Source: Streptomyces sp. A2-16 (GTDB lineage: Bacteria; Actinomycetota; Actinomycetes; Streptomycetales; Streptomycetaceae). Taken from it: DNA of 64,000 bases. A program made the position numbers and the translations under genes. The DNA lies in contig NZ_CP063808.1 in assembly GCF_018128905.1 (NCBI RefSeq), forward strand, positions 6,448,001 to 6,512,000, given 5' to 3'. The notes below the pieces were generated by a model. It was not told the origin of the DNA. It worked only from the letters and a program-made list of their open reading frames with translations, and searched no databases. Shown piece after piece: positions 1 to 64,000 of the stretch (position 1 is its first letter; each line of letters begins with the position of its first letter).

Positions 1-319
1 AGACGGCCGTGGCGAGGGCGGCGGGGACCTCGGCGAGGAGTTGCTCCTCGGAGTCGGCCGCGCACCACCGTACGAAGGTGTCGTGGTCGGGGAGGTAGGA
101 GGTCGAGGCGGGTTCGTCACCGAGGACCAGGGCGGCCGCGTCACCGACGGGCAACAGGCCCACGCAGCCGTCGACTTCGCAGGCCCGGTCGTAGTCGGAA
201 GCCGTCTCGTCGCCGTCGGCCCCCGCCCAGAACGGCAGCACCGTCTCCGGCACCGCTATGAGCGGGCCGCCGCCCGACTCCACCCACTCCACCGCGCCCG
301 GCTCCGCGTATCGCACCAT
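1..319 (-). CDS. Imm21-like immunity protein (partial, C-terminus outside window)
   Basis: The reading frame starts at ATG 319 and runs leftwards off the window, giving 106 residues so far. The N-terminus contains WVESGGGPLIAVP followed by a YDRACEV segment and an acidic run ending in FVRWCAADSEEQLLAEVP. This is the pattern I associate with the Imm21 family of polymorphic-toxin immunity proteins, which are cytoplasmic and neutralise a cognate toxin. No signal peptide or membrane segment is visible. No toxin gene is visible to its right; the next gene is a rhodanese. The family call rests on recalled motif similarity and the C-terminal half is unseen. Confidence 0.6.
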   Translation of the reverse strand, partial: MVRYAEPGAVEWVESGGGPLIAVPETVLPFWAGADGDETASDYDRACEVDGCVGLLPVGDAAALVLGDEPASTSYLPDHDTFVRWCAADSEEQLLAEVPAALATAV

Positions 320-390
320 GGGCCAGAACCTACACGCACCGGAACCTCAGGGTTGCACCTGCACAGGAACCCCACCGGAATCCCCGGGAC

Positions 391-876
391 TCAGCAACCG
401 CAGTCCTCCGAGTCGGCCGGCGCGGTCAACGTGTCGGCGGCGCGCCGCTCACGGCCCTGCCAGGTCTCGAACTCGAAGCCCTCGCGCACCCAGTACTCGA
501 AGCCGCCGAGCATCTCCTTGACCTGGTAGCCGAGTTCGGCGAGGGCGAGTGCGGCGCGGGTGGCGCCGTTGCAGCCCGGCCCCCAGCAGTACGTCACCAC
601 CGGCACGGACCTGTCGAGGAGCTGTTCGGCCTGTTCGGCGATGAGGGCGGTGGGCAGGTGGACCGCGCCCGGGACGTGGCCCTGGTCCCAGGCGGCGGTG
701 GAGCGGGAGTCGAGGACCACGAACCCGGGGTCGCCGTCCGCGGCGAGCGCGGCGGCCACGTCGGAGACGTCGGCGTGGAAGGCGAGGGCGGCGCGGAAGT
801 GGGCGGCGGCCTCGGCCGGGGCGGCCGGGGGGACGCGCAGAACGGGGTTCGGGGTGAGCGGGGCGGTTGTCGTCAT
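391..876 (-). CDS. Rhodanese-like domain protein
   Basis: 161 residues from ATG 876. It is a single rhodanese domain: a VVLDSRS strand, then WDQGHVPGAVHLP, and an active-site loop VVTYCWGPGCNGA in which the first Cys is the expected persulfide-carrying residue. The C-terminus ends in SEDCGC, adding two further cysteines. A GTG at 924 would extend the frame by 16 residues, but ATG 876 gives the usual short hydrophilic N-terminus of this family. It is divergent from an Lrp/AsnC regulator with about 95 bp between the starts, so that regulator may control it. Likely cytoplasmic sulfur transferase or a redox/sulfur-carrier accessory; the substrate is unknown. Confidence 0.85.
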   Translation of the reverse strand: MTTTAPLTPNPVLRVPPAAPAEAAAHFRAALAFHADVSDVAAALAADGDPGFVVLDSRSTAAWDQGHVPGAVHLPTALIAEQAEQLLDRSVPVVTYCWGPGCNGATRAALALAELGYQVKEMLGGFEYWVREGFEFETWQGRERRAADTLTAPADSEDCGC

Positions 877-970
877 GGCAGGAAATCTACGGTCGGCGAC
901 CAGCAAGCTGAAGGGGGATTCCACGGCGCGAGTCTTGTCCGACCGGTGATTCCCCTGCTATTTCTCGAGC

Positions 971-1417
971 ATGACCGCGTATTCCCCGGACGCCACCGAC
1001 TGGCGCATCCTCGACGTCCTCCAGCGGGAGGGCCGGGCCAGCTTCGCCGAGCTCGCCCGTGCCGTCTCGATGTCCGCGAGCGCGGTCACCGAGCGGGTGC
1101 GGCGGCTGGAGGAGGCGGGCGTCATCCAGGGGTACGCCGCCGTCGTGGACCCCGACCGGCTGGGTCTGCCGATCCTGGCGTTCGTCCGCCTCAGGTACCC
1201 CAACGGCAACTACAAGCCCTTCCACGACCTGGTCGCCGTGACGCCCGAGATCCTGGAGGCGCACCATGTGACCGGCGACGACTGCTTCGTCATCAAGGTC
1301 GCCGCCCGCTCGATGCGGCACCTGGAGGAGGTGTCGGGCAAGATCGGCACGCTGGGTTCGGTGACCACGAGTGTCGTCTACTCCTCCCCGCTCCCCCGGC
1401 GCCCCCTGGGGCGGTGA
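971..1417 (+). CDS. Lrp/AsnC family transcriptional regulator
   Basis: 148 residues, the normal length for the family. An N-terminal winged helix-turn-helix (about residues 8-60, containing FAELARAVSMSASAVTERVRRLEEAGVI) is followed by a ligand-binding RAM/ACT-like domain (about 65-140, containing HHVTGDDCFVIKV). Such proteins form octamers or dimers and respond to amino acids or related metabolites. It is divergent from the rhodanese gene, and local control of that gene is an inference from position. No strong Shine-Dalgarno sequence precedes ATG 971. It converges on sbcC, with only 2 bp between the two stop codons. Confidence 0.92.
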   Translation: MTAYSPDATDWRILDVLQREGRASFAELARAVSMSASAVTERVRRLEEAGVIQGYAAVVDPDRLGLPILAFVRLRYPNGNYKPFHDLVAVTPEILEAHHVTGDDCFVIKVAARSMRHLEEVSGKIGTLGSVTTSVVYSSPLPRRPLGR

Positions 1418-1419
1418 CC

Positions 1420-4413
1420 TCAGACCCCGCCGCGCTGTCTCAGCACCGAACCCGACCGCCCCTTCACAACCTCCAGCTGCGCGTGGATCCGGCGGCGCAG
1501 ATCGGCCACATGGCTCACGATGCCCACGCTGCGGTCGCGTTCGCGCAGTGAGTCCAGGACGTCGAGGACCTCGTCGAGGGTCTGCTCGTCGAGGCTGCCG
1601 AAGCCCTCGTCGATGAAGAGCGTGTCGAGACGGACCCCGCCGGCCTCGTCGGTGACGACGTCCGCCAGGCCGAGGGCCAGTGCGAGCGAGGCGAAGAAGG
1701 TCTCGCCGCCCGACAGCGTGGCCGTGTCCCGCTCGCGTCCGGTCCAGGCGTCGACGACGTGCAGCCCGAGTCCGCTGCGGCCGCGGCCGCTGCGGTCGTC
1801 CGAGTGGACGAGGGTGTAGCGGCCGGACGACATCCGTTGCAGGCGCACGGTCGCGGCCGCCGCGACCTGTTCGAGACGGGCCGCGAGCACATAGGACTCC
1901 AGCCGCATCTTGCGTTCGTTGTCCGCGGAGGTGCCCGCGGCGAGCGCGGACAGGCGGGCCACCCGGTCGTACTCCCGGCGCAGCGGCGCCAGCCGTTCGA
2001 GGCCCGTGGCGGAGCGGGCGGAGAGCCGGTCGAGTTCGGCGCAGCGCCGGGCGGCCGCGTCGCGCGCGGAGGCGGCCTCGCGGACCCGGCGGGCCGCGTC
2101 GGCGGCGAGTCGCTCCGCCGCGAGGACGTCGGCGGGCGGTCGCTGCGCCGCCTCGGCGGTGTCGGCCTCGGCGAGAACGGCTCGTACGGCGGCCTCCTCG
2201 GTCTGCCACGCGTCCAGCCGGTGCTGGAGGTCACGGTGGGCCGCGTCGTCGAGGAGGGCGGCGGCCGCGGCCTGCGGGGTGTCGAAGCCGGCCCGGAAGG
2301 CGGCGTCGGCGAGGCGGGCGTCCGCGTCCTTGAGCCGCTGGGCGGTGTCCTCGGCCACGCGCGCGGTGTCGGCGGCGTCGGTGAGCAGCGCGGTCTGCCG
2401 CTCCAGCTGGGCGGCGCGGGCGGCCACGCTGCCGGCGGTTCCGCGCGCCTGGGCCAGCTCCGCTTCCAGGGTGGTTCGTTCCCGGTCCAGGGCGTCCCGG
2501 CGGGCGCCGCGGGAGGCGGTGCGCAGGGCGGCCTCCTGCTGGGCAGTCAGCCGTTGTTCGCGCTCGCGCTCGGCCTGCCGCAGCTGTTCCGTGGCGGTGT
2601 GCAGCGCCGAGGCGAGGGTGCGGACCCGGGCGTACTCACGCTCCAGGTCCTCCACCTGGACGGCGAGTTCCTCGGTGGAGGTGTCGCCGGCCTCGCCCTG
2701 GGCGGCGGCCAGCGCCCGCTGGACGAAGGCGAGGCGGCGCTCGGCCTCGGTGCGCTGTTCGTCGGCGTGCTGCGAGCCGGCGAGGGCGCGCTCCTCTGTC
2801 TCCCGGTCGACGTGTCCGGCGTCCCTGCGGGCGGGCGCGGGGTGCTCGGTGGCTCCGCAGACCGCGCAGGGTTCGCCGTCGGTGAGCTGTGCGGCGAGTT
2901 CCGCGGCGATGCCGTTCAGGCGCCGTTCCTTGACGTCCAGCCAGTCGGCACGGGCCTTCTGCGCGCGGTCCGTGGCGTCGATGACCTGCCGCTGGGCGTC
3001 GTCGGTGTCCCGGGCGAACTGGTCGCGCTGGCGGGCGGCGGCGAGTCGCTTGCGGGCGGGCTCCCGCTGCACGGCGAGCTGTTCGGCGCGGGTGGCGGCC
3101 TCCTGGGCGGACTCGACACCCTGCTGGAGCCCGGCGCGGGCCTCCTGCCACCCGGCCAGCCAGGCCTCGGCCTCCTGGAGGACGTCCTCGTCGGAGCGCT
3201 CCTCGCTGTCCAGCTCCGCGCGTTCCCTCACGAGTTCGGCGAGCCGCTGCTCGGCGCGCCGGGCCGCGTCCAGGCCGCCGAGCTCCTCGGACGCCCGGCG
3301 TGCGGCGGTGGCGAGTCCGGCGGCGCCCGCCCCCGCGAAGGTCTCCGGCAGCAGCTCCCGCGCGCGTGTCTCGGCCGCGGCCGCCCGCCGGTGCTCGGCC
3401 TCGGCCGCCTCCCGCAGCTCCAGCGCGGGCGCCACCGCCTCCGCCTTGCGGGCCCGCTCCATGCGGGCCTGCGCCTGGTGGTAGCCGTCGGACCGCTCCT
3501 CCAGCAGCGCGGCCCGCTCGCGTGCCTGGGCGAACCGGCGCTGCAGCCGGTCGACTTCGCGTACGTCGGCCAGGGCGCGCTCGGCGGCGGCCTGGGCGGA
3601 CTCGGCGGCACCGAGGGCGCAGTGGGCGATCGTCAGCTGTTCGCGGGCGGTGCTGCGGGCGACGGCGGCCGCGCTCAGGACGGCCTCGGCGAGGCCCGGC
3701 TCGCCGGGTGTCAGCTCGGGCAGTTCCATGGCGTCGCCGGCCGCCTGCTGCATGCGGTGCGCGTCGGCCAGCAAGCCGGCGTCGCCCTCGCGCACCTGCG
3801 CCTCGGCCGCGCGGCGCCGCTCGGCCAGCCGCTTCTCGACCTCGGCGAAGCGGTGGGTGTCGAAGAGCCGTCCCAGCAGTCTGCCGCGTGCCTCGGCGTC
3901 GGCCCGCAGGAAGCGCGCGAAGTCGCCCTGGGGCAGCAGCACGACCTGGCAGAACTGCTCGCGGCTCATGCCGAGCAGCTGGGTGATCTCCTCACCGATC
4001 TCCTGGTGGGACCGGCTCAGGTCCTTCCAGGCCCCGGCGGCCGCGTCGTACTCGCGCAGCCGGCTCTGCGCCTTGTCGAGGGTCGTGCCGGTGCCGCGCT
4101 TCTTGGGGCGCTCCCAGGGCGGTTGCCGGGTGATCTCCAACCGGCGCTCGGCGACGGTGAGTTCGAGCCGGATCTCGGTGCGGGCGCCGGGACCGGCGTG
4201 GTCACTGCGCAGTGCCGTCCCCTGACCGCTCTGCCGGGCGCCCGGCACCGAGCCGTACAGCGCGTAGCAGACGGCGTCGAGCACGGACGTCTTTCCGGCG
4301 CCCGTCGGCCCGTGCAGCAGGAACAGCCCGGCCGCCGACAGCTCGTCGAAGTCGACCGTCTGGGAGCCTCCGAACGGTCCGAAGGCGGTGATGTCCAGCC
4401 GGTGCAGCCTCAC
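1420..4413 (-). CDS. sbcC: SbcC-type exonuclease ATPase subunit (Rad50 homologue)
   Basis: 997 residues. An SMC-like ABC ATPase split by a long coiled coil: Walker A GPTGAGKTSVLDA near residue 36, about 700 residues of Glu/Arg/Ala-rich coiled coil, a zinc-hook CAVCG near the middle, then the C-terminal ATPase half with LSGGE and the Walker B region LFIDEGFGSLD. Together with SbcD it forms a nuclease that opens hairpins and cleaves protein-blocked or palindromic double-stranded ends. The gene overlaps the end of sbcD by 4 bp (ATGA), so the two are translationally coupled. The antisense strand carries very long spurious open frames because of codon bias. Confidence 0.97.
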   Translation of the reverse strand: MRLHRLDITAFGPFGGSQTVDFDELSAAGLFLLHGPTGAGKTSVLDAVCYALYGSVPGARQSGQGTALRSDHAGPGARTEIRLELTVAERRLEITRQPPWERPKKRGTGTTLDKAQSRLREYDAAAGAWKDLSRSHQEIGEEITQLLGMSREQFCQVVLLPQGDFARFLRADAEARGRLLGRLFDTHRFAEVEKRLAERRRAAEAQVREGDAGLLADAHRMQQAAGDAMELPELTPGEPGLAEAVLSAAAVARSTAREQLTIAHCALGAAESAQAAAERALADVREVDRLQRRFAQARERAALLEERSDGYHQAQARMERARKAEAVAPALELREAAEAEHRRAAAAETRARELLPETFAGAGAAGLATAARRASEELGGLDAARRAEQRLAELVRERAELDSEERSDEDVLQEAEAWLAGWQEARAGLQQGVESAQEAATRAEQLAVQREPARKRLAAARQRDQFARDTDDAQRQVIDATDRAQKARADWLDVKERRLNGIAAELAAQLTDGEPCAVCGATEHPAPARRDAGHVDRETEERALAGSQHADEQRTEAERRLAFVQRALAAAQGEAGDTSTEELAVQVEDLEREYARVRTLASALHTATEQLRQAEREREQRLTAQQEAALRTASRGARRDALDRERTTLEAELAQARGTAGSVAARAAQLERQTALLTDAADTARVAEDTAQRLKDADARLADAAFRAGFDTPQAAAAALLDDAAHRDLQHRLDAWQTEEAAVRAVLAEADTAEAAQRPPADVLAAERLAADAARRVREAASARDAAARRCAELDRLSARSATGLERLAPLRREYDRVARLSALAAGTSADNERKMRLESYVLAARLEQVAAAATVRLQRMSSGRYTLVHSDDRSGRGRSGLGLHVVDAWTGRERDTATLSGGETFFASLALALGLADVVTDEAGGVRLDTLFIDEGFGSLDEQTLDEVLDVLDSLRERDRSVGIVSHVADLRRRIHAQLEVVKGRSGSVLRQRGGV

Positions 4414-5573
4414 CGCGCCACCTCCCGCACGACCTCGTCCGCGCGCACGGCGTCGAACGCGTCCCGCAGCACGGCCTGTTCCCGCTCGTCGGGCCCGGCG
4501 CCGCGCACATGGGCGACGAAGTCCTCGGCGATCTCCTGGTCACTGCGCCCGGCCAGCCGCCGGGCGTACGACACCTCGGGGTCGCCCGGCGCCCGCTCGG
4601 GCTCGAACACCAGGCTGAGGGTGTGCGGGAAGCGTTCGCAGAGCCGGGCCATGGGGTCGGTGGGGCGGACCGGATCGGTGAGGGTCGCCTCCACCCAGGC
4701 CTCCTCCTGCGGCACGAGCCGCGGATCGGCGAGGAGTTCCTCCAGCGTCCCCCGGATCCGGGCCAGCGCCCGCGGCACCGGGCAGTCGACCCGCTCGGCG
4801 GTGACCGCGCCCTGCGCGTCCAGGTCGACCAGCCACATGCTCTTGCGGTGGTCGGTCTCCGAGAAGGAGTACGGCAGCGGGGAGCCGGAGTAGCGCACGC
4901 GGTCGGTGATGGTCTGGCTGCCGTGCAGATGCCCGAGGGCCACGTAGTCGACGCCGTCGAAGACACCGGCGGGCACGGCGGCCACTCCGCCCACGGTGAT
5001 GTCCCGCTCGCTGTCGCTGGCCTCGCCGCCGGTGACGAAGGCATGGGCGAGGACGACGGACCGCGTTCCCGCCGCGCGCGTCGCGAGGTCGGCGCGGACG
5101 CGGTCCATGGCGGCCGCGAGCACGGCCTCGTGACCCGCCTTCTTCACCGCGAACTCGTCCTTCACCAGGGCCGGTTCGAGATACGGCAGGCCGTAGAAGG
5201 CCACATCGCCGTGCGGGTCGGAGAGCACCACGGGAGTCCCGCAGGCCGCCGGCTCGGTCCGCAGATGAATGCCGGCGCGTCCGATGAGCCCCGCGCCGAC
5301 CCCCAGACGGCGGGCGGAGTCGTGGTTCCCGGAGATCATCACCGTCGGCACGCCGAGGTCGGCGAGCCGGTGCAGGGCGTCGTCGAACAGCTCGACCGCG
5401 GCGAGTGGCGGGACCGCGCGGTCGTACACGTCCCCCGACACGACCACCGCGTCCACCCCGTGCTCCCGCACGGCCGCGACGAGGTGACCGATGAACTCGG
5501 CCTGGGCCCCGAGCATGTTGACCCGGTGGAACGCCCGGCCGAGATGCCAGTCGGAAGTGTGCAGCAGCCTCAT
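4410..5573 (-). CDS. sbcD: SbcD-type exonuclease nuclease subunit (Mre11 homologue)
   Basis: 387 residues from the ATG at 5573 that begins MRLLHTSDWHLGR. The calcineurin-like phosphoesterase metal motifs appear in order: D and H in TSDWHLGR, D in VVSGDVYD, GNHD, a histidine in the VLAHAF segment, and ALGHLHG. The C-terminal part (about 270-387) is the SbcD capping domain. A longer frame to 5636 exists but adds an unrelated N-terminus. It is the first gene of the sbcDC operon. The product should be a Mn-dependent nuclease acting with SbcC on hairpins and blocked DNA ends. Confidence 0.97.
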   Translation of the reverse strand: MRLLHTSDWHLGRAFHRVNMLGAQAEFIGHLVAAVREHGVDAVVVSGDVYDRAVPPLAAVELFDDALHRLADLGVPTVMISGNHDSARRLGVGAGLIGRAGIHLRTEPAACGTPVVLSDPHGDVAFYGLPYLEPALVKDEFAVKKAGHEAVLAAAMDRVRADLATRAAGTRSVVLAHAFVTGGEASDSERDITVGGVAAVPAGVFDGVDYVALGHLHGSQTITDRVRYSGSPLPYSFSETDHRKSMWLVDLDAQGAVTAERVDCPVPRALARIRGTLEELLADPRLVPQEEAWVEATLTDPVRPTDPMARLCERFPHTLSLVFEPERAPGDPEVSYARRLAGRSDQEIAEDFVAHVRGAGPDEREQAVLRDAFDAVRADEVVREVAR

Positions 5574-5676
5574 GATCCCCGACCCTAACGGGCGGGTCCG
5601 ACAGCACGGGCGGTTACTCCCGTATCGCCCCGTCATGACCGGACGCAGGAAAGGACATTGTGCCCGAAAAGGGCAA

Positions 5677-6303
5677 CTAGGCGTCTCCGTACGCCTCTCC
5701 CCCGAGCTCGAACCCCGCGGTCCCCGCCGTCGCGTCCGCCAGCCACCCCCGGAACGCCTCCACGTCCGCGTCCGGCAGCCCGATCTCGATCGTGACGGCC
5801 TCGCCGTAGTGGACGTCGCGCACCTCGCGGCCGGTCGAGCGCAGGTCGTTCTGCACCTTGCCCGCGCGCTGGTGGTCGACGGTGACCGTGGCGAGGCGGA
5901 ACCGGCGGCGGGTCAGGGTGCCCAGGGCGTCCAGGGCCTCGCCCACCGCGCCGCCGTAGGCCCTGATGAGTCCGCCCGCGCCGAGCTTGACGCCGCCGTA
6001 GTAGCGGGTGACGACGGCGACGGCGTACCGCATGTCGCGGCGCAGCAGCATCTGGAGCATGGGGACGCCCGCAGTGCCGCCGGGTTCGCCGTCGTCGCTC
6101 GCCTTCTGGATCGCGGCGTCGGCGCCGATGACGTACGCGAAGCAGTTGTGCGTGGCGTCGGCGTGTTCCCTGCGGACGGACGCGATGAAGTCCTGGGCCT
6201 CCCGCTCGGTGGCCGCCGGGGCGAGGGCGCACAGGAAGCGGGAGCGGTTGACCTCGGTCTCGTGCACGCCCGCGCGGGCCACTGTGCGGTACTCGTCCTG
6301 CAT
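5677..6303 (-). CDS. YigZ/IMPACT family protein
   Basis: 208 residues starting MQDEYRTVARAGVHETEVNRSRF. The N-terminal UPF0029/IMPACT domain (about 15-130) contains SDDGEPGGTAGVPML and VVTRYYGGVKLGAGGL, both diagnostic of the family. A smaller C-terminal DUF1949-type ferredoxin-like domain (about 140-205) follows. Bacterial YigZ proteins are cytosolic and have an RNA/ribosome-linked fold, but their molecular role is poorly defined. The gene stands alone, about 100 bp downstream of sbcD and on the same strand. Confidence 0.93.
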   Translation of the reverse strand: MQDEYRTVARAGVHETEVNRSRFLCALAPAATEREAQDFIASVRREHADATHNCFAYVIGADAAIQKASDDGEPGGTAGVPMLQMLLRRDMRYAVAVVTRYYGGVKLGAGGLIRAYGGAVGEALDALGTLTRRRFRLATVTVDHQRAGKVQNDLRSTGREVRDVHYGEAVTIEIGLPDADVEAFRGWLADATAGTAGFELGGEAYGDA

Positions 6304-6347
6304 CCGGCCAGCCTAATCCGTGGTGCGGAGCCTCCCGACGGGCCCGC

Positions 6348-6890
6348 TCACGGCTTCCTCCCCCGCGGTACCAGCACGGACGTGAGCAGCGCCGTCCCCG
6401 GACCCAGCGCCCGCCAGGACGTGCCGTGCCAGGCCAGGACCGCGATCGCCGAGGTCGGGAACTTCACCCGCACCTCGTCCAGCGCGTCGTCGAGGCCGTC
6501 CCCGGCCAGGGTGAGCACCAGGTCCTCCAGACCGGGGTTGTGCCCCACGAGGAGCAGGGTCACGACCTCGGGAGGTGTCTCGTGCACGGCCGCCAGCAAC
6601 TCGGGTACGTCGGCCCCGTACAGCTCCGCGTCGAGGCGTACCGGCGGCGGGGTGCCCCACTGGGCGGACGCCAGCTCCCAGGTCTGCCGGGCGCGTACGG
6701 CGGTGGAGCACAGGGCGAGGTCGGGGAGCAGGTCGGAGGCGGCGAGGACGCGGCCCGCCTCCGGCGCGTCCCGGCGGCCGCGGGGCCCGAGGGGGCGTTC
6801 GTGGTCGGCGACGCCTTCGGGCCAGGCGGACTTGGCGTGCCGGAGCACCACCAGCCGGCGCAGCGGGCCCGCCCCGGTGCGCGCGCTCAT
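6348..6890 (-). CDS. SixA-type histidine phosphatase family protein
   Basis: 180 residues. The phosphoglycerate-mutase-like catalytic core begins with VVLRHAKSAWP, an RHG-type motif with the nucleophilic His. It continues with a second Arg in CSTAVRARQTWE, and LLVGHNPGLEDL supplies the second catalytic His. The compact size and RHAKS motif fit the SixA group, which dephosphorylates phosphohistidine on proteins. Its ATG overlaps the stop of the upstream 238-aa gene (ATGA, 6887-6890), so the two are probably co-translated. The phosphoprotein target is unknown. Confidence 0.9.
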   Translation of the reverse strand: MSARTGAGPLRRLVVLRHAKSAWPEGVADHERPLGPRGRRDAPEAGRVLAASDLLPDLALCSTAVRARQTWELASAQWGTPPPVRLDAELYGADVPELLAAVHETPPEVVTLLLVGHNPGLEDLVLTLAGDGLDDALDEVRVKFPTSAIAVLAWHGTSWRALGPGTALLTSVLVPRGRKP

Positions 6891-7603
6891 GCCGGGGACC
6901 CCAGATCTCGGGTGAGTTCGAGCCCGAGCAGCCGGTCCGCGTAGGCGTACGTCTCGAAGCGGGCGCCCTCGGGCAGCTCCGACTCCTCGACCCAGTGCAG
7001 CACCTCGAGGACCTCGGGCACGTCCAGGTCGTCCTCCCAGGCGGTACGGAGCCGTCCGCGCACCTTCTCCGGGACGGGCCGTGAGGGGTGCCGGGCCCAG
7101 GCGGCGACGGCCCGGCGCCAGCGTACGAGGGTGTCGCGGGCCTCGGCCAGGGCCGCTTCGTCCAGCCGTGCGGGCGTGCTCCGGGGCGGGGTGAGCAGGG
7201 CGAGGCGGATCTCGGCGGGGTCGGCGCCCCTGGGGAGGTTCGGTGTCCGGACGGGCGCGACGGCGACCCGGACCCCGTCGGGGGTCTCACCGCCCTCCCC
7301 GACGACATGGACGGCCTGGCTCTCGCCCCAGCCGGGGCCGACGTCCCGGCGGTCCTCGAAGGGCCGGATGCCGAGGGCGGCGGCGGCCGCGTGCAGCTCC
7401 GCCTGTTCGCTCCGGCCGGTGAGCAGCGCCCACACGGGCGTACCGCCGATCTCCAGGGCACGGACGAGGAGGTCGGCGACGAGCAGGACTCGGAGGGCGG
7501 AGGCGTCGTAGCCCGGGACATGGACCTCGACTCGGGTCAGGCCCCTGCGGGCGGGGACGGCGTCGACGGGCTCGCCGGTTCGGGCGTCGGTGATGCGCAG
7601 CAC
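6887..7603 (-). CDS. Conserved protein, possibly related to the cysteinyl-tRNA synthetase fold
   Basis: 238 residues from GTG 7603 (VLRITDARTGEPVDAVP). The first 75 residues, with VEVHVPGYDASALRVLLVADLLVRALE, resemble the Rossmann entry of CysRS/MshC-type proteins. However, the class-I HIGH and KMSKS signatures and zinc ligands are absent, so aminoacylation is not expected. The rest is helical, with an acidic EDDLDVPEVLEVLHWVEESELPEG segment. No good ribosome-binding site precedes the GTG, so the start is uncertain. It is translationally coupled to the SixA-like phosphatase. The CysRS link is a weak recollection; otherwise treat it as a conserved actinobacterial protein of unknown function. 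Confidence 0.6.
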   Translation of the reverse strand: MLRITDARTGEPVDAVPARRGLTRVEVHVPGYDASALRVLLVADLLVRALEIGGTPVWALLTGRSEQAELHAAAAALGIRPFEDRRDVGPGWGESQAVHVVGEGGETPDGVRVAVAPVRTPNLPRGADPAEIRLALLTPPRSTPARLDEAALAEARDTLVRWRRAVAAWARHPSRPVPEKVRGRLRTAWEDDLDVPEVLEVLHWVEESELPEGARFETYAYADRLLGLELTRDLGSPA

Positions 7604-7700
7604 GCAGCGAGCGTAGGCGGGCGAGGCGCCCCGCGCAGGTGACTGACCGGTATTTCGGACACGGACACGGGATTCGACCGACCTCGTCCGTTCCGCCGGC

Positions 7701-7871
7701 TCACTCGTCGACGTGCGGCAGGTGGTCGCGGACGCGGTCGAGCACGGCGAGCGCGGACGTCCCGCCCAGGGCGTCGGCCGCCGGCGGCAGGACGACCGCA
7801 GCCGTGGCGCCTCGTCGGCCAGGGCCACCGTGCGGGGGCGCCGGGCGGACCTGGGGTCCCCCGCTCGGGGT
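7701..7871 (-). pseudogene. Possible remnant coding fragment
   Basis: Between the CysRS-like gene and the response regulator lies about 270 bp without an assigned gene. One minus-strand frame reads like a protein C-terminus ending ALAVLDRVRDHLPHVDE at a TGA at 7701. That frame has no plausible start or ribosome-binding site and runs into the response-regulator gene upstream. I read it as a decayed gene end or chance coding-like sequence. I do not recognise the family. Confidence 0.25.
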
Positions 7872-7872
7872 C

Positions 7873-8574
7873 TCACCGTGCGGGTCGGTTCTCCGGCTCG
7901 GGCTGCTCCAGCTGTGAGGCCAGGACCGCGGCCTGGACGCGGCGCTGCACGCCGAGTTTGGCCAGCAGCCGGGAGATGTGGTTCTTGACCGTCTTCTCGG
8001 ACAGGTAGAGCTTCTTGCCGATCTCGCGGTTGGTCAGACCGTCGCCGATGAGGGCGAGGATGTCCCGCTCACGAGGGGACAGGCTCGCGAGTTCCGGCGC
8101 GATGGTCGGCGTCTCGGCCGGGTCGGCGCGCAGCGAGCGCATGAGACGGGCCGTGGTCGCGGGGTCCAGCATGGACTGGCCGGATGCGACCGTACGGACC
8201 GCCGAGACCAGGTCGGATCCCCTGATCTGCTTGAGGACATAGCCGGAGGCCCCGGCCATGATGGCGTCGAGCAGGGCGTCCTCGTCGTCGAAGGACGTCA
8301 GCATCAGACAGGCCAGCTCCGGCATCTGGCTGCGCAGTTCGCGGCAGACGGTGATGCCGTCGCCGTCCGGGAGACGTACGTCGAGCACGGCCACGTGGGG
8401 GCGCAGCGCCGGGCCGCGGACCAGGGCGTGCTCGACGGTGCCGGCGTCGCCGACCACGGAGATGTCCGGTTCGGCGTCGAGCAGGTCGGTCAGGCCCCGT
8501 CGTACGACCTCGTGGTCGTCCAGCAGGAAGACACGGATCGGGTGGTCTTCCGTGAAGGTGCCTGGCTCGGTCAT
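7873..8574 (-). CDS. NarL/DevR-type response regulator (OsdR-like)
   Basis: 233 residues. The receiver domain (about 13-130) has the acidic pair LLDDHE, the predicted phospho-acceptor Asp65 in VAVLDVRLPDGDG, and the conserved Lys in YVLKQI. A LuxR-type helix-turn-helix (about 160-225) contains LSPRERDILALIGDGLTNREIGKKLYLSEKTVKNH, written here only as a landmark. The family includes DevR/DosR of Mycobacterium and OsdR of Streptomyces, which control hypoxia and dormancy genes. A perfect palindrome at 8656-8669 lies 82 bp upstream, suggesting autoregulation. The likely partner kinase is at 15348-17078, in the same island. Confidence 0.92.
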   Translation of the reverse strand: MTEPGTFTEDHPIRVFLLDDHEVVRRGLTDLLDAEPDISVVGDAGTVEHALVRGPALRPHVAVLDVRLPDGDGITVCRELRSQMPELACLMLTSFDDEDALLDAIMAGASGYVLKQIRGSDLVSAVRTVASGQSMLDPATTARLMRSLRADPAETPTIAPELASLSPRERDILALIGDGLTNREIGKKLYLSEKTVKNHISRLLAKLGVQRRVQAAVLASQLEQPEPENRPAR

Positions 8575-8640
8575 GACGACCCCTCGTCTCCGGTGGCGAG
8601 CGGACTGCGGTCGGTCCGTGGAACGATCATTGCTCCCGGG

Positions 8641-8669
8641 GGGCCGAATGCACTAGGGCCGACCGGCCC
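8641..8669. promoter_or_regulatory. DevR/OsdR-type operator upstream of the response regulator
   Basis: GGGCCGACCGGCCC at 8656-8669 is a perfect inverted repeat with a 2-bp centre, extending to a 20-bp palindrome CTAGGGCCGACCGGCCCTAG. It keeps the GGG-N-C-N4-G-N-CCC spacing of the mycobacterial DosR box. A second, degenerate copy (GGGCCGAATG) starts at 8641, 15 bp away, giving the tandem layout common at DevR promoters. It lies 82 bp upstream of the response-regulator start. Identical half-sites recur at 10661 and 11219. The binding protein is inferred. Confidence 0.6.
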
Positions 8670-8796
8670 TAGGTGCGCCGGGGGGCCGGGCGCTCGCGGC
8701 ATGCCCGTGCGGATGATGCAGAGCCGGTCGGCCCGGCTCCCCTCCCCTCGCACAGCCGCACCCCTTGCGGGAAGGAGACCTCACGGGCGACGCGCA

Positions 8797-10569
8797 TCAG
8801 CCGCTCCCGTCGTCGTCGGCGTCGGCCCGTGGGCCACTCGGTCCTGGGGACCTGCCGCTCGGCTCCTGCGCGCGCTGTCCCGGCTCCGTGTCCGGTCCGG
8901 CGCGGTACGCGGCCACCGCGGTGGGCAGCGTCGGGAAGATCAGTTCCGAGCCCACGGAGTCCGTGAGGCCGTATGCCCGCAGGTCGTCCAGGAGGTCCTG
9001 CTTGACCCGGGCGAGGGCGAACACCACGCCACGGCGGCCCAGTTCGCGGCGGAGGTCGTCGACGGCGTCGAGGGCGGTGATGTCGACCTCGACATTGGCC
9101 TCGGCGTTGAGGACGAACCAGCGTACGGGGTCGCTCTGTTCGTCGACGGCGGCCAGGGCGCGGCGGCGGAAGTCCTCGGCGTTGGCGAAGAAGAGCGGGG
9201 AGTCGTAGCGGTAGACGAGCAGGCCCGGGATGGTGCGGGCGGCCGGGTAGTCGTCGACGTCGTGCATGCCGGCCAGGCCCGGCACCACGCCCTGGACCGC
9301 GTCGTGCGGCCGGGCCACCCGGCTCAGCAGCTCGGCCACCGACAGGCCGACGGCGACGAGCACGCCGTACAGGATGCCGAGGGCGAGGACCCCGGTCAGG
9401 CAGCCGAGCGCGAGGAGGAGTTCGCGGCGACGGAAGGAGGCGAGGCGGCGGAAGCCCGCGAGGTCGATCATGCGGACGGCGGCGTAGACGACGAGGGTGC
9501 CGAGGACGGCGGAAGGGGTGCGGGTGAGCAGGGGGCTGAGGAAGAGCAGGACGGCGAGCACCACGACCCCGGCGACCAGCGAGTACGCCTGGCTGCGGGC
9601 GCCCGCCGAGGAGGCGAGGGCGGTGCGGCTGGCGCTGCTGCTGACGGGGAAGCCGTGCAGGACGCCCGCGCCGAGGTTGGCGGCGCCGAGCGCCAGGAAC
9701 TCCTGGTTGGCGTCGAGCCGGGGGCCTTCGCCGTGGAACGCGCGCGCGGTGAGGATGAAGTCCGTGTACGCGACGATGAGCACGCCGAGGGCGGGCAGCA
9801 CGAGTTGCGGCAGCTCCGTCAGGTCGGGCAGGGCGAGGCCGGGCAGGCCCGAGGGGATCTCGCCGATCACCTTGATGCCGTACCGGTCGTCGAGGTCCAG
9901 GACGACCACGGCGGCGGTGGCGAGGACGAAGGCTGCCAGCGGGCCCGGGACGTACTTCGGGACGGCGAAGAGGAAGACGAGCACGGCGGCGGAGAGGATC
10001 ACGGTCGGCAGGTGGGCGTCGGGCAGGTGCCGGACGGAGGACCACAGTTGGGGGAAGAAGTCCGACCCGGTCGTCCGCACCCCGGTGAGCTTGGGCAGCT
10101 GGTCCACCATCATGATCAGCGCGACGCCGGCCAGGTAGCCGATCAGGACGGGGCGGGAGAACAGGTCCGCGAGGAAGCCCAGGCGCACCACCCGTGCCAC
10201 CAGGCACAGCAGTCCGACGGTGACCGCGAGGGTGGCGGCGAGAGTGGCGTAGCGGCCGGGGTGGCCGGCGGCGAGCGGGCCGACCACGGTGGCCGTCATC
10301 AGTGCGGTCGTGGACTCGGGGCCGACCGAGAGCAGGCGGGAGGAGCCCAGCAGCGCGTACAGGACGAGGGCGGGCAGGATCGTCCACAGTCCGGCGACCG
10401 GCGGGAGCCCGGCCACACCCGCGTACGCCATGACCTGCGGCACCAGGTACGCGGCCACCGTCACGCCGGCCAGCAGGTCGCCCCTGAGCCAACTGCGCCG
10501 GTAGGCGAGGAGGACGGCTGCCCCTGGCAGCAGGCGGCGCCACACCGGATCGTCCGAGCCCTGTCCCAT
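8797..10569 (-). CDS. SulP family anion transporter with STAS domain
   Basis: 590 residues. The N-terminal membrane domain (about 30-430) has roughly 12 hydrophobic segments, including the SulP signature region VAAYLVPQVMAYAGVAGLPPVAGLW and GPESTTALMTATVVGPLAAG. A C-terminal STAS domain (about 445-560) contains VLNAEANVEVDITALDAVDDL, where a Ser or Asp usually sits in the regulatory loop. Transports sulfate, bicarbonate or another anion across the cytoplasmic membrane; the substrate cannot be told from sequence. A DevR-like palindrome at 10661-10674 lies 92 bp upstream of the start, linking it to the stress island. Confidence 0.93.
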   Translation of the reverse strand: MGQGSDDPVWRRLLPGAAVLLAYRRSWLRGDLLAGVTVAAYLVPQVMAYAGVAGLPPVAGLWTILPALVLYALLGSSRLLSVGPESTTALMTATVVGPLAAGHPGRYATLAATLAVTVGLLCLVARVVRLGFLADLFSRPVLIGYLAGVALIMMVDQLPKLTGVRTTGSDFFPQLWSSVRHLPDAHLPTVILSAAVLVFLFAVPKYVPGPLAAFVLATAAVVVLDLDDRYGIKVIGEIPSGLPGLALPDLTELPQLVLPALGVLIVAYTDFILTARAFHGEGPRLDANQEFLALGAANLGAGVLHGFPVSSSASRTALASSAGARSQAYSLVAGVVVLAVLLFLSPLLTRTPSAVLGTLVVYAAVRMIDLAGFRRLASFRRRELLLALGCLTGVLALGILYGVLVAVGLSVAELLSRVARPHDAVQGVVPGLAGMHDVDDYPAARTIPGLLVYRYDSPLFFANAEDFRRRALAAVDEQSDPVRWFVLNAEANVEVDITALDAVDDLRRELGRRGVVFALARVKQDLLDDLRAYGLTDSVGSELIFPTLPTAVAAYRAGPDTEPGQRAQEPSGRSPGPSGPRADADDDGSG

Positions 10570-10660
10570 GAGCCACCCTCCTCAGTCGGCCCCATGATCC
10601 ACCGGCGGGCCCGGGTGCGCGAGTGCCGCGCGCCGAAGCCTCCAACCAGCCCTGCGATCA

Positions 10661-10674
10661 GGGCCGTTCGGCCC
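10661..10674. promoter_or_regulatory. DevR/OsdR-type operator upstream of the SulP gene
   Basis: GGGCCGTTCGGCCC, a perfect 6+6 inverted repeat with a 2-bp centre, lies 92 bp upstream of the SulP start. The half-sites are identical to those at 8656 and 11219. A partial copy (GTCGGCCCC) lies nearby at 10585. Confidence 0.6.
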
Positions 10675-10815
10675 CATGGCCGCCGACCTTCGGCACCCGG
10701 CGCGCACGACCGGATCCGAACAGAGTGAGAAGCGTCAAGCACCGACCGGATCCGCCCGAAGGGACGCCCAGATGGCCGCGCACGGACCGATGGCGGCCGT
10801 CCTCCCTCGCCGGGC

Positions 10816-11024
10816 GGGTGACGGCTGGGCGGATGAGGCGAGGGCGGATGACGCCCTGGCCGATGAGGCCTGCCGGACGAGACCCCGGGCTGATCAAGCC
10901 TGGCGGATGCGGACCCGGGTTGATGCGGACCGGCGGACGAGAGCCCGGACCGATGAGAACCGACGGACGAGACCCCGGATCGATGAGGCCCGACGGACGA
11001 GACCCCGGGCCGATGAGACCCGGG
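10816..11024. repeat. 30-bp tandem repeat, seven units
   Basis: Seven head-to-tail units start at 10816, 10846 (29 bp), 10875, 10905, 10935, 10965 and 10995. The last three are nearly identical, with the core GGACGAGACCCCGG followed by CGATGAG. The earlier units are progressively diverged, as if expansion happened at the 3' end. There are no spacers, so it is a minisatellite and not a CRISPR array. It lies wholly inside the non-coding interval between SulP and the USP gene, and copy number is likely to vary between strains. Confidence 0.85.
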
Positions 11025-11218
11025 CGGATCCCCTGCGGACCGTCATGGCGGCTCCGCAGCGGGCCGCCGGGGGACGTCGGCCGACTGGGCGAGGTCCTCG
11101 GTCTCTGCGGGCTCCGGGCCGGGCTCCCGCGCATCGGCCTGTTCAGCCGGCCGCGCCGGCCGCGGGAGGTGCGACGGGTCCCACAGGGGAAGCGGGCCCG
11201 CCGCACGATGACCGGCCC

Positions 11219-11232
11219 GGGCCGGTCGGCCC
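11219..11232. promoter_or_regulatory. DevR/OsdR-type operator upstream of the first USP gene
   Basis: GGGCCGGTCGGCCC is a perfect 6+6 inverted repeat with a 2-bp centre, 72 bp upstream of the USP start at 11304. It shares both half-sites with the palindromes at 8656 and 10661. Its right end overlaps the start of the hairpin at 11230. Confidence 0.6.
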
Positions 11233-11262
11233 ACGGCAGGGACCTACGCCCCCTGCCGTGGG
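11230..11262 (+). promoter_or_regulatory. Hairpin in the predicted USP leader
   Basis: CCCACGGCAGGG (11230-11241) and CCCTGCCGTGGG (11251-11262) form a perfect 12-bp stem with a 9-nt loop. It ends about 28 bp before the ribosome-binding site GGAGGTGGAG of the first USP. No U-run follows, so it is not a typical terminator. It may stabilise the mRNA or be a second protein-binding site. Confidence 0.5.
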
Positions 11263-11303
11263 TCCGGTCCGAAGAAAGACGCTCGAATCAGGAGGTGGAG
11301 ATC

Positions 11304-12209
11304 ATGGCCCGTACCGTCATCGTCGGTCTCGACGGCTCGCGCGAGAGCCGGGCGGCGGCCGAGTGGGCGGCCCGCGAGGCACAGCTGCTGGGAGTTCCTC
11401 TGACGCTGGTCCACGTCTGGGAACCCGTACCGGAACCCATCGCGCAGGCGCCTCTCCTCGGCGCCGAGACCCAGCAGCACTGGACCGAACGGATTCCCCG
11501 GGAGGCCGCGGAGGGCGTGCGGCTGCGCCACCCGGGCCTCGACGTGAGCACCGAGCAACTGTCCGGCCGGCCCGCCGACGAGCTGTTGAGCGCGACGAAG
11601 GGCGCCGAGCTGCTTGTCCTCGGCTCGCGCGGGCTGAGCGGGATCGGCGGGTTCATGGTCGGCTCGGTCGGGCTCTCCGTCGTGGCGCACGCCGAGCGGC
11701 CCCTCGTCCTGGTACGCGCCGACCAGCAGGCCGCCGACGAGCACGAGACGGACCCCGCGGGCATCCCGTCCGCCGCGACCCCGTTCCGGCCCGTCGTGCT
11801 CGGCCTGGACATCGAGAGCCCGGACGAGGAACTGATCTCCTTCGCGTTCGCCGCAGCCGCCCGCCGCGGCACCTCCCTGCGGGTCGTGCACGGCTGGAAC
11901 CCGCCCCCGTACTACGCCTACGGCCTCGCCGCTGACCTCGAACTCCACGGTGAACTCGCCCGACGCGAGACCGCCGCGCTGGCCGAGGCGCTGGTCCCGT
12001 GGCGCAAGAGGTTCCCCGACGTCGAGGTCACCGAGGAGTCGCCGTACGGCACCCCCGGCAACCACCTCGTCGACGCCTCCCGCGAGGCCTCCCTGGTCGT
12101 GGTGGGCCGCCGGATCCGCCGCGGCGTGCTCGGTACCCACGTCGGGCCCGTCACCCACGCCGTCCTGCACCACTCCGTCGCCCCCGTCGCCGTAGTCCCG
12201 CACAACTGA
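11304..12209 (+). CDS. Universal stress protein, tandem-domain
   Basis: 301 residues from ATG 11304, preceded by a strong ribosome-binding site GGAGGTGGAG. Two UspA domains (about 1-145 and 160-300) are fused. The first has the ATP-binding pattern G-2X-G-9X-G(S/T) in GSRGLSGIGGFMVGSVG, and the second has the related VVGRRIRRGVLGTHVG. Cytoplasmic proteins of this class accumulate in hypoxia, stasis or energy stress. It is the first gene of a + strand run with alcohol dehydrogenase and a second USP, and a DevR-like palindrome lies upstream. Confidence 0.94.
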   Translation: MARTVIVGLDGSRESRAAAEWAAREAQLLGVPLTLVHVWEPVPEPIAQAPLLGAETQQHWTERIPREAAEGVRLRHPGLDVSTEQLSGRPADELLSATKGAELLVLGSRGLSGIGGFMVGSVGLSVVAHAERPLVLVRADQQAADEHETDPAGIPSAATPFRPVVLGLDIESPDEELISFAFAAAARRGTSLRVVHGWNPPPYYAYGLAADLELHGELARRETAALAEALVPWRKRFPDVEVTEESPYGTPGNHLVDASREASLVVVGRRIRRGVLGTHVGPVTHAVLHHSVAPVAVVPHN

Positions 12210-12234
12210 CCTGAGAAATTTGAGGAGTTGCACC

Positions 12235-13257
12235 ATGAAGGCAGCGGTCGTACGAGCCTTCGGCGAGCCCCTGGTCATCGAGGAGCGCCCCGACCCCGAG
12301 CCCGGCCCCGGCCAGGTCCGCATCCGTGTCGAGGCCTCCGGGCTCTGCCACACCGACATCCACGCCGCCCGCGGGGACTGGCCCGTCAAGCCCGCCCCGC
12401 CCTTCGTCCCGGGCCATGAGGGCGTCGGCCTCGTCGAGGAACTCGGCGCCGGGGTCACCCACCTCTCCCTCGGGCAGCGGGTCGCCGTGCCCTGGCTGGG
12501 CAAGGCCTGCGGGCGGTGCGAGCACTGCCTGTCCGGCTGGGAGACGCTGTGCGAGCGGCAGATCAACACCGGTTACGGCTGCGACGGCGGTTACGCCGAG
12601 AAGATGCTGGCCTGGGCCGACTTCGCCCAGCCGGTGCCGCAGGGCGTGAGCGCCGTCGACGCCGCCCCGCTGACCTGCGCCGGCGTGACCACCTACAAGG
12701 CCCTCAAGGTCGCCGATGTGCGGCCGACCCAGCTCGTGGCGATCTCCGGGATCGGCGGGCTCGGTCATCTGGCCGTGCAGTACGCGAAGATCGCCGGAGC
12801 CCGGGTGGCCGCGATCGACGTCACCGACGAGAAGCTCGAACTCGCCGCCGAACTCGGCGCGGACTTCGTCATCGACGCCCGCAAGCACGACGTGGGCGAG
12901 GTCCTCAAGGGATACGGCGGAGCGCACGCGGCGATCGCCCTTGCGGTGAACGAGGACGCCTTCGCCGCCGTCAACTCGGGGCTGCGGCGCGGCGGAAAGC
13001 TCGTCATGGTCGCCCTGCCCGCGCACGGCACGGTCCAGGTCCCGATCTTCGACACCGTCCTGAACGGCACGAGCGTCATCGGCTCGATCGTCGGCACCCG
13101 GCAGGACCTCGCCGAGGTCTTCCAGCTGCACGCGGCGGGCCGGACCCGGGTGATCTCCGAGACCCGCCCGCTAGCCTCCGTCAACGAGTCCATCGAGGAC
13201 GTGCTGCGCGGCCAGGTCAGGGCCCGGATCGTCTTCGATCTCGGTGCGGGGCGGTGA
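12235..13257 (+). CDS. Zinc-dependent alcohol dehydrogenase (AdhP-like)
   Basis: 340 residues from ATG 12235, with GAGGAG as ribosome-binding site. Catalytic zinc ligands are visible in SGLCHTDIH and PGHEGVG. The structural zinc loop is CGRCEHC plus the later Cys of ETLCERQ. The Rossmann motif GIGGLGHLAVQYAK binds NAD(H). It interconverts primary alcohols and aldehydes and could regenerate NAD+ by fermentation when respiration is limited. It lies 25 bp after the first USP and almost abuts the second, so the three probably form one operon. Confidence 0.93.
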   Translation: MKAAVVRAFGEPLVIEERPDPEPGPGQVRIRVEASGLCHTDIHAARGDWPVKPAPPFVPGHEGVGLVEELGAGVTHLSLGQRVAVPWLGKACGRCEHCLSGWETLCERQINTGYGCDGGYAEKMLAWADFAQPVPQGVSAVDAAPLTCAGVTTYKALKVADVRPTQLVAISGIGGLGHLAVQYAKIAGARVAAIDVTDEKLELAAELGADFVIDARKHDVGEVLKGYGGAHAAIALAVNEDAFAAVNSGLRRGGKLVMVALPAHGTVQVPIFDTVLNGTSVIGSIVGTRQDLAEVFQLHAAGRTRVISETRPLASVNESIEDVLRGQVRARIVFDLGAGR

Positions 13258-13262
13258 GCGCG

Positions 13263-14129
13263 ATGTCGATGGATCTTCCGGTCGTCGTCGGTGTCGACGG
13301 CTCCGAGCCGAGCCTGCGGGCCGTGGACTGGGCGTCCGACGAGGCGGCCCTGCGCGGACTGCCGCTGCGGATCGTCAACGCCTGCCTGTGGGAACGCTAC
13401 GAGGGCGCCGCTCTCGCCCATGATCTCGGCAAGCCCTCCGAGCGGGTGCTGCCGCAGGACGTCGTCCAGGACGCCGTCCGGCGGGCCGGCGCTCGCCACC
13501 CCGACCTGAAGGTGACCTCGGAGGTGGTCTTCGAGGAACCCGAGTACGCGCTGGTCCGTGAGAGCCGCAACGCCTCCGCGCTGGTGACCGGCACCCGCGG
13601 CCGCGGTGGCATGACCGAGGCGCTGCTGGGTTCCGTGAGCCTGACGGTGGCAGGGCACGCGCACTGCCCGGTGATCATCGTGCGGGGCAGCCACGACAAC
13701 CAGGCCAGGGCGGGGCGGCACGGCCGCATCGTCGTGGGGGTCGGCGGGCCGACGACGCTGGGCTTCGCCTTCGAGGAGGCGGCGCGGCGCAACGTGCCGG
13801 TGGAGGCGATACGGGCCTGGCGGTGCCCGGCGCACGAGAGCACCGACCATCCTCTGCTGGCCGGGGAGCCCGCCCGGCTGCACGAGCAGCAGGCGGTCGA
13901 CGCGCTGGAGGCGGCACTCCAGGACGCGCCCGCGGCCGCCGAACTGCACCGCCGTACCGTCGAGGGCCCCGCCGGGTCGGTGCTGGTCGCCGCCTCGCAC
14001 CACGCCGACCTCCTGGTCGTGGGCGCCAGGCGCCGCCCCCGCCACTTCGGGCTGCAGCTGGGCCGGGTGGCCCACCGGGTGCTGCACCACTCCGCCTGCC
14101 CGGTCGCGATCGTGCCCGAGCAGGGATGA
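13263..14129 (+). CDS. Universal stress protein, tandem-domain
   Basis: 288 residues from ATG 13263. ATG 13269 and GTG 13254 are also possible; the GTG would overlap the dehydrogenase stop as GTGA. Two UspA domains are present: VVVGVDGSEPS opens the first, which has the nucleotide loop GTRGRGGMTEALLGSVS. The second ends with LVVGARRRPRHFGLQLGRV and VLHHSACPVAIVP. Third gene of the USP-ADH-USP operon. It converges on the PPK2 gene 10 bp away. Confidence 0.93.
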   Translation: MSMDLPVVVGVDGSEPSLRAVDWASDEAALRGLPLRIVNACLWERYEGAALAHDLGKPSERVLPQDVVQDAVRRAGARHPDLKVTSEVVFEEPEYALVRESRNASALVTGTRGRGGMTEALLGSVSLTVAGHAHCPVIIVRGSHDNQARAGRHGRIVVGVGGPTTLGFAFEEAARRNVPVEAIRAWRCPAHESTDHPLLAGEPARLHEQQAVDALEAALQDAPAAAELHRRTVEGPAGSVLVAASHHADLLVVGARRRPRHFGLQLGRVAHRVLHHSACPVAIVPEQG

Positions 14130-14139
14130 CCGGCTGGGC

Positions 14140-14943
14140 TCACAGAGTCGCCGCGTGGTCGGGGACGTAGGTCTGCAGATCACGCGGCGAGCGCTCGTAG
14201 CCCGTCGACCTCGGGCGCTCGGGCAGTTCGAGGACGGGCGGGGGGACCTCGCGGTACGGCACGGAGCCGAGCAGGTGGGCGATCATGTTGAGGCGGGCAC
14301 GGCGCTTGTCGTCGCTCTCCACGACGAACCACGGAGCCTCGGAGATGTCGGTGTGCACCAGCATCTCGTCCTTGGCCCGTGAGTACGCCTCCCAGTGAGT
14401 GATCGACTCCAGGTCCATCGGTGAGAGCTTCCAGCGCCGCAGCGGGTCCTCCAGGCGCTTTCTGAACCGCTCCTGCTGCTCGGTGTCGCTCACCGAGAAC
14501 CAGTACTTGCGCAGCACGATCCCGGCCTCGGTGAGCATGCGCTCGAAGATCGGGCACTGGCGCAGGAACAGCTGGTGCTCCTCCTTGGTGCAGAAACCCA
14601 TCACGTGCTCGACGCCGGCCCGGTTGTACCAGGACCGGTCGAACAGCACGATCTCGCCGGCCGCCGGCAGGTGCTCGACGTACCGCTGGAAGTACCACTG
14701 GGTGCGCTCGCGCTCGGTCGGTTTCGGCAGCGCCGCGATCCGGGCGACACGGGGGTTGAGGTGCTCGGCGACCCGCTTGATGGTGCCGCCCTTGCCCGCC
14801 GCGTCCCGGCCCTCGAAGACCACGACGAGCCGGACGCCCTCCGCGCGCACCCACTCCTGGAGTTTCACCAACTCCGTCTGAAGGCGCAGCAGTTCCTTCT
14901 CGTACACCTTGCGCGACAGCGTCTCCGCGCCCTTCCCGGCCAT
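14140..14943 (-). CDS. ppk2: Polyphosphate kinase 2 (PPK2)
   Basis: 267 residues from ATG 14943, with GGTGGAGGC as ribosome-binding site. Walker A is EGRDAAGKGGTIKR and Walker B is VLFDRSWYNRAGVE, both diagnostic of PPK2. A lid segment follows (FRKRLEDPLRRWKLSPMDL). The enzyme transfers phosphate between polyphosphate and nucleotides, commonly making GTP or ATP from polyphosphate; the class (I or III) is not settled by sequence reading alone. It is divergent from the histidine kinase across about 400 bp, and an energy role fits the surrounding stress genes. Confidence 0.95.
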   Translation of the reverse strand: MAGKGAETLSRKVYEKELLRLQTELVKLQEWVRAEGVRLVVVFEGRDAAGKGGTIKRVAEHLNPRVARIAALPKPTERERTQWYFQRYVEHLPAAGEIVLFDRSWYNRAGVEHVMGFCTKEEHQLFLRQCPIFERMLTEAGIVLRKYWFSVSDTEQQERFRKRLEDPLRRWKLSPMDLESITHWEAYSRAKDEMLVHTDISEAPWFVVESDDKRRARLNMIAHLLGSVPYREVPPPVLELPERPRSTGYERSPRDLQTYVPDHAATL

Positions 14944-15347
14944 GCCGCCTCCACCCTCCGCCGACTGCCGGAACAGCCATCGCCCGCCCGGCGTCGAACA
15001 CCTGGCCGCCACCGTACTTTCCGCCACCACCCCGCGCACCCCGGCCATGGCCACCGGTCACCGGCCGCCGGCACCCGGCCCCCGCCACCAGCCGCCGCCA
15101 CCCGAGCGAACGGGGACGACGAGTTGCAGGAGGCCGGCACGGAGGCGGCCCGGCGCCGTACGGGCGACCCGTCACCCCGTCTGCACGAAAGCGGCCCACC
15201 CCCGGTACCAGCCCCCACCACGCCCCCGCGGTGCGTTCCAGCGCGGGCCGGCGCGTCCGGATCCGTACCGTGTCGGCCCGTCGGCCGTTACCGTGGCACT
15301 GACCACGGCGGCCGGTGTCCGCCGTCAAGGGGACCGGAGGAGCACAG
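14944..15347. other. Divergent intergenic region between PPK2 and the sensor kinase
   Basis: About 400 bp without a credible gene. I searched it for the GGGCCG-NN-CGGCCC palindrome found elsewhere in the island and found only degenerate matches (for example around 15246 and 15272). The ribosome-binding site of the kinase (GGAGG, 15336-15340) is at its right end. The open frames crossing it are extensions of the flanking genes in the wrong frame. Confidence 0.5.
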
Positions 15348-17078
15348 GTGGCAAGCCCCGAGGAGCCCCGAGAGGCGCGTGTACCGCTGCCGCAGCTGAG
15401 GCTGGACGAGCTCCTGGAGGAACTGCAGGCGCGGCTGGACGCGGCCCGCAGCACCCGGGACCGGGTGCACAGCCTCCTGGAGGCCGTGCTCTCGGTCGGC
15501 CGGGAGCTGGACCTGGAGCAGGCCCTGCACAGCATCGTCGAGGCGGCCGCCGCCCTGGTGGACGCCCAGTACGCGGCCCTGGGCGTGATCGGCCCCGACG
15601 GCAGGAGGCTCTCCGCCTTCCACACCGTCGGCGTCACCGACGAACAGATCGCCGGGATCGGCCCCTACCCGGAGGGCCACGGCATCCTCGGCGAACTCAT
15701 CCGCCACCCCACACCCCTGCGGCTCACGAAGCTCTCCGAGCACCAGGCGTCCTACGGCTTCCCCCCGAACCATCCCCCGATGAACACCTTCCTCGGCGTC
15801 CCGATCCGGGTGCGCGACCAGGTCTTCGGCAACCTCTACCTCACCGAGAAACGGAACGGCGCGCAGTTCGACGAGGAGGACGAGGCCGTGCTGTCCACAC
15901 TGGCGGTGGCCGCCGGTGTCGCCATCGACAACGCCCGCCTCTACGAGGACTCCCGACTGCGCGAACGCTGGCTGCAGGCCAACGCCGAGATCACCCACCG
16001 GCTCATGTCCGGCGGCGACCGCGCGAAGGTGCTCGCCCTGATCGCCGAGCGGGCCGGCGAGATCACCGGTTCGGCGTTGACGGCGGTCGCGCTGCCCATG
16101 CCGGGCAGCGGCTCGCTCTCGGTGGAGATCGCCGTCGGACTCGACGCCGAGCGGCACCGGGGGCTCGTCCTGCCCGTGGAGTCGACCTTGATGGGGCTGG
16201 CCTTCTCGAGCGCGGCCCCTGCGGTCAGCGCGGACGTCCGCCACGATGAACGGATATCCCCCGAGCCGCCCCGCTTCCAGGGCCTCGGGCCCGCCGTGGC
16301 CGTGCCCATCGGCACGAGCGAGGGCGGGGTCCGCGGTGTCCTCCTGCTGGCCCGGGAGGCGGGCCGGCCGGAGTTCTCGGCGACCGAGACGGAGACCCTC
16401 CAGGCCTTCGCCGCGCAGGCCGCCGTCGCGATGGAACTGGCCGAGCGGCGCCGGGACGCCGAGCAGATCGCCGTGCTCAAGGACCGCGACCGGATCGCCC
16501 GCGATCTGCACGACCTCGCGATCCAGCGGCTCTTCGCCACCGGCATGACCCTGCAGAGCGCGGGCCGGTTCATCGAGCACGCCGAGGCCGCCGAGCGGGT
16601 CGGGCGCGCGGTGGACGACCTCGACGAGACCATCAAGATCATCAGGTCGACGATCTTCGGCCTGCGTTCGCGCGAGGGCGCCGAGGAGGCCGGGCTGCGG
16701 GCGCGCGTGGTGCGGATCGCGGGCGAGGCGGCGCCGGTGCTGGGCTTCGCGCCCAGCGTGCGGATCGAGGGCCTGGTGGACACGGACGTGCCCCGGGAGA
16801 TCGCCGATCACGTGGTGGCCGTGCTGTCCGAGGCGCTCACCAACACCGCCCGGCACGCCCGGGCCGACCGTGCCGCCGTCGCCCTCACGGCCGACGCCCG
16901 CCGCATTCGTCTCACGGTCACCGACAACGGCGTCGGCATCCCTCCTGACGGCCGTCGCAGCGGGCTGCGCAACCTGGCGGAACGAGCCCATCAGCTGGGC
17001 GGGGAGCTGGAGTTGAGCCGCCCGGCCGACGGCGGCGCCACGCTGGTGTGGTCGGTCCCGCTGCCCGCGGAGCAGTAG
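15348..17078 (+). CDS. Double-GAF sensor histidine kinase (DevS/OsdK-like)
   Basis: 576 residues from GTG 15348, placed 7 bp after GGAGG; a GTG at 15315 would add 11 residues. GAF-A (about 50-195) contains NHPPMNTFLG and GNLYL. His142 and Tyr164 have the 22-residue spacing of the proximal haem His and distal Tyr of mycobacterial DevS. GAF-B spans about 225-365. The HisKA_3 box DRIARDLHDL carries the phospho-His388, and the HATPase_c domain (about 455-570) has TDNGVGIP. The length matches DevS. No membrane segment is seen. Probable cytoplasmic O2/redox sensor for the response regulator at 7873-8574. Confidence 0.93.
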   Translation: MASPEEPREARVPLPQLRLDELLEELQARLDAARSTRDRVHSLLEAVLSVGRELDLEQALHSIVEAAAALVDAQYAALGVIGPDGRRLSAFHTVGVTDEQIAGIGPYPEGHGILGELIRHPTPLRLTKLSEHQASYGFPPNHPPMNTFLGVPIRVRDQVFGNLYLTEKRNGAQFDEEDEAVLSTLAVAAGVAIDNARLYEDSRLRERWLQANAEITHRLMSGGDRAKVLALIAERAGEITGSALTAVALPMPGSGSLSVEIAVGLDAERHRGLVLPVESTLMGLAFSSAAPAVSADVRHDERISPEPPRFQGLGPAVAVPIGTSEGGVRGVLLLAREAGRPEFSATETETLQAFAAQAAVAMELAERRRDAEQIAVLKDRDRIARDLHDLAIQRLFATGMTLQSAGRFIEHAEAAERVGRAVDDLDETIKIIRSTIFGLRSREGAEEAGLRARVVRIAGEAAPVLGFAPSVRIEGLVDTDVPREIADHVVAVLSEALTNTARHARADRAAVALTADARRIRLTVTDNGVGIPPDGRRSGLRNLAERAHQLGGELELSRPADGGATLVWSVPLPAEQ

Positions 17079-17159
17079 CGCGGCCCGGCCCGGGAAGACC
17101 CGGACGGCGCCCGGTGTTCCCTCCCATGGCGCGATTCCACCCCTCCCAGGAGGCCAGAC

Positions 17160-17567
17160 GTGTACGGCGACCCAGCGACGATCCGCAAGATCCTCACCGA
17201 ACTCGGCGACACCTGGGCCGTCGTGGGCCTGTCGACGAACCGGCGGCGCGCGGCCTACGGCGTCGCCGAGGTGCTGCGGCGGTACGGCAAGCGGGTGGTG
17301 CCGGTCCACCCCAAGGCGGAGACCGTGCACGGCGAGCCGGGGTACGCCTCCCTCGCGGACATCCCCTTCGACGTCGACGTGGTCGACGTGTTCGTGAACA
17401 GCGACCTCGCCGGAGCGGTGGCCGACGAGGCGGTGGCGAAGGGCGCGAAGGCCGTCTGGTTCCAGCTGGACGTCATCGACGAGGCGGCCTACGACCGCAC
17501 CCGCGCAGCCGGCCTCGACATGGTCATGGACAGGTGCCCGGCAATCGAGATCCCCCGCCTGCCCTGA
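17160..17567 (+). CDS. CoA-binding domain protein
   Basis: 135 residues from GTG 17160, with AGGAGG as ribosome-binding site. A single CoA_binding Rossmann domain starts TWAVVGLSTNRRRAAYGVAEVLRRYG, followed by a VVDVFVNSD strand and KAVWFQL. Members bind CoA or a nucleotide and often act as small cytosolic accessory proteins; no enzyme activity is assigned. CoA-binding proteins of this type occur among DevR-type stress genes in actinobacteria, which fits its place as the last gene of this island. Confidence 0.88.
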   Translation: MYGDPATIRKILTELGDTWAVVGLSTNRRRAAYGVAEVLRRYGKRVVPVHPKAETVHGEPGYASLADIPFDVDVVDVFVNSDLAGAVADEAVAKGAKAVWFQLDVIDEAAYDRTRAAGLDMVMDRCPAIEIPRLP

Positions 17568-17718
17568 CGTTTTTCCCGAATTCCTGAAATACTCGCAAGG
17601 AATTCCCCGCAGAGAAGTCAAATATGCGACAACCGCCTTTGAATCAAAGGCGGTTGATTCGTAATGTGGGGCCGCTCACACATTGAATGCATGTAATTCG
17701 TGAGAGGCCTCTTAATTT
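17568..17718. promoter_or_regulatory. AT-rich spacer with two inverted repeats, one terminator-like
   Basis: This 151-bp spacer is markedly AT-richer than its surroundings. GAATTCCT (17578-17585) and AGGAATTC (17598-17605) form an 8-bp stem with a 12-nt loop. CAACCGCCTTTG (17630-17641) and CAAAGGCGGTTG (17645-17656) form a perfect 12-bp stem with a 3-nt loop. The second may terminate the CoA-binding gene transcript or serve as an operator for the permease that follows. Confidence 0.55.
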
Positions 17719-19356
17719 ATGGTAAGCGTCGATTCAGCACCTGAGACAAAGGGAACGCCCGGTGGCGGCCTGCGGCGGGACGTGGGGCTGATCGGGCTCA
17801 TGTGGGCCTCGGTGGGTTCCATCATCGGCTCGGGCTGGCTGTACGGCGCCCAGGAGGCCGTGGTGGTGGCCGGCCCCGCCGCCGTGATTTCGTGGGTGAT
17901 CGGCGCGGTGGCCATCGTGCTGCTCGCCCTCGTCCACGCGGAACTCGGCGGAATGTTCCCGGTGGCGGGCGGCACCGCCCGATATCCGCACTACGCTTTC
18001 GGCGGCCTCGCCGGAATGTCCTTCGGCTGGTTCTCCTGGCTCCAGGCGGCCACCGTGGCGCCGATCGAGGTCGAGGCGATGATCGGTTATGCCGGTCACT
18101 GGTCCTGGGCGCGAGGGTTGCAGCACGCGGACAAGACGCTCACGACGAGCGGACTCCTCGTCGCCGTGCTCCTCATGGCCGTCTTCGTGGTCGTCAACTT
18201 CCTCGGGGTACGGGCGCTCGCGCACACCAACAGCGCCGCCACCTGGTGGAAGATCGCGGTGCCGCTGGCCGCCATCTTCATCATCGCAATCGGCAACTTC
18301 CACCCGGGCAACTTCCACTCGGAGGGCTTCGCGCCGTTCGGCGCCAAGGGGGTGCTGAGCGCGATCAGCACCAGCGGCATCATCTTCGCCCTGCTGGGCT
18401 TCGAGCAGGCCATCCAGTTGGCGGGCGAGAGCCGCAACCCCAGGCGGGACCTGCCGCGCGCGACCATCGGCTCGGTCGCGATCGGCGCGGTCATCTACGT
18501 GCTGCTCCAGGTCGTGTTCATCGGCGCGCTGCCGCACAGCACGTTCGCGCACGGCTGGGCGAAGCTCGACTACCCCGGGATCAGCGGACCTTGGGCCGGT
18601 CTCGCGACCCTCGTCGGCCTCGGCTGGCTGAGCGTGGTGCTGTACCTGGACGCGGTGATCTCGCCGGGCGGCACCGGGCTCATCTACACGACCGCGACCT
18701 CGCGGGTCTCCTACGGCCTGTCCAAGAACGGTTACGCACCCAAGCTGTTCGAGCGGACCGACCGCAGGGGCGTGCCCTGGTTCGGCCTCGCCATCTCCTT
18801 CGTGACCGGCGTGGTCTGTTTCCTGCCCTTCCCGAGCTGGCAGCAGCTGGTCAGCTTCATCACCTCGGCGAGCGTCCTGATGTACGCGGGCGCCCCGCTG
18901 GCGTACGGCGTCTTCGCCGACCGGCTGCCCCACCACGAGCGCCCCTACCGGCTGCCCGCCGGGTCGGTCCTGTCGCCGCTGTCCTTCGTGGTGGCCAACC
19001 TCATCATCTACTGGGCGGGCTGGCACACCCTGTGGCGGCTCGGGATCGCGATCGTCCTCGGCTATGTACTGCTGGGCGGCTACGCGCGCTACGCCGTCGC
19101 CAAGGGTCTGCCCGACGCACCCCGCCTGGACTGGAAGGCCGCCCAGTGGCTGCCGGTCTACCTGGTGGGCATGGGCCTGATCTCCTGGCAGGGCGGCTTC
19201 GGCGGCTCGGGCCGGATCGCCCTGTGGTGGGACATCCTGCTCATCGCCGCGTTCTCCCTCGCGATCTACTACTGGGCCAGGGCCACCGCGTCCTCGGCCG
19301 CGGAGATCGAGCGCAGCATCGACGAGGTCGTCGTCACCGACGCGCCCGCGCACTGA
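17719..19356 (+). CDS. APC family amino acid permease
   Basis: 545 residues with about 12 predicted transmembrane segments. The first contains GLIGLMWASVGSIIGSGWLYG, the helix-1 glycine-rich substrate motif of APC transporters. GGMFPVAGGTARYPHYAFGG follows in helix 2, and the long soluble tail is short on charged residues. Cytoplasmic-membrane amino acid or amine uptake/exchange is expected; the substrate is unknown. GAGAGG at 17702 is 11 bp before the ATG, slightly far for a ribosome-binding site. A strong hairpin follows the gene. Confidence 0.92.
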   Translation: MVSVDSAPETKGTPGGGLRRDVGLIGLMWASVGSIIGSGWLYGAQEAVVVAGPAAVISWVIGAVAIVLLALVHAELGGMFPVAGGTARYPHYAFGGLAGMSFGWFSWLQAATVAPIEVEAMIGYAGHWSWARGLQHADKTLTTSGLLVAVLLMAVFVVVNFLGVRALAHTNSAATWWKIAVPLAAIFIIAIGNFHPGNFHSEGFAPFGAKGVLSAISTSGIIFALLGFEQAIQLAGESRNPRRDLPRATIGSVAIGAVIYVLLQVVFIGALPHSTFAHGWAKLDYPGISGPWAGLATLVGLGWLSVVLYLDAVISPGGTGLIYTTATSRVSYGLSKNGYAPKLFERTDRRGVPWFGLAISFVTGVVCFLPFPSWQQLVSFITSASVLMYAGAPLAYGVFADRLPHHERPYRLPAGSVLSPLSFVVANLIIYWAGWHTLWRLGIAIVLGYVLLGGYARYAVAKGLPDAPRLDWKAAQWLPVYLVGMGLISWQGGFGGSGRIALWWDILLIAAFSLAIYYWARATASSAAEIERSIDEVVVTDAPAH

Positions 19357-19366
19357 GCCGGCCGGA

Positions 19367-19396
19367 CCGGGTGCCTCCGCGTGTGGAGGCACCCGG
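19367..19396 (+). terminator. Hairpin terminator after the APC permease
   Basis: CCGGGTGCCTCC (19367-19378) and GGAGGCACCCGG (19385-19396) form a perfect 12-bp stem with a 6-nt loop, 10 bp after the permease stop. No U-tract follows, which is normal for Streptomyces terminators. Confidence 0.8.
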
Positions 19397-19438
19397 CACC
19401 CCTGCCCGCCCGCACCGGGACGCCGCCATAATGTCCGG

Positions 19439-20650
19439 GTGACCTCCCACCCCAACTCCGGTGCGACGCAGCACTTTCCGGTCGTCATCGTGGGCGCCGG
19501 GCCCGCCGGACTGACGGTCGGCAACATCCTGCGGGCCGCGGGCACCGACTGCCTCGTCCTCGAGGCGGAGACCCGCGAGTTCATCGAGCAGCGGCCGCGC
19601 GCGGGCGTCATCGAGGAGTGGGCGGTACGCGGTCTGCAGCGGCGGGGTCTCGCCGACACCCTGCTGGAGAGCGCCCAGTTGCACACCGAGTGCGAGTTCC
19701 GCTTCGCCGGCGACCGCTTCCGGTTCGCCTACGGCGAGCTGACGGGACAGCACCACTTCGTGTACCCGCAACCCCTGTTGGTCACGGACCTGGTGCGCGA
19801 GTACGCCGACGCCAGGGGCGGCGAGATCCGCTTCGGCGTCCGGGACGTCCGGCTGCACGACCTGGAGACGCCCCGGCCGTCCGTGTCGTACACCGATCCC
19901 GACACCGGTGAACGGCAGCTGGTCGAGTGCGAGTTCGTGGCCGGCTGCGACGGGGCCCGCGGCGTGAGCCGCACCGTCCTGCCCGAGTCCACGGACATCG
20001 CCCGGCACGACTACGGCATCGGCTGGCTGGCGCTGCTGGCCGAGGCGCCGCCGTCCTCCGACTGCGTCCTGTTCGGCATCCATCCGAACGGTTTCGCCGG
20101 GCACATGGCCCGCAGCCCCGAGGTCACCCGTTACTACCTGGAGTGCCCGCCCGGCGACGACCCCGGGAACTGGTCCCACGAGCGCGTCTGGGCCGAACTC
20201 CAGCAGCGCCTGCGCGCGGACGGCACCCCGCCGCTCACCGAGGGCCGGCTGATCGAGAAGCGCGTCCTCGACATGCACAACTACGTGGTCGAGCCCATGA
20301 CGTTCGGCCGCCTCTTCCTGGCGGGAGACTCCGCCCACCTCACCGCGCCGATAGCGGCGAAGGGCATGAACCTCGCCCTGCACGACGCCTTCCTGCTCGG
20401 CGACGCACTCGTCGCCTACCTCCGCAAGGACGACGGCAGCGGCCTCGACGGCTACTCGGAGGCCTGTCTGCGGCGCGTGTGGGACTACCAGGAGTTCTCC
20501 CAGTGGCTCTCCGAGGTCTACCACGGCACCTCGTCAGGCGACGAGTACCGCGCGGGCACCACCTTCGCCCGCCTGCGCCGCCTGTTCACCTCGCCCGCGG
20601 CGGCGGCCGCCTTCGCGGAGCAGTACCTCGGGACGGCCTCCGCCTACTAG
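19439..20650 (+). CDS. pobA: 4-Hydroxybenzoate 3-monooxygenase
   Basis: 403 residues, typical PobA length, from GTG 19439. The FAD-binding GXGXXG motif is VVIVGAGPAGLTVGNIL. EQRPRAGVIEEWAVRGL, the DG motif VAGCDGARGVSR, and LFLAGDSAHLTAPIAAKGMN follow in the expected order for group A flavin monooxygenases. It hydroxylates 4-hydroxybenzoate to protocatechuate using NAD(P)H and O2, feeding the beta-ketoadipate pathway, of which no other gene is visible here. Its stop codon overlaps the stop of the convergent ArsR gene. Confidence 0.93.
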   Translation: MTSHPNSGATQHFPVVIVGAGPAGLTVGNILRAAGTDCLVLEAETREFIEQRPRAGVIEEWAVRGLQRRGLADTLLESAQLHTECEFRFAGDRFRFAYGELTGQHHFVYPQPLLVTDLVREYADARGGEIRFGVRDVRLHDLETPRPSVSYTDPDTGERQLVECEFVAGCDGARGVSRTVLPESTDIARHDYGIGWLALLAEAPPSSDCVLFGIHPNGFAGHMARSPEVTRYYLECPPGDDPGNWSHERVWAELQQRLRADGTPPLTEGRLIEKRVLDMHNYVVEPMTFGRLFLAGDSAHLTAPIAAKGMNLALHDAFLLGDALVAYLRKDDGSGLDGYSEACLRRVWDYQEFSQWLSEVYHGTSSGDEYRAGTTFARLRRLFTSPAAAAAFAEQYLGTASAY

Positions 20651-21006
20651 TCGTGCACCGGACGGTCGCTGATCCGGTGGTCGGCCACGTTCAGCGCCTC
20701 GTCGACCAGTCGGCGCAGATGGCCGTCACGCAGCGCGTAGATCACCCTGCGCCCCTCCTTCCGGGTGTTCACCAACCCCGCCAGCCGGAGCCGCGCCAGG
20801 TGCTGGCTGACCGCGGGACGGGCCGCTCCGCAGACCTCCGTGAGGGTGGTGACATCGGCCTCTCCCCTGGTCAGGGCGTGCAGCAGGGTCAGCCGGGTGC
20901 GGTCGCCGAGCAGGGCGAGGATCTCGGCGGCGAGGGCCAACTGCTCCTCGCCGGGGGTGCGCGGATGCGCATCGTGCGCAGGTGACAGGTGCATGCGTGC
21001 GCTCAT
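20647..21006 (-). CDS. ArsR/SmtB family metal-responsive repressor
   Basis: 119 residues from ATG 21006; ATG 20994 is also possible. The winged helix (about 25-95) contains CGAARPAVSQHLARLRLAGLV. The C-terminal helix has DGHLRRLVDEALNVADH, which matches the alpha-5 metal site of CzrA-type sensors (D-x-H ... H-xx-H) except that the third ligand position is Val. It is divergent from a CDF transporter, so it probably represses metal efflux until metal binds. An inverted repeat around 20992-21009 overlaps its start. Confidence 0.9.
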   Translation of the reverse strand: MSARMHLSPAHDAHPRTPGEEQLALAAEILALLGDRTRLTLLHALTRGEADVTTLTEVCGAARPAVSQHLARLRLAGLVNTRKEGRRVIYALRDGHLRRLVDEALNVADHRISDRPVHD

Positions 21007-21009
21007 ACG
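20992..21009. promoter_or_regulatory. Candidate ArsR operator in the metal-efflux divergon
   Basis: On the minus strand the sequence TGCGTATGAGCGCACGCA has TGCGT/ACGCA ends as an imperfect inverted repeat. It covers the ArsR start codon and lies 61 bp before the CDF start at 21070. This is the expected position for autorepression and control of the divergent gene. The exact edges are uncertain. Confidence 0.45.
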
Positions 21010-21069
21010 CACATAATGGCTCCGTGGGCGCGATACGTCCACCAGCGCGCGCACCGGAAGGGGCATCAC

Positions 21070-22107
21070 GTGAGCGACCACCACCACGGGCATCACCACC
21101 ACCACGCTCGGGAGCACCGGCACACCCTCCGCCACCGGCTCGCCCACCTCCTCACCCCCCACTCCCACGAGAGCGCCGACAAGCTCGACTCCGCCCTGGA
21201 GTCCTCCGCCCGCGGCATGCGCGCCCTGTGGGTCTCGCTTGCGGTGCTCGGGGCAACAGCCCTGATGCAGGCGGTCGTCGTGGCCGTCTCCGGGTCCGTG
21301 GCCCTGCTCGGCGACACGGTGCACAACGCGGCGGACGCGCTGACCGCCGTACCGCTGGGCATCGCCTTCGTGCTGGGCCGGCGTGCGGCCACCCGCGGCT
21401 TCACGTACGGCTACGGCCGCGCCGAGGATCTCGCGGGCATCGTGATCGTGCTGACCATCGCCGCCAGCGCGGCCTTCGCGGGATGGACGGCGATCGACCG
21501 CCTGCTCGACCCGCGTCCCGTGGCACACGTCCCCGCGGTCGCCGCGGCCGCGCTGGTGGGCTTCGCGGGCAACGAGTGGGTGGCCCGCTACCGCATCCGG
21601 GTGGGCCGGGACATCGGCTCGGCGGCGCTGGTGGCGGACGGACTGCACGCCCGCACCGACGGGTTCACCTCGCTGGCGGTGCTGATCGGGGCCGGCGGCT
21701 CCGCCCTGGGCTGGCAACTCGCCGACCCCATCGTGGGGTTGGCCATCACGGCCGCCATCGTGCTGGTGCTGCGGGACGCGGCACGCGAGGTGTTCCGGCG
21801 AGTGCTCGACGCCGTCGACCCGGACCTCGTGGACCGGGCCGAGGGCGCGCTGCGCGAGGTCGAAGGGGTGCGCGGGGTGGGCGAGTTGCGGCTGCGCTGG
21901 ATCGGGCACCGGCTGCGCGCGGAGGTGGCGGTCGTGGTGGACGGGGAGATGACGGTACGTCAGTCGCACGCGGTCGCCGTGGCGGCGGAGCACGCCCTGC
22001 TGCACGCGGTGCCCCGCCTCACGGCAGCCCTGGTGCACGCCGACCCGGCACCGGTCCCGGGCGAGCAGGACCCGCATCACGCCCTCGCCCACCACACTCC
22101 GGCCTGA
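21070..22107 (+). CDS. Cation diffusion facilitator (Zn/Co/Ni/Cd efflux)
   Basis: 345 residues from GTG 21070, 6 bp after GGAAGGGG; an ATG at 21016 could add 18 residues. The N-terminus is a cytosolic His-rich tail (SDHHHGHHHHHAREHRH). Six transmembrane segments follow. The metal-site motifs are HNAAD in helix 2 and HARTD in helix 5, the H-x3-D form typical of zinc-type transporters. The C-terminal domain (about 240-320) has the ferredoxin-like fold of CDFs. The product exports divalent metal by proton antiport and is paired with the divergent ArsR regulator. Confidence 0.93.
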   Translation: MSDHHHGHHHHHAREHRHTLRHRLAHLLTPHSHESADKLDSALESSARGMRALWVSLAVLGATALMQAVVVAVSGSVALLGDTVHNAADALTAVPLGIAFVLGRRAATRGFTYGYGRAEDLAGIVIVLTIAASAAFAGWTAIDRLLDPRPVAHVPAVAAAALVGFAGNEWVARYRIRVGRDIGSAALVADGLHARTDGFTSLAVLIGAGGSALGWQLADPIVGLAITAAIVLVLRDAAREVFRRVLDAVDPDLVDRAEGALREVEGVRGVGELRLRWIGHRLRAEVAVVVDGEMTVRQSHAVAVAAEHALLHAVPRLTAALVHADPAPVPGEQDPHHALAHHTPA

Positions 22108-22109
22108 GG

Positions 22110-22667
22110 TCAGGCGGTGCCGAGCCCCTCCAGCACCACGGCCCCCGGGAGCTCCGCGAACGCCTTGCCCGGCACGAGCAGCTTGCCGCGCCGTCGCCCG
22201 CTGCCGACCAGGACGTAGGGCAGGTCGACCACGGCCGAGTCGACCAGCAGCGGCCAGTCGGCGGGGAGTCCGACCGGGGTGATGCCGCCGTACTCCATGC
22301 CGGTCTCCCCCGTCGCGGTGTCCATCGAGGCGAACGATGCCTTGCGGGCGCCGAGGTGGCGGCGGACCGTTCCGTTGACGTCGGCCCGCGTGGTGGACAG
22401 GACCACGCACGCGGCGAGGGTGGTCTCACCACCGCGCTTGCCGGCCACCACCACGCAGTTCGCCGACTGCTCGAGCAGCTCCCGGCCGTAGTGCTCGACG
22501 AAGACGGCGGTGTCGGCCCACCGCGGGTCGGTGTCGACGTACACGATCTGCTCGGCGGGGACGCTGCCGCTCCAGTGGCGTACGGCGTCGGCGACCGGGC
22601 GGATCAGCTCGTCGAGGGCGGCAGGGGCGGGGGTGGCGTGGTCGAAGTGTCCGATGGGTGCGTCCAT
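22110..22667 (-). CDS. YbaK/ProX-type aminoacyl-tRNA deacylase
   Basis: 185 residues. The YbaK/EbsC editing domain (about 30-175) contains SANCVVVAGKRGGETTLAACVVL. This holds the conserved Lys, and GITPVGLP follows as the conserved GG(V/I)xP-like loop. Members hydrolyse mis-acylated tRNAs, such as Ala-tRNA(Pro) or Cys-tRNA(Pro), as free-standing editing factors. It converges on the CDF gene 2 bp away. The XRE-cupin gene lies upstream on the same strand with a 20-bp gap, so co-transcription is possible. Confidence 0.88.
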   Translation of the reverse strand: MDAPIGHFDHATPAPAALDELIRPVADAVRHWSGSVPAEQIVYVDTDPRWADTAVFVEHYGRELLEQSANCVVVAGKRGGETTLAACVVLSTTRADVNGTVRRHLGARKASFASMDTATGETGMEYGGITPVGLPADWPLLVDSAVVDLPYVLVGSGRRRGKLLVPGKAFAELPGAVVLEGLGTA

Positions 22668-22687
22668 GACGGCACGCTAACAGCCGC

Positions 22688-23260
22688 TCAGGAGACGGCC
22701 GGCACCGAGACGGCCATGACCATCTCCATCGGCACCGCGCCCTGATTGCCGTACGTGTGCGGGGTGTTCGCCTCGAAGGAGGCACTCGCGCCCGCGGGGA
22801 TCCGGTGCTCCACGCCGTCGACGGTGAGGGTGAGTTCGCCGGCCGTGACATGGACGAGTTCGACCGTGCCGGTGGGGTGCGGGTCCGACGGACTGCTCTC
22901 GCCCGGCATCAGCCGCCAGTCCCACATCTCCAGCGGGCCCGGCGCCTCGGCGCCCGCGAGGAGCCGGTTGTAGCTGCCCGCTTCGGTGTGCCACAGCCGT
23001 ACGGCCTGTTCGGCGGGGACGACCCGCACCTTGGGCCCCTGCTCGTAGTCGAGCAGCGTGGTGATGCTGATGCCGAGCGCGTCGCCGATCTTCACGACGG
23101 TGCCGAGGCTGGGGTTGGTCCGGGCCTGCTCGATCTGGATCAGCATGCCGCGGCTGACACCGGCCCGGGCGGCGAGCGTGTCCAGGGTGAAGCCACGCTC
23201 GGTCCGCCAGCGCTTGACGTTGCGCGCGAGGGACTGGGTCAGCAGGTCGAGGTCCGACAC
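22688..23260 (-). CDS. XRE family regulator with C-terminal cupin domain
   Basis: 190 residues from GTG 23260 (VSDLDLLTQSLARNVKRWR). The frame extends to ATG 23293, but the extra 11 residues lack helix-turn-helix character. The HTH (about 8-65) has TLAARAGVSRGMLIQIEQ and the cupin_2 domain (about 110-185) has VTAGELTLTVDGVEHRIPAG. It is divergent from an EamA exporter with about 90 bp between starts. This common pairing suggests that it senses the exported metabolite and controls the exporter. Confidence 0.9.
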   Translation of the reverse strand: MSDLDLLTQSLARNVKRWRTERGFTLDTLAARAGVSRGMLIQIEQARTNPSLGTVVKIGDALGISITTLLDYEQGPKVRVVPAEQAVRLWHTEAGSYNRLLAGAEAPGPLEMWDWRLMPGESSPSDPHPTGTVELVHVTAGELTLTVDGVEHRIPAGASASFEANTPHTYGNQGAVPMEMVMAVSVPAVS

Positions 23261-23352
23261 GTCACGTCCAATATTCTGTATGACATAGTGCAACTGACTG
23301 AACTACGGTGGGGTGCACCCGACCGTTCACCGAACTGTACTGCGAGGCGACC

Positions 23353-24210
23353 GTGACAGCATTCTTCGCCCTGGCCACCAGCCTGTTGTGGGGTCTGGCC
23401 GACTTCGGCGGCGGTGTGCTGACCCGACGGCTCCCGGCGCTCACGGTGGTCGTGGTGTCGCAGGGGATCGCGGCGGCGGTGCTCGGCGCGATCGTGGCGG
23501 CTACCGGTGGCTGGAGCGAGGCGGGACCGCGGCTGTGGTTCGCGTTCGCCGCCGGGCTGGCCGGTCCGGTGGCCCTGATCTGCTTCTACAAGGCACTCGC
23601 GCTGGGCCCGATGGGGGTCGTCTCCCCCCTGGGCACGCTGAGCGTGGCGGTGCCGGTGGGCCTCGGCCTGTTCCTCGGCGAGCGCCCGGGGCCCGTGCAG
23701 GCCCTGGGGATCGCGGTGGCCGTCACGGGCGTGATCCTGGCGGGCGGCCCGCAGCTGCGCGGAGCCCCGGTGCAACGCCGGGCGATCGTCCTCACCCTGA
23801 TCGCGGCCCTCGGCTTCGGCACGGTGTTCGCCCTGATCGCGGAGGCGTCCACGACCGTCACCGGCCTGTTCCTCGCGCTGTTCGTGCAGCGTCTGGTCAA
23901 TGTGGCGGTGGGCGGAGCGGCCCTGTACGCAACGGTGCGGCGCGGGGCCCCCGCCCTCCCCGCTAACGGCTTCCCCTGGCAGTCCCTCCCCGCGCTCGCC
24001 TTCATCGGCCTCGCGGACGTGGCGGCGAACGGCACGTACTCGGTAGCGGCCCAGCACGGCCCGGTGACGGTGGCCGCGGTCCTCGCCTCGCTCTACCCGG
24101 TGGTCACGGCCCTGGCCGCCCGAGGCTTCCTCAGCGAACGACTACGAGCACTCCAGGCGGCGGGAGCGGGCTTGGCCCTGCTGGGCACGGTCCTCCTGGC
24201 GACGGGCTGA
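23353..24210 (+). CDS. EamA/DMT family transporter
   Basis: 285 residues from GTG 23353. Ten hydrophobic segments form two EamA repeats, opening with ALATSLLWGLADFGGGVLTRR. The second repeat has GTYSVAAQHGPVTVAAVLASLYPVVTAL. Drug/metabolite exporter of the cytoplasmic membrane; the substrate is unknown. Divergent from the XRE-cupin regulator that probably controls it. Hydrophobicity and length fit the family well. Confidence 0.9.
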   Translation: MTAFFALATSLLWGLADFGGGVLTRRLPALTVVVVSQGIAAAVLGAIVAATGGWSEAGPRLWFAFAAGLAGPVALICFYKALALGPMGVVSPLGTLSVAVPVGLGLFLGERPGPVQALGIAVAVTGVILAGGPQLRGAPVQRRAIVLTLIAALGFGTVFALIAEASTTVTGLFLALFVQRLVNVAVGGAALYATVRRGAPALPANGFPWQSLPALAFIGLADVAANGTYSVAAQHGPVTVAAVLASLYPVVTALAARGFLSERLRALQAAGAGLALLGTVLLATG

Positions 24211-24304
24211 CGCCGCCACGGCGTTCGGGTGCGCGGGGAAACACGTGACCAGCCCCCGCCGGCCGCGGCCGCCCGACAAGCATTCCGGCACCCCGTGGGC
24301 ACCT

Positions 24305-25060
24305 TCAGTCCAGCTCCGCCAACTTCGCCACCGTCGCGTCGTCCAACCCCGCCAGCGCGTTCAACTGCTCCGCCGTGGCCCCCGGAGGGATGGGCACAGG
24401 CGCCGGCGTCCGCAGCGGCGGCTGCCAGCCGTCCCCGGGAGTCCACCGCCGTACGACCCGGGCGGGCGCCCCGGCCACCACGGCGTGGTCCGGAACCACT
24501 CCCCGGACCACCGCACCGGCCGCCACCACCACGTTCCGTCCGATCCGGGCGCCCGGCAGGATCACCGCCCCGGTCCCGATCCAGCACCCCGGCCCGATCG
24601 ACACCGGCTCCATCCGCGGCCACTGCTTGCCGATGGGCTCGTGGGGATCGTCGTAGGAGTGGTTCGTGGACGTCACGTAGACATAGGGCCCGAAGTAACA
24701 GTCGCTGCCGATCGTGACGGTGGTGTCGGCGATGACATGGCTGCCGCGCCCCAGCACGACCCCGTCGCCGATGCGCAGGATCGGCTCCGGACCGAGGTCC
24801 AGGTCGGGCATGAGCCCCGCGGTCAGGGTCACCTGCTCGCCCACGATGCAGTGCGAGCCGATCTCGATCCACGGCTCTCCGAACACCGTGCCCAGCGGAA
24901 ACGCCAGCCGGCTGTGCTCACCCAGCGCGCCGAAGCGGAAGCGCCCCGGGTGCTCGGCGGTGACGGAGCCCGCGCGCTGCACCCAGGCCCAGCCCGCGTG
25001 CACGGCACGCTGGACGAGACGGCCCCGCCAGGATGAGAACGTGTTCTTGCTCTTCGGCAC
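24305..25060 (-). CDS. Acyltransferase of the left-handed beta-helix (LbH/CysE-like) family
   Basis: 251 residues from GTG 25060 (VPKSKNTFSSWRGR). The middle (about 65-190) has hexapeptide-repeat spacing, with IGDGVVLGRGSHVIADTTVTIGS and VSIGPGCWIGTGAVILPGARIG. It also has TSTNHSYDDPHEPIG, the active-site His loop of maltose/galactoside-type acetyltransferases. It likely acetylates a sugar or surface-polymer precursor as a trimer. It is divergent from the gamma-carbonic-anhydrase-like gene, another hexapeptide protein. Confidence 0.87.
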   Translation of the reverse strand: MPKSKNTFSSWRGRLVQRAVHAGWAWVQRAGSVTAEHPGRFRFGALGEHSRLAFPLGTVFGEPWIEIGSHCIVGEQVTLTAGLMPDLDLGPEPILRIGDGVVLGRGSHVIADTTVTIGSDCYFGPYVYVTSTNHSYDDPHEPIGKQWPRMEPVSIGPGCWIGTGAVILPGARIGRNVVVAAGAVVRGVVPDHAVVAGAPARVVRRWTPGDGWQPPLRTPAPVPIPPGATAEQLNALAGLDDATVAKLAELD

Positions 25061-25167
25061 GGACTCACCGTACTGAGCGCACGGCGCCCGGAGAGGGCCC
25101 ATACCTTGTGATCTTCGCCCCACCGGCGTGGCGTACGGTTCCGGATATCACGAACCCAGGAGGCGAA

Positions 25168-25701
25168 ATGGCGCACAAGGCATTGATCACGGGCATCGGC
25201 GGACGGGAACCGAAGATCGACGGGGACGCCTTCGTGGCGCCCACCGCGTCCGTGATCGGAGACGTGACACTGCAGGCGGGGGCGAGCCTCTGGTACGGCG
25301 CGGTGGCCCGCGGCGATGTAGAACGCATCTCAGTCGGCGCCCACAGCAATATCCAGGACAACTGCACGCTCCACGCCGACCCCGGCTTCCCGGTGACGAT
25401 CGGCGAGCGCGTCTCGGTCGGCCACAACGCGGTCGTGCACGGCGCGACGGTCGAGGACGACTGCCTGATCGGCATGGGCGCGACGGTCCTCAACGGCGCG
25501 GTGATCGGCGCGGGTTCCCTGGTCGCGGCGCAGGCACTGGTCCCGCAGGGCATGCAGGTACCGCCGGGTTCCCTGGTGGCGGGCGTGCCCGCGAAGGTGC
25601 GGCGGGAACTGACGGACGAGGAGCGCCAGGGGGTCACCCTGAACGGGACGCTCTACTCGGACCTGGCCAAGGCCCATCACGAGGTGCACGAGGCACCGTG
25701 A
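25168..25701 (+). CDS. Gamma-carbonic anhydrase-like hexapeptide protein
   Basis: 177 residues from ATG 25168, with AGGAGG as ribosome-binding site. Left-handed beta-helix repeats run through GDVTLQAGASLWYGAVARGD and NIQDNCTLHAD. The metal-binding histidines are visible in NCTLHAD and VSVGHNAVVHGATV, the three-His layout of gamma-class carbonic anhydrases. Many such proteins (YrdA/PaaY type) have carbonic anhydrase or thioesterase activity or none detected. The stop is 3 bp from the convergent DedA gene. Confidence 0.92.
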   Translation: MAHKALITGIGGREPKIDGDAFVAPTASVIGDVTLQAGASLWYGAVARGDVERISVGAHSNIQDNCTLHADPGFPVTIGERVSVGHNAVVHGATVEDDCLIGMGATVLNGAVIGAGSLVAAQALVPQGMQVPPGSLVAGVPAKVRRELTDEERQGVTLNGTLYSDLAKAHHEVHEAP

Positions 25702-25704
25702 GGA

Positions 25705-26355
25705 TCAGTCGGCGGCCGGGACAACCTCCGGCTCGGCCGCCTGCTTCTGAGCCGTCGCCTTCGCCGCCTTGCGCTTGAGCACCAGCATCGAGGTCAGCCC
25801 GATCAGCACGGCCAGCACGAGCCCGAGCCACGAGAACCGCTTCAGCCAGGACTCCGCGACGATCCCGACGTAGTAGATGACGGCCGTCGTGCCGCCCGCC
25901 CAGACGATCCCGCCCAGCACGTTGGCGATCAGGAACTTCCAGTACGGCATCCGCAGCACACCGGCGAGCGGGCCGGCGAAGATCCTCAGCAGCGCGACGA
26001 AGCGGCCGAAGAACACCGCCCACATGCCCCACTTCTCGAAGGACCGCTCCGCCGTGGCGACATGGCCCTCGCTGAAGTGCCTCGGGAACTTGTTGCCCAG
26101 CCAGGTGAGCAACGGCCGGCCGCCCCTGCGTCCGATCGCGTAGCCGATGGAGTCACCGACGACCGCTCCGACGCTGGCGCACGCGCCGAGCACCACGGGG
26201 TTGATCCCCGCGTGCTGCGAGGACAGCAGCGCGGCGGAGACCAGGATGATCTCGCCGGGGAGCGGGATGCCCAGGCTCTCCAGGCCGATGACCAGGCCCA
26301 CCAGGGCGTAGACGGCGGCCGGGGGCACGGTGTCGAGCCATTCCTGGACGTGCAA
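25705..26355 (-). CDS. DedA family membrane protein
   Basis: 216 residues from TTG 26355, 8 bp after AGGAGG, giving MHVQEWLDTVPP. The SNARE-associated/VTT region contains ESLGIPLPGEIILVSAALL, GDSIGYAIGRRGG, and FFGRFVALLRIFAGPLAGVLRMPYWKF, shown here as landmarks. DedA proteins are cytoplasmic-membrane proteins implicated in lipid-carrier or phospholipid flipping. The C-terminus is a basic, Lys/Ala-rich tail (KRKAAKATAQK). Converges on the gamma-CA-like gene. Confidence 0.92.
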   Translation of the reverse strand: MHVQEWLDTVPPAAVYALVGLVIGLESLGIPLPGEIILVSAALLSSQHAGINPVVLGACASVGAVVGDSIGYAIGRRGGRPLLTWLGNKFPRHFSEGHVATAERSFEKWGMWAVFFGRFVALLRIFAGPLAGVLRMPYWKFLIANVLGGIVWAGGTTAVIYYVGIVAESWLKRFSWLGLVLAVLIGLTSMLVLKRKAAKATAQKQAAEPEVVPAAD

Positions 26356-26454
26356 CGCCGGTTCCTCCTGAGTCGCGTTCCCGGCGCGCGCCAACTGCCG
26401 ACGCACGCCGGGGCAGCCTACCGGTTCACGAGAACCGGCGTCCGGAGCACCGGG

Positions 26455-28386
26455 TCACCGGCCGCCGCCGTGCACCGCACCCGCGCCGAGCACGCCGAGG
26501 CCGGAGGCCACGGGCGCCGTCATCGAGGGCACGGTGTCCACGACCGCGCCCAGCACCGCCCCGGCCACCTCGGCCGGCGCCGCCGGGATCGCGGGCGCGG
26601 CCGGCTCGGAGTCGTCGTGGTCGACCTGCGCGGCCCGTGTCCCGTACCGCTCCTGCGAGCTTCCGTGCTGGTCCGAGGGCCGGTCGGGACTCTCGTCGGA
26701 GTCACCGGGCCCCTTGTCCGAGCGGTCGTCGGAACCGGAGGGCGGGGCCGGGACGAGTCGGGGTGCGGCCGGATCCTCGCCCGACCCTTCGGAGGGCAGG
26801 ACGGACTCGGTGTCCTGCGGCGACTGCGGGCCCTGCTGTGCCGGCGCGCTCTCGCCGGTGGACTCCAGCAGCCACCGCTGCCCCTTCGAGCCATTCCGCT
26901 CGGTGACGACGACGGCCTCCTCCCCCTTCCCGGGCTTCCCGGGCTTTCCGGGCGCGACCAGGAGGCCCTTCCCGCGCCGCAGGAGCAGTTCGCCGCGCAC
27001 GGTGAGGTCGTAGCGGACCTCTCCCGCGTGGGTCAGACAGTCGGCGACCACGATCGACCGCTTCTCGGCGTCGGAGTCCAGGCAGAACCGGGGGTCGGAC
27101 GCGCTGCGCAGCAGTCCGTCCTCCTGGTACGACCACTGCTGGGACCCGGCGGAGGAGCACTCCGCGAGCACGGCTCTCGCACCGTCCGCGATCCGCGCGT
27201 CGTGGGTGTCGAGGCACAGCCCCGCGTCGTCGTTGCGGAGCCTGCCGTGGCCGACCTCGACCGGCTCGCCCATGGACGCGGCGGACGGCGACCCGGCGTC
27301 CCGGGAGACCTGTGACGGGCTCGGCCGTACGGTGTTGCTGCTCACCGCGCCCCAGGTGGCGCCGGGTGCGGGGACACCGCCCTCGTCGGACCAGCCCTTG
27401 GTGACGAGCACCGTCGCGAGCAGGGCCAGGGAGGTCAGACCGGCGCCCACCAGAACGGCCCGGGCGCTCTTGCGGGGCTGGGCCAGGAGACCGGCCGGGA
27501 CCGGGCGGTGGCGCCCGCCGGGCTTCCCGCGGACCGCGCCGGGCCGGGCCGGTTCCGGACGCCCGGCGGCACGCGCGGGCCGCGACTCGAGATAGCGGTG
27601 GGCACCCCAGCCGAGCACCGTCTCGGCGAGCAGCACCTCGAGACCGCCCTCGAAATGGCTGAGCTGTTCGGCCGCGTGACGGCAGTACCGGCATTCCGTC
27701 AGATGTTTGCGGACATCGGGCAGAAGGTCCCCGCCCCGACGAATCGGGACATCCAGGAGACGATTGTAGAAACGGCATTCGCTGGTGGGCGCGAGTTCCC
27801 GGTGGGCGCGGACACAGCCGGTACGGAATTGTTCGCGTGCCTGCTCGACGGCGGCCGTCGCACGGGCCGTGTCCACACCCAGCAGACCGGCCGGTACGGA
27901 TATGGGTTCGGCTTCGACCTCGACATGCCACAGCAGGCATTGGGAGGCCCCGGGAAGGGCCCGGAATGCGCGCTCGGCGAGCAGTCGCCTTTCGGGGGTG
28001 ACGGACCTCGCCGCGCGTAGACCACGGCCACCGATCGTCTTGCGAAGTTCCGGCAGGACGGCGGAGATTTCGTCGTCCGCGGCCCACTCCTTGACGAACT
28101 CCCTCACCGCGACGAGAAGTTGTGGGCGCAGTGCGCCGTCACCCGCCCGTCCGAGGACGCGATGAAATGCCGCGGCGGCCGCCATCGAGGCCGAACCGGA
28201 CCAGGAGGCAAGACAGATGACCGAGTATTCGTAGGTCGCCTGCCAGTGCCGCGCCATCAACAGGGCGACGGCATGGCCGTCCACGCCGTTCTCGCCCAGT
28301 CGGGCCAGAAGATTGCGGTCGGACTCCGCCGGACTCGCTCCGGGGCGTGGGGGGTAAGGGGGTCGTGGCGGGTGAGCGGATTGCAC
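26455..28386 (-). CDS. Sigma-like / zinc anti-sigma / ricin-B membrane fusion protein
   Basis: 643 residues from GTG 28386, 9 bp after GGAAGGA. Residues about 15-180 resemble a degenerate ECF sigma factor (region 2: LMARHWQATYEYSVICLAS; region 4: LPGASQCLLWHVEVE). Then comes a zinc-finger-like H-x3-C-x2-C (HLTECRYC, about 228-235) as in ZAS anti-sigma factors. A single membrane helix follows (about 308-330), then an extracellular ricin-B lectin domain (about 380-510, with GLCLDT, QQW, RFCLDSD). A long Ser/Pro/Asp-rich tail ends the protein. It may link carbohydrate sensing outside the cell to a sigma-like domain inside; no partner is adjacent. The function is inferred only from architecture. 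Confidence 0.85.
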   Translation of the reverse strand: MQSAHPPRPPYPPRPGASPAESDRNLLARLGENGVDGHAVALLMARHWQATYEYSVICLASWSGSASMAAAAAFHRVLGRAGDGALRPQLLVAVREFVKEWAADDEISAVLPELRKTIGGRGLRAARSVTPERRLLAERAFRALPGASQCLLWHVEVEAEPISVPAGLLGVDTARATAAVEQAREQFRTGCVRAHRELAPTSECRFYNRLLDVPIRRGGDLLPDVRKHLTECRYCRHAAEQLSHFEGGLEVLLAETVLGWGAHRYLESRPARAAGRPEPARPGAVRGKPGGRHRPVPAGLLAQPRKSARAVLVGAGLTSLALLATVLVTKGWSDEGGVPAPGATWGAVSSNTVRPSPSQVSRDAGSPSAASMGEPVEVGHGRLRNDDAGLCLDTHDARIADGARAVLAECSSAGSQQWSYQEDGLLRSASDPRFCLDSDAEKRSIVVADCLTHAGEVRYDLTVRGELLLRRGKGLLVAPGKPGKPGKGEEAVVVTERNGSKGQRWLLESTGESAPAQQGPQSPQDTESVLPSEGSGEDPAAPRLVPAPPSGSDDRSDKGPGDSDESPDRPSDQHGSSQERYGTRAAQVDHDDSEPAAPAIPAAPAEVAGAVLGAVVDTVPSMTAPVASGLGVLGAGAVHGGGR

Positions 28387-28740
28387 GGGACGAATTCCTT
28401 CCAAGCCGCAGGACCGCATGGAATATGCGCCCTCGGAAAGCAGGAGCTTGATTGGTGCATACCTACGCCGCGTCAGATACGACCCGGCCGTCGGGGGGGG
28501 CGCTCACCTTCGCACAATTCATGCACGTCAAACAAGAAGTTGGAGTGACCCATGTTCAAAAAGACTCAAGTTCAGAAATGTTACCGACGGTATCCGCACC
28601 CGCATTCGAAATTAAGCGGGAGGCGGCCCTCAAGTTGTGTGCGTGGTCGGATGCTTGGCACACGAAATCTCCAACGCCGGGCCGGGTCCACAGCGGGCTC
28701 CCAGGAGCCTCCCGGCCCGCTCTCATCCCGGTGACGCAGC
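28387..28740. other. Intergenic region between the ricin-fusion gene and galU
   Basis: About 354 bp between divergent genes. It is AT-richer than the surroundings around 28530-28625. A 60-aa open frame starts at ATG 28552 after GGAGTGACCC, but its codon use and sequence (Arg/Pro/Ser-rich, no recognisable fold) do not support a gene. No palindrome or RNA structure stood out. It presumably holds the promoters of both flanking genes. Confidence 0.4.
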
Positions 28741-29703
28741 ATGACCCTCATGATCATCCCCCACACCACCGACACCACCGCTCCTCGCCGCACGGTGCGC
28801 AAGGCGGTCGTCCCGGCCGCCGGGCTCGGCACCCGGTTCCTGCCGGCGACCAAGGCGACGCCGAAGGAGATGCTCCCGGTCGTCGACAAGCCGGCCATCC
28901 AGTACGTCGTCGAGGAGGCCGCCGCGGCCGGGCTGAACGACGTACTGATGGTCACCGGCCGCCACAAGCGGGCCATCGAGGACCACTTCGACAACGCCTT
29001 CGAACTGGAGCAGGTCCTGGCGGCCAAGGGCGACGCGGTACGCCTGGACGCGGTACGTGACCCGGCCCGCCTCGCCGACATCCACCACATCCGCCAGGGC
29101 GAGCCGCTCGGACTCGGCCACGCGGTGCTCTGCGCCCGCCGTCACGTCGGCGACCAGCCCTTCGCGGTGCTCCTGGGCGACGACCTGATCGACCCGCGCG
29201 AGACCCTGCTCAGCACGATGCTCGACGTCCGCGACCGGTACGCAGGGAGCGTGGTCGCCCTCATGGAGGTGCCCCGCGAGCAGATCCACCTCTACGGCTG
29301 CGCGGCGGTGGAGCCGACGCAGGAGAAGGGCGTGGTCCGGGTGAGCGGCCTGGTGGAGAAGCCTTCGCCGACGGCCGCGCCCAGCGCATACGCGGTCATC
29401 GGCCGCTATGTCCTCGATCCCGCGGTCTTCGACGTCCTGGACCGGACCCCGCCGGGCCGCGGCGGCGAGATCCAGCTCACCGACGCCCTCCAGACGCTCG
29501 CGACCGACGGCACGGTCCACGGCGTCCTCTTCGACGGGCTCCGCTACGACACCGGCGACAAGGCGGACTACCTCCGCACCGTGGTCCGCCTGGCCTGCGC
29601 CCGGCCCGATCTGGGCCCGGAGTTCACCGACTGGCTCAAGGGGTTCGTGGCGGAGCTGGACAACGGTGAGGGGGTGCAGGAGGGGCGTCGGTTGGCGGCC
29701 TGA
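28741..29703 (+). CDS. galU: UTP-glucose-1-phosphate uridylyltransferase
   Basis: 320 residues. The nucleotidyltransferase signature VVPAAGLGTRFLPATKATPK and EMLPVVDKPAIQYVVEEA are at the N-terminus. VLLGDDLID carries the metal-binding Asp, and VEKPSP and GGEIQLTDAL follow. It makes UDP-glucose from UTP and glucose-1-phosphate for cell-wall glycans, trehalose and glycoconjugates. Cytoplasmic. Stands alone on the + strand. Confidence 0.95.
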   Translation: MTLMIIPHTTDTTAPRRTVRKAVVPAAGLGTRFLPATKATPKEMLPVVDKPAIQYVVEEAAAAGLNDVLMVTGRHKRAIEDHFDNAFELEQVLAAKGDAVRLDAVRDPARLADIHHIRQGEPLGLGHAVLCARRHVGDQPFAVLLGDDLIDPRETLLSTMLDVRDRYAGSVVALMEVPREQIHLYGCAAVEPTQEKGVVRVSGLVEKPSPTAAPSAYAVIGRYVLDPAVFDVLDRTPPGRGGEIQLTDALQTLATDGTVHGVLFDGLRYDTGDKADYLRTVVRLACARPDLGPEFTDWLKGFVAELDNGEGVQEGRRLAA

Positions 29704-29774
29704 ACGACGAGGCCCGGGCCGGCGACACGTGCTCGCCCCGCGGCTCCGCGCTCAGCCGGCCCGCCGCCCCGCGC

Positions 29775-30227
29775 TCAGCCGTTGGGCCGCAGCGTCCACA
29801 CCACCGTCATCTCGCCGGTGACCGCCCCGTCCCCGCGGCGGATCTCGATCGTGACCGGGAACTCGGGGCGTTCCCCGGCGTCGAGCTGGGCGACCACCTC
29901 GGCGGCCGGGCGGCCGAGGGTCGCCGTGGCGGTCACCGGGCCCATCGCGAGCTTGCGATAGGCGATCTCCGCGTTGACGGCGAGCGGTACCGCGCGCGAG
30001 AGCTGGTCGCCGAAGGCGGCCAGCACGACCGCCCCGCTGGCCGACTCGGCGAGCGTGAACATCGCCCCGGCGTGCGGCCCGCCCACGTGGTTGTGGAACT
30101 CCCCCTGGTCGGGCAGGGCGACCACGACCTTCTCCGGGCCGGTCTCCAGGAACTCGAGGTTCAGGGTCCGGACCATGGGCACGGTGGCGGCGAGCATCTC
30201 GCCGACGGACATCTGATCTGCGCTCAT
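29775..30227 (-). CDS. Hotdog-fold thioesterase-like protein (DUF4442/PaaI-like)
   Basis: 150 residues. A hotdog-fold core contains HNHVGGPHAGAMFTLAESASGAV, in the position of the PaaI-type active-site helix, and an NAEIAYRKLAMGPVTA strand. Such proteins hydrolyse acyl-CoA thioesters or act as non-catalytic relatives. No neighbour identifies the substrate. It is divergent from an MFS transporter about 126 bp away. Confidence 0.83.
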   Translation of the reverse strand: MSADQMSVGEMLAATVPMVRTLNLEFLETGPEKVVVALPDQGEFHNHVGGPHAGAMFTLAESASGAVVLAAFGDQLSRAVPLAVNAEIAYRKLAMGPVTATATLGRPAAEVVAQLDAGERPEFPVTIEIRRGDGAVTGEMTVVWTLRPNG

Positions 30228-30353
30228 GCCGCGATGTTACCCATGGGTAGCCATCGCGGACAGGTCCGGTACCCGTGATCGCCGTCTCTTCGCGTCCGGA
30301 TCCGGCCCACAAAGGGTTTGGCAGGACGGCGTCCCGGCGGCGATAGTCGGCCG

Positions 30354-31652
30354 GTGACCCCCTCCGCCGACTCCTCCCGTGCCCGCAGGCCCGCCTGGGC
30401 GAGCCGCAACTACAGCCTGCTGACCGCCGCCGCGTTCATCACCAACCTCGGCAGCAACGGCGCCCTCATCGCCGCCGCGTTCGCCGTACTGGAGACGGGC
30501 GGCGACGGCGGCGACGTGGGCCTGGTGGCCGCCGCCCGCACCCTGCCGCTGGTGGTGTTCCTGCTGATCGGCGGCGCGGTGGCCGACCGCCTGCCCCGGC
30601 ACCGTGTGATGGTCGCGGCGAACGCCCTCAACTGTCTCTCCCAGGGCGCGTTCGCCGTCCTCGTGCTGACCGGCGAACCCCGCCTGTGGCAGATGATGCT
30701 GCTGACCGCGCTCGGCGGCACGGGCCACGCGTTCTTCAGCCCGGCGGCCGAGGGCATGCTGCTGTCCTCGGTGAGCGGCGAGCAGGCCGGCCGGGCCTTC
30801 GCGGTGTTCCGGATGGCGATGCAGGGCGCGGCGCTGGGCGGTGCCGCGCTCGGTGGCGCGATGGTCGCCGCGGTCGGCCCGGGCTGGGTCCTCGCCGCGG
30901 ACGCCGCCGCGTTCGCGCTCGCCGGTTCGCTGCGCTCCTTCCTCGACGTCGGTCACATCGCCGCCCGTCCCCCGGGCGCCGGCCTGCTGGCCGACCTGCG
31001 CGACGGCTGGCGGGAGGTCGCGAGCAGGCCGTGGCTGTGGGGCATCGTCGTCCAGTTCTCCGTGGCCAACGCGGTCCTCGGCGCCGCCGACGCCGTCTAC
31101 GGCCCGCTCGTCGCCCGGGACGACCTCGGCGGGGCGGGCCCCTGGGGCGTGGCTCTCGGCTTCTTCGGCGCGGGCACGGTCGTCGGCGCCCTCCTGATGA
31201 CCCGGTGGAAGCCGCACCGGCTGCTGTTCGTGGGCATCCTCTGCGTGTTCCCGATGGCGCTGCCGTCCGCCGCGCTCGCCGTTCCGGTGTCGGTGCCCCT
31301 GCTGTGCACGGCGATGTTCGTGGCCGGCGTGACCATAGAGGTGTTCGGTGTCTCCTGGATGACCGCCCTGCACCAGGAGATACCGGAGGACAAGCTCTCC
31401 CGTGTCTCGGCCTACGACTGGTTCGGCTCGGTCGCCCTCATGCCGCTCGCGGCGGCGCTGGCGGGCCCGGCGGAGTCGGCGTTCGGGCGCACGGCGGCCC
31501 TGTGGGGCTGCTCGGGCCTGATCGCGGCGGTCACGGCAGCCGTCCTGTGCGTACCCGACGTCCGCGACCTGCGCCGGAACACCAAACGGATCGCCCGGGC
31601 CGGCGCGGACGACTCAGCCGACGCCGAACGCACCGTCGGGGGGCTCGGGTGA
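30354..31652 (+). CDS. MFS exporter
   Basis: 432 residues from GTG 30354 (VTPSADSSRARR). About 12 transmembrane segments. The MFS motif A region appears as GGAVADRLPRHRVM between helices 2 and 3, and the family resembles macrolide/enterobactin-type exporters (MFS_3). Substrate unknown. Its last 39 bp overlap the end of the convergent spermidine-synthase-like gene. Confidence 0.9.
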   Translation: MTPSADSSRARRPAWASRNYSLLTAAAFITNLGSNGALIAAAFAVLETGGDGGDVGLVAAARTLPLVVFLLIGGAVADRLPRHRVMVAANALNCLSQGAFAVLVLTGEPRLWQMMLLTALGGTGHAFFSPAAEGMLLSSVSGEQAGRAFAVFRMAMQGAALGGAALGGAMVAAVGPGWVLAADAAAFALAGSLRSFLDVGHIAARPPGAGLLADLRDGWREVASRPWLWGIVVQFSVANAVLGAADAVYGPLVARDDLGGAGPWGVALGFFGAGTVVGALLMTRWKPHRLLFVGILCVFPMALPSAALAVPVSVPLLCTAMFVAGVTIEVFGVSWMTALHQEIPEDKLSRVSAYDWFGSVALMPLAAALAGPAESAFGRTAALWGCSGLIAAVTAAVLCVPDVRDLRRNTKRIARAGADDSADAERTVGGLG

Positions 31653-32459
31653 CGCCACGGCCTGCTGGTCCCGCACCGGCCGCGCCGCACCGATGAACGT
31701 CCGCAGCCCTGTCCCGTGTTCGACCCGCGCCGGAAAGGCGTCGGCCGCCGTGCGCCGGGCCAGAGCCGCCGTGTCGAGGGGCCGGCGCGCGGCGACGAGC
31801 ACCGCGTTCCCGAACCGCCGCCCGCGCAGCACTCCCGGCTCGGCGATCAGCACGAGCTCGTCGAACACCTCGGCGAAGTTGGCGAACTGGGACCGCAGGA
31901 ACGCGAAGGGCGCGGAGTCGGCGAGGTTGGCGAGATAGATCCCGTCGCCCCGGAGCACCCGCGCGGCCTCACGGGCGTACTCCAGAGAGGTCAGTTGCGC
32001 GGGGACCCGCGAGCCTCCGAAGACGTCGGCGACGAGCACGTCGGCGGACGCGTCCGGAGCCTTTTCCAGCCATCCTCGGGCGTCGGCTGCGTGCAGCGCG
32101 ATACTCGCCGCGTCCGGAAGCGGCAGATGCTCGACGACCAGGTCCAGCAGCCCCCGGTCGAAGTCGACGACGTCCTGCCGCGACCCCGGCCGGGTGGCCG
32201 CCAGGTACCGCGGCAGCGTCAGCGCGCCCCCACCGAGGTGCACGACGTCCAGCGCCCGCCCCGCCTCCCCGATCCCGTCCAGGACATGTCCGAGCCGCCG
32301 GACGTACTCGAACTCCAGATGCGTCGGCTCGTCGAGATCGACGTAGGACTGCGGAGCCCCGTCGACGGTCAGCAACCAGGCCCGCTCCCGGTCGACGTCG
32401 GGCATGAGCTTGGCGAAGCCGAAGTCGGTGGACCTGGCCACGGGTATCGAGTCGTTCAC
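31614..32459 (-). CDS. Spermidine synthase-like methyltransferase-fold protein
   Basis: 281 residues from GTG 32459. A SAM/dcSAM-binding Rossmann fold is visible: LDVVHLGGGALTLPRYLAA (motif I), VVDFDRGLLDLV (acidic ligand), and VLVADVFGGSRVP. It resembles the spermidine-synthase-like proteins common in actinobacteria, many of which have no proven aminopropyl transfer. There is no membrane part. The C-terminus overlaps the convergent MFS gene. Confidence 0.85.
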   Translation of the reverse strand: MNDSIPVARSTDFGFAKLMPDVDRERAWLLTVDGAPQSYVDLDEPTHLEFEYVRRLGHVLDGIGEAGRALDVVHLGGGALTLPRYLAATRPGSRQDVVDFDRGLLDLVVEHLPLPDAASIALHAADARGWLEKAPDASADVLVADVFGGSRVPAQLTSLEYAREAARVLRGDGIYLANLADSAPFAFLRSQFANFAEVFDELVLIAEPGVLRGRRFGNAVLVAARRPLDTAALARRTAADAFPARVEHGTGLRTFIGAARPVRDQQAVASPEPPDGAFGVG

Positions 32460-32543
32460 CCGTCCAGTGTGCCGACTCGGGGGTGCGGGGGACTGCGCGA
32501 CCGGCCACGACGGCCCCGCAGTCCCCACGCACCGGTTCCGCCC

Positions 32544-33713
32544 CTAGGGGACGGCGGTGACGGTCCCGGCCCCGACGGTCCTGCCACCCTCACGGATGGC
32601 GAACCCGAGCCCCGCCTCGAGCGGCACGTCCCGACCCAGCTCCACGGTCATGACGACCTTCTCCCCCGGCCGGGCGACGGCGACCTCACCGAGGTCGACG
32701 TCCCCCACGACGTCCGCCGTACGGATGTAGAACTGCGGCCGGTACCCGGTCGAGACGGGCGTCGTGCGCCCGCCCTCCCGCGCGGACAGCACGTACACCT
32801 GCGCGGTGAAGCGACGACTGGGCACCACACTGCCCGGCGCGGCCACGACATGCCCCCGCCGGACCGCGTCCCGCGGCACGCCCCGCAGCAGCAGGGCCAC
32901 GTTGTCCCCGGCCTGTGCCTCCTCCATGGGCTTGCCGAAGGTCTCGACCCCGGTCACCACCGTGTCCACGGCGGCGCCGAGCACTTCGACCCGGTCGCCC
33001 ACCCGCACGGTGCCCCGCTCGACCGCGCCGGTCACGACCGTCCCCCGGCCGGTGATGGTCAGCACGTTCTCGACGGGCAGCAGGAACGGCGCGTCCAGAT
33101 ACCGCTCCGGGATGGGCACGTAGGTGTCCACCGCGTCGAGCAGCGCCTCGATCGACGCCGTCCAGCGCGGGTCCCCCTCCAGGGCCTTCAGCCCCGAGAC
33201 CCGTACGACGGGCACGGCGTCGCCGCCGTAGCCGTGCGCGGTGAGCAGCTCACGGACCTCCAGCTCGACGAGCTCGACCAGCTCCTCGTCGGCCGCGTCC
33301 GCCTTGTTGAGGGCGACCACCACGTGGTCGACCCCGACCTGCCGGGCGAGCAGCACGTGCTCCGCGGTCTGCGGCATGATCCCGTCGAGCGCGGAGACGA
33401 CGAGGATCGCCCCGTCGAGCTGCGCGGCCCCGGTGACCATGTTCTTGACGTAGTCGGCGTGGCCCGGCATGTCCACGTGCGCGTAGTGCCGGGTGTCGGT
33501 CTCGTACTCGACGTGCGCGATGTTGATGGTGATCCCGCGCGCGGCCTCCTCCGGGGCCCGGTCGATGCGGTCGAACGGCACGAACGTGCCGCTGCCGCGC
33601 TCGGCCAGCACCTTGGTGATGGCGGCGGTCAGGGTGGTCTTGCCGTGGTCGACGTGGCCCATCGTGCCGATGTTCAGATGCGGCTTGGTGCGCACGTATG
33701 CGGTTTTGGACAT
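32544..33713 (-). CDS. tuf3: Elongation factor Tu, divergent (EF-Tu3/tuf3 type)
   Basis: 389 residues, a few shorter than the main EF-Tu. G motifs: [10 protein letters not shown] (G1), RGITI (G2), [12 protein letters not shown] (G3, where canonical EF-Tu has DCPGH), NKAD (G4, canonical NKCD). Domain II begins near 205 and domain III has [12 protein letters not shown]. The many substitutions relative to the housekeeping protein fit the second-type tuf3 of Streptomyces, a dispensable paralogue reported to be under positive stringent control. It stands alone, without the rpsL-rpsG-fusA context of tuf1. Confidence 0.93.
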
Positions 33714-34030
33714 GGCGATACCTCGAAGCCTCTTCGTGTTCGTGGAAGAACGGGGACCCCAAGGACTCGCCGACCCTCCCCCTGCGGGGTCCGCCGGACG
33801 ATCCGGGAAGGGTCAGCTTCGGGCGCCGTCTGCGGCGGCCGGGAAAACGGGAACGGCAGCCTTCGGCGCATCCGCGACTGCGGATGCTGCGAGAGCGAAG
33901 GCGTACCGGAACATGACGCAGATCATGTCCGATGCGTCGTCCCACGTCGAACGGTTTTCCGCGGCGTGCGTCCGCACAACCGACGGCATCCGTAGGGCGA
34001 TCACTCAGCCGTGTCGGTTACCGTCACAGG
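33714..34030. promoter_or_regulatory. Leader and promoter region between tuf3 and the TVP38-family gene
   Basis: 317 bp between divergent starts with no gene. GCATCCGC (33868-33875) and GCGGATGC (33880-33887) form an 8-bp stem with a 4-nt loop, about 155 bp upstream of tuf3. If the tuf3 transcript starts beyond it, this could act as an attenuator or processing element. The rest shows no clear operator. Confidence 0.4.
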
Positions 34031-34798
34031 ATGCTCGATGCCACCACCCGCTCTGGGGGCACCGCCACGGCCACTCCCCCGGCCATCGCCACGGAGCTCG
34101 CTCTCCCCGCCCCCGCTCCGGTGGGTCTCACCGCCCGCTGCACGAGAGTGCTGCTGTCGCCGTGGTCCCGGCTCTCCCTGCTGGTCGCGCTGCTCGCGGG
34201 CGCCGCCACCACGGTCCTGCTCTTCGAACCGCAGAGACTGCTCTCGGACGGCTGGCCGCCGCAACTCGGCGGGATCGCGGCCGCGGTCGTGTTCGGCGTG
34301 GCGTACGGGCTGTGCACGGTCGCCTTCGTGCCGCGCCCGCTGCTGAACCTCGCGGCGGGGGCCCTGTTCGGCTCGCAGCTGGGTCTCGCGTCGGCGCTCG
34401 CCGGGACGGTGCTCGGGGCGGGGCTCGCCTTCGGGCTGGGCCGGGTGCTCGGCCAGGACGCGCTGCGGCCGCTGCTGCGGGGGCGGTGGCTGAAGGCGGC
34501 GGACGGGCAGTTGAGCCGGCACGGGTTCCGCTCGATGCTCGCGGCCCGGCTGTTTCCCGGGGTGCCGTTCTGGGCGGCGAACTACTGTGCCGCGGTCTCC
34601 CGTATGGGATATGTGCCGTTCCTCGTGGCGACGGCGCTCGGGTCGGTACCGAACACCGCCGCTTACGTCGTCGCCGGGGCGCGTGCTTCCGCGCCCACGT
34701 CACCCGCGTTCCTCATCGCCATGGCCGCGATCGCCCTGCCGGCTCTGGCGGGGGCGGTGGTCGCCTGGCGCAAGCGGCACCACCTGCGCAGGCCGTGA
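34031..34798 (+). CDS. TVP38/TMEM64 (VTT-domain) family membrane protein
   Basis: 255 residues from ATG 34031. Several hydrophobic segments flank the VTT core: FVPRPLLNLAAGALFGSQLG, GRVLGQDALRPLL, and AARLFPGVPFWAANYCAAVSRM. A basic C-terminus follows (WRKRHHLRRP). It is a cytoplasmic-membrane protein of the DedA/TMEM64 superfamily with a suspected lipid-transport role. It is divergent from tuf3, and its stop is 17 bp from the convergent thiolase. Confidence 0.88.
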   Translation: MLDATTRSGGTATATPPAIATELALPAPAPVGLTARCTRVLLSPWSRLSLLVALLAGAATTVLLFEPQRLLSDGWPPQLGGIAAAVVFGVAYGLCTVAFVPRPLLNLAAGALFGSQLGLASALAGTVLGAGLAFGLGRVLGQDALRPLLRGRWLKAADGQLSRHGFRSMLAARLFPGVPFWAANYCAAVSRMGYVPFLVATALGSVPNTAAYVVAGARASAPTSPAFLIAMAAIALPALAGAVVAWRKRHHLRRP

Positions 34799-34814
34799 GG
34801 GCGCCGCGGCGCGG

Positions 34815-35984
34815 CTAGAGCCTCTCCAGGATCATCGCGTTGGCCAGGCCGCCCGCTTCGCACATCGTCTGCAGTGCGTAGCGGGCTCCCCGCTCCCGCA
34901 TCGCGTGCACCAAGGTCGTCGTCAGGCGGGTGCCGCTCGCGCCCAGGGGGTGGCCCAGCGCTATCGCGCCGCCGTGGACGTTGACCTTGGAAAGGTCCGC
35001 TCCCGTCTCCTGACGCCAGGCCAGGACCACGCTGGAGAAGGCCTCGTTGACCTCGAACAGGTCGATGTCGTCGAGGGCGAGGCCGGCTCGGCGCAGGACC
35101 CTCTCCGTGGCCGGGACGACTCCCGTGAGCATGAGGACCGGGTCGGATCCGGTGACCGCGAAGCTGTGGAGGCGGGCCAGGGGGCGCAGGCCGAGTCGTC
35201 GCGCGGTCTCGCCGGACATGACGAGCACGGCGGAGGCGCCGTCGTTGACCGGGCTGGCGTTGCCCGCCGTGACGTTCCACTCGATCTGGGGGAAGCGTTC
35301 GGCGAAGGCAGGGTCGTAGTAGGCGGGCCTGAGGCCGGCGAGGATCTCGGGGGTGCTGCCCGGGCGTACGCATTCGTCGCGCGACAGGCCCTCCAGCGGT
35401 GCCGTTTCGGCGTCGAAGAGACCCTTCTCCCAGGCCGCTGCGGCCTTCTGGTGCGAGGCGACCGCGAACGCGTCCATCTGCTCGCGCGAGATCGACCACT
35501 TCGCCGCGATGAGCTCGGCGCTGATGCCCTGCGGGACCAGGCCCTCCTTGTACCGTGCGGCGACTCCGGGGCCGAAGGGGTCCTTGCCCTCGGGCACGTT
35601 CGACCACATCGGCACGCGGCTCATCGACTCGACCCCGCAGGCGACGACGATGTCGTAGGCGCCCGCGATCACGCCCTGCGCGGCGAAGTGCACGGCCTGC
35701 TGGGAGGACCCGCACTGGCGGTCCACGGTGGTCGCCGGGACCGTCTCCGGGAAGCCGGCCGACAGGGCCGCGTAGCGGGTGGTGTTCATGGCCTGCTCGC
35801 CGACCTGGTCGACGGCGCCGCCGATGACGTCGTCGATGAGCGCCGGGTCGACACCGGAGCGCTCCACGAGGGTGCGCAGGGTGTGGGCGAGGAGTTCGAC
35901 GGGGTGCACGTGCGCGAGGGCGCCGTTCGGCTTGCCCTTGCCGATGGGAGTGCGTACGGCTTCGACGATCACTGCGTCAGGCAT
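34815..35984 (-). CDS. Thiolase (acetyl-CoA C-acyltransferase)
   Basis: 389 residues from ATG 35984 (MPDAVIVEAVRTPIGKGK), with GGAGGC as ribosome-binding site. The nucleophilic Cys is in DRQCGSSQQAVHFAAQ. NEAF and GGAIALGHPLGASGTR, with the catalytic His, are near the C-terminus, and the final active-site Cys is in TMCEAGGLAN. It catalyses reversible acetyl-CoA condensation or beta-ketoacyl-CoA cleavage. It is divergent from an HxlR regulator with 93 bp between the starts, which may control it. Confidence 0.95.
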   Translation of the reverse strand: MPDAVIVEAVRTPIGKGKPNGALAHVHPVELLAHTLRTLVERSGVDPALIDDVIGGAVDQVGEQAMNTTRYAALSAGFPETVPATTVDRQCGSSQQAVHFAAQGVIAGAYDIVVACGVESMSRVPMWSNVPEGKDPFGPGVAARYKEGLVPQGISAELIAAKWSISREQMDAFAVASHQKAAAAWEKGLFDAETAPLEGLSRDECVRPGSTPEILAGLRPAYYDPAFAERFPQIEWNVTAGNASPVNDGASAVLVMSGETARRLGLRPLARLHSFAVTGSDPVLMLTGVVPATERVLRRAGLALDDIDLFEVNEAFSSVVLAWRQETGADLSKVNVHGGAIALGHPLGASGTRLTTTLVHAMRERGARYALQTMCEAGGLANAMILERL

Positions 35985-36033
35985 GCTGCGGGCCTCCATG
36001 GCTACCAGTGAGTAGGAAATCCGAACTCACGAT

Positions 36034-36046
36034 AACTCCGCGAGTT
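36034..36046. promoter_or_regulatory. Candidate HxlR operator in the thiolase/HxlR divergon
   Basis: AACTCCGCGAGTT is a perfect 5+5 inverted repeat with a 3-bp centre, 50 bp from the thiolase start and 31 bp from the HxlR start. Another AACTC half-site lies at 36024. A possible -10 (TAGACT, 36066-36071) lies 6 bp before the HxlR ATG, suggesting a leaderless mRNA. Confidence 0.45.
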
Positions 36047-36077
36047 GGAAAAACAAACCCTCTACTAGACTGGGCGC

Positions 36078-36548
36078 ATGGCCGCCACCAAGGACCCGCG
36101 TCCCTGCTCGATCGCCGACGCCCTCGCACTCGTCGGCGAGAAGTACTCCCTGCTCGTGCTGCGGGAGGTCTGCCTGGGCAACCGCCGCTTCGACCAACTG
36201 GTGCGCAACATCGGGGCCCCGCGCGACATCCTGGCCACCCGGCTGCGCCGGCTCGTCGACGCCGGGATCCTCACCAAGCGGGTCTACAGCGAGCGGCCGC
36301 AGCGCTTCGAGTACCGGCCGACGCAGGCGGGGCTCGAACTGGAACCGGTGCTGCTGACCCTCATGGCGTGGGGCGACCGGCACCTGCGCGGGGACGACGA
36401 CCGGCCCATGGTCGTCGAGCACAGCTGCGGCAACGAACTGCTGCCGGTCGTCTCCTGCTCCGCCTGCGGGGGCCCGGTGGCCCACGAGGACCTCACGGCC
36501 CACCCCCAGGCCCCCGGCTGGACGGTGACCGGACCGACGGCCGCCTGA
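36078..36548 (+). CDS. HxlR family transcriptional regulator
   Basis: 156 residues. The winged-helix core (about 8-105) contains CSIADALALVGEKYSLLVLREVCLGNRRFDQL, cited as a landmark for the HxlR family, then GAPRDILATRLRRLVDAGIL. The Cys near residue 9 is conserved in redox- or electrophile-sensing members. An extra C-terminal segment has CGNELLPVVSCSACGG, three cysteines that could bind zinc or sense redox. Divergent from thiolase, its likely target. Confidence 0.9.
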   Translation: MAATKDPRPCSIADALALVGEKYSLLVLREVCLGNRRFDQLVRNIGAPRDILATRLRRLVDAGILTKRVYSERPQRFEYRPTQAGLELEPVLLTLMAWGDRHLRGDDDRPMVVEHSCGNELLPVVSCSACGGPVAHEDLTAHPQAPGWTVTGPTAA

Positions 36549-36695
36549 CCGCCCCGCATCGGGCGCTGCACCGGGCCCTGTGCGGGGGCCGTCAGGGCGG
36601 GGCGCTACGCTGCCCCTCGCACCCCGATCACCGCACCCGGTGATGTGGCGCGCCCGACTCCCCTCACACGATCAGCACTTGGACGCCGTAACTTC

Positions 36696-37571
36696 ATGTC
36701 TTGGTTTGAATCACTCATCCTCGGACTCGTCCAGGGGCTGACCGAGTTCCTTCCCGTCTCGTCCAGCGCGCATCTGCGCCTGACCGCGGCCTTCTCGGGC
36801 TGGAAGGACCCCGGGGCGGCCTTCACCGCGATCACGCAGATCGGCACCGAGGCAGCCGTGCTGATCTACTTCCGCAAGGACATCGGGCGGATCGTCTCGA
36901 CGTGGAGCCGCTCCCTGGTGAAGAAGGAGCTGCGCAGCGACCACGAGGCCCAGATGGGCTGGTTGGTGATCGTCGGCTCGATCCCGATCGGTGTGCTGGG
37001 GCTGCTGTTCAAGGACCAGATCGAGGGACCGTTCCGCGATCTGCGCATCACCGCCACCATGCTGATCGTCGTCGGCATCGTGATCGGTATCGCGGACCGT
37101 CTGGCGGCACGGGACGAGACCGGCGGGCGGCATCGCGCGCCCAAGCAGCGCAAGGGACTTGAGGACCTGGGGGTCAAGGACGGGCTGATCTTCGGCCTCT
37201 GCCAGGCCATGGCCCTCGTCCCCGGGGTCTCCCGCTCCGGCGCCACCATCAGCGGCGGCCTCTTCATGGGCTACAAGCGCGAGTCCGCGGCCCGCTACTC
37301 CTTCCTCCTCGCCATCCCGGCCGTACTGGCCTCCGGGCTGTTCGAGCTGAAGGACGCGATGGAGAACGACCACGTGTCCTGGGGGCCCACGATCTTCGCC
37401 ACGGTGATCGCGTTCGGTACGGGTTACGCCGTCATCGCCTGGTTCATGAAGTTCATCTCCACCAAGAGCTTCATGCCCTTCGTCTGGTACCGCATCGCCC
37501 TCGGCATCGTCATCATCGTCCTGGTCACCATGGGCGCCCTGAGCCCCCACGCGGCGGAATCGGCGGGCTGA
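36696..37571 (+). CDS. uppP: Undecaprenyl-diphosphatase
   Basis: 291 residues from ATG 36696. The two BacA/UppP signatures are present: the E-rich LVQGLTEFLPVSSSAHLRL near the N-terminus and PGVSRSGATISGGLFMG in the middle, with the catalytic Glu, Ser and Arg. About eight membrane helices. It recycles the C55 lipid carrier for peptidoglycan and other envelope polymers, and high dosage gives bacitracin resistance. No operon partner is seen. Confidence 0.95.
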   Translation: MSWFESLILGLVQGLTEFLPVSSSAHLRLTAAFSGWKDPGAAFTAITQIGTEAAVLIYFRKDIGRIVSTWSRSLVKKELRSDHEAQMGWLVIVGSIPIGVLGLLFKDQIEGPFRDLRITATMLIVVGIVIGIADRLAARDETGGRHRAPKQRKGLEDLGVKDGLIFGLCQAMALVPGVSRSGATISGGLFMGYKRESAARYSFLLAIPAVLASGLFELKDAMENDHVSWGPTIFATVIAFGTGYAVIAWFMKFISTKSFMPFVWYRIALGIVIIVLVTMGALSPHAAESAG

Positions 37572-37746
37572 GCCGGGCGCACGCCTCACCCGCCGGCAGT
37601 TCGCGCGAGCGCGAACCCCTCTTCCCGGCCCAGGAGTTCCGCCTCCCCGTCACAGGGTGTCCGCCCCGAATCCCGTGACCAACCGCATACGTTCTGCGTA
37701 GCTGTCCGGTAGCGGACTGTCAGTTCTTGCGCCTAGGCTTGTTCAC

Positions 37747-37926
37747 ATGTTCCCCGATTCCGAGAGCTCTGGTTCCGTGCGGTCTGCTGCCGAGGTGAAC
37801 GAGCAGATCCGGGCGCTCTGGATGCGTGCCGGCGGCACCCTGTCGTCCCAGGAGCGCGCCGAGTACGAGCTGTTGGTCGTCGAGTGGGCCGCCGCGATCC
37901 GCGGTGATGTCATCGAGGCGGCCTGA
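37747..37926 (+). CDS. Small conserved acidic protein, probably leaderless
   Basis: 59 residues from ATG 37747 to TGA 37924-37926, starting MFPDSESSGSVRSAAEVNEQ and ending AAIRGDVIEAA. Two amphipathic helices are predicted around IRALWMRAGG and ERAEYELLVVEWAAAI. The protein is acidic with no signal peptide. A -10-like TAGGCT (37734-37739) lies 7 bp before the ATG, so the transcript may begin at the start codon. Codon positions show strong GC3 bias. I recall similar short proteins in Streptomyces but no known function. Confidence 0.75.
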   Translation: MFPDSESSGSVRSAAEVNEQIRALWMRAGGTLSSQERAEYELLVVEWAAAIRGDVIEAA

Positions 37927-38040
37927 GCCGAGCCCACGTCGGCCGAAACACCCTGTACGCCCGCGCAGTTCCCTCCGATAGCCTGCACGACCCCACCGTC
38001 GAGACCCGGACCCCCGCGTCCCTCGAAGTGAGGTCATGCC

Positions 38041-39213
38041 ATGAGAGCGATCGTCGTGGGCGCGGGCATCGGAGGACTCACCGCGACGCTCGCCCTGCGC
38101 CGGGCCGGCCATGACGTGACCCTCCTCGAGCAGTCGCGGCGGCTCACCGAGATCGGCGCCGGCATCCAGCTCGCCCCCAACGCCACCCGCGTACTGCGCC
38201 GGTTGAACCTCCTCGACGCGGTCGCACAGCACTCCGTCCGCCCCGCCCACCTCAGCTTCCGCACCTGGTCCGACGGCTCCGAGATCTGCCGCTATGTCAT
38301 CGGCCGCGACGCCGAGGAGGAGTTCGGGGCGCCGTACCTCCAGGTCCACCGGGCCGATCTCCAACGGGCCCTGGCCGCCGCCGTACCGCCCGGTTCGCTG
38401 CGCCTGGCCACCCCTGTCACGGGGATCGACCAGGACGACAAGGCCGCCCGGGTGACCACGGCGAGCGGTGAACGCCTGGACGCCGACCTCGTCGTGGCCG
38501 CCGACGGCATCCGCTCCGCCGCCCGCCAGTGGCTCTTCGGCGCGGACGAGGCGGTGTTCTCGCACACCGCCGCCTACCGGGCCCTGCTCCCCGCCGCCGA
38601 GGTCGCCGACCTGGACCTCCCGCAGTACGCCGGCTGGCTCGGCCCGGGCGGCCACGTCGTCCACTACTGGCTGCGCCGCGGCGAACTCCTCAACGTCGTG
38701 GCCGTGTTCGTGACGGACCGGGCCGCCCGGGAGTCGTGGACCGCGCAGGCGGAACCCGGCGAGCAGCTGCGCACCTTCGCCGGCTGGGACCCCCGGCTGC
38801 TGACCGTCCTCGACCGCGCGGGCCAGGTCTTCCGCCACGGCATCCACACGCGTGCCCCGCTCCCCCGCTGGCACGTCGGCCGCGTCACCCTGCTCGGCGA
38901 CAGCGCCCACGCGATGGTGCCCTTCCAGGCGCAGGGCGCGGCCCAGGCCGTGATGGACGCGGCCGTGCTCGGCGACTGCCTGACCGACGCGCGTGCGGAC
39001 GAGGTGCCCGAGGCCCTCGAGCGGTACGTCCGCCGACGGGTCCCGGCGGCCACCGCCGTGCAGGCCGGTTCCGCCCGCGCGGGCCATGACTACCACCTGC
39101 CGGACGGCCCCGAGGCCGACGCCCGCAACGCCCGCCTGGTCGCCCTCGCGGCCGGGAACAGGTTCGGTCCCCATGCGGCCGCCTGGCCGGAGGACGTCGT
39201 GGCGGACCGATGA
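38041..39213 (+). CDS. FAD-dependent monooxygenase (salicylate hydroxylase-like)
   Basis: 390 residues. The FAD motif is VVGAGIGGLTATLALRRAGH. EIGAGIQLAPNATRVLRRL is typical of the salicylate / 3-hydroxybenzoate 6-hydroxylase group. The DG motif is VVAADGIRSAAR, and LLGDSAHAMVPFQAQGAAQA completes the FAD site. It hydroxylates an aromatic substrate with NADH and O2. The NTF2-like gene 50-67 bp downstream may work with it. Confidence 0.9.
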   Translation: MRAIVVGAGIGGLTATLALRRAGHDVTLLEQSRRLTEIGAGIQLAPNATRVLRRLNLLDAVAQHSVRPAHLSFRTWSDGSEICRYVIGRDAEEEFGAPYLQVHRADLQRALAAAVPPGSLRLATPVTGIDQDDKAARVTTASGERLDADLVVAADGIRSAARQWLFGADEAVFSHTAAYRALLPAAEVADLDLPQYAGWLGPGGHVVHYWLRRGELLNVVAVFVTDRAARESWTAQAEPGEQLRTFAGWDPRLLTVLDRAGQVFRHGIHTRAPLPRWHVGRVTLLGDSAHAMVPFQAQGAAQAVMDAAVLGDCLTDARADEVPEALERYVRRRVPAATAVQAGSARAGHDYHLPDGPEADARNARLVALAAGNRFGPHAAAWPEDVVADR

Positions 39214-39280
39214 CCCCGCACCCGCCGAATGTCCCCGCACGCCCCTTGGCTCGGCCCGCCCCATGCCCAACACTGAGCCG

Positions 39281-39766
39281 ATGACGCAGCGTGTGGAGCT
39301 CGCGACCGTGATGGACCGGCTGGCCGTGGACGCACTCGTCACCGACTACGCCGTGGCCGTGGACGACGGCGACTGGGAGGCGTACCGAGGACTGTTCACC
39401 TCCGACGGACGGGCCGACTACCGCTCGGCGGGCGGGGTCGAGGGGGACGCGCACACGATCGCCGTCTGGCTCGCGGAGAGCCTGGGGCTCTTCTCGATGC
39501 GCCAGCACCTGATCGTCAACCGCCGTGTCCGCTTCGGCACCCTGGACCAGGACACCGGCGACACGGCCCGCGTCCAGGCCGACTACGTCAATCCCATGCG
39601 CCTCGCCGGTGACGGCGCCGCCTCCACCGCCCCCGACTTCGTCTGCGGCGGCCGTTACGCCTTCGCCCTGCTGCGCACGGACGCCGGCTGGCGGCTGCGC
39701 GAGGTCGTCGTGGAGGAGAAGTGGCGGCGTCTGCCGGACCCCCGGCCCGCACCTGTGATCAACTGA
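39281..39766 (+). CDS. NTF2-like (SnoaL-type) protein
   Basis: 161 residues from ATG 39281; ATG 39263 would add six residues, and neither has a good ribosome-binding site. A cone-shaped NTF2-like fold is indicated by DRLAVDALVTDYAVAVDDGDWEAYRGLF followed by an antiparallel beta-sheet, ending GGRYAFALLRTDAGWRLREVVVEEKW. Members are small hydrolases, cyclases, dehydratases or binding proteins. Being next to an FAD monooxygenase suggests a shared aromatic substrate, but that is inference. Confidence 0.8.
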   Translation: MTQRVELATVMDRLAVDALVTDYAVAVDDGDWEAYRGLFTSDGRADYRSAGGVEGDAHTIAVWLAESLGLFSMRQHLIVNRRVRFGTLDQDTGDTARVQADYVNPMRLAGDGAASTAPDFVCGGRYAFALLRTDAGWRLREVVVEEKWRRLPDPRPAPVIN

Positions 39767-39828
39767 ACCGACCCCTTCGGGTCGTCAACCGCACGCACAC
39801 CGACACCCACACGGGGTAGGAGCGCCGT

Positions 39829-41388
39829 ATGACCACGTTCGGCCCCCTGCTCACCTCCCCGTGGCGGCGCTCGACCGTCGCCGTGCTGGCGGGTGCCCTC
39901 CCCGTCCTCGCCTTCCCGGCCCCCTCCCTGTGGTGGCTGGCCTACGTGGCCCTCGTCCCCTGGATCGCGCTGATCCGCTCGGCACCCACGGCGAAACGGG
40001 CGGCGTACGACGGCTGGGCGGGCGGTTTCGGGTTCATGGTGGGGATGCACCACTGGCTGCTGCCGAGCCTGAACGTGTTCATCTTCGTCATCGGCGCCCT
40101 GCTCGGCGCGCTGTGGGCCCCCTGGGGCGCCCTGGTACGGCACTTCCTGGCCGGAACGCCCTCGCGCGGCCGGATCGCCGGCGCCCTGGCCGTACTGCCG
40201 TCGGGCTGGCTCGGCATCGAGCTCGTTCGGTCCTGGCAGGGGCTCGGCGGCCCGTGGGGCATGCTCGGCTCCAGCCAGTGGGAGGTCGCACCGGCGCTGC
40301 GGCTGGCCTCGGTCGGCGGGGTGTGGCTGATCAGCTTCCTGATCGTGGCCGTCAATGTGGCGGTCGCCGTGCTGGTGACGGTCCGTGAGTCCCGGCTCCC
40401 GGCGGTGGCGGGCCTGGCCGCCGTGGCCGCGGTGACCTCGGCGGCCTGGATGTGGTCGCCGCGTCCCGACACGAGCGGCAGCACCCGCATCGCCGTCGTC
40501 CAGCCCGGTGTCGTCGACGGCCCCGACCGGCGCTTCGCCCGCGAGGAGCAGCTGACCCGCGATCTCGCCGGGCAGGACGTCGACCTGATCGTCTGGGGCG
40601 AGAGCAGTGTCGGCTTCGACCTCGGGGACCGGCCCGACCTGTCGAAGCGGATCGCGGCGCTCTCCGCGGAGACCGGCGCCGACATCCTCGTCAACGTGGA
40701 CGCCCGCCGCTCCGACAAACCCGGCATCTACAAGAGTTCGGTGCTCGTCGGCCCCGACGGACTCACCGGCGACCGCTACGACAAGATGCGCCTGGTCCCG
40801 TTCGGCGAGTACATCCCCGCCCGCTCGCTGCTGGGCTGGGCCACCTCGGTCGGCAAGGCGGCGGGCGAGAACCGCAGGCACGGTACCGAGCAGGTCCTGA
40901 TGAACGTCGGCCACGGACTGACAGTCGGCCCGATGGTGTGCTTCGAGTCGGCGTTCCCCGACATGAGCCGCCATCTCGCCGAGGACGGCGCCCAGCTGCT
41001 GATCGCCCAGTCGGCGACCTCGTCCTTCCAGCACAGCTGGGCCCCCGAGCAGCACGCCTCGCTGGCCGCCCTGCGCGCCGCCGAGTCGGGCCGCCCGATG
41101 GTCCACTCGACCCTGACCGGCGTCTCCGCCGTGTACGACGCGAGCGGGCAGCGCGTCGGCCGGTGGGTCGGCACCGATGCCGCCACCTCGCGCGTGTACG
41201 ACGTACCGCTGGCGACGGGGACGACGCCGTACGTCCGCTTCGGCGACTGGCCGGTGCACGCGGCGCTGCTGGTGCTCGGCGTGTGGTGCGCCGTCCGCCT
41301 GCGCCGACGGTTCAGGCGGCCCTCTCCTGAACCGCGCGTACCACCCGCTCGCACAGCTCATGGGTCGCCAGCGCGTCCCGGGCGCTGA
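39829..41388 (+). CDS. lnt: Apolipoprotein N-acyltransferase
   Basis: 519 residues. Five or so N-terminal membrane helices (to about 215) are followed by a nitrilase-like periplasmic domain (about 220-485). The catalytic triad is visible: Glu in VWGESSVGFD, Lys in YDKMRLVPFGEY, Cys in GPMVCFESAFPD. It N-acylates the lipid-modified Cys of lipoproteins; Streptomyces often carries two paralogues. The last 77 bp overlap the convergent Gfo/Idh gene. Confidence 0.95.
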   Translation: MTTFGPLLTSPWRRSTVAVLAGALPVLAFPAPSLWWLAYVALVPWIALIRSAPTAKRAAYDGWAGGFGFMVGMHHWLLPSLNVFIFVIGALLGALWAPWGALVRHFLAGTPSRGRIAGALAVLPSGWLGIELVRSWQGLGGPWGMLGSSQWEVAPALRLASVGGVWLISFLIVAVNVAVAVLVTVRESRLPAVAGLAAVAAVTSAAWMWSPRPDTSGSTRIAVVQPGVVDGPDRRFAREEQLTRDLAGQDVDLIVWGESSVGFDLGDRPDLSKRIAALSAETGADILVNVDARRSDKPGIYKSSVLVGPDGLTGDRYDKMRLVPFGEYIPARSLLGWATSVGKAAGENRRHGTEQVLMNVGHGLTVGPMVCFESAFPDMSRHLAEDGAQLLIAQSATSSFQHSWAPEQHASLAALRAAESGRPMVHSTLTGVSAVYDASGQRVGRWVGTDAATSRVYDVPLATGTTPYVRFGDWPVHAALLVLGVWCAVRLRRRFRRPSPEPRVPPARTAHGSPARPGR

Positions 41389-42217
41389 GCACCTTTCCCG
41401 CGCGTACGGCGTCGAGGAAGGCGAGCACCGCCTGCTCGATGCCGCGCTGCCGGGCCACCGGCACCCAGTCGCCGCGCCGCCGCACGGTCGGCTGGCCCTT
41501 GTGGTCGATCACCTCGGCGAGGTTGAGCACCTGCCGCTTGGTGTCCTGCCCGGACACCTCCAGGATCTCTTCGGCGGAGCCGCTGAGCCGGTTCATCACC
41601 CCGAGCGCGGTGAAACCGTCGCCGGCGAGCTGCAGCACGACGTGGTGCAGCAGGCCGTCCACCACGCGCGCGCGTACCGTCACGTCGTCGACCGGCCCCG
41701 GCACCAGGAACCGCAGGGTGTCGACGACGTGGATGAAGTCGTCGAGGATCATCGCGCGCGGCTCCTCCGGGAGCCCGATCCGGTTCTTCTGCATGAGGAT
41801 CAGCTCGCGCGGGTGCTCGGCGCACTGCGCGTACCCGGGGGCGAACCGCCGGTTGAAGCCGACGGCCAGACTCGTGCCGCGCTGTTCGGCGAGCGCCACC
41901 AGCCGTTCGGAGTCGGCGAGTTCATAGGCGAGCGGCTTGTCGACGTACGTCGGTACGCCCGCCTCCAGCAACCGCGTGACGATGTCGGGGTGCACGTTGG
42001 TCGGCGCGTGCACGAAGGCGGCGTCGAGGTCCTGGGCGAGCAGCGAGTCGAGGTCGCGGTGCCGTTGTCCGTCGGGGAGGTGGAGACCGTCGGCGACCCG
42101 GGTCAGGGTCGCCGGCGTCCGCGTCTGCACATGGAGTTCGACGCCGGGCCGGCCGCCGAGCACCGGCAGATACGCCTTCTGCGCGATGTCCCCGAGTCCG
42201 ATGCAGCCGACCTTCAC
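41312..42217 (-). CDS. Gfo/Idh/MocA family oxidoreductase
   Basis: 301 residues from GTG 42217 (VKVGCIGLGDIAQKAYLPVL), with GAAGGAG as ribosome-binding site. The Rossmann GXGXXA motif is at the start. YVDKPLAYE takes the place of the family EKP motif and retains the catalytic Lys. The C-terminal domain is the substrate-binding open sheet. It acts on a sugar, inositol or similar alcohol with NAD(P). The C-terminal 77 bp overlap lnt on the other strand. Divergent from DinB across about 120 bp. Confidence 0.88.
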   Translation of the reverse strand: MKVGCIGLGDIAQKAYLPVLGGRPGVELHVQTRTPATLTRVADGLHLPDGQRHRDLDSLLAQDLDAAFVHAPTNVHPDIVTRLLEAGVPTYVDKPLAYELADSERLVALAEQRGTSLAVGFNRRFAPGYAQCAEHPRELILMQKNRIGLPEEPRAMILDDFIHVVDTLRFLVPGPVDDVTVRARVVDGLLHHVVLQLAGDGFTALGVMNRLSGSAEEILEVSGQDTKRQVLNLAEVIDHKGQPTVRRRGDWVPVARQRGIEQAVLAFLDAVRAGKVLSARDALATHELCERVVRAVQERAA

Positions 42218-42338
42218 GTGGACTCCTTCGACCGTTGTCTCCCAGGCTTCTCCGGAAGCATACGGCGGCCTTCCCGGGCCCCGGCCGGCGACCGGGAATT
42301 CGCTGGTGGCGAGCGGTGAGCCGGGGGAGGATGCCGAC

Positions 42339-42851
42339 ATGACGACTCAGCGCGCCGAACCCGCGACCACCGCCGACGAACGCTCCATGCTGGAGGGCTG
42401 GCTGGACTACCACCGGCAGACCCTCGCCTGGAAGTGCGAGGACCTGACCGACGCCCAGCTGAGGACCGCCGCGGTGGAACCCTCCACGCTCTCCCTGATG
42501 GGCCTGGTGCGGCACATGGCGGAGGTGGAGCGCAGCTGGTTCCGCCGGGTCCTGGCCGACGAGGACGCCGGGCCGATCTACTACAGCGAGGAGGACCCGG
42601 ACGGCGAGTTCCGTCTCACCGAGGCCGACACCTGGCAGGAGGCGTACGGCACCTGGCAGGCGGAGATCGAGCGGAGCCGGCAGAACGCGGCCCGCTTCGG
42701 CCTGGACGACCTCACCGTGGGCAAGCACCGCAGGACCGGGGAGCGGTTCAACCTGCGCTGGCTCTACACCCACATGATCGAGGAGTACGCCCGGCACAAC
42801 GGGCACGCCGACCTGATCCGCGAGCGTCTCGACGGCACCACCGGCGACTGA
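42339..42851 (+). CDS. DinB family protein
   Basis: 170 residues from ATG 42339, preceded by GGGGGAGG. The four-helix DinB/DfsB-like fold has VRHMAEVERSWFRR (first metal His) and LRWLYTHMIEEYARHNGHADLIRE, with the two further conserved His residues. Members are metal-binding, and some are bacillithiol or mycothiol S-transferases. A mycothiol-dependent detoxification role is plausible in Streptomyces but not shown. Confidence 0.92.
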   Translation: MTTQRAEPATTADERSMLEGWLDYHRQTLAWKCEDLTDAQLRTAAVEPSTLSLMGLVRHMAEVERSWFRRVLADEDAGPIYYSEEDPDGEFRLTEADTWQEAYGTWQAEIERSRQNAARFGLDDLTVGKHRRTGERFNLRWLYTHMIEEYARHNGHADLIRERLDGTTGD

Positions 42852-42900
42852 CGTCAGCACCGGCAGGCCCGAGCACGCCGTATGGGGGCGGAGATCACCC

Positions 42901-43506
42901 GTGCGGGGCAACCTCCGCTCGTCCGCTGTCGCCGAGGTCTTGCGAACCAGCAGAGTGGCGCGGGTGCATCGAACCACGACTACCGCAACGCTCCTGGTCA
43001 CCGTGGCTGTCTCGGCCCTCACCGGCTGTGTGACGATCCAGCGTCCACCCGTGTCCGGGCCGCCGCCGACGACGGCACCTTCGCAGCCGCCGGGGCCGGG
43101 GGACGCCCGCCCGGACGGTCAGGCGCAACCGCAGATCGTGCAGGCCCCTGCCCAGGAGGCGCTTTCCATGATCGACCCGTCCCGGTCCTCGAAGCCGGGT
43201 GGGACCGCGTCCCGTGACAGGGCGCCGGGGACCGCGGCGGCTCCGGCGCAGCCGCGGGACGGACAGCCGGCCGACGCACGACCGGTCCACCCGCAGCACC
43301 CGGCGCACCCGGCCCGTCCCGAGCCGCGGCGCCCGGACGCCCCGCACCACGGGCAGCCCCGGGTCGAGATCCCGGACGTGGCCAAGTCGGTCCCCACGGC
43401 GGTTCCCAGGGGGCCGAAGGACGTCTGCGCGCTGGGCAGGAAGTACGGACGCTGGCAGGAGGGCAGCCCCGAGTCGGCCATCTGCGACCAGACCTACGGG
43501 CGTTGA
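42901..43506 (+). CDS. Putative secreted lipoprotein, Pro-rich
   Basis: 201 residues from GTG 42901, 8 bp after GGAG; GTG 42964 would begin closer to the signal peptide. The signal peptide TTTATLLVTVAVSALTGC has a lipobox (ALTGC), so a lipidated Cys is expected. The mature part is a disordered Pro/Ala/Gln linker followed by a short conserved C-terminus (VCALGRKYGRWQEGSPESAICDQTYG) with two cysteines. Exposed outer-membrane-face lipoprotein of unknown function. Confidence 0.8.
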   Translation: MRGNLRSSAVAEVLRTSRVARVHRTTTTATLLVTVAVSALTGCVTIQRPPVSGPPPTTAPSQPPGPGDARPDGQAQPQIVQAPAQEALSMIDPSRSSKPGGTASRDRAPGTAAAPAQPRDGQPADARPVHPQHPAHPARPEPRRPDAPHHGQPRVEIPDVAKSVPTAVPRGPKDVCALGRKYGRWQEGSPESAICDQTYGR

Positions 43507-43518
43507 GGCGCCCGGGTC

Positions 43519-44040
43519 TCAGGGCCGCTGCCGCGGCGGCCCCCACCCTCCGTCGCCGGCGGATCCGTGTTCGCCGAGCCGGAGTTCCAGCCTGCTGATC
43601 GCCGCCCGCACCCCGTCGCTGTAGTTGTCCTCCCCCAGGGCGTCCGCCGCCCTGCGGGCCCGGCGCAGATGGGTGCGGGCGGCGTCCGTGCGGGCCAGCC
43701 GCACGTAGTCGGCGGCCAGGTTCAGGTGGAGCGAGGGATACAGGGCGCGCACCGCGAGCGCGCCCTCGCGCCGGGTGAGCCGGTCGTCGGTGAGCTCCTC
43801 GGCCGCCGTCAACGCCCTCAGGTCCCAGGCGAGTTCGTCGCAGGGGTCGTCCTGGGCGTCGGCCATGTAGTGGGCCAGGGTGCAGCGGTGCAGCGGGTCG
43901 CCGTCCTCGCCTAGCTCCGCCCACAGCTCCAGGAAGCGGTGCCGGGCCTCCTCGCGGTCCCCCGCGTGGCACAGCATGACGACCTGCCCGATCCGCGTCA
44001 TCACGGCATCCGGCGCCGTCTGCTCCTGTCGCTCCGTCAC
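43519..44040 (-). CDS. TPR-like helical protein
   Basis: 173 residues. All-helical, with repeat-like segments GDREEARHRFLELWAELG, PSLHLNLAADYVRLARTDAARTHLRRARRAADAL and EDNYSDGVRAAISRLELRL, consistent with tetratricopeptide-like packing. A scaffold or binding protein in the cytoplasm. It is convergent with the lipoprotein gene 12 bp away. Function unknown. Confidence 0.78.
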   Translation of the reverse strand: MTERQEQTAPDAVMTRIGQVVMLCHAGDREEARHRFLELWAELGEDGDPLHRCTLAHYMADAQDDPCDELAWDLRALTAAEELTDDRLTRREGALAVRALYPSLHLNLAADYVRLARTDAARTHLRRARRAADALGEDNYSDGVRAAISRLELRLGEHGSAGDGGWGPPRQRP

Positions 44041-44229
44041 GCGTCCTCCGGGCGTTCGTCGGCTGGGTCGCTGTCTCTTCCGACGCTAGGGCCTGTCCGA
44101 CGGTTCACGTCGGCGGCGCGTGGTCCGGTACGCCCATCTGCGGCGTGGCCGGTTGTCGGCTCCCCCACGCCCGTGCGCGGGGGAGGGTCGGGCGGGGCCG
44201 GTCGGTGCGGTGCCGGCCCGGTGGAGGGG
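44041..44229. other. Intergenic region before ung (no feature seen)
   Basis: About 190 bp of GC-rich sequence between the TPR-like gene and ung, both on the minus strand. It contains no open frame with coding character, no clear hairpin terminator and no repeat that I could identify. It may hold the promoter of the TPR-like gene. Confidence 0.35.
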
Positions 44230-44913
44230 TCAGCCGAGGTTCGGGATCGTCCAGTCGACGGGCTCGTGGCCCTGCTGGGCGATCGCCTCGTTGATCTGCG
44301 TGAACGGGCGGGAGCCGAAGAACTTCTTCGCCGACAGCGGGGAGGGGTGCGCGCCCTTGACCACCACATGGCGGCTCTCGTCGATCAGGGGGAGCTTCTT
44401 CTGGGCGTAGTTGCCCCACAGCACGAAGACCGCCGGGTCGGGCCGCTCGGCCACCGCGCGGATCACCGCGTCGGTGAACTTCTCCCAGCCCTTGCCCTTG
44501 TGGGAGTTGGCCTCGCCGGAGCGCACCGTGAGCACCGCGTTGAGCAGCAGGACGCCCTGCTGGGCCCAGGGCATCAGGTAGCCGTTGTCCGGGATCTCGA
44601 GGCCCAGCTCCTCCTTCATCTCCTTGTAGATGTTCCGGAGGGAGGGCGGGGTCCTGACGCCGGGGCGGACCGAGAAGCACAGGCCGTGTCCCTGGCCCTC
44701 GCCGTGGTACGGGTCCTGGCCGAGGATCAGGACCTTCACCCGGTCGTACGGTGTCGCGTCGAGGGCGGCGAAGACCTCCTCGCGCGGCGGGTAGACGGGA
44801 CCTTTCGCCCGCTCGTCCTCGACGAACTCCGTCAGCTCCTTGAAGTACGGCTGCTGCAGCTCGTCGCCCAGAACCCCGCGCCAGGACTCGGGCAGCATGG
44901 CGATGTCGGTCAC
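44230..44913 (-). CDS. ung: Uracil-DNA glycosylase
   Basis: 227 residues, the usual size for family 1. The active-site GQDPYHGEGQGHGLCFSV carries the catalytic Asp. VLLLNAVLTVRSGEANSHKGKGWE and HPSPLS, with the catalytic His, follow. It removes uracil from DNA, arising from dUMP incorporation or cytosine deamination, which matters in a GC-rich genome. It is the only gene of its transcription unit that is clearly a repair gene; the solute-binding lipoprotein lies 80 bp upstream on the same strand. Confidence 0.97.
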   Translation of the reverse strand: MTDIAMLPESWRGVLGDELQQPYFKELTEFVEDERAKGPVYPPREEVFAALDATPYDRVKVLILGQDPYHGEGQGHGLCFSVRPGVRTPPSLRNIYKEMKEELGLEIPDNGYLMPWAQQGVLLLNAVLTVRSGEANSHKGKGWEKFTDAVIRAVAERPDPAVFVLWGNYAQKKLPLIDESRHVVVKGAHPSPLSAKKFFGSRPFTQINEAIAQQGHEPVDWTIPNLG

Positions 44914-44993
44914 GTCAATTCCTCACGATGTGCGGTCACTTGCAGGGTTCAGAACCTACAGGCGCCCACTGACAATCGCCGCCGCGAGGGCAC

Positions 44994-46574
44994 CTACCAG
45001 CTCGTCTTCCAGTACAGCTCCCACATCGTCATCATGGTCGCCGGGTCGATGACCTTCTCGAGGCCGGCGATCTCCTCGCTCGCGGCCACGTACTGCTTGC
45101 CCTGCCACAGCGGCACCAGCCGGGCGTCGTCCACGAAGACCTGCTGGGCCTCCTCGATCTGCGGCCCCACGGCCCCGCGGTCGCTCTCCGCGCGGGACTC
45201 CGGCAGCAGCTTGCCGGTGATCTCGGGGGCGTCGTACGGGGTGCCGAGGGCGTTCTGCTTGCCCACGAAGGGGGCGATGAAGTTGTCGGCGTCGTGGAAG
45301 TCGGGGAACCAGCCGCGCCCGAACACCGGGTACTCACCCTTCTGGTAGCCCTCGACGTAGGTCTTCCACGGACGGCTCTTGAGGGTGATGGTGAACAGGC
45401 CGGAGGCCTCCAGCTGCTTCTTCAGCTCCTCGAAGGCGGGCTTGGTCGTCGAGCCGTAGCGGTCGCTGGTGTACCAGAGGGTCAGCGGGACCCGCTCGGT
45501 GATCCCCGCTTCCGTGAGGAACTTCTTGGCCTTGGCGACGCTGGGGTCCCCGAAGTTGTCGAAGAAGCCCGTGGTGTGGCCGGTGAGTCCGGCCGGGACC
45601 ATCGAGTACAGCGGCTCGACGGTGTCCTTGTAGACGTAGTGCACGAGCGCCGGGCGGTCGACGATCTGGGCGACGGCCTTGCGGACGGCCGGCTTCGCGG
45701 ACCACGGGTCGCGGGGGTTGAACACCAGGTAGCTGATCTCGGTGGTGGGGTTCTCTACGAGCTGGAGCCCCTCCTTCTGCTGGTTGACCTCGATGTCCAC
45801 GGTGTCGGAGGCGCCGAGACCGCGGTAGACGACCGAGATCTCCTTGTCCTTGAGGGCCTTGACCATCTCGTCCGACCGCGGGAAGTAGCGGATGGTGACG
45901 GCCTTGTTCTTGAGGTCCGCTATGCCCTTGTAGTTGTCGTTGCGGACGAGCTCGGCCTTCTGGCCCTCCTGGTAGGCGTCGAGGCGGTAGGGCCCCGAGC
46001 CGGTGATCTTCCCGTCCTTGCGGATCGCGTTCGCGGAGTACTCGTCGGGGTCCACGATCGACATGGCGGGCGTGGTGAGGACCAGGGGGAAGGTGGCGTC
46101 GGGCTGGCTGAGGTGGAAGACGATCTCGCGGTCGCCCTTCACCTGCACCCGGGAGAGGGTTCCCAGCAGGCCCGCGGGGCCGCCGTTGACGTTGATCTTC
46201 TTGATGCGGTCGAAGGAGTACTTGACGGCCTTGGCGTCCAGCGTGTCCCCGTCGGAGAACTTCAGGCCCTCGCGCAGCGTGCAGCTGTACACGGTGCTGG
46301 ACGAGTCGGTGAACTCGCAGTGCTCGGCGGCGTCGGGTTCGGGGTCGGAGCCGCCGGGCGAGTAGTTCAGGAGCGTCTGGTAGACGTTGCGGAACAGCTC
46401 CCAGGAGTTGTCCCAGGAGGCCGCCGGGTCCAGCGTGGCCGGGGCACTGGTGGTTCCCACGACGATCGCCTTGCCGTCGTCCGAGGAGTCGGAGGAGAAC
46501 ACACCGCATCCGGCCACCGTGGATATGGACACGAGGGCCGCGAAAGGCGGCAGGTATCGGTTCCGCATGAACAC
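44994..46574 (-). CDS. ABC transporter substrate-binding lipoprotein, family 5
   Basis: 526 residues from GTG 46574, 5 bp after GAGGAG; ATG 46568 is the alternative. Signal peptide with lipobox (SISTVAGC), then a family-5 (peptide/nickel type) binding protein with GTTSAPATLDPAASWD at its start, FSDGDTLDAKAVKYSFDRIK, and GRGWFPDFHDADNF near the end. It binds an oligopeptide or similar ligand at the outer face of the membrane. No permease or ATPase gene is adjacent, so its transporter must be elsewhere. Confidence 0.92.
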   Translation of the reverse strand: MFMRNRYLPPFAALVSISTVAGCGVFSSDSSDDGKAIVVGTTSAPATLDPAASWDNSWELFRNVYQTLLNYSPGGSDPEPDAAEHCEFTDSSSTVYSCTLREGLKFSDGDTLDAKAVKYSFDRIKKINVNGGPAGLLGTLSRVQVKGDREIVFHLSQPDATFPLVLTTPAMSIVDPDEYSANAIRKDGKITGSGPYRLDAYQEGQKAELVRNDNYKGIADLKNKAVTIRYFPRSDEMVKALKDKEISVVYRGLGASDTVDIEVNQQKEGLQLVENPTTEISYLVFNPRDPWSAKPAVRKAVAQIVDRPALVHYVYKDTVEPLYSMVPAGLTGHTTGFFDNFGDPSVAKAKKFLTEAGITERVPLTLWYTSDRYGSTTKPAFEELKKQLEASGLFTITLKSRPWKTYVEGYQKGEYPVFGRGWFPDFHDADNFIAPFVGKQNALGTPYDAPEITGKLLPESRAESDRGAVGPQIEEAQQVFVDDARLVPLWQGKQYVAASEEIAGLEKVIDPATMMTMWELYWKTSW

Positions 46575-46765
46575 GCGCTCGCTCCTCGAAATGCCGTGCC
46601 GAGAGTCGGCAAAACATACCGCAGCGCCACGCACACTCAACCGGTTCGTCCACAGGCGGCTCACCCATCGCGCCGGTGATGACCCTGTAATACCTTTGTG
46701 TGGCTTTTGTGCATCGACACGGGCGCCGTCACTGTCAACGGACGCCCGTGCCGAGACGGCGGGGG
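46575..46765. other. Intergenic region between the solute-binding protein and SDR genes
   Basis: About 190 bp. It should carry the promoter of the solute-binding lipoprotein and the 3' end of the SDR unit. AT-rich bits such as TAATACCTTTGTG (46688-46700) could be part of a promoter element on the minus strand, but no complete -35/-10 pair with 17-bp spacing was identified. Confidence 0.3.
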
Positions 46766-47530
46766 TCAGCCCACGCCGGCGTTGAGGAAGATGCCGCCGT
46801 CGACGACGAGCGTCTGGCCGGTGACCCAGTCGGACTGCGACGAGGTGAGGAAGGCCGCGGCGCCGCCGATGTCGGAGGGCACCCCGAGCCGGGCCAGCGG
46901 GTAGGACGCCGCCGCTTCCGCCTCGCGGCCCTCGTACAGGGCCGACGCGAACTTGGTCTTCACGACGGCCGGGGCGATCGCGTTGACCCGCACCCCGGGC
47001 GCGAACTCGTGCGCGAGCTGCTGGGTGAGGTTGATCAGCGCGGCCTTGCTGACGCCGTAGGCGGCGATGAAGGGCGAGGGCGCGAGGCCCGCGACGGAGG
47101 CGATGTTGACGATCGCGCCGCCGTTGTCCTTCTGCCAGGCGTGCCAGGTCTTCTGGGCGAAGCCGAGCGCGGAGATCACATTGGTCTCGAAGACCTTGCG
47201 CGCCACGTTCAGGTCGAGGTCGGCGATCGGCCCGAACACCGGGTTGGTACCGGCGTTGTTGATCAGGTAGTCGACGCGGCCGAAGGCCTCCATGGCGCGC
47301 TCGACGGCGACCCTCTGGTGCTCCTCGTCGTGCGCCTTGCCGGCGACGTAGAGGGCGCGTTCGGCGCCGAGCTGCTCGACGGCCTCCTTGAGCGCGTCCT
47401 CGGTGCGGCCGGTGATGACCACCCGGTCACCGCGCGCGACGAGGGCCTCGGCGACGCCGTAGCCGATACCGCGGCTGGCGCCCGTGATGAGCGCGACCTT
47501 GCCCGAAAGCTCGGGGAGTTGCGAAGTCAT
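46766..47530 (-). CDS. SDR family oxidoreductase (FabG-like)
   Basis: 254 residues. Classical SDR: NAD(P) motif LITGASRGIGYGVAEAL, NNAG, active-site Ser in IASVAGLAPSPF, and Tyr-x3-Lys as YGVSKAAL. It reduces or oxidises a ketone/alcohol, often in lipid or steroid metabolism. It starts 12 bp after the second SDR (47543-48304), so the two are co-transcribed. Substrate unknown. Confidence 0.92.
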   Translation of the reverse strand: MTSQLPELSGKVALITGASRGIGYGVAEALVARGDRVVITGRTEDALKEAVEQLGAERALYVAGKAHDEEHQRVAVERAMEAFGRVDYLINNAGTNPVFGPIADLDLNVARKVFETNVISALGFAQKTWHAWQKDNGGAIVNIASVAGLAPSPFIAAYGVSKAALINLTQQLAHEFAPGVRVNAIAPAVVKTKFASALYEGREAEAAASYPLARLGVPSDIGGAAAFLTSSQSDWVTGQTLVVDGGIFLNAGVG

Positions 47531-47542
47531 GGTCCCGTTTCC

Positions 47543-48304
47543 CTAGTCGAGCGGTCCGCCGGCGACGTACAGCACCTGGCCGGAGACGAATCCGGCCGCC
47601 TCGCCGGTGAAGAAGGCGATGGCGTTGGCGATGTCGTCGGGCTCGCCCACGCGCGCGACCGGGATCTGGGTGGCGGCCGCGGCCTTGAACTCCTCGAAGC
47701 CCATGCCGACGCGCTGGGCGGTCGCGGCGGTCATGTCGGTGGCGATGAAGCCGGGGGCGACCGCGTTGGCGGTGATGCCGAACTTGCCCAGCTCGATGGC
47801 GAGGGTCTTGGTGAACCCCTGAAGACCGGCCTTGGCGGCGGAGTAGTTGGCCTGGCCGCGGTTGCCGAGCGCCGAGGAGGAGGACAGGTTGACCACGCGG
47901 CCGAAGCCGGCGTCGACCATGTGCTTCTGGACGGCCTTCGTCATCAGGAAGGAGCCGCGCAGGTGGACGTTGAGGACGGTGTCCCAGTCCGAGACGCTCA
48001 TCTTGAACAGCAGGTTGTCGCGGAGCACGCCCGCGTTGTTGACGAGGATCGTCGGGGCGCCGAGCTCGGCGACGACCCGTGCGACGGCCGCCTCGACCTG
48101 GGCTTCGTCGGAGACGTCGGCGCCTACGGCGATCGCCTTGCCGCCGGCCGCGGTGATCTTCTCCACGGTGTCCTTGCAGGCGGCCTCGTCGAGGTCGATC
48201 ACGGCGACCGCGCGCCCTTCGGCCGCCAGTCGTACGGCGGTGGCGGCGCCGATGCCGCGCGCGGCACCGGTGACGACGGCTACCCGCTGCTCAGTGGTGG
48301 ACAT
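47543..48304 (-). CDS. SDR family 3-oxoacyl-ACP reductase-like (FabG-type)
   Basis: 253 residues, with AGGAGAA as ribosome-binding site. VVTGAARGIGAATAVRL is the nucleotide motif. NNAGVLRDNLLFKM, SSSSALGNRGQANYSAAKAGL (Tyr-x3-Lys), and FIATDMTAA follow, as in FabG proteins that act on acyl substrates. It is the first gene of the SDR pair. A partial palindrome upstream (48350-48362) could be a TetR-type operator. Confidence 0.92.
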   Translation of the reverse strand: MSTTEQRVAVVTGAARGIGAATAVRLAAEGRAVAVIDLDEAACKDTVEKITAAGGKAIAVGADVSDEAQVEAAVARVVAELGAPTILVNNAGVLRDNLLFKMSVSDWDTVLNVHLRGSFLMTKAVQKHMVDAGFGRVVNLSSSSALGNRGQANYSAAKAGLQGFTKTLAIELGKFGITANAVAPGFIATDMTAATAQRVGMGFEEFKAAAATQIPVARVGEPDDIANAIAFFTGEAAGFVSGQVLYVAGGPLD

Positions 48305-48349
48305 TGCTGATTCTCCTCGCCCTTGAGAACGTTCGGCCCGACCGGGTCG

Positions 48350-48366
48350 GTGAGCGACCGCTTAGT
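48350..48366. promoter_or_regulatory. Candidate operator upstream of the SDR pair
   Basis: AGCGACCGCT (48353-48362) is an AGCG/CGCT inverted repeat with a 2-bp centre, flanked by TTAGTACC, about 50 bp upstream of the first SDR start. Elements of this form are common near acyl-CoA and SDR genes controlled by TetR-family repressors. No regulator gene is adjacent. Confidence 0.3.
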
Positions 48367-48436
48367 ACCTTCGGCAGACGTGACGCTAGAAGCCCTGGCA
48401 CGCGGTGTCAACGTCCCACGGGACCGGTGTGATCCA

Positions 48437-48886
48437 TTACCTCACCAGCAGGTCGAGCAGGCGCTCCGGCTCGGCCGCCGGATCCAGGGTGAGTCCGGTG
48501 TGCACGGGGCCCGGCTGGACGACCGTGGAGCGGGGGGCGACGAGCCACCGGAAGCGGCGTCCGGCGTCGTCCCGCGCGGCCGGTCCGGCGGCCTCCCGGC
48601 CCTCGCAGACCGCCTCGACGGCCCGCAGAGCGGCCCGGACACCGGCCGCGTCCGCGTCCGGGTCGAGCGCCCGCAGCCGGTCCTCGTCGAGGTGGGTGCG
48701 CACGCCGACGTAGGCCTTGGCACGGCAGTACACGAGCACTCCGGCGTTGATGCACTCGCCGCGCTCGATCCGGGGGACGACCCGCAGCAGGACGTACTCG
48801 AAGACGTCACGCTCGCTGCTGCGGCCTCCCCTGATGACATGGCGCTCGACCACGCTTCCGGCCATGTGGATGTGGCGCTCGCTCAC
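48437..48886 (-). CDS. DUF3037 protein (HipA-kinase partner)
   Basis: 149 residues from GTG 48886. It matches the DUF3037 pattern: FEYVLLRVVPRIERGECINAGVLVYC near the N-terminus, then DEDRLRALDPDADAAGVRAALRAVEAVC and RFRWLVAPRSTVVQPGPVHTGL. Its start overlaps the kinase stop by 4 bp (GTGA), so it is made in step with the kinase. The function of DUF3037 is unknown; regulation or inhibition of the kinase is a guess from coupling. Confidence 0.85.
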   Translation of the reverse strand: MSERHIHMAGSVVERHVIRGGRSSERDVFEYVLLRVVPRIERGECINAGVLVYCRAKAYVGVRTHLDEDRLRALDPDADAAGVRAALRAVEAVCEGREAAGPAARDDAGRRFRWLVAPRSTVVQPGPVHTGLTLDPAAEPERLLDLLVR

Positions 48887-49647
48887 TTGTCCCCCTCGAT
48901 GCCGGTGATGCGTTCGTGGACCGCGGCGGCCCGCAGCAGCAGGGGCCGGGCGTACGCCCTTCTGAGCTCGTCCGGGGTGTCGAAGCCGGGCTCGTCCGCC
49001 AGCCAGGCGTCCGGGATCTCGGCGGTGACCTCCGCGAGCAGGTCCTCGGTGACCCGGGGGGCGAGGTCGGCGGCGGCCGCGGCGACCTCCGGAGCGAAGG
49101 GCGCGAGGACGTGGTCCGAGGCGTCGTAGGGACGGGCGGCCGACTTCTCGGCGCCGGGCCAGTTGTGCTGCCAGATCATGGTCGCGCCGTGGTCGATGAG
49201 CCACACCTCGCGCTTCCACCACAGCAGGTTGGGGTTGCGCCAGGAGCGGTCGACGTTGTTGACCAGCGCGTCGAACCAGACGATCCGGCCGGCCTCCGCC
49301 GGGTCCACCGGGAAGGCGAGCGGGTCGAAGCCGAGCGCTCCGGAGAGGAAGTCCATGCCGAGATTGGTGCCGCCGCTGGACCTCAGCAGCTCCTGCACCC
49401 GCTCGTCGGGCTCACCGAGCCCGAGGTCGGGGTCGAGGTCGAGGGTCAGCAGCCGGGGCACCCGGAAGCCGAGCCGGCGGGCGAGCTCCCCGGCCACCAC
49501 CTCGGCGACCAGCGTCTTGCGGCCCTGTCCCGCGCCGGTGAACTTGATGACGTACGTCCCGCGGTCGTCGGCCTCGACGAGCCCCGGCAGCGAGCCACCC
49601 TCACGCAGGGGCGTGATGTAGCGGGTCGCGATGGCTTCCTTGAGCAT
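48883..49647 (-). CDS. HipA-like kinase
   Basis: 254 residues, much shorter than HipA of E. coli (about 440). The kinase core is recognisable: YVIKFTGAGQGRKTLVAE (nucleotide-binding Lys), NVDRSWRNPN (catalytic loop, N-x-D-R-x3-N form), and LIDHGATM in place of DFG. There is no HipB-type antitoxin next to it; instead DUF3037 is fused in an overlapping operon. Probably a Ser/Thr kinase for an unknown protein or small-molecule target. Confidence 0.85.
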   Translation of the reverse strand: MLKEAIATRYITPLREGGSLPGLVEADDRGTYVIKFTGAGQGRKTLVAEVVAGELARRLGFRVPRLLTLDLDPDLGLGEPDERVQELLRSSGGTNLGMDFLSGALGFDPLAFPVDPAEAGRIVWFDALVNNVDRSWRNPNLLWWKREVWLIDHGATMIWQHNWPGAEKSAARPYDASDHVLAPFAPEVAAAAADLAPRVTEDLLAEVTAEIPDAWLADEPGFDTPDELRRAYARPLLLRAAAVHERITGIEGDK

Positions 49648-49738
49648 CGCCCCAGGTTACTGGGGGGTGTCTGAACAACCCGCACTCCGGGCCCGTACCT
49701 CAGGGCAGTTCGGAGATTCCGTGGAAGGGGACGTCAGC

Positions 49739-50176
49739 ATGGCCAGCGAATCGATTCATCCCGCATCGGCCCCCAGTCGTCGGGTCGTCGTCGCGGCGGT
49801 CGGCGCGGCAGGACTCGCCCTCACCTTGAACGCGTGCGGGTCGGAGGACGACTCCTCGTCATCGTCGTCGTCGGACACTGCCGCCGGCGGCAGTGTCCTC
49901 GCCAAGACCTCGGACATCCCCGAGGGCGGCGGCAAGATCTTCAAGGACTCGGGCGTGGTGGTCACCCAGCCCACGGCGGGCGAGTTCAAGGCGTTCTCGT
50001 CGAAGTGCACCCACCAGGGCTGCGCGGTGACGGGGATCACCGACGGGGTCATCACCTGTCCGTGCCACAAGAGCGAGTTCTCGGTGGCCGACGGCAGCGT
50101 GAAGAAGGGTCCGGCGACCCAGCCGCTGCCCGAGGAGAAGATCACCGTCAGCGGCGACTCGATCACGCTCGCATGA
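49739..50176 (+). CDS. Rieske [2Fe-2S] lipoprotein
   Basis: 145 residues from ATG 49739, 8 bp after GAAGGGG. The N-terminus has RRVVVAAVGAAGLALTLNAC, a Tat-like signal (Arg-Arg) ending in a Cys that could be lipidated. A short Ser-rich linker precedes the Rieske domain (about 55-145). The cluster ligands are in CTHQGCAV and CPCHKSEF. It is probably a periplasmic-side electron-transfer protein. No cognate oxidoreductase is adjacent. Confidence 0.93.
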   Translation: MASESIHPASAPSRRVVVAAVGAAGLALTLNACGSEDDSSSSSSSDTAAGGSVLAKTSDIPEGGGKIFKDSGVVVTQPTAGEFKAFSSKCTHQGCAVTGITDGVITCPCHKSEFSVADGSVKKGPATQPLPEEKITVSGDSITLA

Positions 50177-50180
50177 GATG

Positions 50181-50822
50181 TCAGGCACCGCGCGACCGTT
50201 TGAGGCAGCCCAGCACCTCGTCCGTGGTCGCGAGGGTGGCGACGAGGGCGAGCGTGTGACGGATCATCGCCGGGGTGTAGTCGGAGGGCACCCCGGCGAC
50301 GGCGTCGGTCACCACCAGGGCGGTGTAGCCACGGTTGACGGCGTCGAACACGGCGTTGGGGACAGCCACGTTGGCGGAGACCCCGGTCACGACCAGGGTG
50401 CGGCAGCCGAGGTTGCGCAGCAGCGCGTCGACCTCGGTGCCCTGGATCGGTGACAGGCCGTGCAGCCGCCGTACGACGAAGTCCTCCTCGCTCACCTCGA
50501 TCGGGGCCGCCACCCGCACCGCGGTGGTCCCGGTCAGCTGTTGGACGGGCAGGCGCTCGGCGGCGCGGAAGAGACGGGCGTTGCGGTTGGCGCCGCGCCC
50601 GTCCGGACGGCGTTCGGCGATCGCGTGGATCACCTGGACCCCGCTCTCGTGGGCAGCGGCGACCAGTCGGGCGACGTTGGAGAGAGCGCCCGAGGCCCTT
50701 GCCTCACGGGCGAGTTCGGGCAGGGCGCTGTCCGGTCCGACGACGCCCTGCTGGCACTCGACGGTGAGCAGGACCGTGTGCTCGGGAGCCAGCAGCTCGC
50801 TGAGTTGTTCGTACGACGGCAC
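50181..50822 (-). CDS. Isochorismatase-fold protein with degenerate active site
   Basis: 213 residues from GTG 50822, with GAGGGGGAACC as ribosome-binding site. Fold features are clear (TVECQQGVVG at the first strand, VTGVSANVAVPNAVFDAVNRGY at the nucleophile helix). However, the usual catalytic Asp-Lys-Cys appears as Glu (ECQ), Arg (VRRLHG) and Ala (SANVAV). So cysteine-based hydrolysis is unlikely, unless this subfamily uses another residue. Divergent from the F420-type gene across a large palindrome. Confidence 0.85.
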   Translation of the reverse strand: MPSYEQLSELLAPEHTVLLTVECQQGVVGPDSALPELAREARASGALSNVARLVAAAHESGVQVIHAIAERRPDGRGANRNARLFRAAERLPVQQLTGTTAVRVAAPIEVSEEDFVVRRLHGLSPIQGTEVDALLRNLGCRTLVVTGVSANVAVPNAVFDAVNRGYTALVVTDAVAGVPSDYTPAMIRHTLALVATLATTDEVLGCLKRSRGA

Positions 50823-50906
50823 GGTTCCCCCTCGTCGCAGGTGGTCCGGAGCCGGTGACAGTAGCCACCATTGCGTGCGGACGGAAGACGACCCATCCTT
50901 TTCTGA

Positions 50907-50940
50907 CGTGATGTCAGAGGATCTCTCCTCTGACACGACG
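50907..50940. promoter_or_regulatory. Large palindrome in the isochorismatase-F420 divergon
   Basis: GTCAGAGGA (50913-50921) and TCCTCTGAC (50926-50934) form a perfect 9+9 repeat with a 4-bp centre. The symmetry extends to 15-bp arms with two mismatches (50907-50921 and 50926-50940). A further TCTGAC/GTCAGA repeat overlaps at 50902-50918. It lies between both starts, 20-50 bp from the F420 gene, as expected for an operator of a dimeric repressor. Confidence 0.6.
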
Positions 50941-50960
50941 TGAGAGAAAGAGGGGGATGC

Positions 50961-51428
50961 ATGACCGTCACTCAGCGCCGGGGCCGGAAGATCATGATGA
51001 CGCCGGGAGAGCTGGACGAGTTCCTCACCAGCCAGCGCACCTGCCGGGTCGCCACCGTGTCCGGGGACGGCGCGCCGCACGTGAGCACGCTGTGGTTCGC
51101 CTGGGACGGCACGTCGATGTGGCTGTACTCCGTCGTGCGCAGCAAGCGCTGGACGGATCTGCGGCGCGATCCGCGGGTCGCCATCGTGGTCGACACGGGT
51201 GAGGAGTACGACGAACTGCGCGGCGTGGAGCTGTCCGGGACCGTGGACTTCGTGGGCGAGGCCCCGCGCACCGGAGAGCTCCGCGCCGAACTCGACGTCC
51301 CCGAGACGCTGTTCGCCCGCAAGAACTTCCGCCTGGAGGAGATGCCGCACGACGGACGGCACGCGTGGATACGGCTGACCCCGGAGAAGATCGTCTCCTG
51401 GGACTTCCGCAAGCTGGGCTCGGCCTGA
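50961..51428 (+). CDS. F420-dependent flavin-fold oxidoreductase (PPOX class)
   Basis: 155 residues from ATG 50961, preceded by GAGGGGG. A split beta-barrel of the PNPOx/FDOR type: TCRVATVSGDGAPHVSTLWFAWDG, then SKRWTDLRRDPRVAIVVDTGEEYDELRGVELSG and RHAWIRLTPEKIVSWD. Actinobacterial members bind F420 and reduce or bind varied substrates; others bind haem or flavin. The stop is 1 bp from the convergent LysR gene. Confidence 0.85.
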   Translation: MTVTQRRGRKIMMTPGELDEFLTSQRTCRVATVSGDGAPHVSTLWFAWDGTSMWLYSVVRSKRWTDLRRDPRVAIVVDTGEEYDELRGVELSGTVDFVGEAPRTGELRAELDVPETLFARKNFRLEEMPHDGRHAWIRLTPEKIVSWDFRKLGSA

Positions 51429-51429
51429 C

Positions 51430-52332
51430 TCAGACGGCTTTGTTCGCCGCCGACTTCAGCGCCTCGACCGCTGCCCGGATCGACGGGCGGCGGTCCGCGT
51501 CCGCACGCCACACGGCGTAGATGTGCCGGCTGACCGACTGCCGCAGGGGCACGGTCCGCACACCCTCCGGTACCGGTCCGCGTCCGAGCCGGGGTGCCAC
51601 GCACACGCCCAGTCCCGCGCCGACCAGGGCGAGTTGGGTCGCGTGCTCCTCCGCGCGGTGCGCGACGCGCGGTTCGATGCCCTTGGAGCGCAGGGTGTGC
51701 ATCAGCCACTCGTGGCAGAACTCGTTCTCGCCCCAGGTGACCCAGTCGTCGTCGGCGAAGTCCTCCAGTTCGACCTCGTCTCGGTGTGCGAGGCGGTGGT
51801 TCGTGGGCATCGCCACGTCGGCCGTGTCGTCCACGATCGAGGCCTTCACCAGTCCGTCGGGCATGGGCAGCGGCTTGTTGTACCAGTCCAGGACGACCGC
51901 GAGGTCGCGGTCGCCGCGGAGCACGGCGAGGACCGCGGGTTCCGGCTCCATCTCGCGCGAGCCGATCCGCAGGCCCGGATGCGCCGACCGCAGCCCGGCG
52001 ATCGCGGCCGGGAACAGCCCGCGCGCCGCCGTCGGGAAGGCTGCGAGCCGCAACTCCCCCACCACCTGGCCGCGTTGGGCCTCGAGATCGGACTGGGCGA
52101 GTTCCACCTGGGACAGGATGCGGGCCGCGTGATCGGCGAGGAGCCGCCCGGCGTCGGTGAGCCGCACCCCCCGGCCGTTCTTGGCGAGAAGCTGCTGGCC
52201 GACCTCGCGCTCCAGCTTGGACAGCTGCTGCGAGACGGCCGAGGTCGTGATGTGCAGGCCCTCCGCCGCACCACTGACCGAGCCGTGCCGGGCGAGGGCG
52301 TCGAGGGTGCGCAGGCGCTCCAGGTTCAACAC
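51430..52332 (-). CDS. LysR family transcriptional regulator
   Basis: 300 residues from GTG 52332 (VLNLERLRTLDALARHGSV); ATG 52356 would add eight residues. The winged helix (about 1-60) has SVSGAAEGLHITTSAVSQQLSKLE and the co-inducer domain covers 85-295. The target is not evident: the nearest divergent genes are not close, and the downstream neighbour is convergent. Possibly regulates itself and a distant gene. Confidence 0.92.
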   Translation of the reverse strand: MLNLERLRTLDALARHGSVSGAAEGLHITTSAVSQQLSKLEREVGQQLLAKNGRGVRLTDAGRLLADHAARILSQVELAQSDLEAQRGQVVGELRLAAFPTAARGLFPAAIAGLRSAHPGLRIGSREMEPEPAVLAVLRGDRDLAVVLDWYNKPLPMPDGLVKASIVDDTADVAMPTNHRLAHRDEVELEDFADDDWVTWGENEFCHEWLMHTLRSKGIEPRVAHRAEEHATQLALVGAGLGVCVAPRLGRGPVPEGVRTVPLRQSVSRHIYAVWRADADRRPSIRAAVEALKSAANKAV

Positions 52333-52395
52333 ATAAGCAATGCTACGAGATGTCACACCCGATAGGTCGCTCGCGCTACGAGAATCACGTGGCCC

Positions 52396-53727
52396 TCAGA
52401 CGTGATTCCTGGTGGGTGCCGGACCCAGGGCCCCCGCGATCGCGTCCGCCAGGGCCGTCGCCTCCTGTGCCGTCAAGGTCGCCACCGTCACCCGGATCCC
52501 CTGCGGAGCGCTCATCCTGAAGCGGGCTCCCGGAGCCACCGCCCAGCCCGCGTGCAGGAGGCGGGAGACCGCGCCCGTCTCGTCCGGGACCGGGATCCAC
52601 ACGTTGAGGCCGCTGCACCCGTGGGCCTCGACTCCGCGCTCCGCCAGGGCGCCGATCAGCCGGTCGCGGCGCTCGCGGTAGGCGTCCGCCACCTTCCTGA
52701 TGTCCAGCACGCCGTCCGCCCACAGCTCCACCACCGCCCGCTGGATGATGCGGCTGACCCAGCCGGGACCAAGGCGGTGGCGGCCGTGGACGCGGTCGAC
52801 GGTGACCTCGTCGCCGGTGAGGACGGCCAGGCGCAGATCGGGGCCGTAGGCCTTGGCCACCGAGCGGACGAAGGCCCAGTGGCGGGTGACCCCGGCCAGG
52901 GGGTGCAGGGGCAGGTCGACGATTCCGTGGCCGTGGTCGTCCTCGACGAGCAGGACCTCCGGGTGGTCCCCGAGGACCGCGCGCAGGGCACGCGCACGCG
53001 TGGCGGTCACCGAGGCGCCGGTCGGGTTCTGGGCCCGGTCGGTGACGATCAGGGCTCTGGCGCCCGACTCCAGGGCGCGGCGCACGTCCTCGACCAGGGG
53101 TCCCTCGTCGTCGACGCCCACCGGGACGACCCGCAGGCCCAGCGCCGGGACCAGGTCCAGGAGGCTGCCCCAGCCGGGGTCCTCCACGGCGACCGTGTCG
53201 CCGGGCTTGAGGTGGGCGGCCAGGACGCGCTCGATCACGTCGAGGGAACCGGAGGCGACGGCCAGGGGGCCGGCCGGGACGCCGTCCGCGTCCAGCGCTC
53301 CGCGCGCCAGGCGGGCCAGCTCCGGGTCCACGGTCTCCCCTCCGTACAGGACCGGTTCCCGGTCGCCCTGTTCCGCGGCGGCCGCGAAGGCCGGTGCCAG
53401 CGGGGGCAGCAGCGCCGGGTCCGGGTTGCCGTTCGCCACGTCCCGCACACCCTCCGGGACCTCCACCCGGATGTACTCGCGTCCCGTGGTCGCCGGCTTC
53501 GACCGCACCCTGCTGCCTCTGCGCCCGGCGGTCTCGATGACCCCGCGTTCCCGCAGGGTGCGGTACGCGGCCGCGACCGTATTGGGATTCACGCTCAGCT
53601 CGGCCGCCAACTCCCGCATGGGAGGCAGCAGTTGTCCGGGCTCCAGCTCTCCGGAACCCACCGCGCGCTCGACGCTCGCCGCAATCTCCGATGCGCGCCG
53701 GCCTTCGATCCGATATTCTCCTAGCAC
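52396..53727 (-). CDS. MocR-type GntR/aminotransferase regulator
   Basis: 443 residues from GTG 53727. N-terminal GntR winged helix (about 10-70, ELAAELSVNPNTVAAAYRTL) is fused to a class I aminotransferase fold (about 85-440). VLLVEDDHGHGIVDL and the RSVAKAYGPDLRLAV segment hold the expected PLP Asp and Lys. It is divergent from PNPOx-fold and PaiB genes, so it may sense PLP or a PLP-linked amino acid and regulate vitamin-B6 or related metabolism. The promoter suggests leaderless translation. Confidence 0.93.
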   Translation of the reverse strand: MLGEYRIEGRRASEIAASVERAVGSGELEPGQLLPPMRELAAELSVNPNTVAAAYRTLRERGVIETAGRRGSRVRSKPATTGREYIRVEVPEGVRDVANGNPDPALLPPLAPAFAAAAEQGDREPVLYGGETVDPELARLARGALDADGVPAGPLAVASGSLDVIERVLAAHLKPGDTVAVEDPGWGSLLDLVPALGLRVVPVGVDDEGPLVEDVRRALESGARALIVTDRAQNPTGASVTATRARALRAVLGDHPEVLLVEDDHGHGIVDLPLHPLAGVTRHWAFVRSVAKAYGPDLRLAVLTGDEVTVDRVHGRHRLGPGWVSRIIQRAVVELWADGVLDIRKVADAYRERRDRLIGALAERGVEAHGCSGLNVWIPVPDETGAVSRLLHAGWAVAPGARFRMSAPQGIRVTVATLTAQEATALADAIAGALGPAPTRNHV

Positions 53728-53733
53728 AAAGAA

Positions 53734-53775
53734 GATTATGCACTAGTGCAATGGAGACCGCAATGCAGGGGACCA
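53734..53775 (-). promoter_or_regulatory. MocR promoter with palindrome in its spacer
   Basis: On the minus strand, TTGCGG, 17 bp, then CATAAT forms a -35/-10 pair; CATAAT is 7 bp before the GTG at 53727, so the mRNA is probably leaderless. The perfect palindrome TGCACTAGTGCA (53739-53750) lies in the spacer and just before the divergent start at 53751/53763. Repression of both promoters by one dimer is a natural reading. Confidence 0.55.
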
Positions 53776-54446
53776 CCGCGACCACGCCGGAGCCGACCGC
53801 CTACGCACCGACCGACCGCACCGTCCCGACGCGCTCCGCCGACCGGGCCTCGTACGACAGGGACCTGGTGCACTCGATACTCGACGAGGGCTACGTCTGC
53901 CACCTCGGCTTCGTCCGCGACGGCGCCCCGGTGGTACTGCCCACGCTGTACGGCCGGGTGGGCGAGCGGCTCTACGTCCACGGCTCGACCGGTTCGCGCC
54001 CGCTGCGGATGACCGGCCAGGCGGACCCCGGGCTGCCGGTGTGCCTGACGGTCACGCATGTCGACGCGCTGATCCTGGCCCGCTCGGCCTTCCACCACTC
54101 GATCAACTACCGGTCGGTGGTGGTGCACGGGCTCGCGTACGACGTCACGGACCCCGAGGAGAAGCGTCTCGCCCTCGACGCCCTGGTCGACCATGTGGTC
54201 CCCGGGCGCGCCGTCGACTCCCGCCCTGCCAACAAGAAGGAACTCGCCGCCACCGCCGTCATCCGCCTCGACCTCGGCGAGGTCTCCGCGAAGCTCCGCA
54301 CCGGCGGCGTCAACGACGAGCCCGAGGACCTCGCCCTCCCCCACTGGGCCGGTGTGGTCCCGCTGCACAAGGGCTACGGCACCCCGGTCGCCGACGGCGA
54401 TCTGGCGCCCGGCACCGAGCTCCCGGACTACCTGGCGGTGCTGTGA
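53763..54446 (+). CDS. Pyridoxamine 5'-phosphate oxidase-fold protein
   Basis: 227 residues from ATG 53763, 6 bp after GGAG; ATG 53751 adds four residues. The PNPOx-like split barrel (about 35-210) has VCHLGFVRDGAPVVLPTLYGRVGERLYVHGSTGSRPLR and HSINYRSVVVHG. FMN, F420 or haem could be the cofactor. Its last base overlaps the ATG of the PaiB gene (TGATG). It is divergent from the MocR regulator that probably controls both genes. Confidence 0.87.
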   Translation: MQGTTATTPEPTAYAPTDRTVPTRSADRASYDRDLVHSILDEGYVCHLGFVRDGAPVVLPTLYGRVGERLYVHGSTGSRPLRMTGQADPGLPVCLTVTHVDALILARSAFHHSINYRSVVVHGLAYDVTDPEEKRLALDALVDHVVPGRAVDSRPANKKELAATAVIRLDLGEVSAKLRTGGVNDEPEDLALPHWAGVVPLHKGYGTPVADGDLAPGTELPDYLAVL

Positions 54447-55078
54447 TGCTGATCCACCCCTGGGACGCGGTCCGCGACGACGCCGAGTGGCAACAGTGGC
54501 TCGCCGTCCACGATTTCGGGCAGCTGGCCGTCAACGGCCCTGCGGGCGAGCCGCCGTTCGTCCAGCCGCTGCACTTCGCCTACGACCCGGCGCGGGGCGA
54601 GGCCCTCACCCACCTCGCGCGGCCGAACCCGCTGTGGGGTGCGCTGGAGGCGAGTCCGGACTGCTTGCTGAGCGTCGTCGACGACTACGCGTACATCCCG
54701 GGCCCGTGGCAGGCCGACCCGGAGGGCCCCGCCGAGCACGGCACGCCCACGAGTTTCTACGCGGCGGTCCAACTGCGGTGCCGGGCCCATCTGGTGGACG
54801 ACCCGGCCGAGAAGGCCGTACTCCTGAACCACCAGCTCGGCCACTTCCAGCCCGAGGGCGGCTCCGCGGCGGTGGCGGTGGGCGAGGCGCCGTACGGACG
54901 GATGCTGTCGGGGATTCGCGGGCTGCGGCTCGAAGTGACCGCCGTACGGGCGAAGTTCAAGTACGCCGGCAAGCGCACCTCCGAGGTGCGGGACCGGATC
55001 GCGGACAGGCTGGCGGACCGGGGCGGCCCGGGGGACGCGGCGGCACGCGAGCACCTGCTGCGGCGGCAAGGCGCCTGA
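54446..55078 (+). CDS. FMN-binding regulator-like protein, PaiB family
   Basis: 210 residues from ATG 54446. PaiB-family features: MLIHPWDAVRDDAEWQQWL, THLARPNPLW, VVDDYAYIPGPW, and HQLGHFQPEGG. The FMN-binding split-barrel fold is shared with PNPOx. In Bacillus, PaiB affects gene expression, though no clear DNA-binding domain is present. Co-transcribed with the PNPOx-fold gene. Confidence 0.87.
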   Translation: MLIHPWDAVRDDAEWQQWLAVHDFGQLAVNGPAGEPPFVQPLHFAYDPARGEALTHLARPNPLWGALEASPDCLLSVVDDYAYIPGPWQADPEGPAEHGTPTSFYAAVQLRCRAHLVDDPAEKAVLLNHQLGHFQPEGGSAAVAVGEAPYGRMLSGIRGLRLEVTAVRAKFKYAGKRTSEVRDRIADRLADRGGPGDAAAREHLLRRQGA

Positions 55079-55080
55079 GC

Positions 55081-55111
55081 GGAGGGGCCCTTCACGGTGA
55101 AGGGCCCCTCC
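55081..55111. terminator. Bidirectional terminator between PaiB and EamA
   Basis: GGAGGGGCCCTTCAC (55081-55095) and GTGAAGGGCCCCTCC (55097-55111) are perfect 15-bp arms around a single base; in practice the loop opens to about 5 nt. It sits between the convergent stops of the paiB-like and EamA genes and can end both transcripts. Confidence 0.85.
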
Positions 55112-55116
55112 GCCCG

Positions 55117-56028
55117 TCAGGCGGGCACTCGCGTCTCCGTCACCGCGAGCCCCGCGACCGCGCCCAGCATCAGCAGGGTGCCGATGAGGACGGCCGGGGT
55201 GAGGCGCTCGCCGAACAGCACGACGGCCAGCCCTGCCGCGCTCACCGGTTCGAGCAGCATGATCACGGAGACGGTGGTGGAGCGGACGACCGCGGCGGCC
55301 GCGAAGTAGAGGGCGTAGGCGAGGGCCGTCGGGACGGTCGCCAGGTAGGCCAACAGGGCCAGGAGCAGGGCGGGTCGGGCCGTGTGCGGGAGCAGTCCCT
55401 CGGCCAGTGCGAGGGGCAGCAGACACAGGCTGGTGACCGCGAACACCGCCACGGACGTTCCGGAGGACTCCGCCCTGGCGGCTCGCGTGATCAGGGTCAT
55501 CACACAGCAGCCCGCCGCCGAGAGCAGCCCGAGCAGCACGCCCAGGGGATGTACCGACGCCTCCGCACCCCCCAGCATCAGCACGGCGAGTCCGGCGAGC
55601 GCCCCGGCGACGGCGACGGCTCCGCCCCGTCCGAGCCGTTCTCCCAGGGCGATACGTGCCCCGAGCGCGATGAGGACGGGTCCCGCGCCCAGGGTGACGA
55701 CGGTGGCCACGGCGAGCCCGGTGGACCGTACGGCCGCGAAGTAGGCCGTCTGGAACACCGCGAGCGCGACACCCGAGGCGCCGACCCTCAGGGCCCTGCG
55801 GCTGAGCGGTTCCGAGACGGCCGTACGCGCGCGTGGCCGGAGGGGACGGACGGCGAGCAGCACCGCCAGCCCGGCCGCGCAGCGCCAGAAGGACAGGGAC
55901 ACCGGGCCCAGGTCACTGGTCCGGTAGGCCACGGAGGCGACCGCCCCCGCGGTGCCCCAGGTGACACCGGCGACGATCAGATAGACGAGGCCTCGCCCGA
56001 CGGGCAGGCCTGAGGAAGCATGCGACAC
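55117..56028 (-). CDS. EamA/DMT family transporter
   Basis: 303 residues from GTG 56028, preceded by GGAGAG. Ten hydrophobic segments make two EamA repeats ([24 protein letters not shown] and [36 protein letters not shown]). Exporter of an unknown metabolite. The 190-bp leader upstream holds a promoter, a 13-codon open frame and hairpins, suggesting attenuation control. A second EamA gene lies upstream on the same strand. Confidence 0.88.
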
Positions 56029-56167
56029 GTGTTCTCTCCGCAGTCGCGCGAAAGCGCGGAAGTTCGGAAGAGGACGCCCGCCCGGCGGCGGGGTCCGCGG
56101 ACTTCGTCTGCGGGCAGCACCGTTCGGCCCGGCGGCATGGCCGGGCGCGGTGTCCGGAGGGCCCGCC

Positions 56168-56209
56168 TCAGGCGGCGGGCGGAGAGACGATGCGTGTCTG
56201 CGTGTGCAT
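56168..56209 (-). CDS. Possible leader peptide for the EamA exporter
   Basis: ATG 56209 to TGA 56168 encodes [13 protein letters not shown]. It starts 8 bp after a -10-like TAGGCT, so translation could be leaderless. The following 125 nt before the EamA start form GC-rich hairpins, including GCCCGGC/GCCGGGC near 56115-56135. This is the layout of a ribosome-mediated attenuator. The peptide has no run of one amino acid, so the effector is not obvious and the call is tentative. Confidence 0.45.
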
Positions 56210-56217
56210 GATCCGGG

Positions 56218-56247
56218 AGCCTAGGCGGCGTTTTCCCGGGCGGACAA
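56218..56247 (-). promoter_or_regulatory. Promoter of the EamA leader transcript
   Basis: TTGTCC (56242-56247), an 18-bp spacer and TAGGCT (56218-56223) on the minus strand form a good housekeeping-type promoter. The -10 overlaps the TAG stop of the upstream EamA gene. Transcription would begin at or near the ATG of the 13-codon frame at 56209. Confidence 0.5.
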
Positions 56248-57243
56248 CCGACTTTCGGCGCCGCCGGCCGCGACCGGCTCCGCGGACCCCTTGGCCGGGG
56301 TCGAGGACTGCGCGATGAAGGCGCCCAGCAGGACCACCGCGCCGCCCACGATCTGCGGCGCCGAGAGGTGCTCGCCGAGCAGCACCCAGGCGAGGACGGT
56401 CGCGACGACCGCTTCCAGGCAGGCCACCACCCCGGCTATCGCGGGCGAGAGCCTGCGCACCGAGACCACGCCGGTGACGTAGGCGAGGACGGTGGCGACG
56501 AGGACGATCCAGCCGAGCAGCAGTCCGGCCGCGACCGGGGTGCCGTTCATGTCGGCGCGCTCGCCGAGGACGGAGAAGTCCATGGTCCACGGGCGGGCCA
56601 CGACGGTCAGGACGGCGGTGCCGACGAGCAGGCCGTACGCGATCACGCCGAGCGGGTCCGGCACCTCGCCGGAGTCGCTGCCCTGGTCGGACAGGACGAA
56701 GTAGCCGACCTGGCAGCAGGCCGCGCCGAGCGCGAGGAGCAGTCCGAGGGCGTCGAAGCTCAGGCCCGACCAGACCTCGACGACACAGGCGAGCCCGCCG
56801 ACCGCGAGGACCACCCCGAGCGCGGCGGCGCGGGTGACCGGCCGCCGCTGCACGAACCGCACCCAGCCGAGCACCAGGGCCGGGGCGAGGTACTCGACGA
56901 GCAGGGCGACACCGACGGGGATCCGGGAGATCGACGCGAAGTAGAAGGCCTGCACGCCCGCCACACCCAGCAGCCCGAAACCGGCGAGCAGGGCGGGACG
57001 GCTGCGCAGCAGCGCGCGATGGCGGACGGCGAGCGGCAGCATCACCAGGGCGGCGCCCGCGACCCGCAGCCACACCACGTGGAGCGGATCGAGGCCCGCC
57101 TCGATCAACGGCTTGGCCGCGACCCCGGATCCGCCGAAGGCGAGCGCGGACACCAGCGCGAGACCGAGACCGACGCCCTTGCCGTCACCGGAACCGACTC
57201 CCTTGCCGTCTCCGGCCGCCCTGCTGCTCTCAGACGTATGCAC
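56221..57243 (-). CDS. EamA/DMT family transporter
   Basis: 340 residues. A Gly/Lys/Asp-rich N-terminal extension (about 1-25, GDGKGVGSGDGKGVG) precedes two EamA repeats with ten membrane segments (LGLALVSALAFGGSGVAAKPLI and AGLLLGWIVLVATVLAYVTGVVSV). The C-terminal tail is soluble. Metabolite exporter of unknown substrate, related to but distinct from the one at 55117-56028. Confidence 0.88.
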   Translation of the reverse strand: MHTSESSRAAGDGKGVGSGDGKGVGLGLALVSALAFGGSGVAAKPLIEAGLDPLHVVWLRVAGAALVMLPLAVRHRALLRSRPALLAGFGLLGVAGVQAFYFASISRIPVGVALLVEYLAPALVLGWVRFVQRRPVTRAAALGVVLAVGGLACVVEVWSGLSFDALGLLLALGAACCQVGYFVLSDQGSDSGEVPDPLGVIAYGLLVGTAVLTVVARPWTMDFSVLGERADMNGTPVAAGLLLGWIVLVATVLAYVTGVVSVRRLSPAIAGVVACLEAVVATVLAWVLLGEHLSAPQIVGGAVVLLGAFIAQSSTPAKGSAEPVAAGGAESRLSARENAA

Positions 57244-57295
57244 CGGCCCATGATGACAGGGGACGACATGAGCGTCACCCCCGTTGACTCCTGTC

Positions 57296-57865
57296 TCAGC
57301 GGCTGGACCGCGGGGGGCCGCCCCACAGGCCTTCGGGTTCGCTCGGCTCGTCGACCCGGGCGAGCACCGCCCGGGCGTCGATCCCGGCGCGGGTCAGCAC
57401 CTCGACGGCCCGGGACCCGGGGTCCACCAGAATGGCCGCGAGCAGGTCGGTCCCGCGGGCGGGTCCGTCGGCACGCCGTTCGGCCCGGGCCCAGGCGTGG
57501 TCCATCGCGCCCGCGGCGAGCGGTGAGAATCCCTCGGCCGCCGTGACCACGGGGACGGCGCCGGAGTCCTCGACGGTGCCCTGCCAGCGCAGTCCGTAGC
57601 CGATGCTGCGCTGCACGAGATAGCCGAGGAGCCGCGGCAGCTGGGGTTCCGCCTCGAGGACGGCGTACGCCTCGGCGTCGGCGTCGAGGAGCGAGTGCAG
57701 CAGATGCGCCGTGTCGATCTGCCGGTCCCCGTCCCTCAGCGCGCGCCTGCGGGCGCCGGACACCACCGCTGTCAGTTCCGCGCTGAGCCTGACATCGTCG
57801 TCCGGACTGACCGGCGGCGGACCGCTCGGTTCGCGGGCCGACTGCCGGGGGATACGGGGGTGCAC
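57296..57865 (-). CDS. Clp N-terminal domain protein
   Basis: 189 residues from GTG 57865. Two Clp-N-type repeats are recognisable (RQIDTAHLLHSLLDADAEAYAVLEAE and RGTDLLAAILVDPGSRAVEVLTRAGIDA), the substrate/adaptor-binding module of ClpA/ClpC. There is no AAA+ ATPase part, so it could act as an adaptor, competitor or decoy for the Clp protease. The frame extends upstream but loses sensible sequence. Confidence 0.82.
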   Translation of the reverse strand: MHPRIPRQSAREPSGPPPVSPDDDVRLSAELTAVVSGARRRALRDGDRQIDTAHLLHSLLDADAEAYAVLEAEPQLPRLLGYLVQRSIGYGLRWQGTVEDSGAVPVVTAAEGFSPLAAGAMDHAWARAERRADGPARGTDLLAAILVDPGSRAVEVLTRAGIDARAVLARVDEPSEPEGLWGGPPRSSR

Positions 57866-58063
57866 ATCCCCCACCCCATCAGTCCCCACCGAATCGGCAC
57901 ATCCTCGAAGGGAAGCATCTTCGCGTCCCACGGAGAGCGGACCCCGGGGCCGGAATCTCCTCCTTGCGGATGACATCACGCCTTTCCGGGCCGGTGGGCG
58001 CGCGCCGCCTTGCCATGCGCCCCTCGCGCAACCACCCCGCGACGCCGTTCGTCCCACACAGGC

Positions 58064-58252
58064 GTGGAGAGCAGGAGCTGGCTGGTGGCGCTGCCGGCGG
58101 TGGACGGCAAGCAGTACGTGTACCGGGTGTACGCCCCGGAGGACGCACTGCTCGCCGACCTGTTCTGGGAGGCGTGGCACTGCCACGACGAGAGTGCGTT
58201 CCCGCGCGCGTGGGACCTGTTCGACGCGGCGGTGATACGGCGGGTGGGCTGA
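58064..58252 (+). CDS. Small hypothetical protein
   Basis: 62 residues from GTG 58064 (VESRSWLVALPAVDGKQYVYRVYA); GTG 58085, 7 bp after GGAG, would give 55 residues. It contains a beta-hairpin-like start and a helical second half (DALLADLFWEAWHCHDESAFPRAWDLF). Not recognised. It is supported by good codon bias and a ribosome-binding site, but the start is uncertain. It is divergent from the Clp-N gene. Confidence 0.6.
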   Translation: MESRSWLVALPAVDGKQYVYRVYAPEDALLADLFWEAWHCHDESAFPRAWDLFDAAVIRRVG

Positions 58253-58254
58253 GG

Positions 58255-58311
58255 GCCTGCGAGGCTGGGGGCCTGTGAGTCCGGGAGCCTGCGAGTCCGG
58301 GGCCTGAGACC
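58255..58311. repeat. Short 16-bp tandem repeat after the small gene
   Basis: Units at 58255 (GCCTGCGAGGCTGGGG), 58271 (GCCTGTGAGTCCGGGA), 58287 (GCCTGCGAGTCCGGGG) and a partial fourth at 58303. Three and a half copies, 3 bp after the small gene's stop. Likely slipped-strand expansion; no function assigned. Confidence 0.75.
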
Positions 58312-58322
58312 CTCCACGTTTT

Positions 58323-58337
58323 CTGACGGTTCATCAG
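58323..58337. promoter_or_regulatory. Candidate operator upstream of SRPBCC gene
   Basis: CTGACGGTTCATCAG has CTGA/TCAG ends around a 7-bp centre, in an AT-rich context 68 bp before the SRPBCC start. It resembles TetR-type operators common in actinobacteria. No regulator gene is next to it. Confidence 0.35.
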
Positions 58338-58404
58338 TATTGAATGTTGCGCCCCCTGCGGCTACTTTCCGCGACACCACAGCCCGACACGAAGAGGTGG
58401 CCGC

Positions 58405-58833
58405 ATGGCGGAAATCAGCGCGGAGGCACGCATCCCGGCGCCCGCGGAGAAGGTCTGGGCCCAGCTCACCGACTGGCCGTCGTACGGGGAGTGGAACGCC
58501 ACCCACACGAGCTTCCCCAAGGGCGGCCCGACGGTTCTCGAACCGGGCGGGACCTTCCAGGAGAACATGAAGCTGATGGGCTTCCCCGCCGAGGTCGAGT
58601 GGACCATCGACCAGGTGGAGCCGGCCCGGCTGTTCGCCATCCGAGGGAAGGGCCCGATGGCGGTGAGCGTGGCCACGCGCTACACCCTGACCCCCGAGGG
58701 CGACGCCACCACGGTCCGCATCGACGGCGAGTTCACCGGCGCCGCCGTCTCCCTGATGGCGGGCAAGCTGAAGGACTCGGGGACCGCGGCACTGAACGAG
58801 TCTCTGCGCAAGCTGACCGGCCTGGTGACCTGA
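58405..58833 (+). CDS. SRPBCC family protein
   Basis: 142 residues. The START/Bet v 1-like fold is indicated by an N-terminal SAEARIPAPAEKVWAQLTDWPSYGEWN and a long final helix SLMAGKLKDSGTAALNESLRKLTGLV. It is a hydrophobic-ligand-binding or cyclase-type protein, often an accessory of lipid or polyketide metabolism. It is convergent with the PadR gene, with a hairpin terminator between them. Confidence 0.88.
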   Translation: MAEISAEARIPAPAEKVWAQLTDWPSYGEWNATHTSFPKGGPTVLEPGGTFQENMKLMGFPAEVEWTIDQVEPARLFAIRGKGPMAVSVATRYTLTPEGDATTVRIDGEFTGAAVSLMAGKLKDSGTAALNESLRKLTGLVT

Positions 58834-58850
58834 CCCCCGGCACGCACGAA

Positions 58851-58880
58851 GGCGCCCCGGGAATCCCTTCCCGGGGCGCC
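58851..58880. terminator. Bidirectional terminator between SRPBCC and PadR
   Basis: GGCGCCCCGGGAA (58851-58863) and TTCCCGGGGCGCC (58868-58880) form a perfect 13-bp stem with a 4-nt loop between the convergent stops. Confidence 0.85.
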
Positions 58881-58901
58881 TGTCCTGCCGTGGACCTGTG
58901 A

Positions 58902-59525
58902 TCAGTCCTCGTCGGCGAGGATGAGGTACAGCTTCTTGCGGGCCTCGTTGATGACGGCGACCGCCTTGTCGCGCTGCTCCTTGCTGCCGGTCTTCCAGAC
59001 CTGCCCGAACGCCTCCATCAGACCGAAGCCGGCCTGCCGGATCTCACCGAGCGCCTCGAAGTCGATGCCGCGGGAGGCTTCCTCCCAGGGCGCGTCGGGG
59101 CCCTCGTCGGCCGCGGTGCGGCCGGCCTCGGTGAGCGAGAACAGCTTCTTGCCGCCCTCGCTCTCGCTGGCGATCAGCCCCTCGTCCTCCAGCAACTGGA
59201 GGGTGGGGTACACCGAGCCGGGGCTGGGCTTCCACGCCCCGCCGCTGCGCTCGGCGATCTCCTGGATCATCTCGTAACCGTGCATGGGCCGGTCCTTGAG
59301 CAGGGCCAGGATCGAGGCACGCACGTCGCCGCGCCGCGCCCTCCCCCTGGGTCCGCCCCGCCCCCTCGGCCCCCAGGGCCCGGGGCCGAAGCCCGGCCCC
59401 CCGAAGCCGGGACCACCGGGACCGCCCGGACCGAAGGGCCCGAAGGCACCTCGCAGGCTCTCGGGACCACCACGGCCCCGACGACCGGCTCCACCATGTC
59501 CACGCTCGAATCCGTGGGAACGCAT
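58902..59525 (-). CDS. PadR family regulator with Gly/Pro-rich N-terminus
   Basis: 207 residues from ATG 59525, following GGAGTG with 6 bp spacing; ATG 59543 is also open. The first 75 residues are a low-complexity run of Gly, Pro, Phe and Arg (GPGGPGGPGFGGPGFGPGPWG). The PadR winged helix (about 80-160) has SILALLKDRPMHGYEMIQEIAER, and SVYPTLQLLEDEGLI, and a C-terminal dimer helix follows. Probably self-regulated through CGATATATCG at 59568. Targets beyond itself unknown. Confidence 0.92.
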   Translation of the reverse strand: MRSHGFERGHGGAGRRGRGGPESLRGAFGPFGPGGPGGPGFGGPGFGPGPWGPRGRGGPRGRARRGDVRASILALLKDRPMHGYEMIQEIAERSGGAWKPSPGSVYPTLQLLEDEGLIASESEGGKKLFSLTEAGRTAADEGPDAPWEEASRGIDFEALGEIRQAGFGLMEAFGQVWKTGSKEQRDKAVAVINEARKKLYLILADED

Positions 59526-59567
59526 CGCAATCACTCCATTCATCGTTGATCTGTCGCGATGCCTCAA

Positions 59568-59577
59568 CGATATATCG
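59568..59577. promoter_or_regulatory. PadR-type operator
   Basis: CGATATATCG is a perfect 10-bp palindrome 43 bp upstream of the PadR start. ATAT-rich palindromes like this are typical of PadR-family operators. The AT content is well above the surroundings. Confidence 0.5.
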
Positions 59578-59774
59578 GAACCGATCGCCTGACAAGGCCC
59601 TGTCGTAAGTCGCCGGAGCAGGCCGCGGGACCCTGCCGGGTTCGCCGGTACGCGCGCCGCGTGCGAGGCGGCGAGCTGCGAGGCCCCCGCCGCCTTCCGT
59701 CAGCCCGTCCTCCGCGAACCTCCGACCCGGGCCCACACGGGGGTGGGCCCGGGCACCACCGTCCGTCTGGTCGG

Positions 59775-60068
59775 TCAGTCGATGCCTTCGACGATGCGGA
59801 AGTCGCGCTCGACGCCGTCGGAGAGGGCGACCAGCGCCTCCTGGTAGGCCGCGCTCTCGTGCGTCGCGACGGCCTGCTCGAAGCTGTCGAACTCGACCAG
59901 GACGGTGCGCTCGGCGATTCCGGCGTCATGCGCCACGACCCGACCGCCACGGACGAAGGTCCGACCGCCGCCGGCCTGGACGGCCAGAGCAGCCAGTTCG
60001 TTGTATGCAGCCAGTTTCTCGGGGTCCGAAATGGTGCGGTAGACGCTGACCCAGTAGCCCTTGGGCAT
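59775..60068 (-). CDS. DUF1330 protein
   Basis: 97 residues. Ferredoxin-like DUF1330 fold: GYWVSVYRTISDPEKLAAYNEL, then VRGGRVVAHDAG and VLVEFDSFEQAVATHESAAYQEALV. These are small cytoplasmic proteins of unknown function, possibly binding or degrading small molecules. About 200 bp on either side is free of genes. Confidence 0.9.
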   Translation of the reverse strand: MPKGYWVSVYRTISDPEKLAAYNELAALAVQAGGGRTFVRGGRVVAHDAGIAERTVLVEFDSFEQAVATHESAAYQEALVALSDGVERDFRIVEGID

Positions 60069-60289
60069 GGAACCTCCGGTGTGGGGATGAGTGCATCCGA
60101 CTTACGGGTTGGTCTCGGACGGGCGCCGGCGGGCGTGAACGATGGACTCCGCCGCGATGGCGGCAAGGCGCCAAGGGAAGAAAATCTCATTTGATCCGGG
60201 CCCCGGCATCCGAATACTGGCTCTCGTCACAGTGGATCCGGTCCGCTTCCGGCGTTTCGCGGGGGACCGGTGGAGAAGGGCCTGCGCGG
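60069..60289. other. Intergenic region before the APH-like kinase
   Basis: About 220 bp with no gene. TTGATC (60191-60196) and AATACT (60213-60218) with 16 bp between them could be a + strand promoter, about 72 bp upstream of the kinase start. No palindrome stands out. Confidence 0.35.
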
Positions 60290-61186
60290 ATGACCATGCA
60301 CGACGACCAGGTGGACGTGACCGCCGACATCGTCGCGACCCTGATCCGGGACCAGTTCCCTCAGTGGAGCGGCAGGGCGGTCCGTCCCCTGCGGTCGACC
60401 GGGACGGTCAACGCCATCTTCCGCATCGGGGACGACCTCTCGGCGCGCTTCCCACTGCGTCCGACGGATGCCGCCGAGGCGCTCGCCGTGCTGGAGCAGG
60501 AGGCCCGGGCGAGCGCGGAGCTGGCACAGGTGTCTCTGTTCCCCGCCCCGGAACCCGTCGCCCTGGGAAAGCCCGGAGCCGGTTACCCCATGCCGTGGTC
60601 GGTCCAGACATGGCTGCCGGGGACCATCGCCTCCGACGCCGACCCGAGCGGGTCGGAGGCCTTCGCCGAGGACCTCGCGGTCTTCATCTCAGCCCTGCGC
60701 GACGCCGAGACACGGGGGCGGCTCTTCAGCGGCGACCAACGCGGCGGCGTCCTCACCGACCACGACGAGTGGATGGCGAAGTGCTTCGCGGAGAGCACGG
60801 GACTGCTCGACGTGCCCCGGCTGCGCCGGCTGTGGAGCCACTTCCGGGAGTTGCCCCGCACGGGCGCCGACGTGATGAGCCATGGCGACCTGATTCCCGG
60901 CAATGTCCTGGTCGCGGGAGGCCGGCTCGGCGGCGTTCTCGACACCGGCGGCTTCGGCCCGGCCGACCCCGCACTGGATCTGGTCGGCGCCTGGCACCTG
61001 TTGCAGCCGGGCCCGCGGGAAGTGCTCCGGCGGACCCTCGGCTGCGACGATCTGGAGTGGGAGCGCGGCAAGGCCTGGGCGTTCGAACAGGCGATGGGTG
61101 TCGTCTGGTACTACGTCGAGAGCAATCCGACGATGAGCGCGATGGGGCGCCGGACACTCGACCGCATCCTGGCGTCGATGGAGTGA
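60290..61186 (+). CDS. Aminoglycoside phosphotransferase-like kinase (APH family)
   Basis: 298 residues from ATG 60290. Kinase-like fold with N-lobe, the Brenner motif SHGDLIPGNVLV (catalytic Asp and Asn), and LDTGGFGPADPALDLVGAW as the DFG-equivalent, where Thr follows the Asp. It phosphorylates an antibiotic or other hydroxyl metabolite; resistance cannot be claimed. It is convergent with the alpha/beta hydrolase 39 bp away. Confidence 0.87.
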   Translation: MTMHDDQVDVTADIVATLIRDQFPQWSGRAVRPLRSTGTVNAIFRIGDDLSARFPLRPTDAAEALAVLEQEARASAELAQVSLFPAPEPVALGKPGAGYPMPWSVQTWLPGTIASDADPSGSEAFAEDLAVFISALRDAETRGRLFSGDQRGGVLTDHDEWMAKCFAESTGLLDVPRLRRLWSHFRELPRTGADVMSHGDLIPGNVLVAGGRLGGVLDTGGFGPADPALDLVGAWHLLQPGPREVLRRTLGCDDLEWERGKAWAFEQAMGVVWYYVESNPTMSAMGRRTLDRILASME

Positions 61187-61225
61187 CACCGCCCCGGACG
61201 ACCGACCTCGACGGGGGCAGGAACG

Positions 61226-62116
61226 TCACCTCAGGGCGTCACGCAGCGCGGTGGCCATCAGGTCGATGGCCTCCTTTCCCGCCGGCACCGGCCCCGTGTG
61301 GGTGAAGTAGTGGTCGACGCCCTCGAAGACGCGGTGGGTGACCGGGACACCGGCCGCCTCCAGAGCCTTGGCGTAGGCGTCCCCCTCCTCACGCAGCCGG
61401 TCGTTCTCCGCGGTGATGACCAGGGCGGGCGGAAGGCCCGCGAGGTCGTCGGCGAGGGCGGGCGAGACGAGAGGGTGGGCGCGGTCGGCGGGGTCGGGGA
61501 CGTACGCGGCGGTGAAGATCCGCATGAGCTGCGGGGTGAGCAGCGGCTTGGCGACGGGGGACGGCTTGGTGGCCGGGTCCGCGACCTGGTCCAGCGGCGC
61601 CGAGTCGAGGATCTGGAGCCGGGGCCGGAAGGTTCCGCGCTCCCTGGCCAGGCGGCACACCGCGGCGGTCAGGTTGGCCCCGGCGCTGTGTCCGCCCACG
61701 GCGAGCCGTGAACCGTCCCAGCCACCGGCGGCGCCGTTCTCTGCGACCCACCGGGTGACGTCGTAGGCCTGGGTGACGGCTGCGGGGTACGGCCGTTGCG
61801 GCGCGACCGCGTAGTCGACGTTGATGACGACGCAGCCGGCCGTGGCGGCGATGCAGCGGCAGATGTGGTCGTCCTGCTGGGAGCGGGCGACCACGAAACC
61901 GCCGCCGTGGAAGTTGACGTACACGGGGGCGGGCGTGTCGGTGGTGGCCGACGGACGGTAGACGGTGCACGTCACCGGCCCGGCGCCGGTGTCCACCCGG
62001 AGGGTCTCGGTGCGCGCGGGAATGTCGGTGAAGCGCAGGTCCTCGTGCACACGGGACATCACGCGGCCGAGCAGGAGCTGAATCGCCCTGGCCTTGATTC
62101 CGGAGCTGAACGGCAT
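61226..62116 (-). CDS. Alpha/beta hydrolase (HSL family)
   Basis: 296 residues. HGGG oxyanion motif in YVNFHGGGFVVA, nucleophile in VGGHSAGANL (GHSAG), Asp/Glu in VITAENDRLREEG and His in GVDHYFTHTG. It hydrolyses short-acyl esters as a cytoplasmic enzyme. A GTTAC...GTAAC repeat lies just upstream (62132-62150), where an operator would sit. Confidence 0.93.
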   Translation of the reverse strand: MPFSSGIKARAIQLLLGRVMSRVHEDLRFTDIPARTETLRVDTGAGPVTCTVYRPSATTDTPAPVYVNFHGGGFVVARSQQDDHICRCIAATAGCVVINVDYAVAPQRPYPAAVTQAYDVTRWVAENGAAGGWDGSRLAVGGHSAGANLTAAVCRLARERGTFRPRLQILDSAPLDQVADPATKPSPVAKPLLTPQLMRIFTAAYVPDPADRAHPLVSPALADDLAGLPPALVITAENDRLREEGDAYAKALEAAGVPVTHRVFEGVDHYFTHTGPVPAGKEAIDLMATALRDALR

Positions 62117-62131
62117 GACTGGGCACCCATC

Positions 62132-62150
62132 GTTACAAGGTTAAAGTAAC
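62132..62150. promoter_or_regulatory. Candidate operator upstream of the alpha/beta hydrolase
   Basis: GTTACAAGGTTAAAGTAAC has GTTAC/GTAAC arms around a 9-bp AT-rich centre and is 16 bp from the hydrolase start. This matches TetR/MarR-type operator layouts. No regulator gene is adjacent. Confidence 0.45.
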
Positions 62151-62357
62151 AGGATTCCTGATAATGGATGCTCGTCGGCGCGAGCGCAATGGGCGAAGCA
62201 CGACTGCGGCTCCGACGCCGGCCCAGAGCCTGCGCAACCTTCCAACGCGACGCGGGCCGGGTTGCGCCCGGGCACTCGACCCACGCCACGGAAAATCGGT
62301 CCAGCGACCCCGGATTGGCCTTGTCCCGGCCGCAGGAGCACGCCGTACCGTCGGCCC

Positions 62358-63170
62358 ATGCGCATCCGAATCGTCGACGCCTTCACCGACCGTCCCTTCG
62401 CCGGCAACCCGGCCGGGGTTCTGCTCCTGGACGACGCCTTCCCGGACGACGACCGGCTCCAGAACATCGCGCTGGAGGTGAACCACGCAGAGACGGCCTT
62501 CGCCCACCGGCTCCCCGAAGGCGGTGAGGCCGACTGGGCGCTGCGGTGGTTCACGCCCACCACCGAGGTGAACATGTGCGGCCACGCGACGCTCGCCACG
62601 GCCCACGTCCTGCGCACCACCGGTGCCCACGAGGGTCCGGTGCGGTTCGCCACCCGCAGCGGGGTCCTCGTCGCCATGCCCGGCGAGGACGGCTCGATCA
62701 CCCTGGACTTCCCCACCGCCCCGCTGACGCCGGTCGCGCTGCCCGAGGGCGTCGCCGAGGCGCTGGGCGCCGAGCCGCTCACGGCCTTCGACACCGGCCC
62801 GAACATCGGCGACCTGCTGCTCGAACTGGCCCACGAGAAGACCGTCCACGCCCTGCGCCCCGACCTCAAGGCCCTGGCCGCGTACTCCACGCGCGGCGTC
62901 ATCGCCACGGCGCGCGCCGAGAACCCGGACCTGGGCCACGACTTCGTCTCCCGCTGCTTCTTCCCGAACGTCGGGATCGACGAGGACCCGGTCACCGGCA
63001 GCGCCCACACGGCACTGGCGCCCTACTGGTCGGAGCGGCTCGGCCGTGCCGAACTCACCGGCCTCCAGGCCTCGCCCCGCTCCGGCCGGGTGCGTACGCG
63101 GTTGCTCGGCGAGCGCACGCTTCTGACGGGCCGGGCGGTCACGGTCATCGAGGGCGAGCTGCTCGCCTGA
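62358..63170 (+). CDS. PhzF family isomerase
   Basis: 270 residues from ATG 62358. PhzF features: VDAFTDRPFAGNPAGV at the N-terminus, catalytic Glu in EVNHAETAF, and MCGHATLATAHV, then DEDPVTGSAHTAL. Isomerases of this fold act on small acids, in phenazine synthesis or other pathways; no phenazine genes are present here. The stop is 1 bp from the CPBP gene. Confidence 0.92.
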   Translation: MRIRIVDAFTDRPFAGNPAGVLLLDDAFPDDDRLQNIALEVNHAETAFAHRLPEGGEADWALRWFTPTTEVNMCGHATLATAHVLRTTGAHEGPVRFATRSGVLVAMPGEDGSITLDFPTAPLTPVALPEGVAEALGAEPLTAFDTGPNIGDLLLELAHEKTVHALRPDLKALAAYSTRGVIATARAENPDLGHDFVSRCFFPNVGIDEDPVTGSAHTALAPYWSERLGRAELTGLQASPRSGRVRTRLLGERTLLTGRAVTVIEGELLA

Positions 63171-63171
63171 A

Positions 63172-63951
63172 TCAGGCCGTGGGCAGCCAGCCCACTTTCC
63201 CGGCGAGCAGCGCGTACCCCACGAAGGCACCGATGTCGAGCAGGGAATGCGCCACCACCAGGGGACCCACCCGGCCCCACCGCCGGTACAGGTAGACGAA
63301 CACCACGCCCATCACCATGTTGCCGATGAAGCCACCGATCCCCTGGTACAGGTGGTAGCTGCCGCGCAGTACGGAACTGGCCACCAGGGCGGTGCCCGGG
63401 GTCCAGCCCAACTGGTGCAGCCGGCGCAGCAGGTAGCCGACGACGATGACCTCTTCGAGGATCGCGTTCTGCAGGGCCGAGAGGATCAGCACGGGGTACT
63501 TCCACCACACGTCGGGCAGCGCCTCGGGCACCACGGTGAGGTTGAAGCCGAGGCCGCGCGCGGCCAGGTAGAAGGCGATTCCGGTGCTGCCGATCACAGC
63601 GGCGATCCCGGCTCCGCGGGCCAGGTCGGGGCCGGGCCGGGTGCGGTCGAAGCCGAGGGTCCGCAGGCTCTGCCCCTCGCGCAGCAGGAGGTGCGCGACC
63701 AGCAGGACCGGGACCAGGGCCGACGCGATCCCGAAGAGCTGCCAGGCGAGATCCAGCCAGGGACGGCCGGGCGCGGCCGAGGCATTGAGAGTCGCCGCCT
63801 GATCCTTGAGACCCCCAGGTTTGGTGACCGATCCGACAAAACTGATCAGCGCGGACACACCGCTCGCACCGAGCGAAAGCCCCAGAACGAGCAGCGTCTC
63901 GTCACGGAAGAATCTCCGCGAGAGCGCCTTCTGCGGAAAAGAATCGGCCAC
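63172..63951 (-). CDS. CPBP family intramembrane protease-like protein
   Basis: 259 residues from GTG 63951, 7 bp after GGAGGA; GTG 63972 is the longer option. About eight hydrophobic segments. The ABI/CPBP motifs are LEEVIVVGYLLRRL (where EExxxR has Val instead of Arg), RGSYHLYQGIGGFIGNMVMG, and VVAHSLLDIGAFVG. These proteases act in membranes, some for bacteriocin self-immunity or protein processing. The missing Arg makes catalysis uncertain. Confidence 0.87.
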   Translation of the reverse strand: MADSFPQKALSRRFFRDETLLVLGLSLGASGVSALISFVGSVTKPGGLKDQAATLNASAAPGRPWLDLAWQLFGIASALVPVLLVAHLLLREGQSLRTLGFDRTRPGPDLARGAGIAAVIGSTGIAFYLAARGLGFNLTVVPEALPDVWWKYPVLILSALQNAILEEVIVVGYLLRRLHQLGWTPGTALVASSVLRGSYHLYQGIGGFIGNMVMGVVFVYLYRRWGRVGPLVVAHSLLDIGAFVGYALLAGKVGWLPTA

Positions 63952-64000
63952 TGCCCCTTCCTCCGCCTGCACACCTGCCTCCAGTTGAGTAATCCAGCCT

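Follow-up and report, generated by a model that had tools for sequence, protein, structure and literature searches.

Haem-based O2/NO sensor kinases control dormancy in Mycobacterium tuberculosis, and a two-GAF histidine kinase resembling them is encoded in the 64,000-nucleotide stretch of Streptomyces sp. A2-16 DNA analyzed here (the window). Does its first GAF domain (GAF-A) sense a gas through haem, does it do so in the manner of DosT or of DevS, and why is the same sensor found in a second kinase of the genome?

Identification of the kinase

The open reading frame and its parts have the following positions in the window:

15348..17078, plus strand, OsdK/DevS/DosT-type sensor histidine kinase of 576 aa (ORF translation, domain search, phmmer)
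15315, plus strand, in-frame GTG, an alternative start of the same reading frame
15507..15956, plus strand, GAF-A domain, residues 54-203, with the predicted haem pocket (phmmer to 2vzw/2w3d; AlphaFold model)
16017..16484, plus strand, GAF-B domain, about residues 224-379, resembling M. smegmatis DevS GAF-B 2vjw (phmmer, domain search)
16485..17066, plus strand, HisKA_3 and HATPase_c transmitter
16509-16511, plus strand, codon of His388, the phospho-acceptor of the transmitter (domain search, alignment of Streptomyces kinases)

The domain order (GAF-A, GAF-B, HisKA_3, HATPase_c) is that of the DevS/DosT/OsdK haem-GAF sensor kinases. Among solved structures, the top phmmer match of the kinase was the GAF-A of M. 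tuberculosis DosT (2vzw, E 8.8e-48), followed by the GAF-A of DevS (2w3d and its mutants, E about 3e-43), with the DosT/DevS ATPase domains and M. smegmatis DevS GAF-B as lower-ranked matches. No NCBIfam equivalog had a cut-off that the kinase passed. Homologues with E < 1e-100 were present in 104 of the 121 Streptomyces genomes sampled. The gene encodes an OsdK-type soluble sensor histidine kinase of the DevS/DosT family, and the system itself has already been published in S. coelicolor.

The S. coelicolor orthologue is OsdK/DevS (SCO0203), with OsdR/DevR (SCO0204) (PMC5069765, PMC4766573). OsdK autophosphorylates and phosphorylates OsdR, and 15 of 18 O2-sensing residues of DosT are conserved in it; the OsdR regulon lies around SCO0167-SCO0219, the 16-nt box consensus is AGGGCCGATCGGCCCT, and the osdR site is at -81 (PMC5069765). 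Haem-based sensing has been proposed for OsdK (PMC9739842), and no haem spectroscopy of any Streptomyces OsdK was found in the literature searched. The A2-16 system likewise has a two-GAF kinase with DosT-like haem residues and a DevR-like regulator.

Conservation of the predicted haem ligand pair in GAF-A

Two residues of GAF-A correspond to the haem ligand pair of the mycobacterial proteins:

15771..15773, plus strand, His142 (NHPPM), predicted proximal haem ligand, equivalent to DevS His149 and DosT His147 (phmmer, alignment)
15837..15839, plus strand, Tyr164 (GNLYL), predicted distal ligand-sensing residue, equivalent to DevS Tyr171 and DosT Tyr169 (phmmer, alignment)

The original prediction, made from the letters alone, had placed the two residues in these motifs, 22 residues apart and spaced as His149 and Tyr171 of DevS are. 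Both codons were found there, and in the phmmer alignments the pair was in register with those of DevS and DosT, ungapped in between. It had also suggested a structure-based alignment to DevS/DosT as a check. The AlphaFold model of GAF-A (mean pLDDT 84.9, built from 62 sequences) matched DosT 2vzw best, with Z 24.0, 1.7 A over 146 residues and 56% identity; the DevS entries gave Z 23.0-23.6, and other GAF domains Z 18.6 or less. One detail of the prediction was mistaken: the position four residues past the ligand His, given there as His in DevS, holds Arg in both M. tuberculosis proteins and Asn in the window kinase. This position is not diagnostic, because it varies among relatives (N 56, R 26, H 21, T 5, S 2, D 1 and G 1 in 112 aligned Streptomyces kinases).

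His142 and Tyr164 were each invariant in the same alignment (112/112), in which some genomes and some genes are represented twice, so that the independent genes are somewhat fewer. Within the A2-16 genome, both residues occurred in only three of the best 30 GAF_2 domains read: those of the window kinase, a paralogue 82% identical to it, and a 47% relative. One further domain among these 30 had the His with Phe at the Tyr position.

The best reading of GAF-A is a haem-based gas sensor, with haem binding predicted from sequence and model. It is favored because the identity to DosT GAF-A is about 56% over 146 residues with the ligand pair and the fold conserved, and because the pair is invariant across the genus and the neighborhood holds both a DevR-like regulator and operator boxes of the matching type (see below).

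DosT-like rather than DevS-like residues

The haem-channel position was marked by alignment to the DevS mutant structures 2y8h (E87G) and 2y79 (E87A), and two residues of GAF-A speak to the subtype:

15582..15584, plus strand, Gly79, haem-channel gate, as DosT Gly85 and unlike DevS Glu87 (phmmer, alignment, review PMC4082495)
15831..15833, plus strand, Asn162, the DosT-type residue, Thr169 in DevS (phmmer, alignment, review PMC4082495)

The gate residue is therefore the Gly of the DosT subtype and not the Glu of the DevS subtype. Gly was found at the gate in 111 of the 112 Streptomyces kinases and Asn at position 162 in all 112. DosT is thus the best match of the window GAF-A in sequence and in fold, sharing with it the proximal His, the distal Tyr, the gate Gly and the Asn before Leu-Tyr; it differs in that the GAF-A identity is only about 56%, in Arg for the +4 Asn, and in Arg where the window kinase has Ile81. 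DevS/DosS (2w3d) has the same ligand pair with identical spacing and a similar domain order, but carries Glu87 for Gly79, His89 for Ile81, Asp90 for Gly82 (Gly in DosT) and Thr169 for Asn162.

Substitutions at these positions have been studied in the mycobacterial proteins. DevS E87G or E87A forms a stable oxy complex and DosT G85E undergoes auto-oxidation. In M. smegmatis, DevS takes on DosT behavior when any of several single residues is changed to its DosT counterpart, E87G, D90G and T169N among them; both the part played by Glu87 and the rapid auto-oxidation of DevS are under dispute (PMC4082495). We favor a DosT-like O2/NO sensor as likelier than a DevS-like redox sensor, because Gly stands at the position of DevS Glu87 and Asn at that of DevS Thr169. 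The original prediction of a gas or redox sensor, rather than a generic GAF kinase, is supported by the ligand pair, the fold and the neighborhood, and Gly79 and Asn162 narrow it toward O2/NO and away from redox sensing.

A DevS-like redox sensor, in which O2 readily oxidizes the haem and the kinase responds to redox state and not to a bound gas, would share the domain architecture and the ligand pair seen here, and a redox role has been argued for DevS (reviewed in PMC4082495). This reading is improbable: Glu87, the proposed cause of auto-oxidation in DevS, is replaced by Gly in this kinase and in 111 of the 112 relatives, and the oxy complex of DevS E87G is stable (PMC4082495). Still less likely is a GAF-A that no longer carries haem and either detects a different small molecule or serves purely as a dimerization module. 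GAF domains bind many different ligands, and one relative in this genome (L012) is without the ligand His and Tyr, but the two residues were invariant in 112 kinases, some at only about 50% GAF-A identity, and the S. coelicolor orthologue responds to NO in vitro (PMC4766573).

Genomic neighborhood, regulator and predicted OsdR boxes

The genes and boxes around the haem-sensor candidate are as follows:

7873..8574, minus strand, NarL-family response regulator, OsdR-like, probable partner (nearest solved structure M. tuberculosis DevR 3c3w, E 1.1e-72)
8655..8670, no strand assigned, predicted OsdR/DevR box AGGGCCGACCGGCCCT, about 81 bp upstream of the regulator start (perfect core; consensus PMC5069765)
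8720..8735, no strand assigned, second OsdR-like box upstream of the regulator, weaker (3 mismatches)
8797..10569, minus strand, SulP-family transporter with STAS domain
10660..10675, no strand assigned, OsdR-like box about 91 bp upstream of the SulP gene
11218..11233, no strand assigned, OsdR-like box with 3 mismatches; the first universal stress protein gene starts about 80 bp downstream
11313..12209, plus strand, universal stress protein, tandem, first
12220..13257, plus strand, zinc-dependent alcohol dehydrogenase family protein
13266..14129, plus strand, universal stress protein, tandem, second
14140..14943, minus strand, polyphosphate kinase 2 (PPK2), divergent from the sensor kinase
17160..17567, plus strand, CoA-binding domain protein, downstream of the kinase

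The kinase sits in a dormancy-type cluster. An OsdR-like regulator with a predicted upstream OsdR box is present, as in the OsdK/OsdR system of Streptomyces; the 16-nt box at about -81 and the universal stress and alcohol dehydrogenase neighbors are further likenesses to S. coelicolor. The regulator, the SulP transporter and the first universal stress protein each have a predicted box (at 8655, 10660 and 11218, respectively) 80-95 bp before the start codon.

With up to 3 mismatches, the box AGGGCCGATCGGCCCT occurred six times in the window (1.55 expected), a number reached in 0 of 100 shuffles. The perfect core AGGGCCGNNCGGCCCT was found only twice in the 9.8-Mb genome, at 8655 of the window and at C1:5859139 in the cluster of the paralogue. 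Sites with up to one mismatch numbered 42 genome-wide compared to 36 in the backward control, so that the total is weak evidence; about a dozen of the 42 were concentrated in C1:5.858-5.901 Mb and the window. The case for the boxes accordingly rests on their clustering and positions.

In contrast to the osdR-osdK operon of S. coelicolor, the regulator and the kinase are 6.8 kb apart on opposite strands. An OsdR-like gene was present within 9 kb of the kinase in 35 of 80 named relatives, and directly upstream on the same strand in 12 of the 80. Since adjacency is not universal among relatives, the layout is a difference of arrangement and not a failure to meet a defining feature of the family. 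Given the distance, the opposite strand and the two close OsdR-like regulators of the genome, we infer the partnership of kinase and regulator only as probable.

The PPK2 gene may be functionally linked to the sensor kinase: in Microlunatus, the DevS-like system PolS-PolR binds promoters of polyphosphate metabolism (PMC6754071).

A sensor tract identical to that of a paralogue

The paralogous kinase, 82% identical, is encoded at C1:5855500-5857203 on the other strand, 606 kb away, within a second dormancy-like cluster that has its own OsdR-like regulator (82%; C1:5869346-5870035). Having two clusters, and a kinase pair with a converted sensor segment, sets Streptomyces sp. A2-16 apart from the S. 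coelicolor system. Nucleotide alignment of the two kinase genes identified one feature:

15386..16017, plus strand, 632-bp tract, 100% identical to the paralogue at C1:5855500-5857203

Residues 13 to 223 are encoded by the tract, which covers the N-terminal helix, the entire GAF-A and the linker and stops where GAF-B starts. Its edges at 15385 and 16018 are sharp, and outside it the genes differ at about 25% of sites. Four-fold sites were identical between the paralogues at 127/127 positions in the tract compared to 101/173 outside. The regulator and dehydrogenase pairs of the two clusters contained no identical run above 38 bp. The GAF-A four-fold identity of this pair was 1.00, compared to a maximum of 0.76 in 648 matched between-genome pairs, and the paralogues separated in the tree of GAF-B plus kinase.

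As judged from the two sequences, the identity across 15386-16017 stems from a gene conversion that recently copied the sensor module, because neither purifying selection nor whole-gene duplication can give the four-fold pattern. The two kinases of the genome consequently share one sensor sequence, whereas their GAF-B domains and transmitters have diverged. The copies being mutually inverted, a non-crossover conversion would have left the chromosome order intact. For the donor, AU tests gave p 0.35 for placement with the orthologues of the window kinase and p 0.29 for placement with the nearest rows of the paralogue, and neither placement was rejected.

An assembly artefact is a very unlikely source of the identity. 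Repeats may mislead assemblers, and the tract is known from the assembly alone; however, the flanks differ by about 25% and hence mark distinct loci, collapsed repeats would not turn plainly distinct sequences into identical ones, the main contig spans 9.77 Mb, and an independent, slightly decayed tract in another genome (G248; 97% nucleotide identity, four-fold 0.91) is not explicable in the same way. Strong purifying selection or a recent whole-gene duplication can be set aside, although GAF-A is the most conserved kinase part in most pairs, given the 127/127 against 101/173 four-fold sites with sharp edges, the separation of the genes in the GAF-B plus kinase tree and the ceiling of 0.76 in the 648 matched pairs.

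Sensor conversion in other Streptomyces kinase pairs

Gene conversion of the sensor was then considered across 59 within-genome kinase pairs from 43 genomes, 57 of them with enough controls; the controls, 6,389 in all, were between-genome pairs matched on identity in the rest of the gene. Three of the 57 pairs exceeded every matched control in GAF-A four-fold identity. Besides the A2-16 pair, these were the G248 pair (0.91, control maximum 0.76) and, marginally, a pair in G006 (0.80, control maximum 0.78). The two G248 kinases (L178 and L179, G248:C49:271685-279300) are 5.7 kb apart; their GAF-A is 100% identical in protein and 97% in DNA, compared to protein identities of 67% in GAF-B and 76% in the kinase part. 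Conversion of the sensor part has occurred independently at least twice, in this genome and in G248, with a weaker case in G006. Conversion as a rule in all species was rejected, most pairs being unremarkable.

The simplest cause is mechanical: gene conversion needs similarity, and nowhere are the paralogues more alike than in GAF-A. Equal gas tuning may have been selected for. We raise only tentatively, as a doubtful proposal, that conversion repeatedly homogenizes the haem-sensor module alone in paralogous Streptomyces OsdK proteins, keeping gas tuning identical while GAF-B and transmitters diverge so that each kinase acts on its own regulators or targets (one input, two outputs).

Concerted evolution in prokaryotes is generally known (PMC6053082, PMC4632066), and no earlier report of gene conversion in kinase sensor domains, of the OsdK/DevS/DosT family or otherwise, was found in the literature searched. 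What is new here is the sensor half copied base for base between otherwise well-diverged kinases of one genome. The converted tract poses the question of concerted evolution of sensor modules in paralogous kinases, and it is a natural domain swap, the same sensor with different transmitters in one cell, so that the contribution of GAF-B and transmitter to the gas response and to partner choice can be asked.

Proposed mechanism

We put a probability of about 0.86 on the explanation as a whole, that is, an OsdK-type kinase with a haem gas-sensing GAF-A, an OsdR-like partner and a sensor tract acquired by gene conversion. In GAF-A, His142 is most likely the residue that holds haem b; Tyr164 would touch the gas bound there, and Gly79, like its DosT equivalent, would leave access to the iron unobstructed. 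If the kinase works as DosT does, it would be silent while the ferrous haem carries O2 and become active once the O2 is lost; NO would act on the haem as well. The phosphate on His388 would pass to the OsdR-like regulator at 7873-8574, to the 82% paralogue of that regulator, or to both. The regulator would in turn bind the boxes lying 80-95 bp upstream of the genes for itself, the SulP transporter and a universal stress protein. The N-terminal helix, GAF-A and linker segment was copied recently between this kinase gene and its paralogue.

NO lowers the autophosphorylation of S. coelicolor DevS (PMC4766573), whereas the mycobacterial proteins are active in the NO-bound state (PMC4082495). Because the S. 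coelicolor and M. tuberculosis proteins respond to NO in opposite directions, the polarity of the kinase is not simply transferable. The kinase extends a known family, and the prediction that follows is that Streptomyces OsdK proteins are uniformly DosT-like gas sensors with a Gly gate.

Other kinases and loci

The region C1:5858498-5901263 around the paralogue carries about 10 OsdR-box-like sites within 43 kb, together with genes for a transhydrogenase, an aldehyde dehydrogenase, GAPDH and universal stress proteins, and is probably the main dormancy island of the genome. Two short OsdK-like gene fragments at C1:4990138-4990448, one with a stop codon, represent a decayed copy. The haem-less candidate mentioned above (L012, C1:7986284-7987606) is a DevS-like kinase with GAF-B and transmitter, whose GAF-A is without the ligand-His segment and has Leu for the Tyr; it is probably a haem-less relative.

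An OsdK-like kinase of another Streptomyces genome (L085, G103:C1:10386501-10388485) has an extra segment near residue 306-310 in a 630-aa open frame. A 400-aa single-GAF HisKA_3 kinase at C1:7105890-7107011 (L002, L013), adjoined by a NarL-type regulator at C1:7105271-7105879, keeps the ligand His (AHPDM) and the Gly gate but carries Phe (GALFL) in place of the distal Tyr, a natural counterpart of DevS Y171F.
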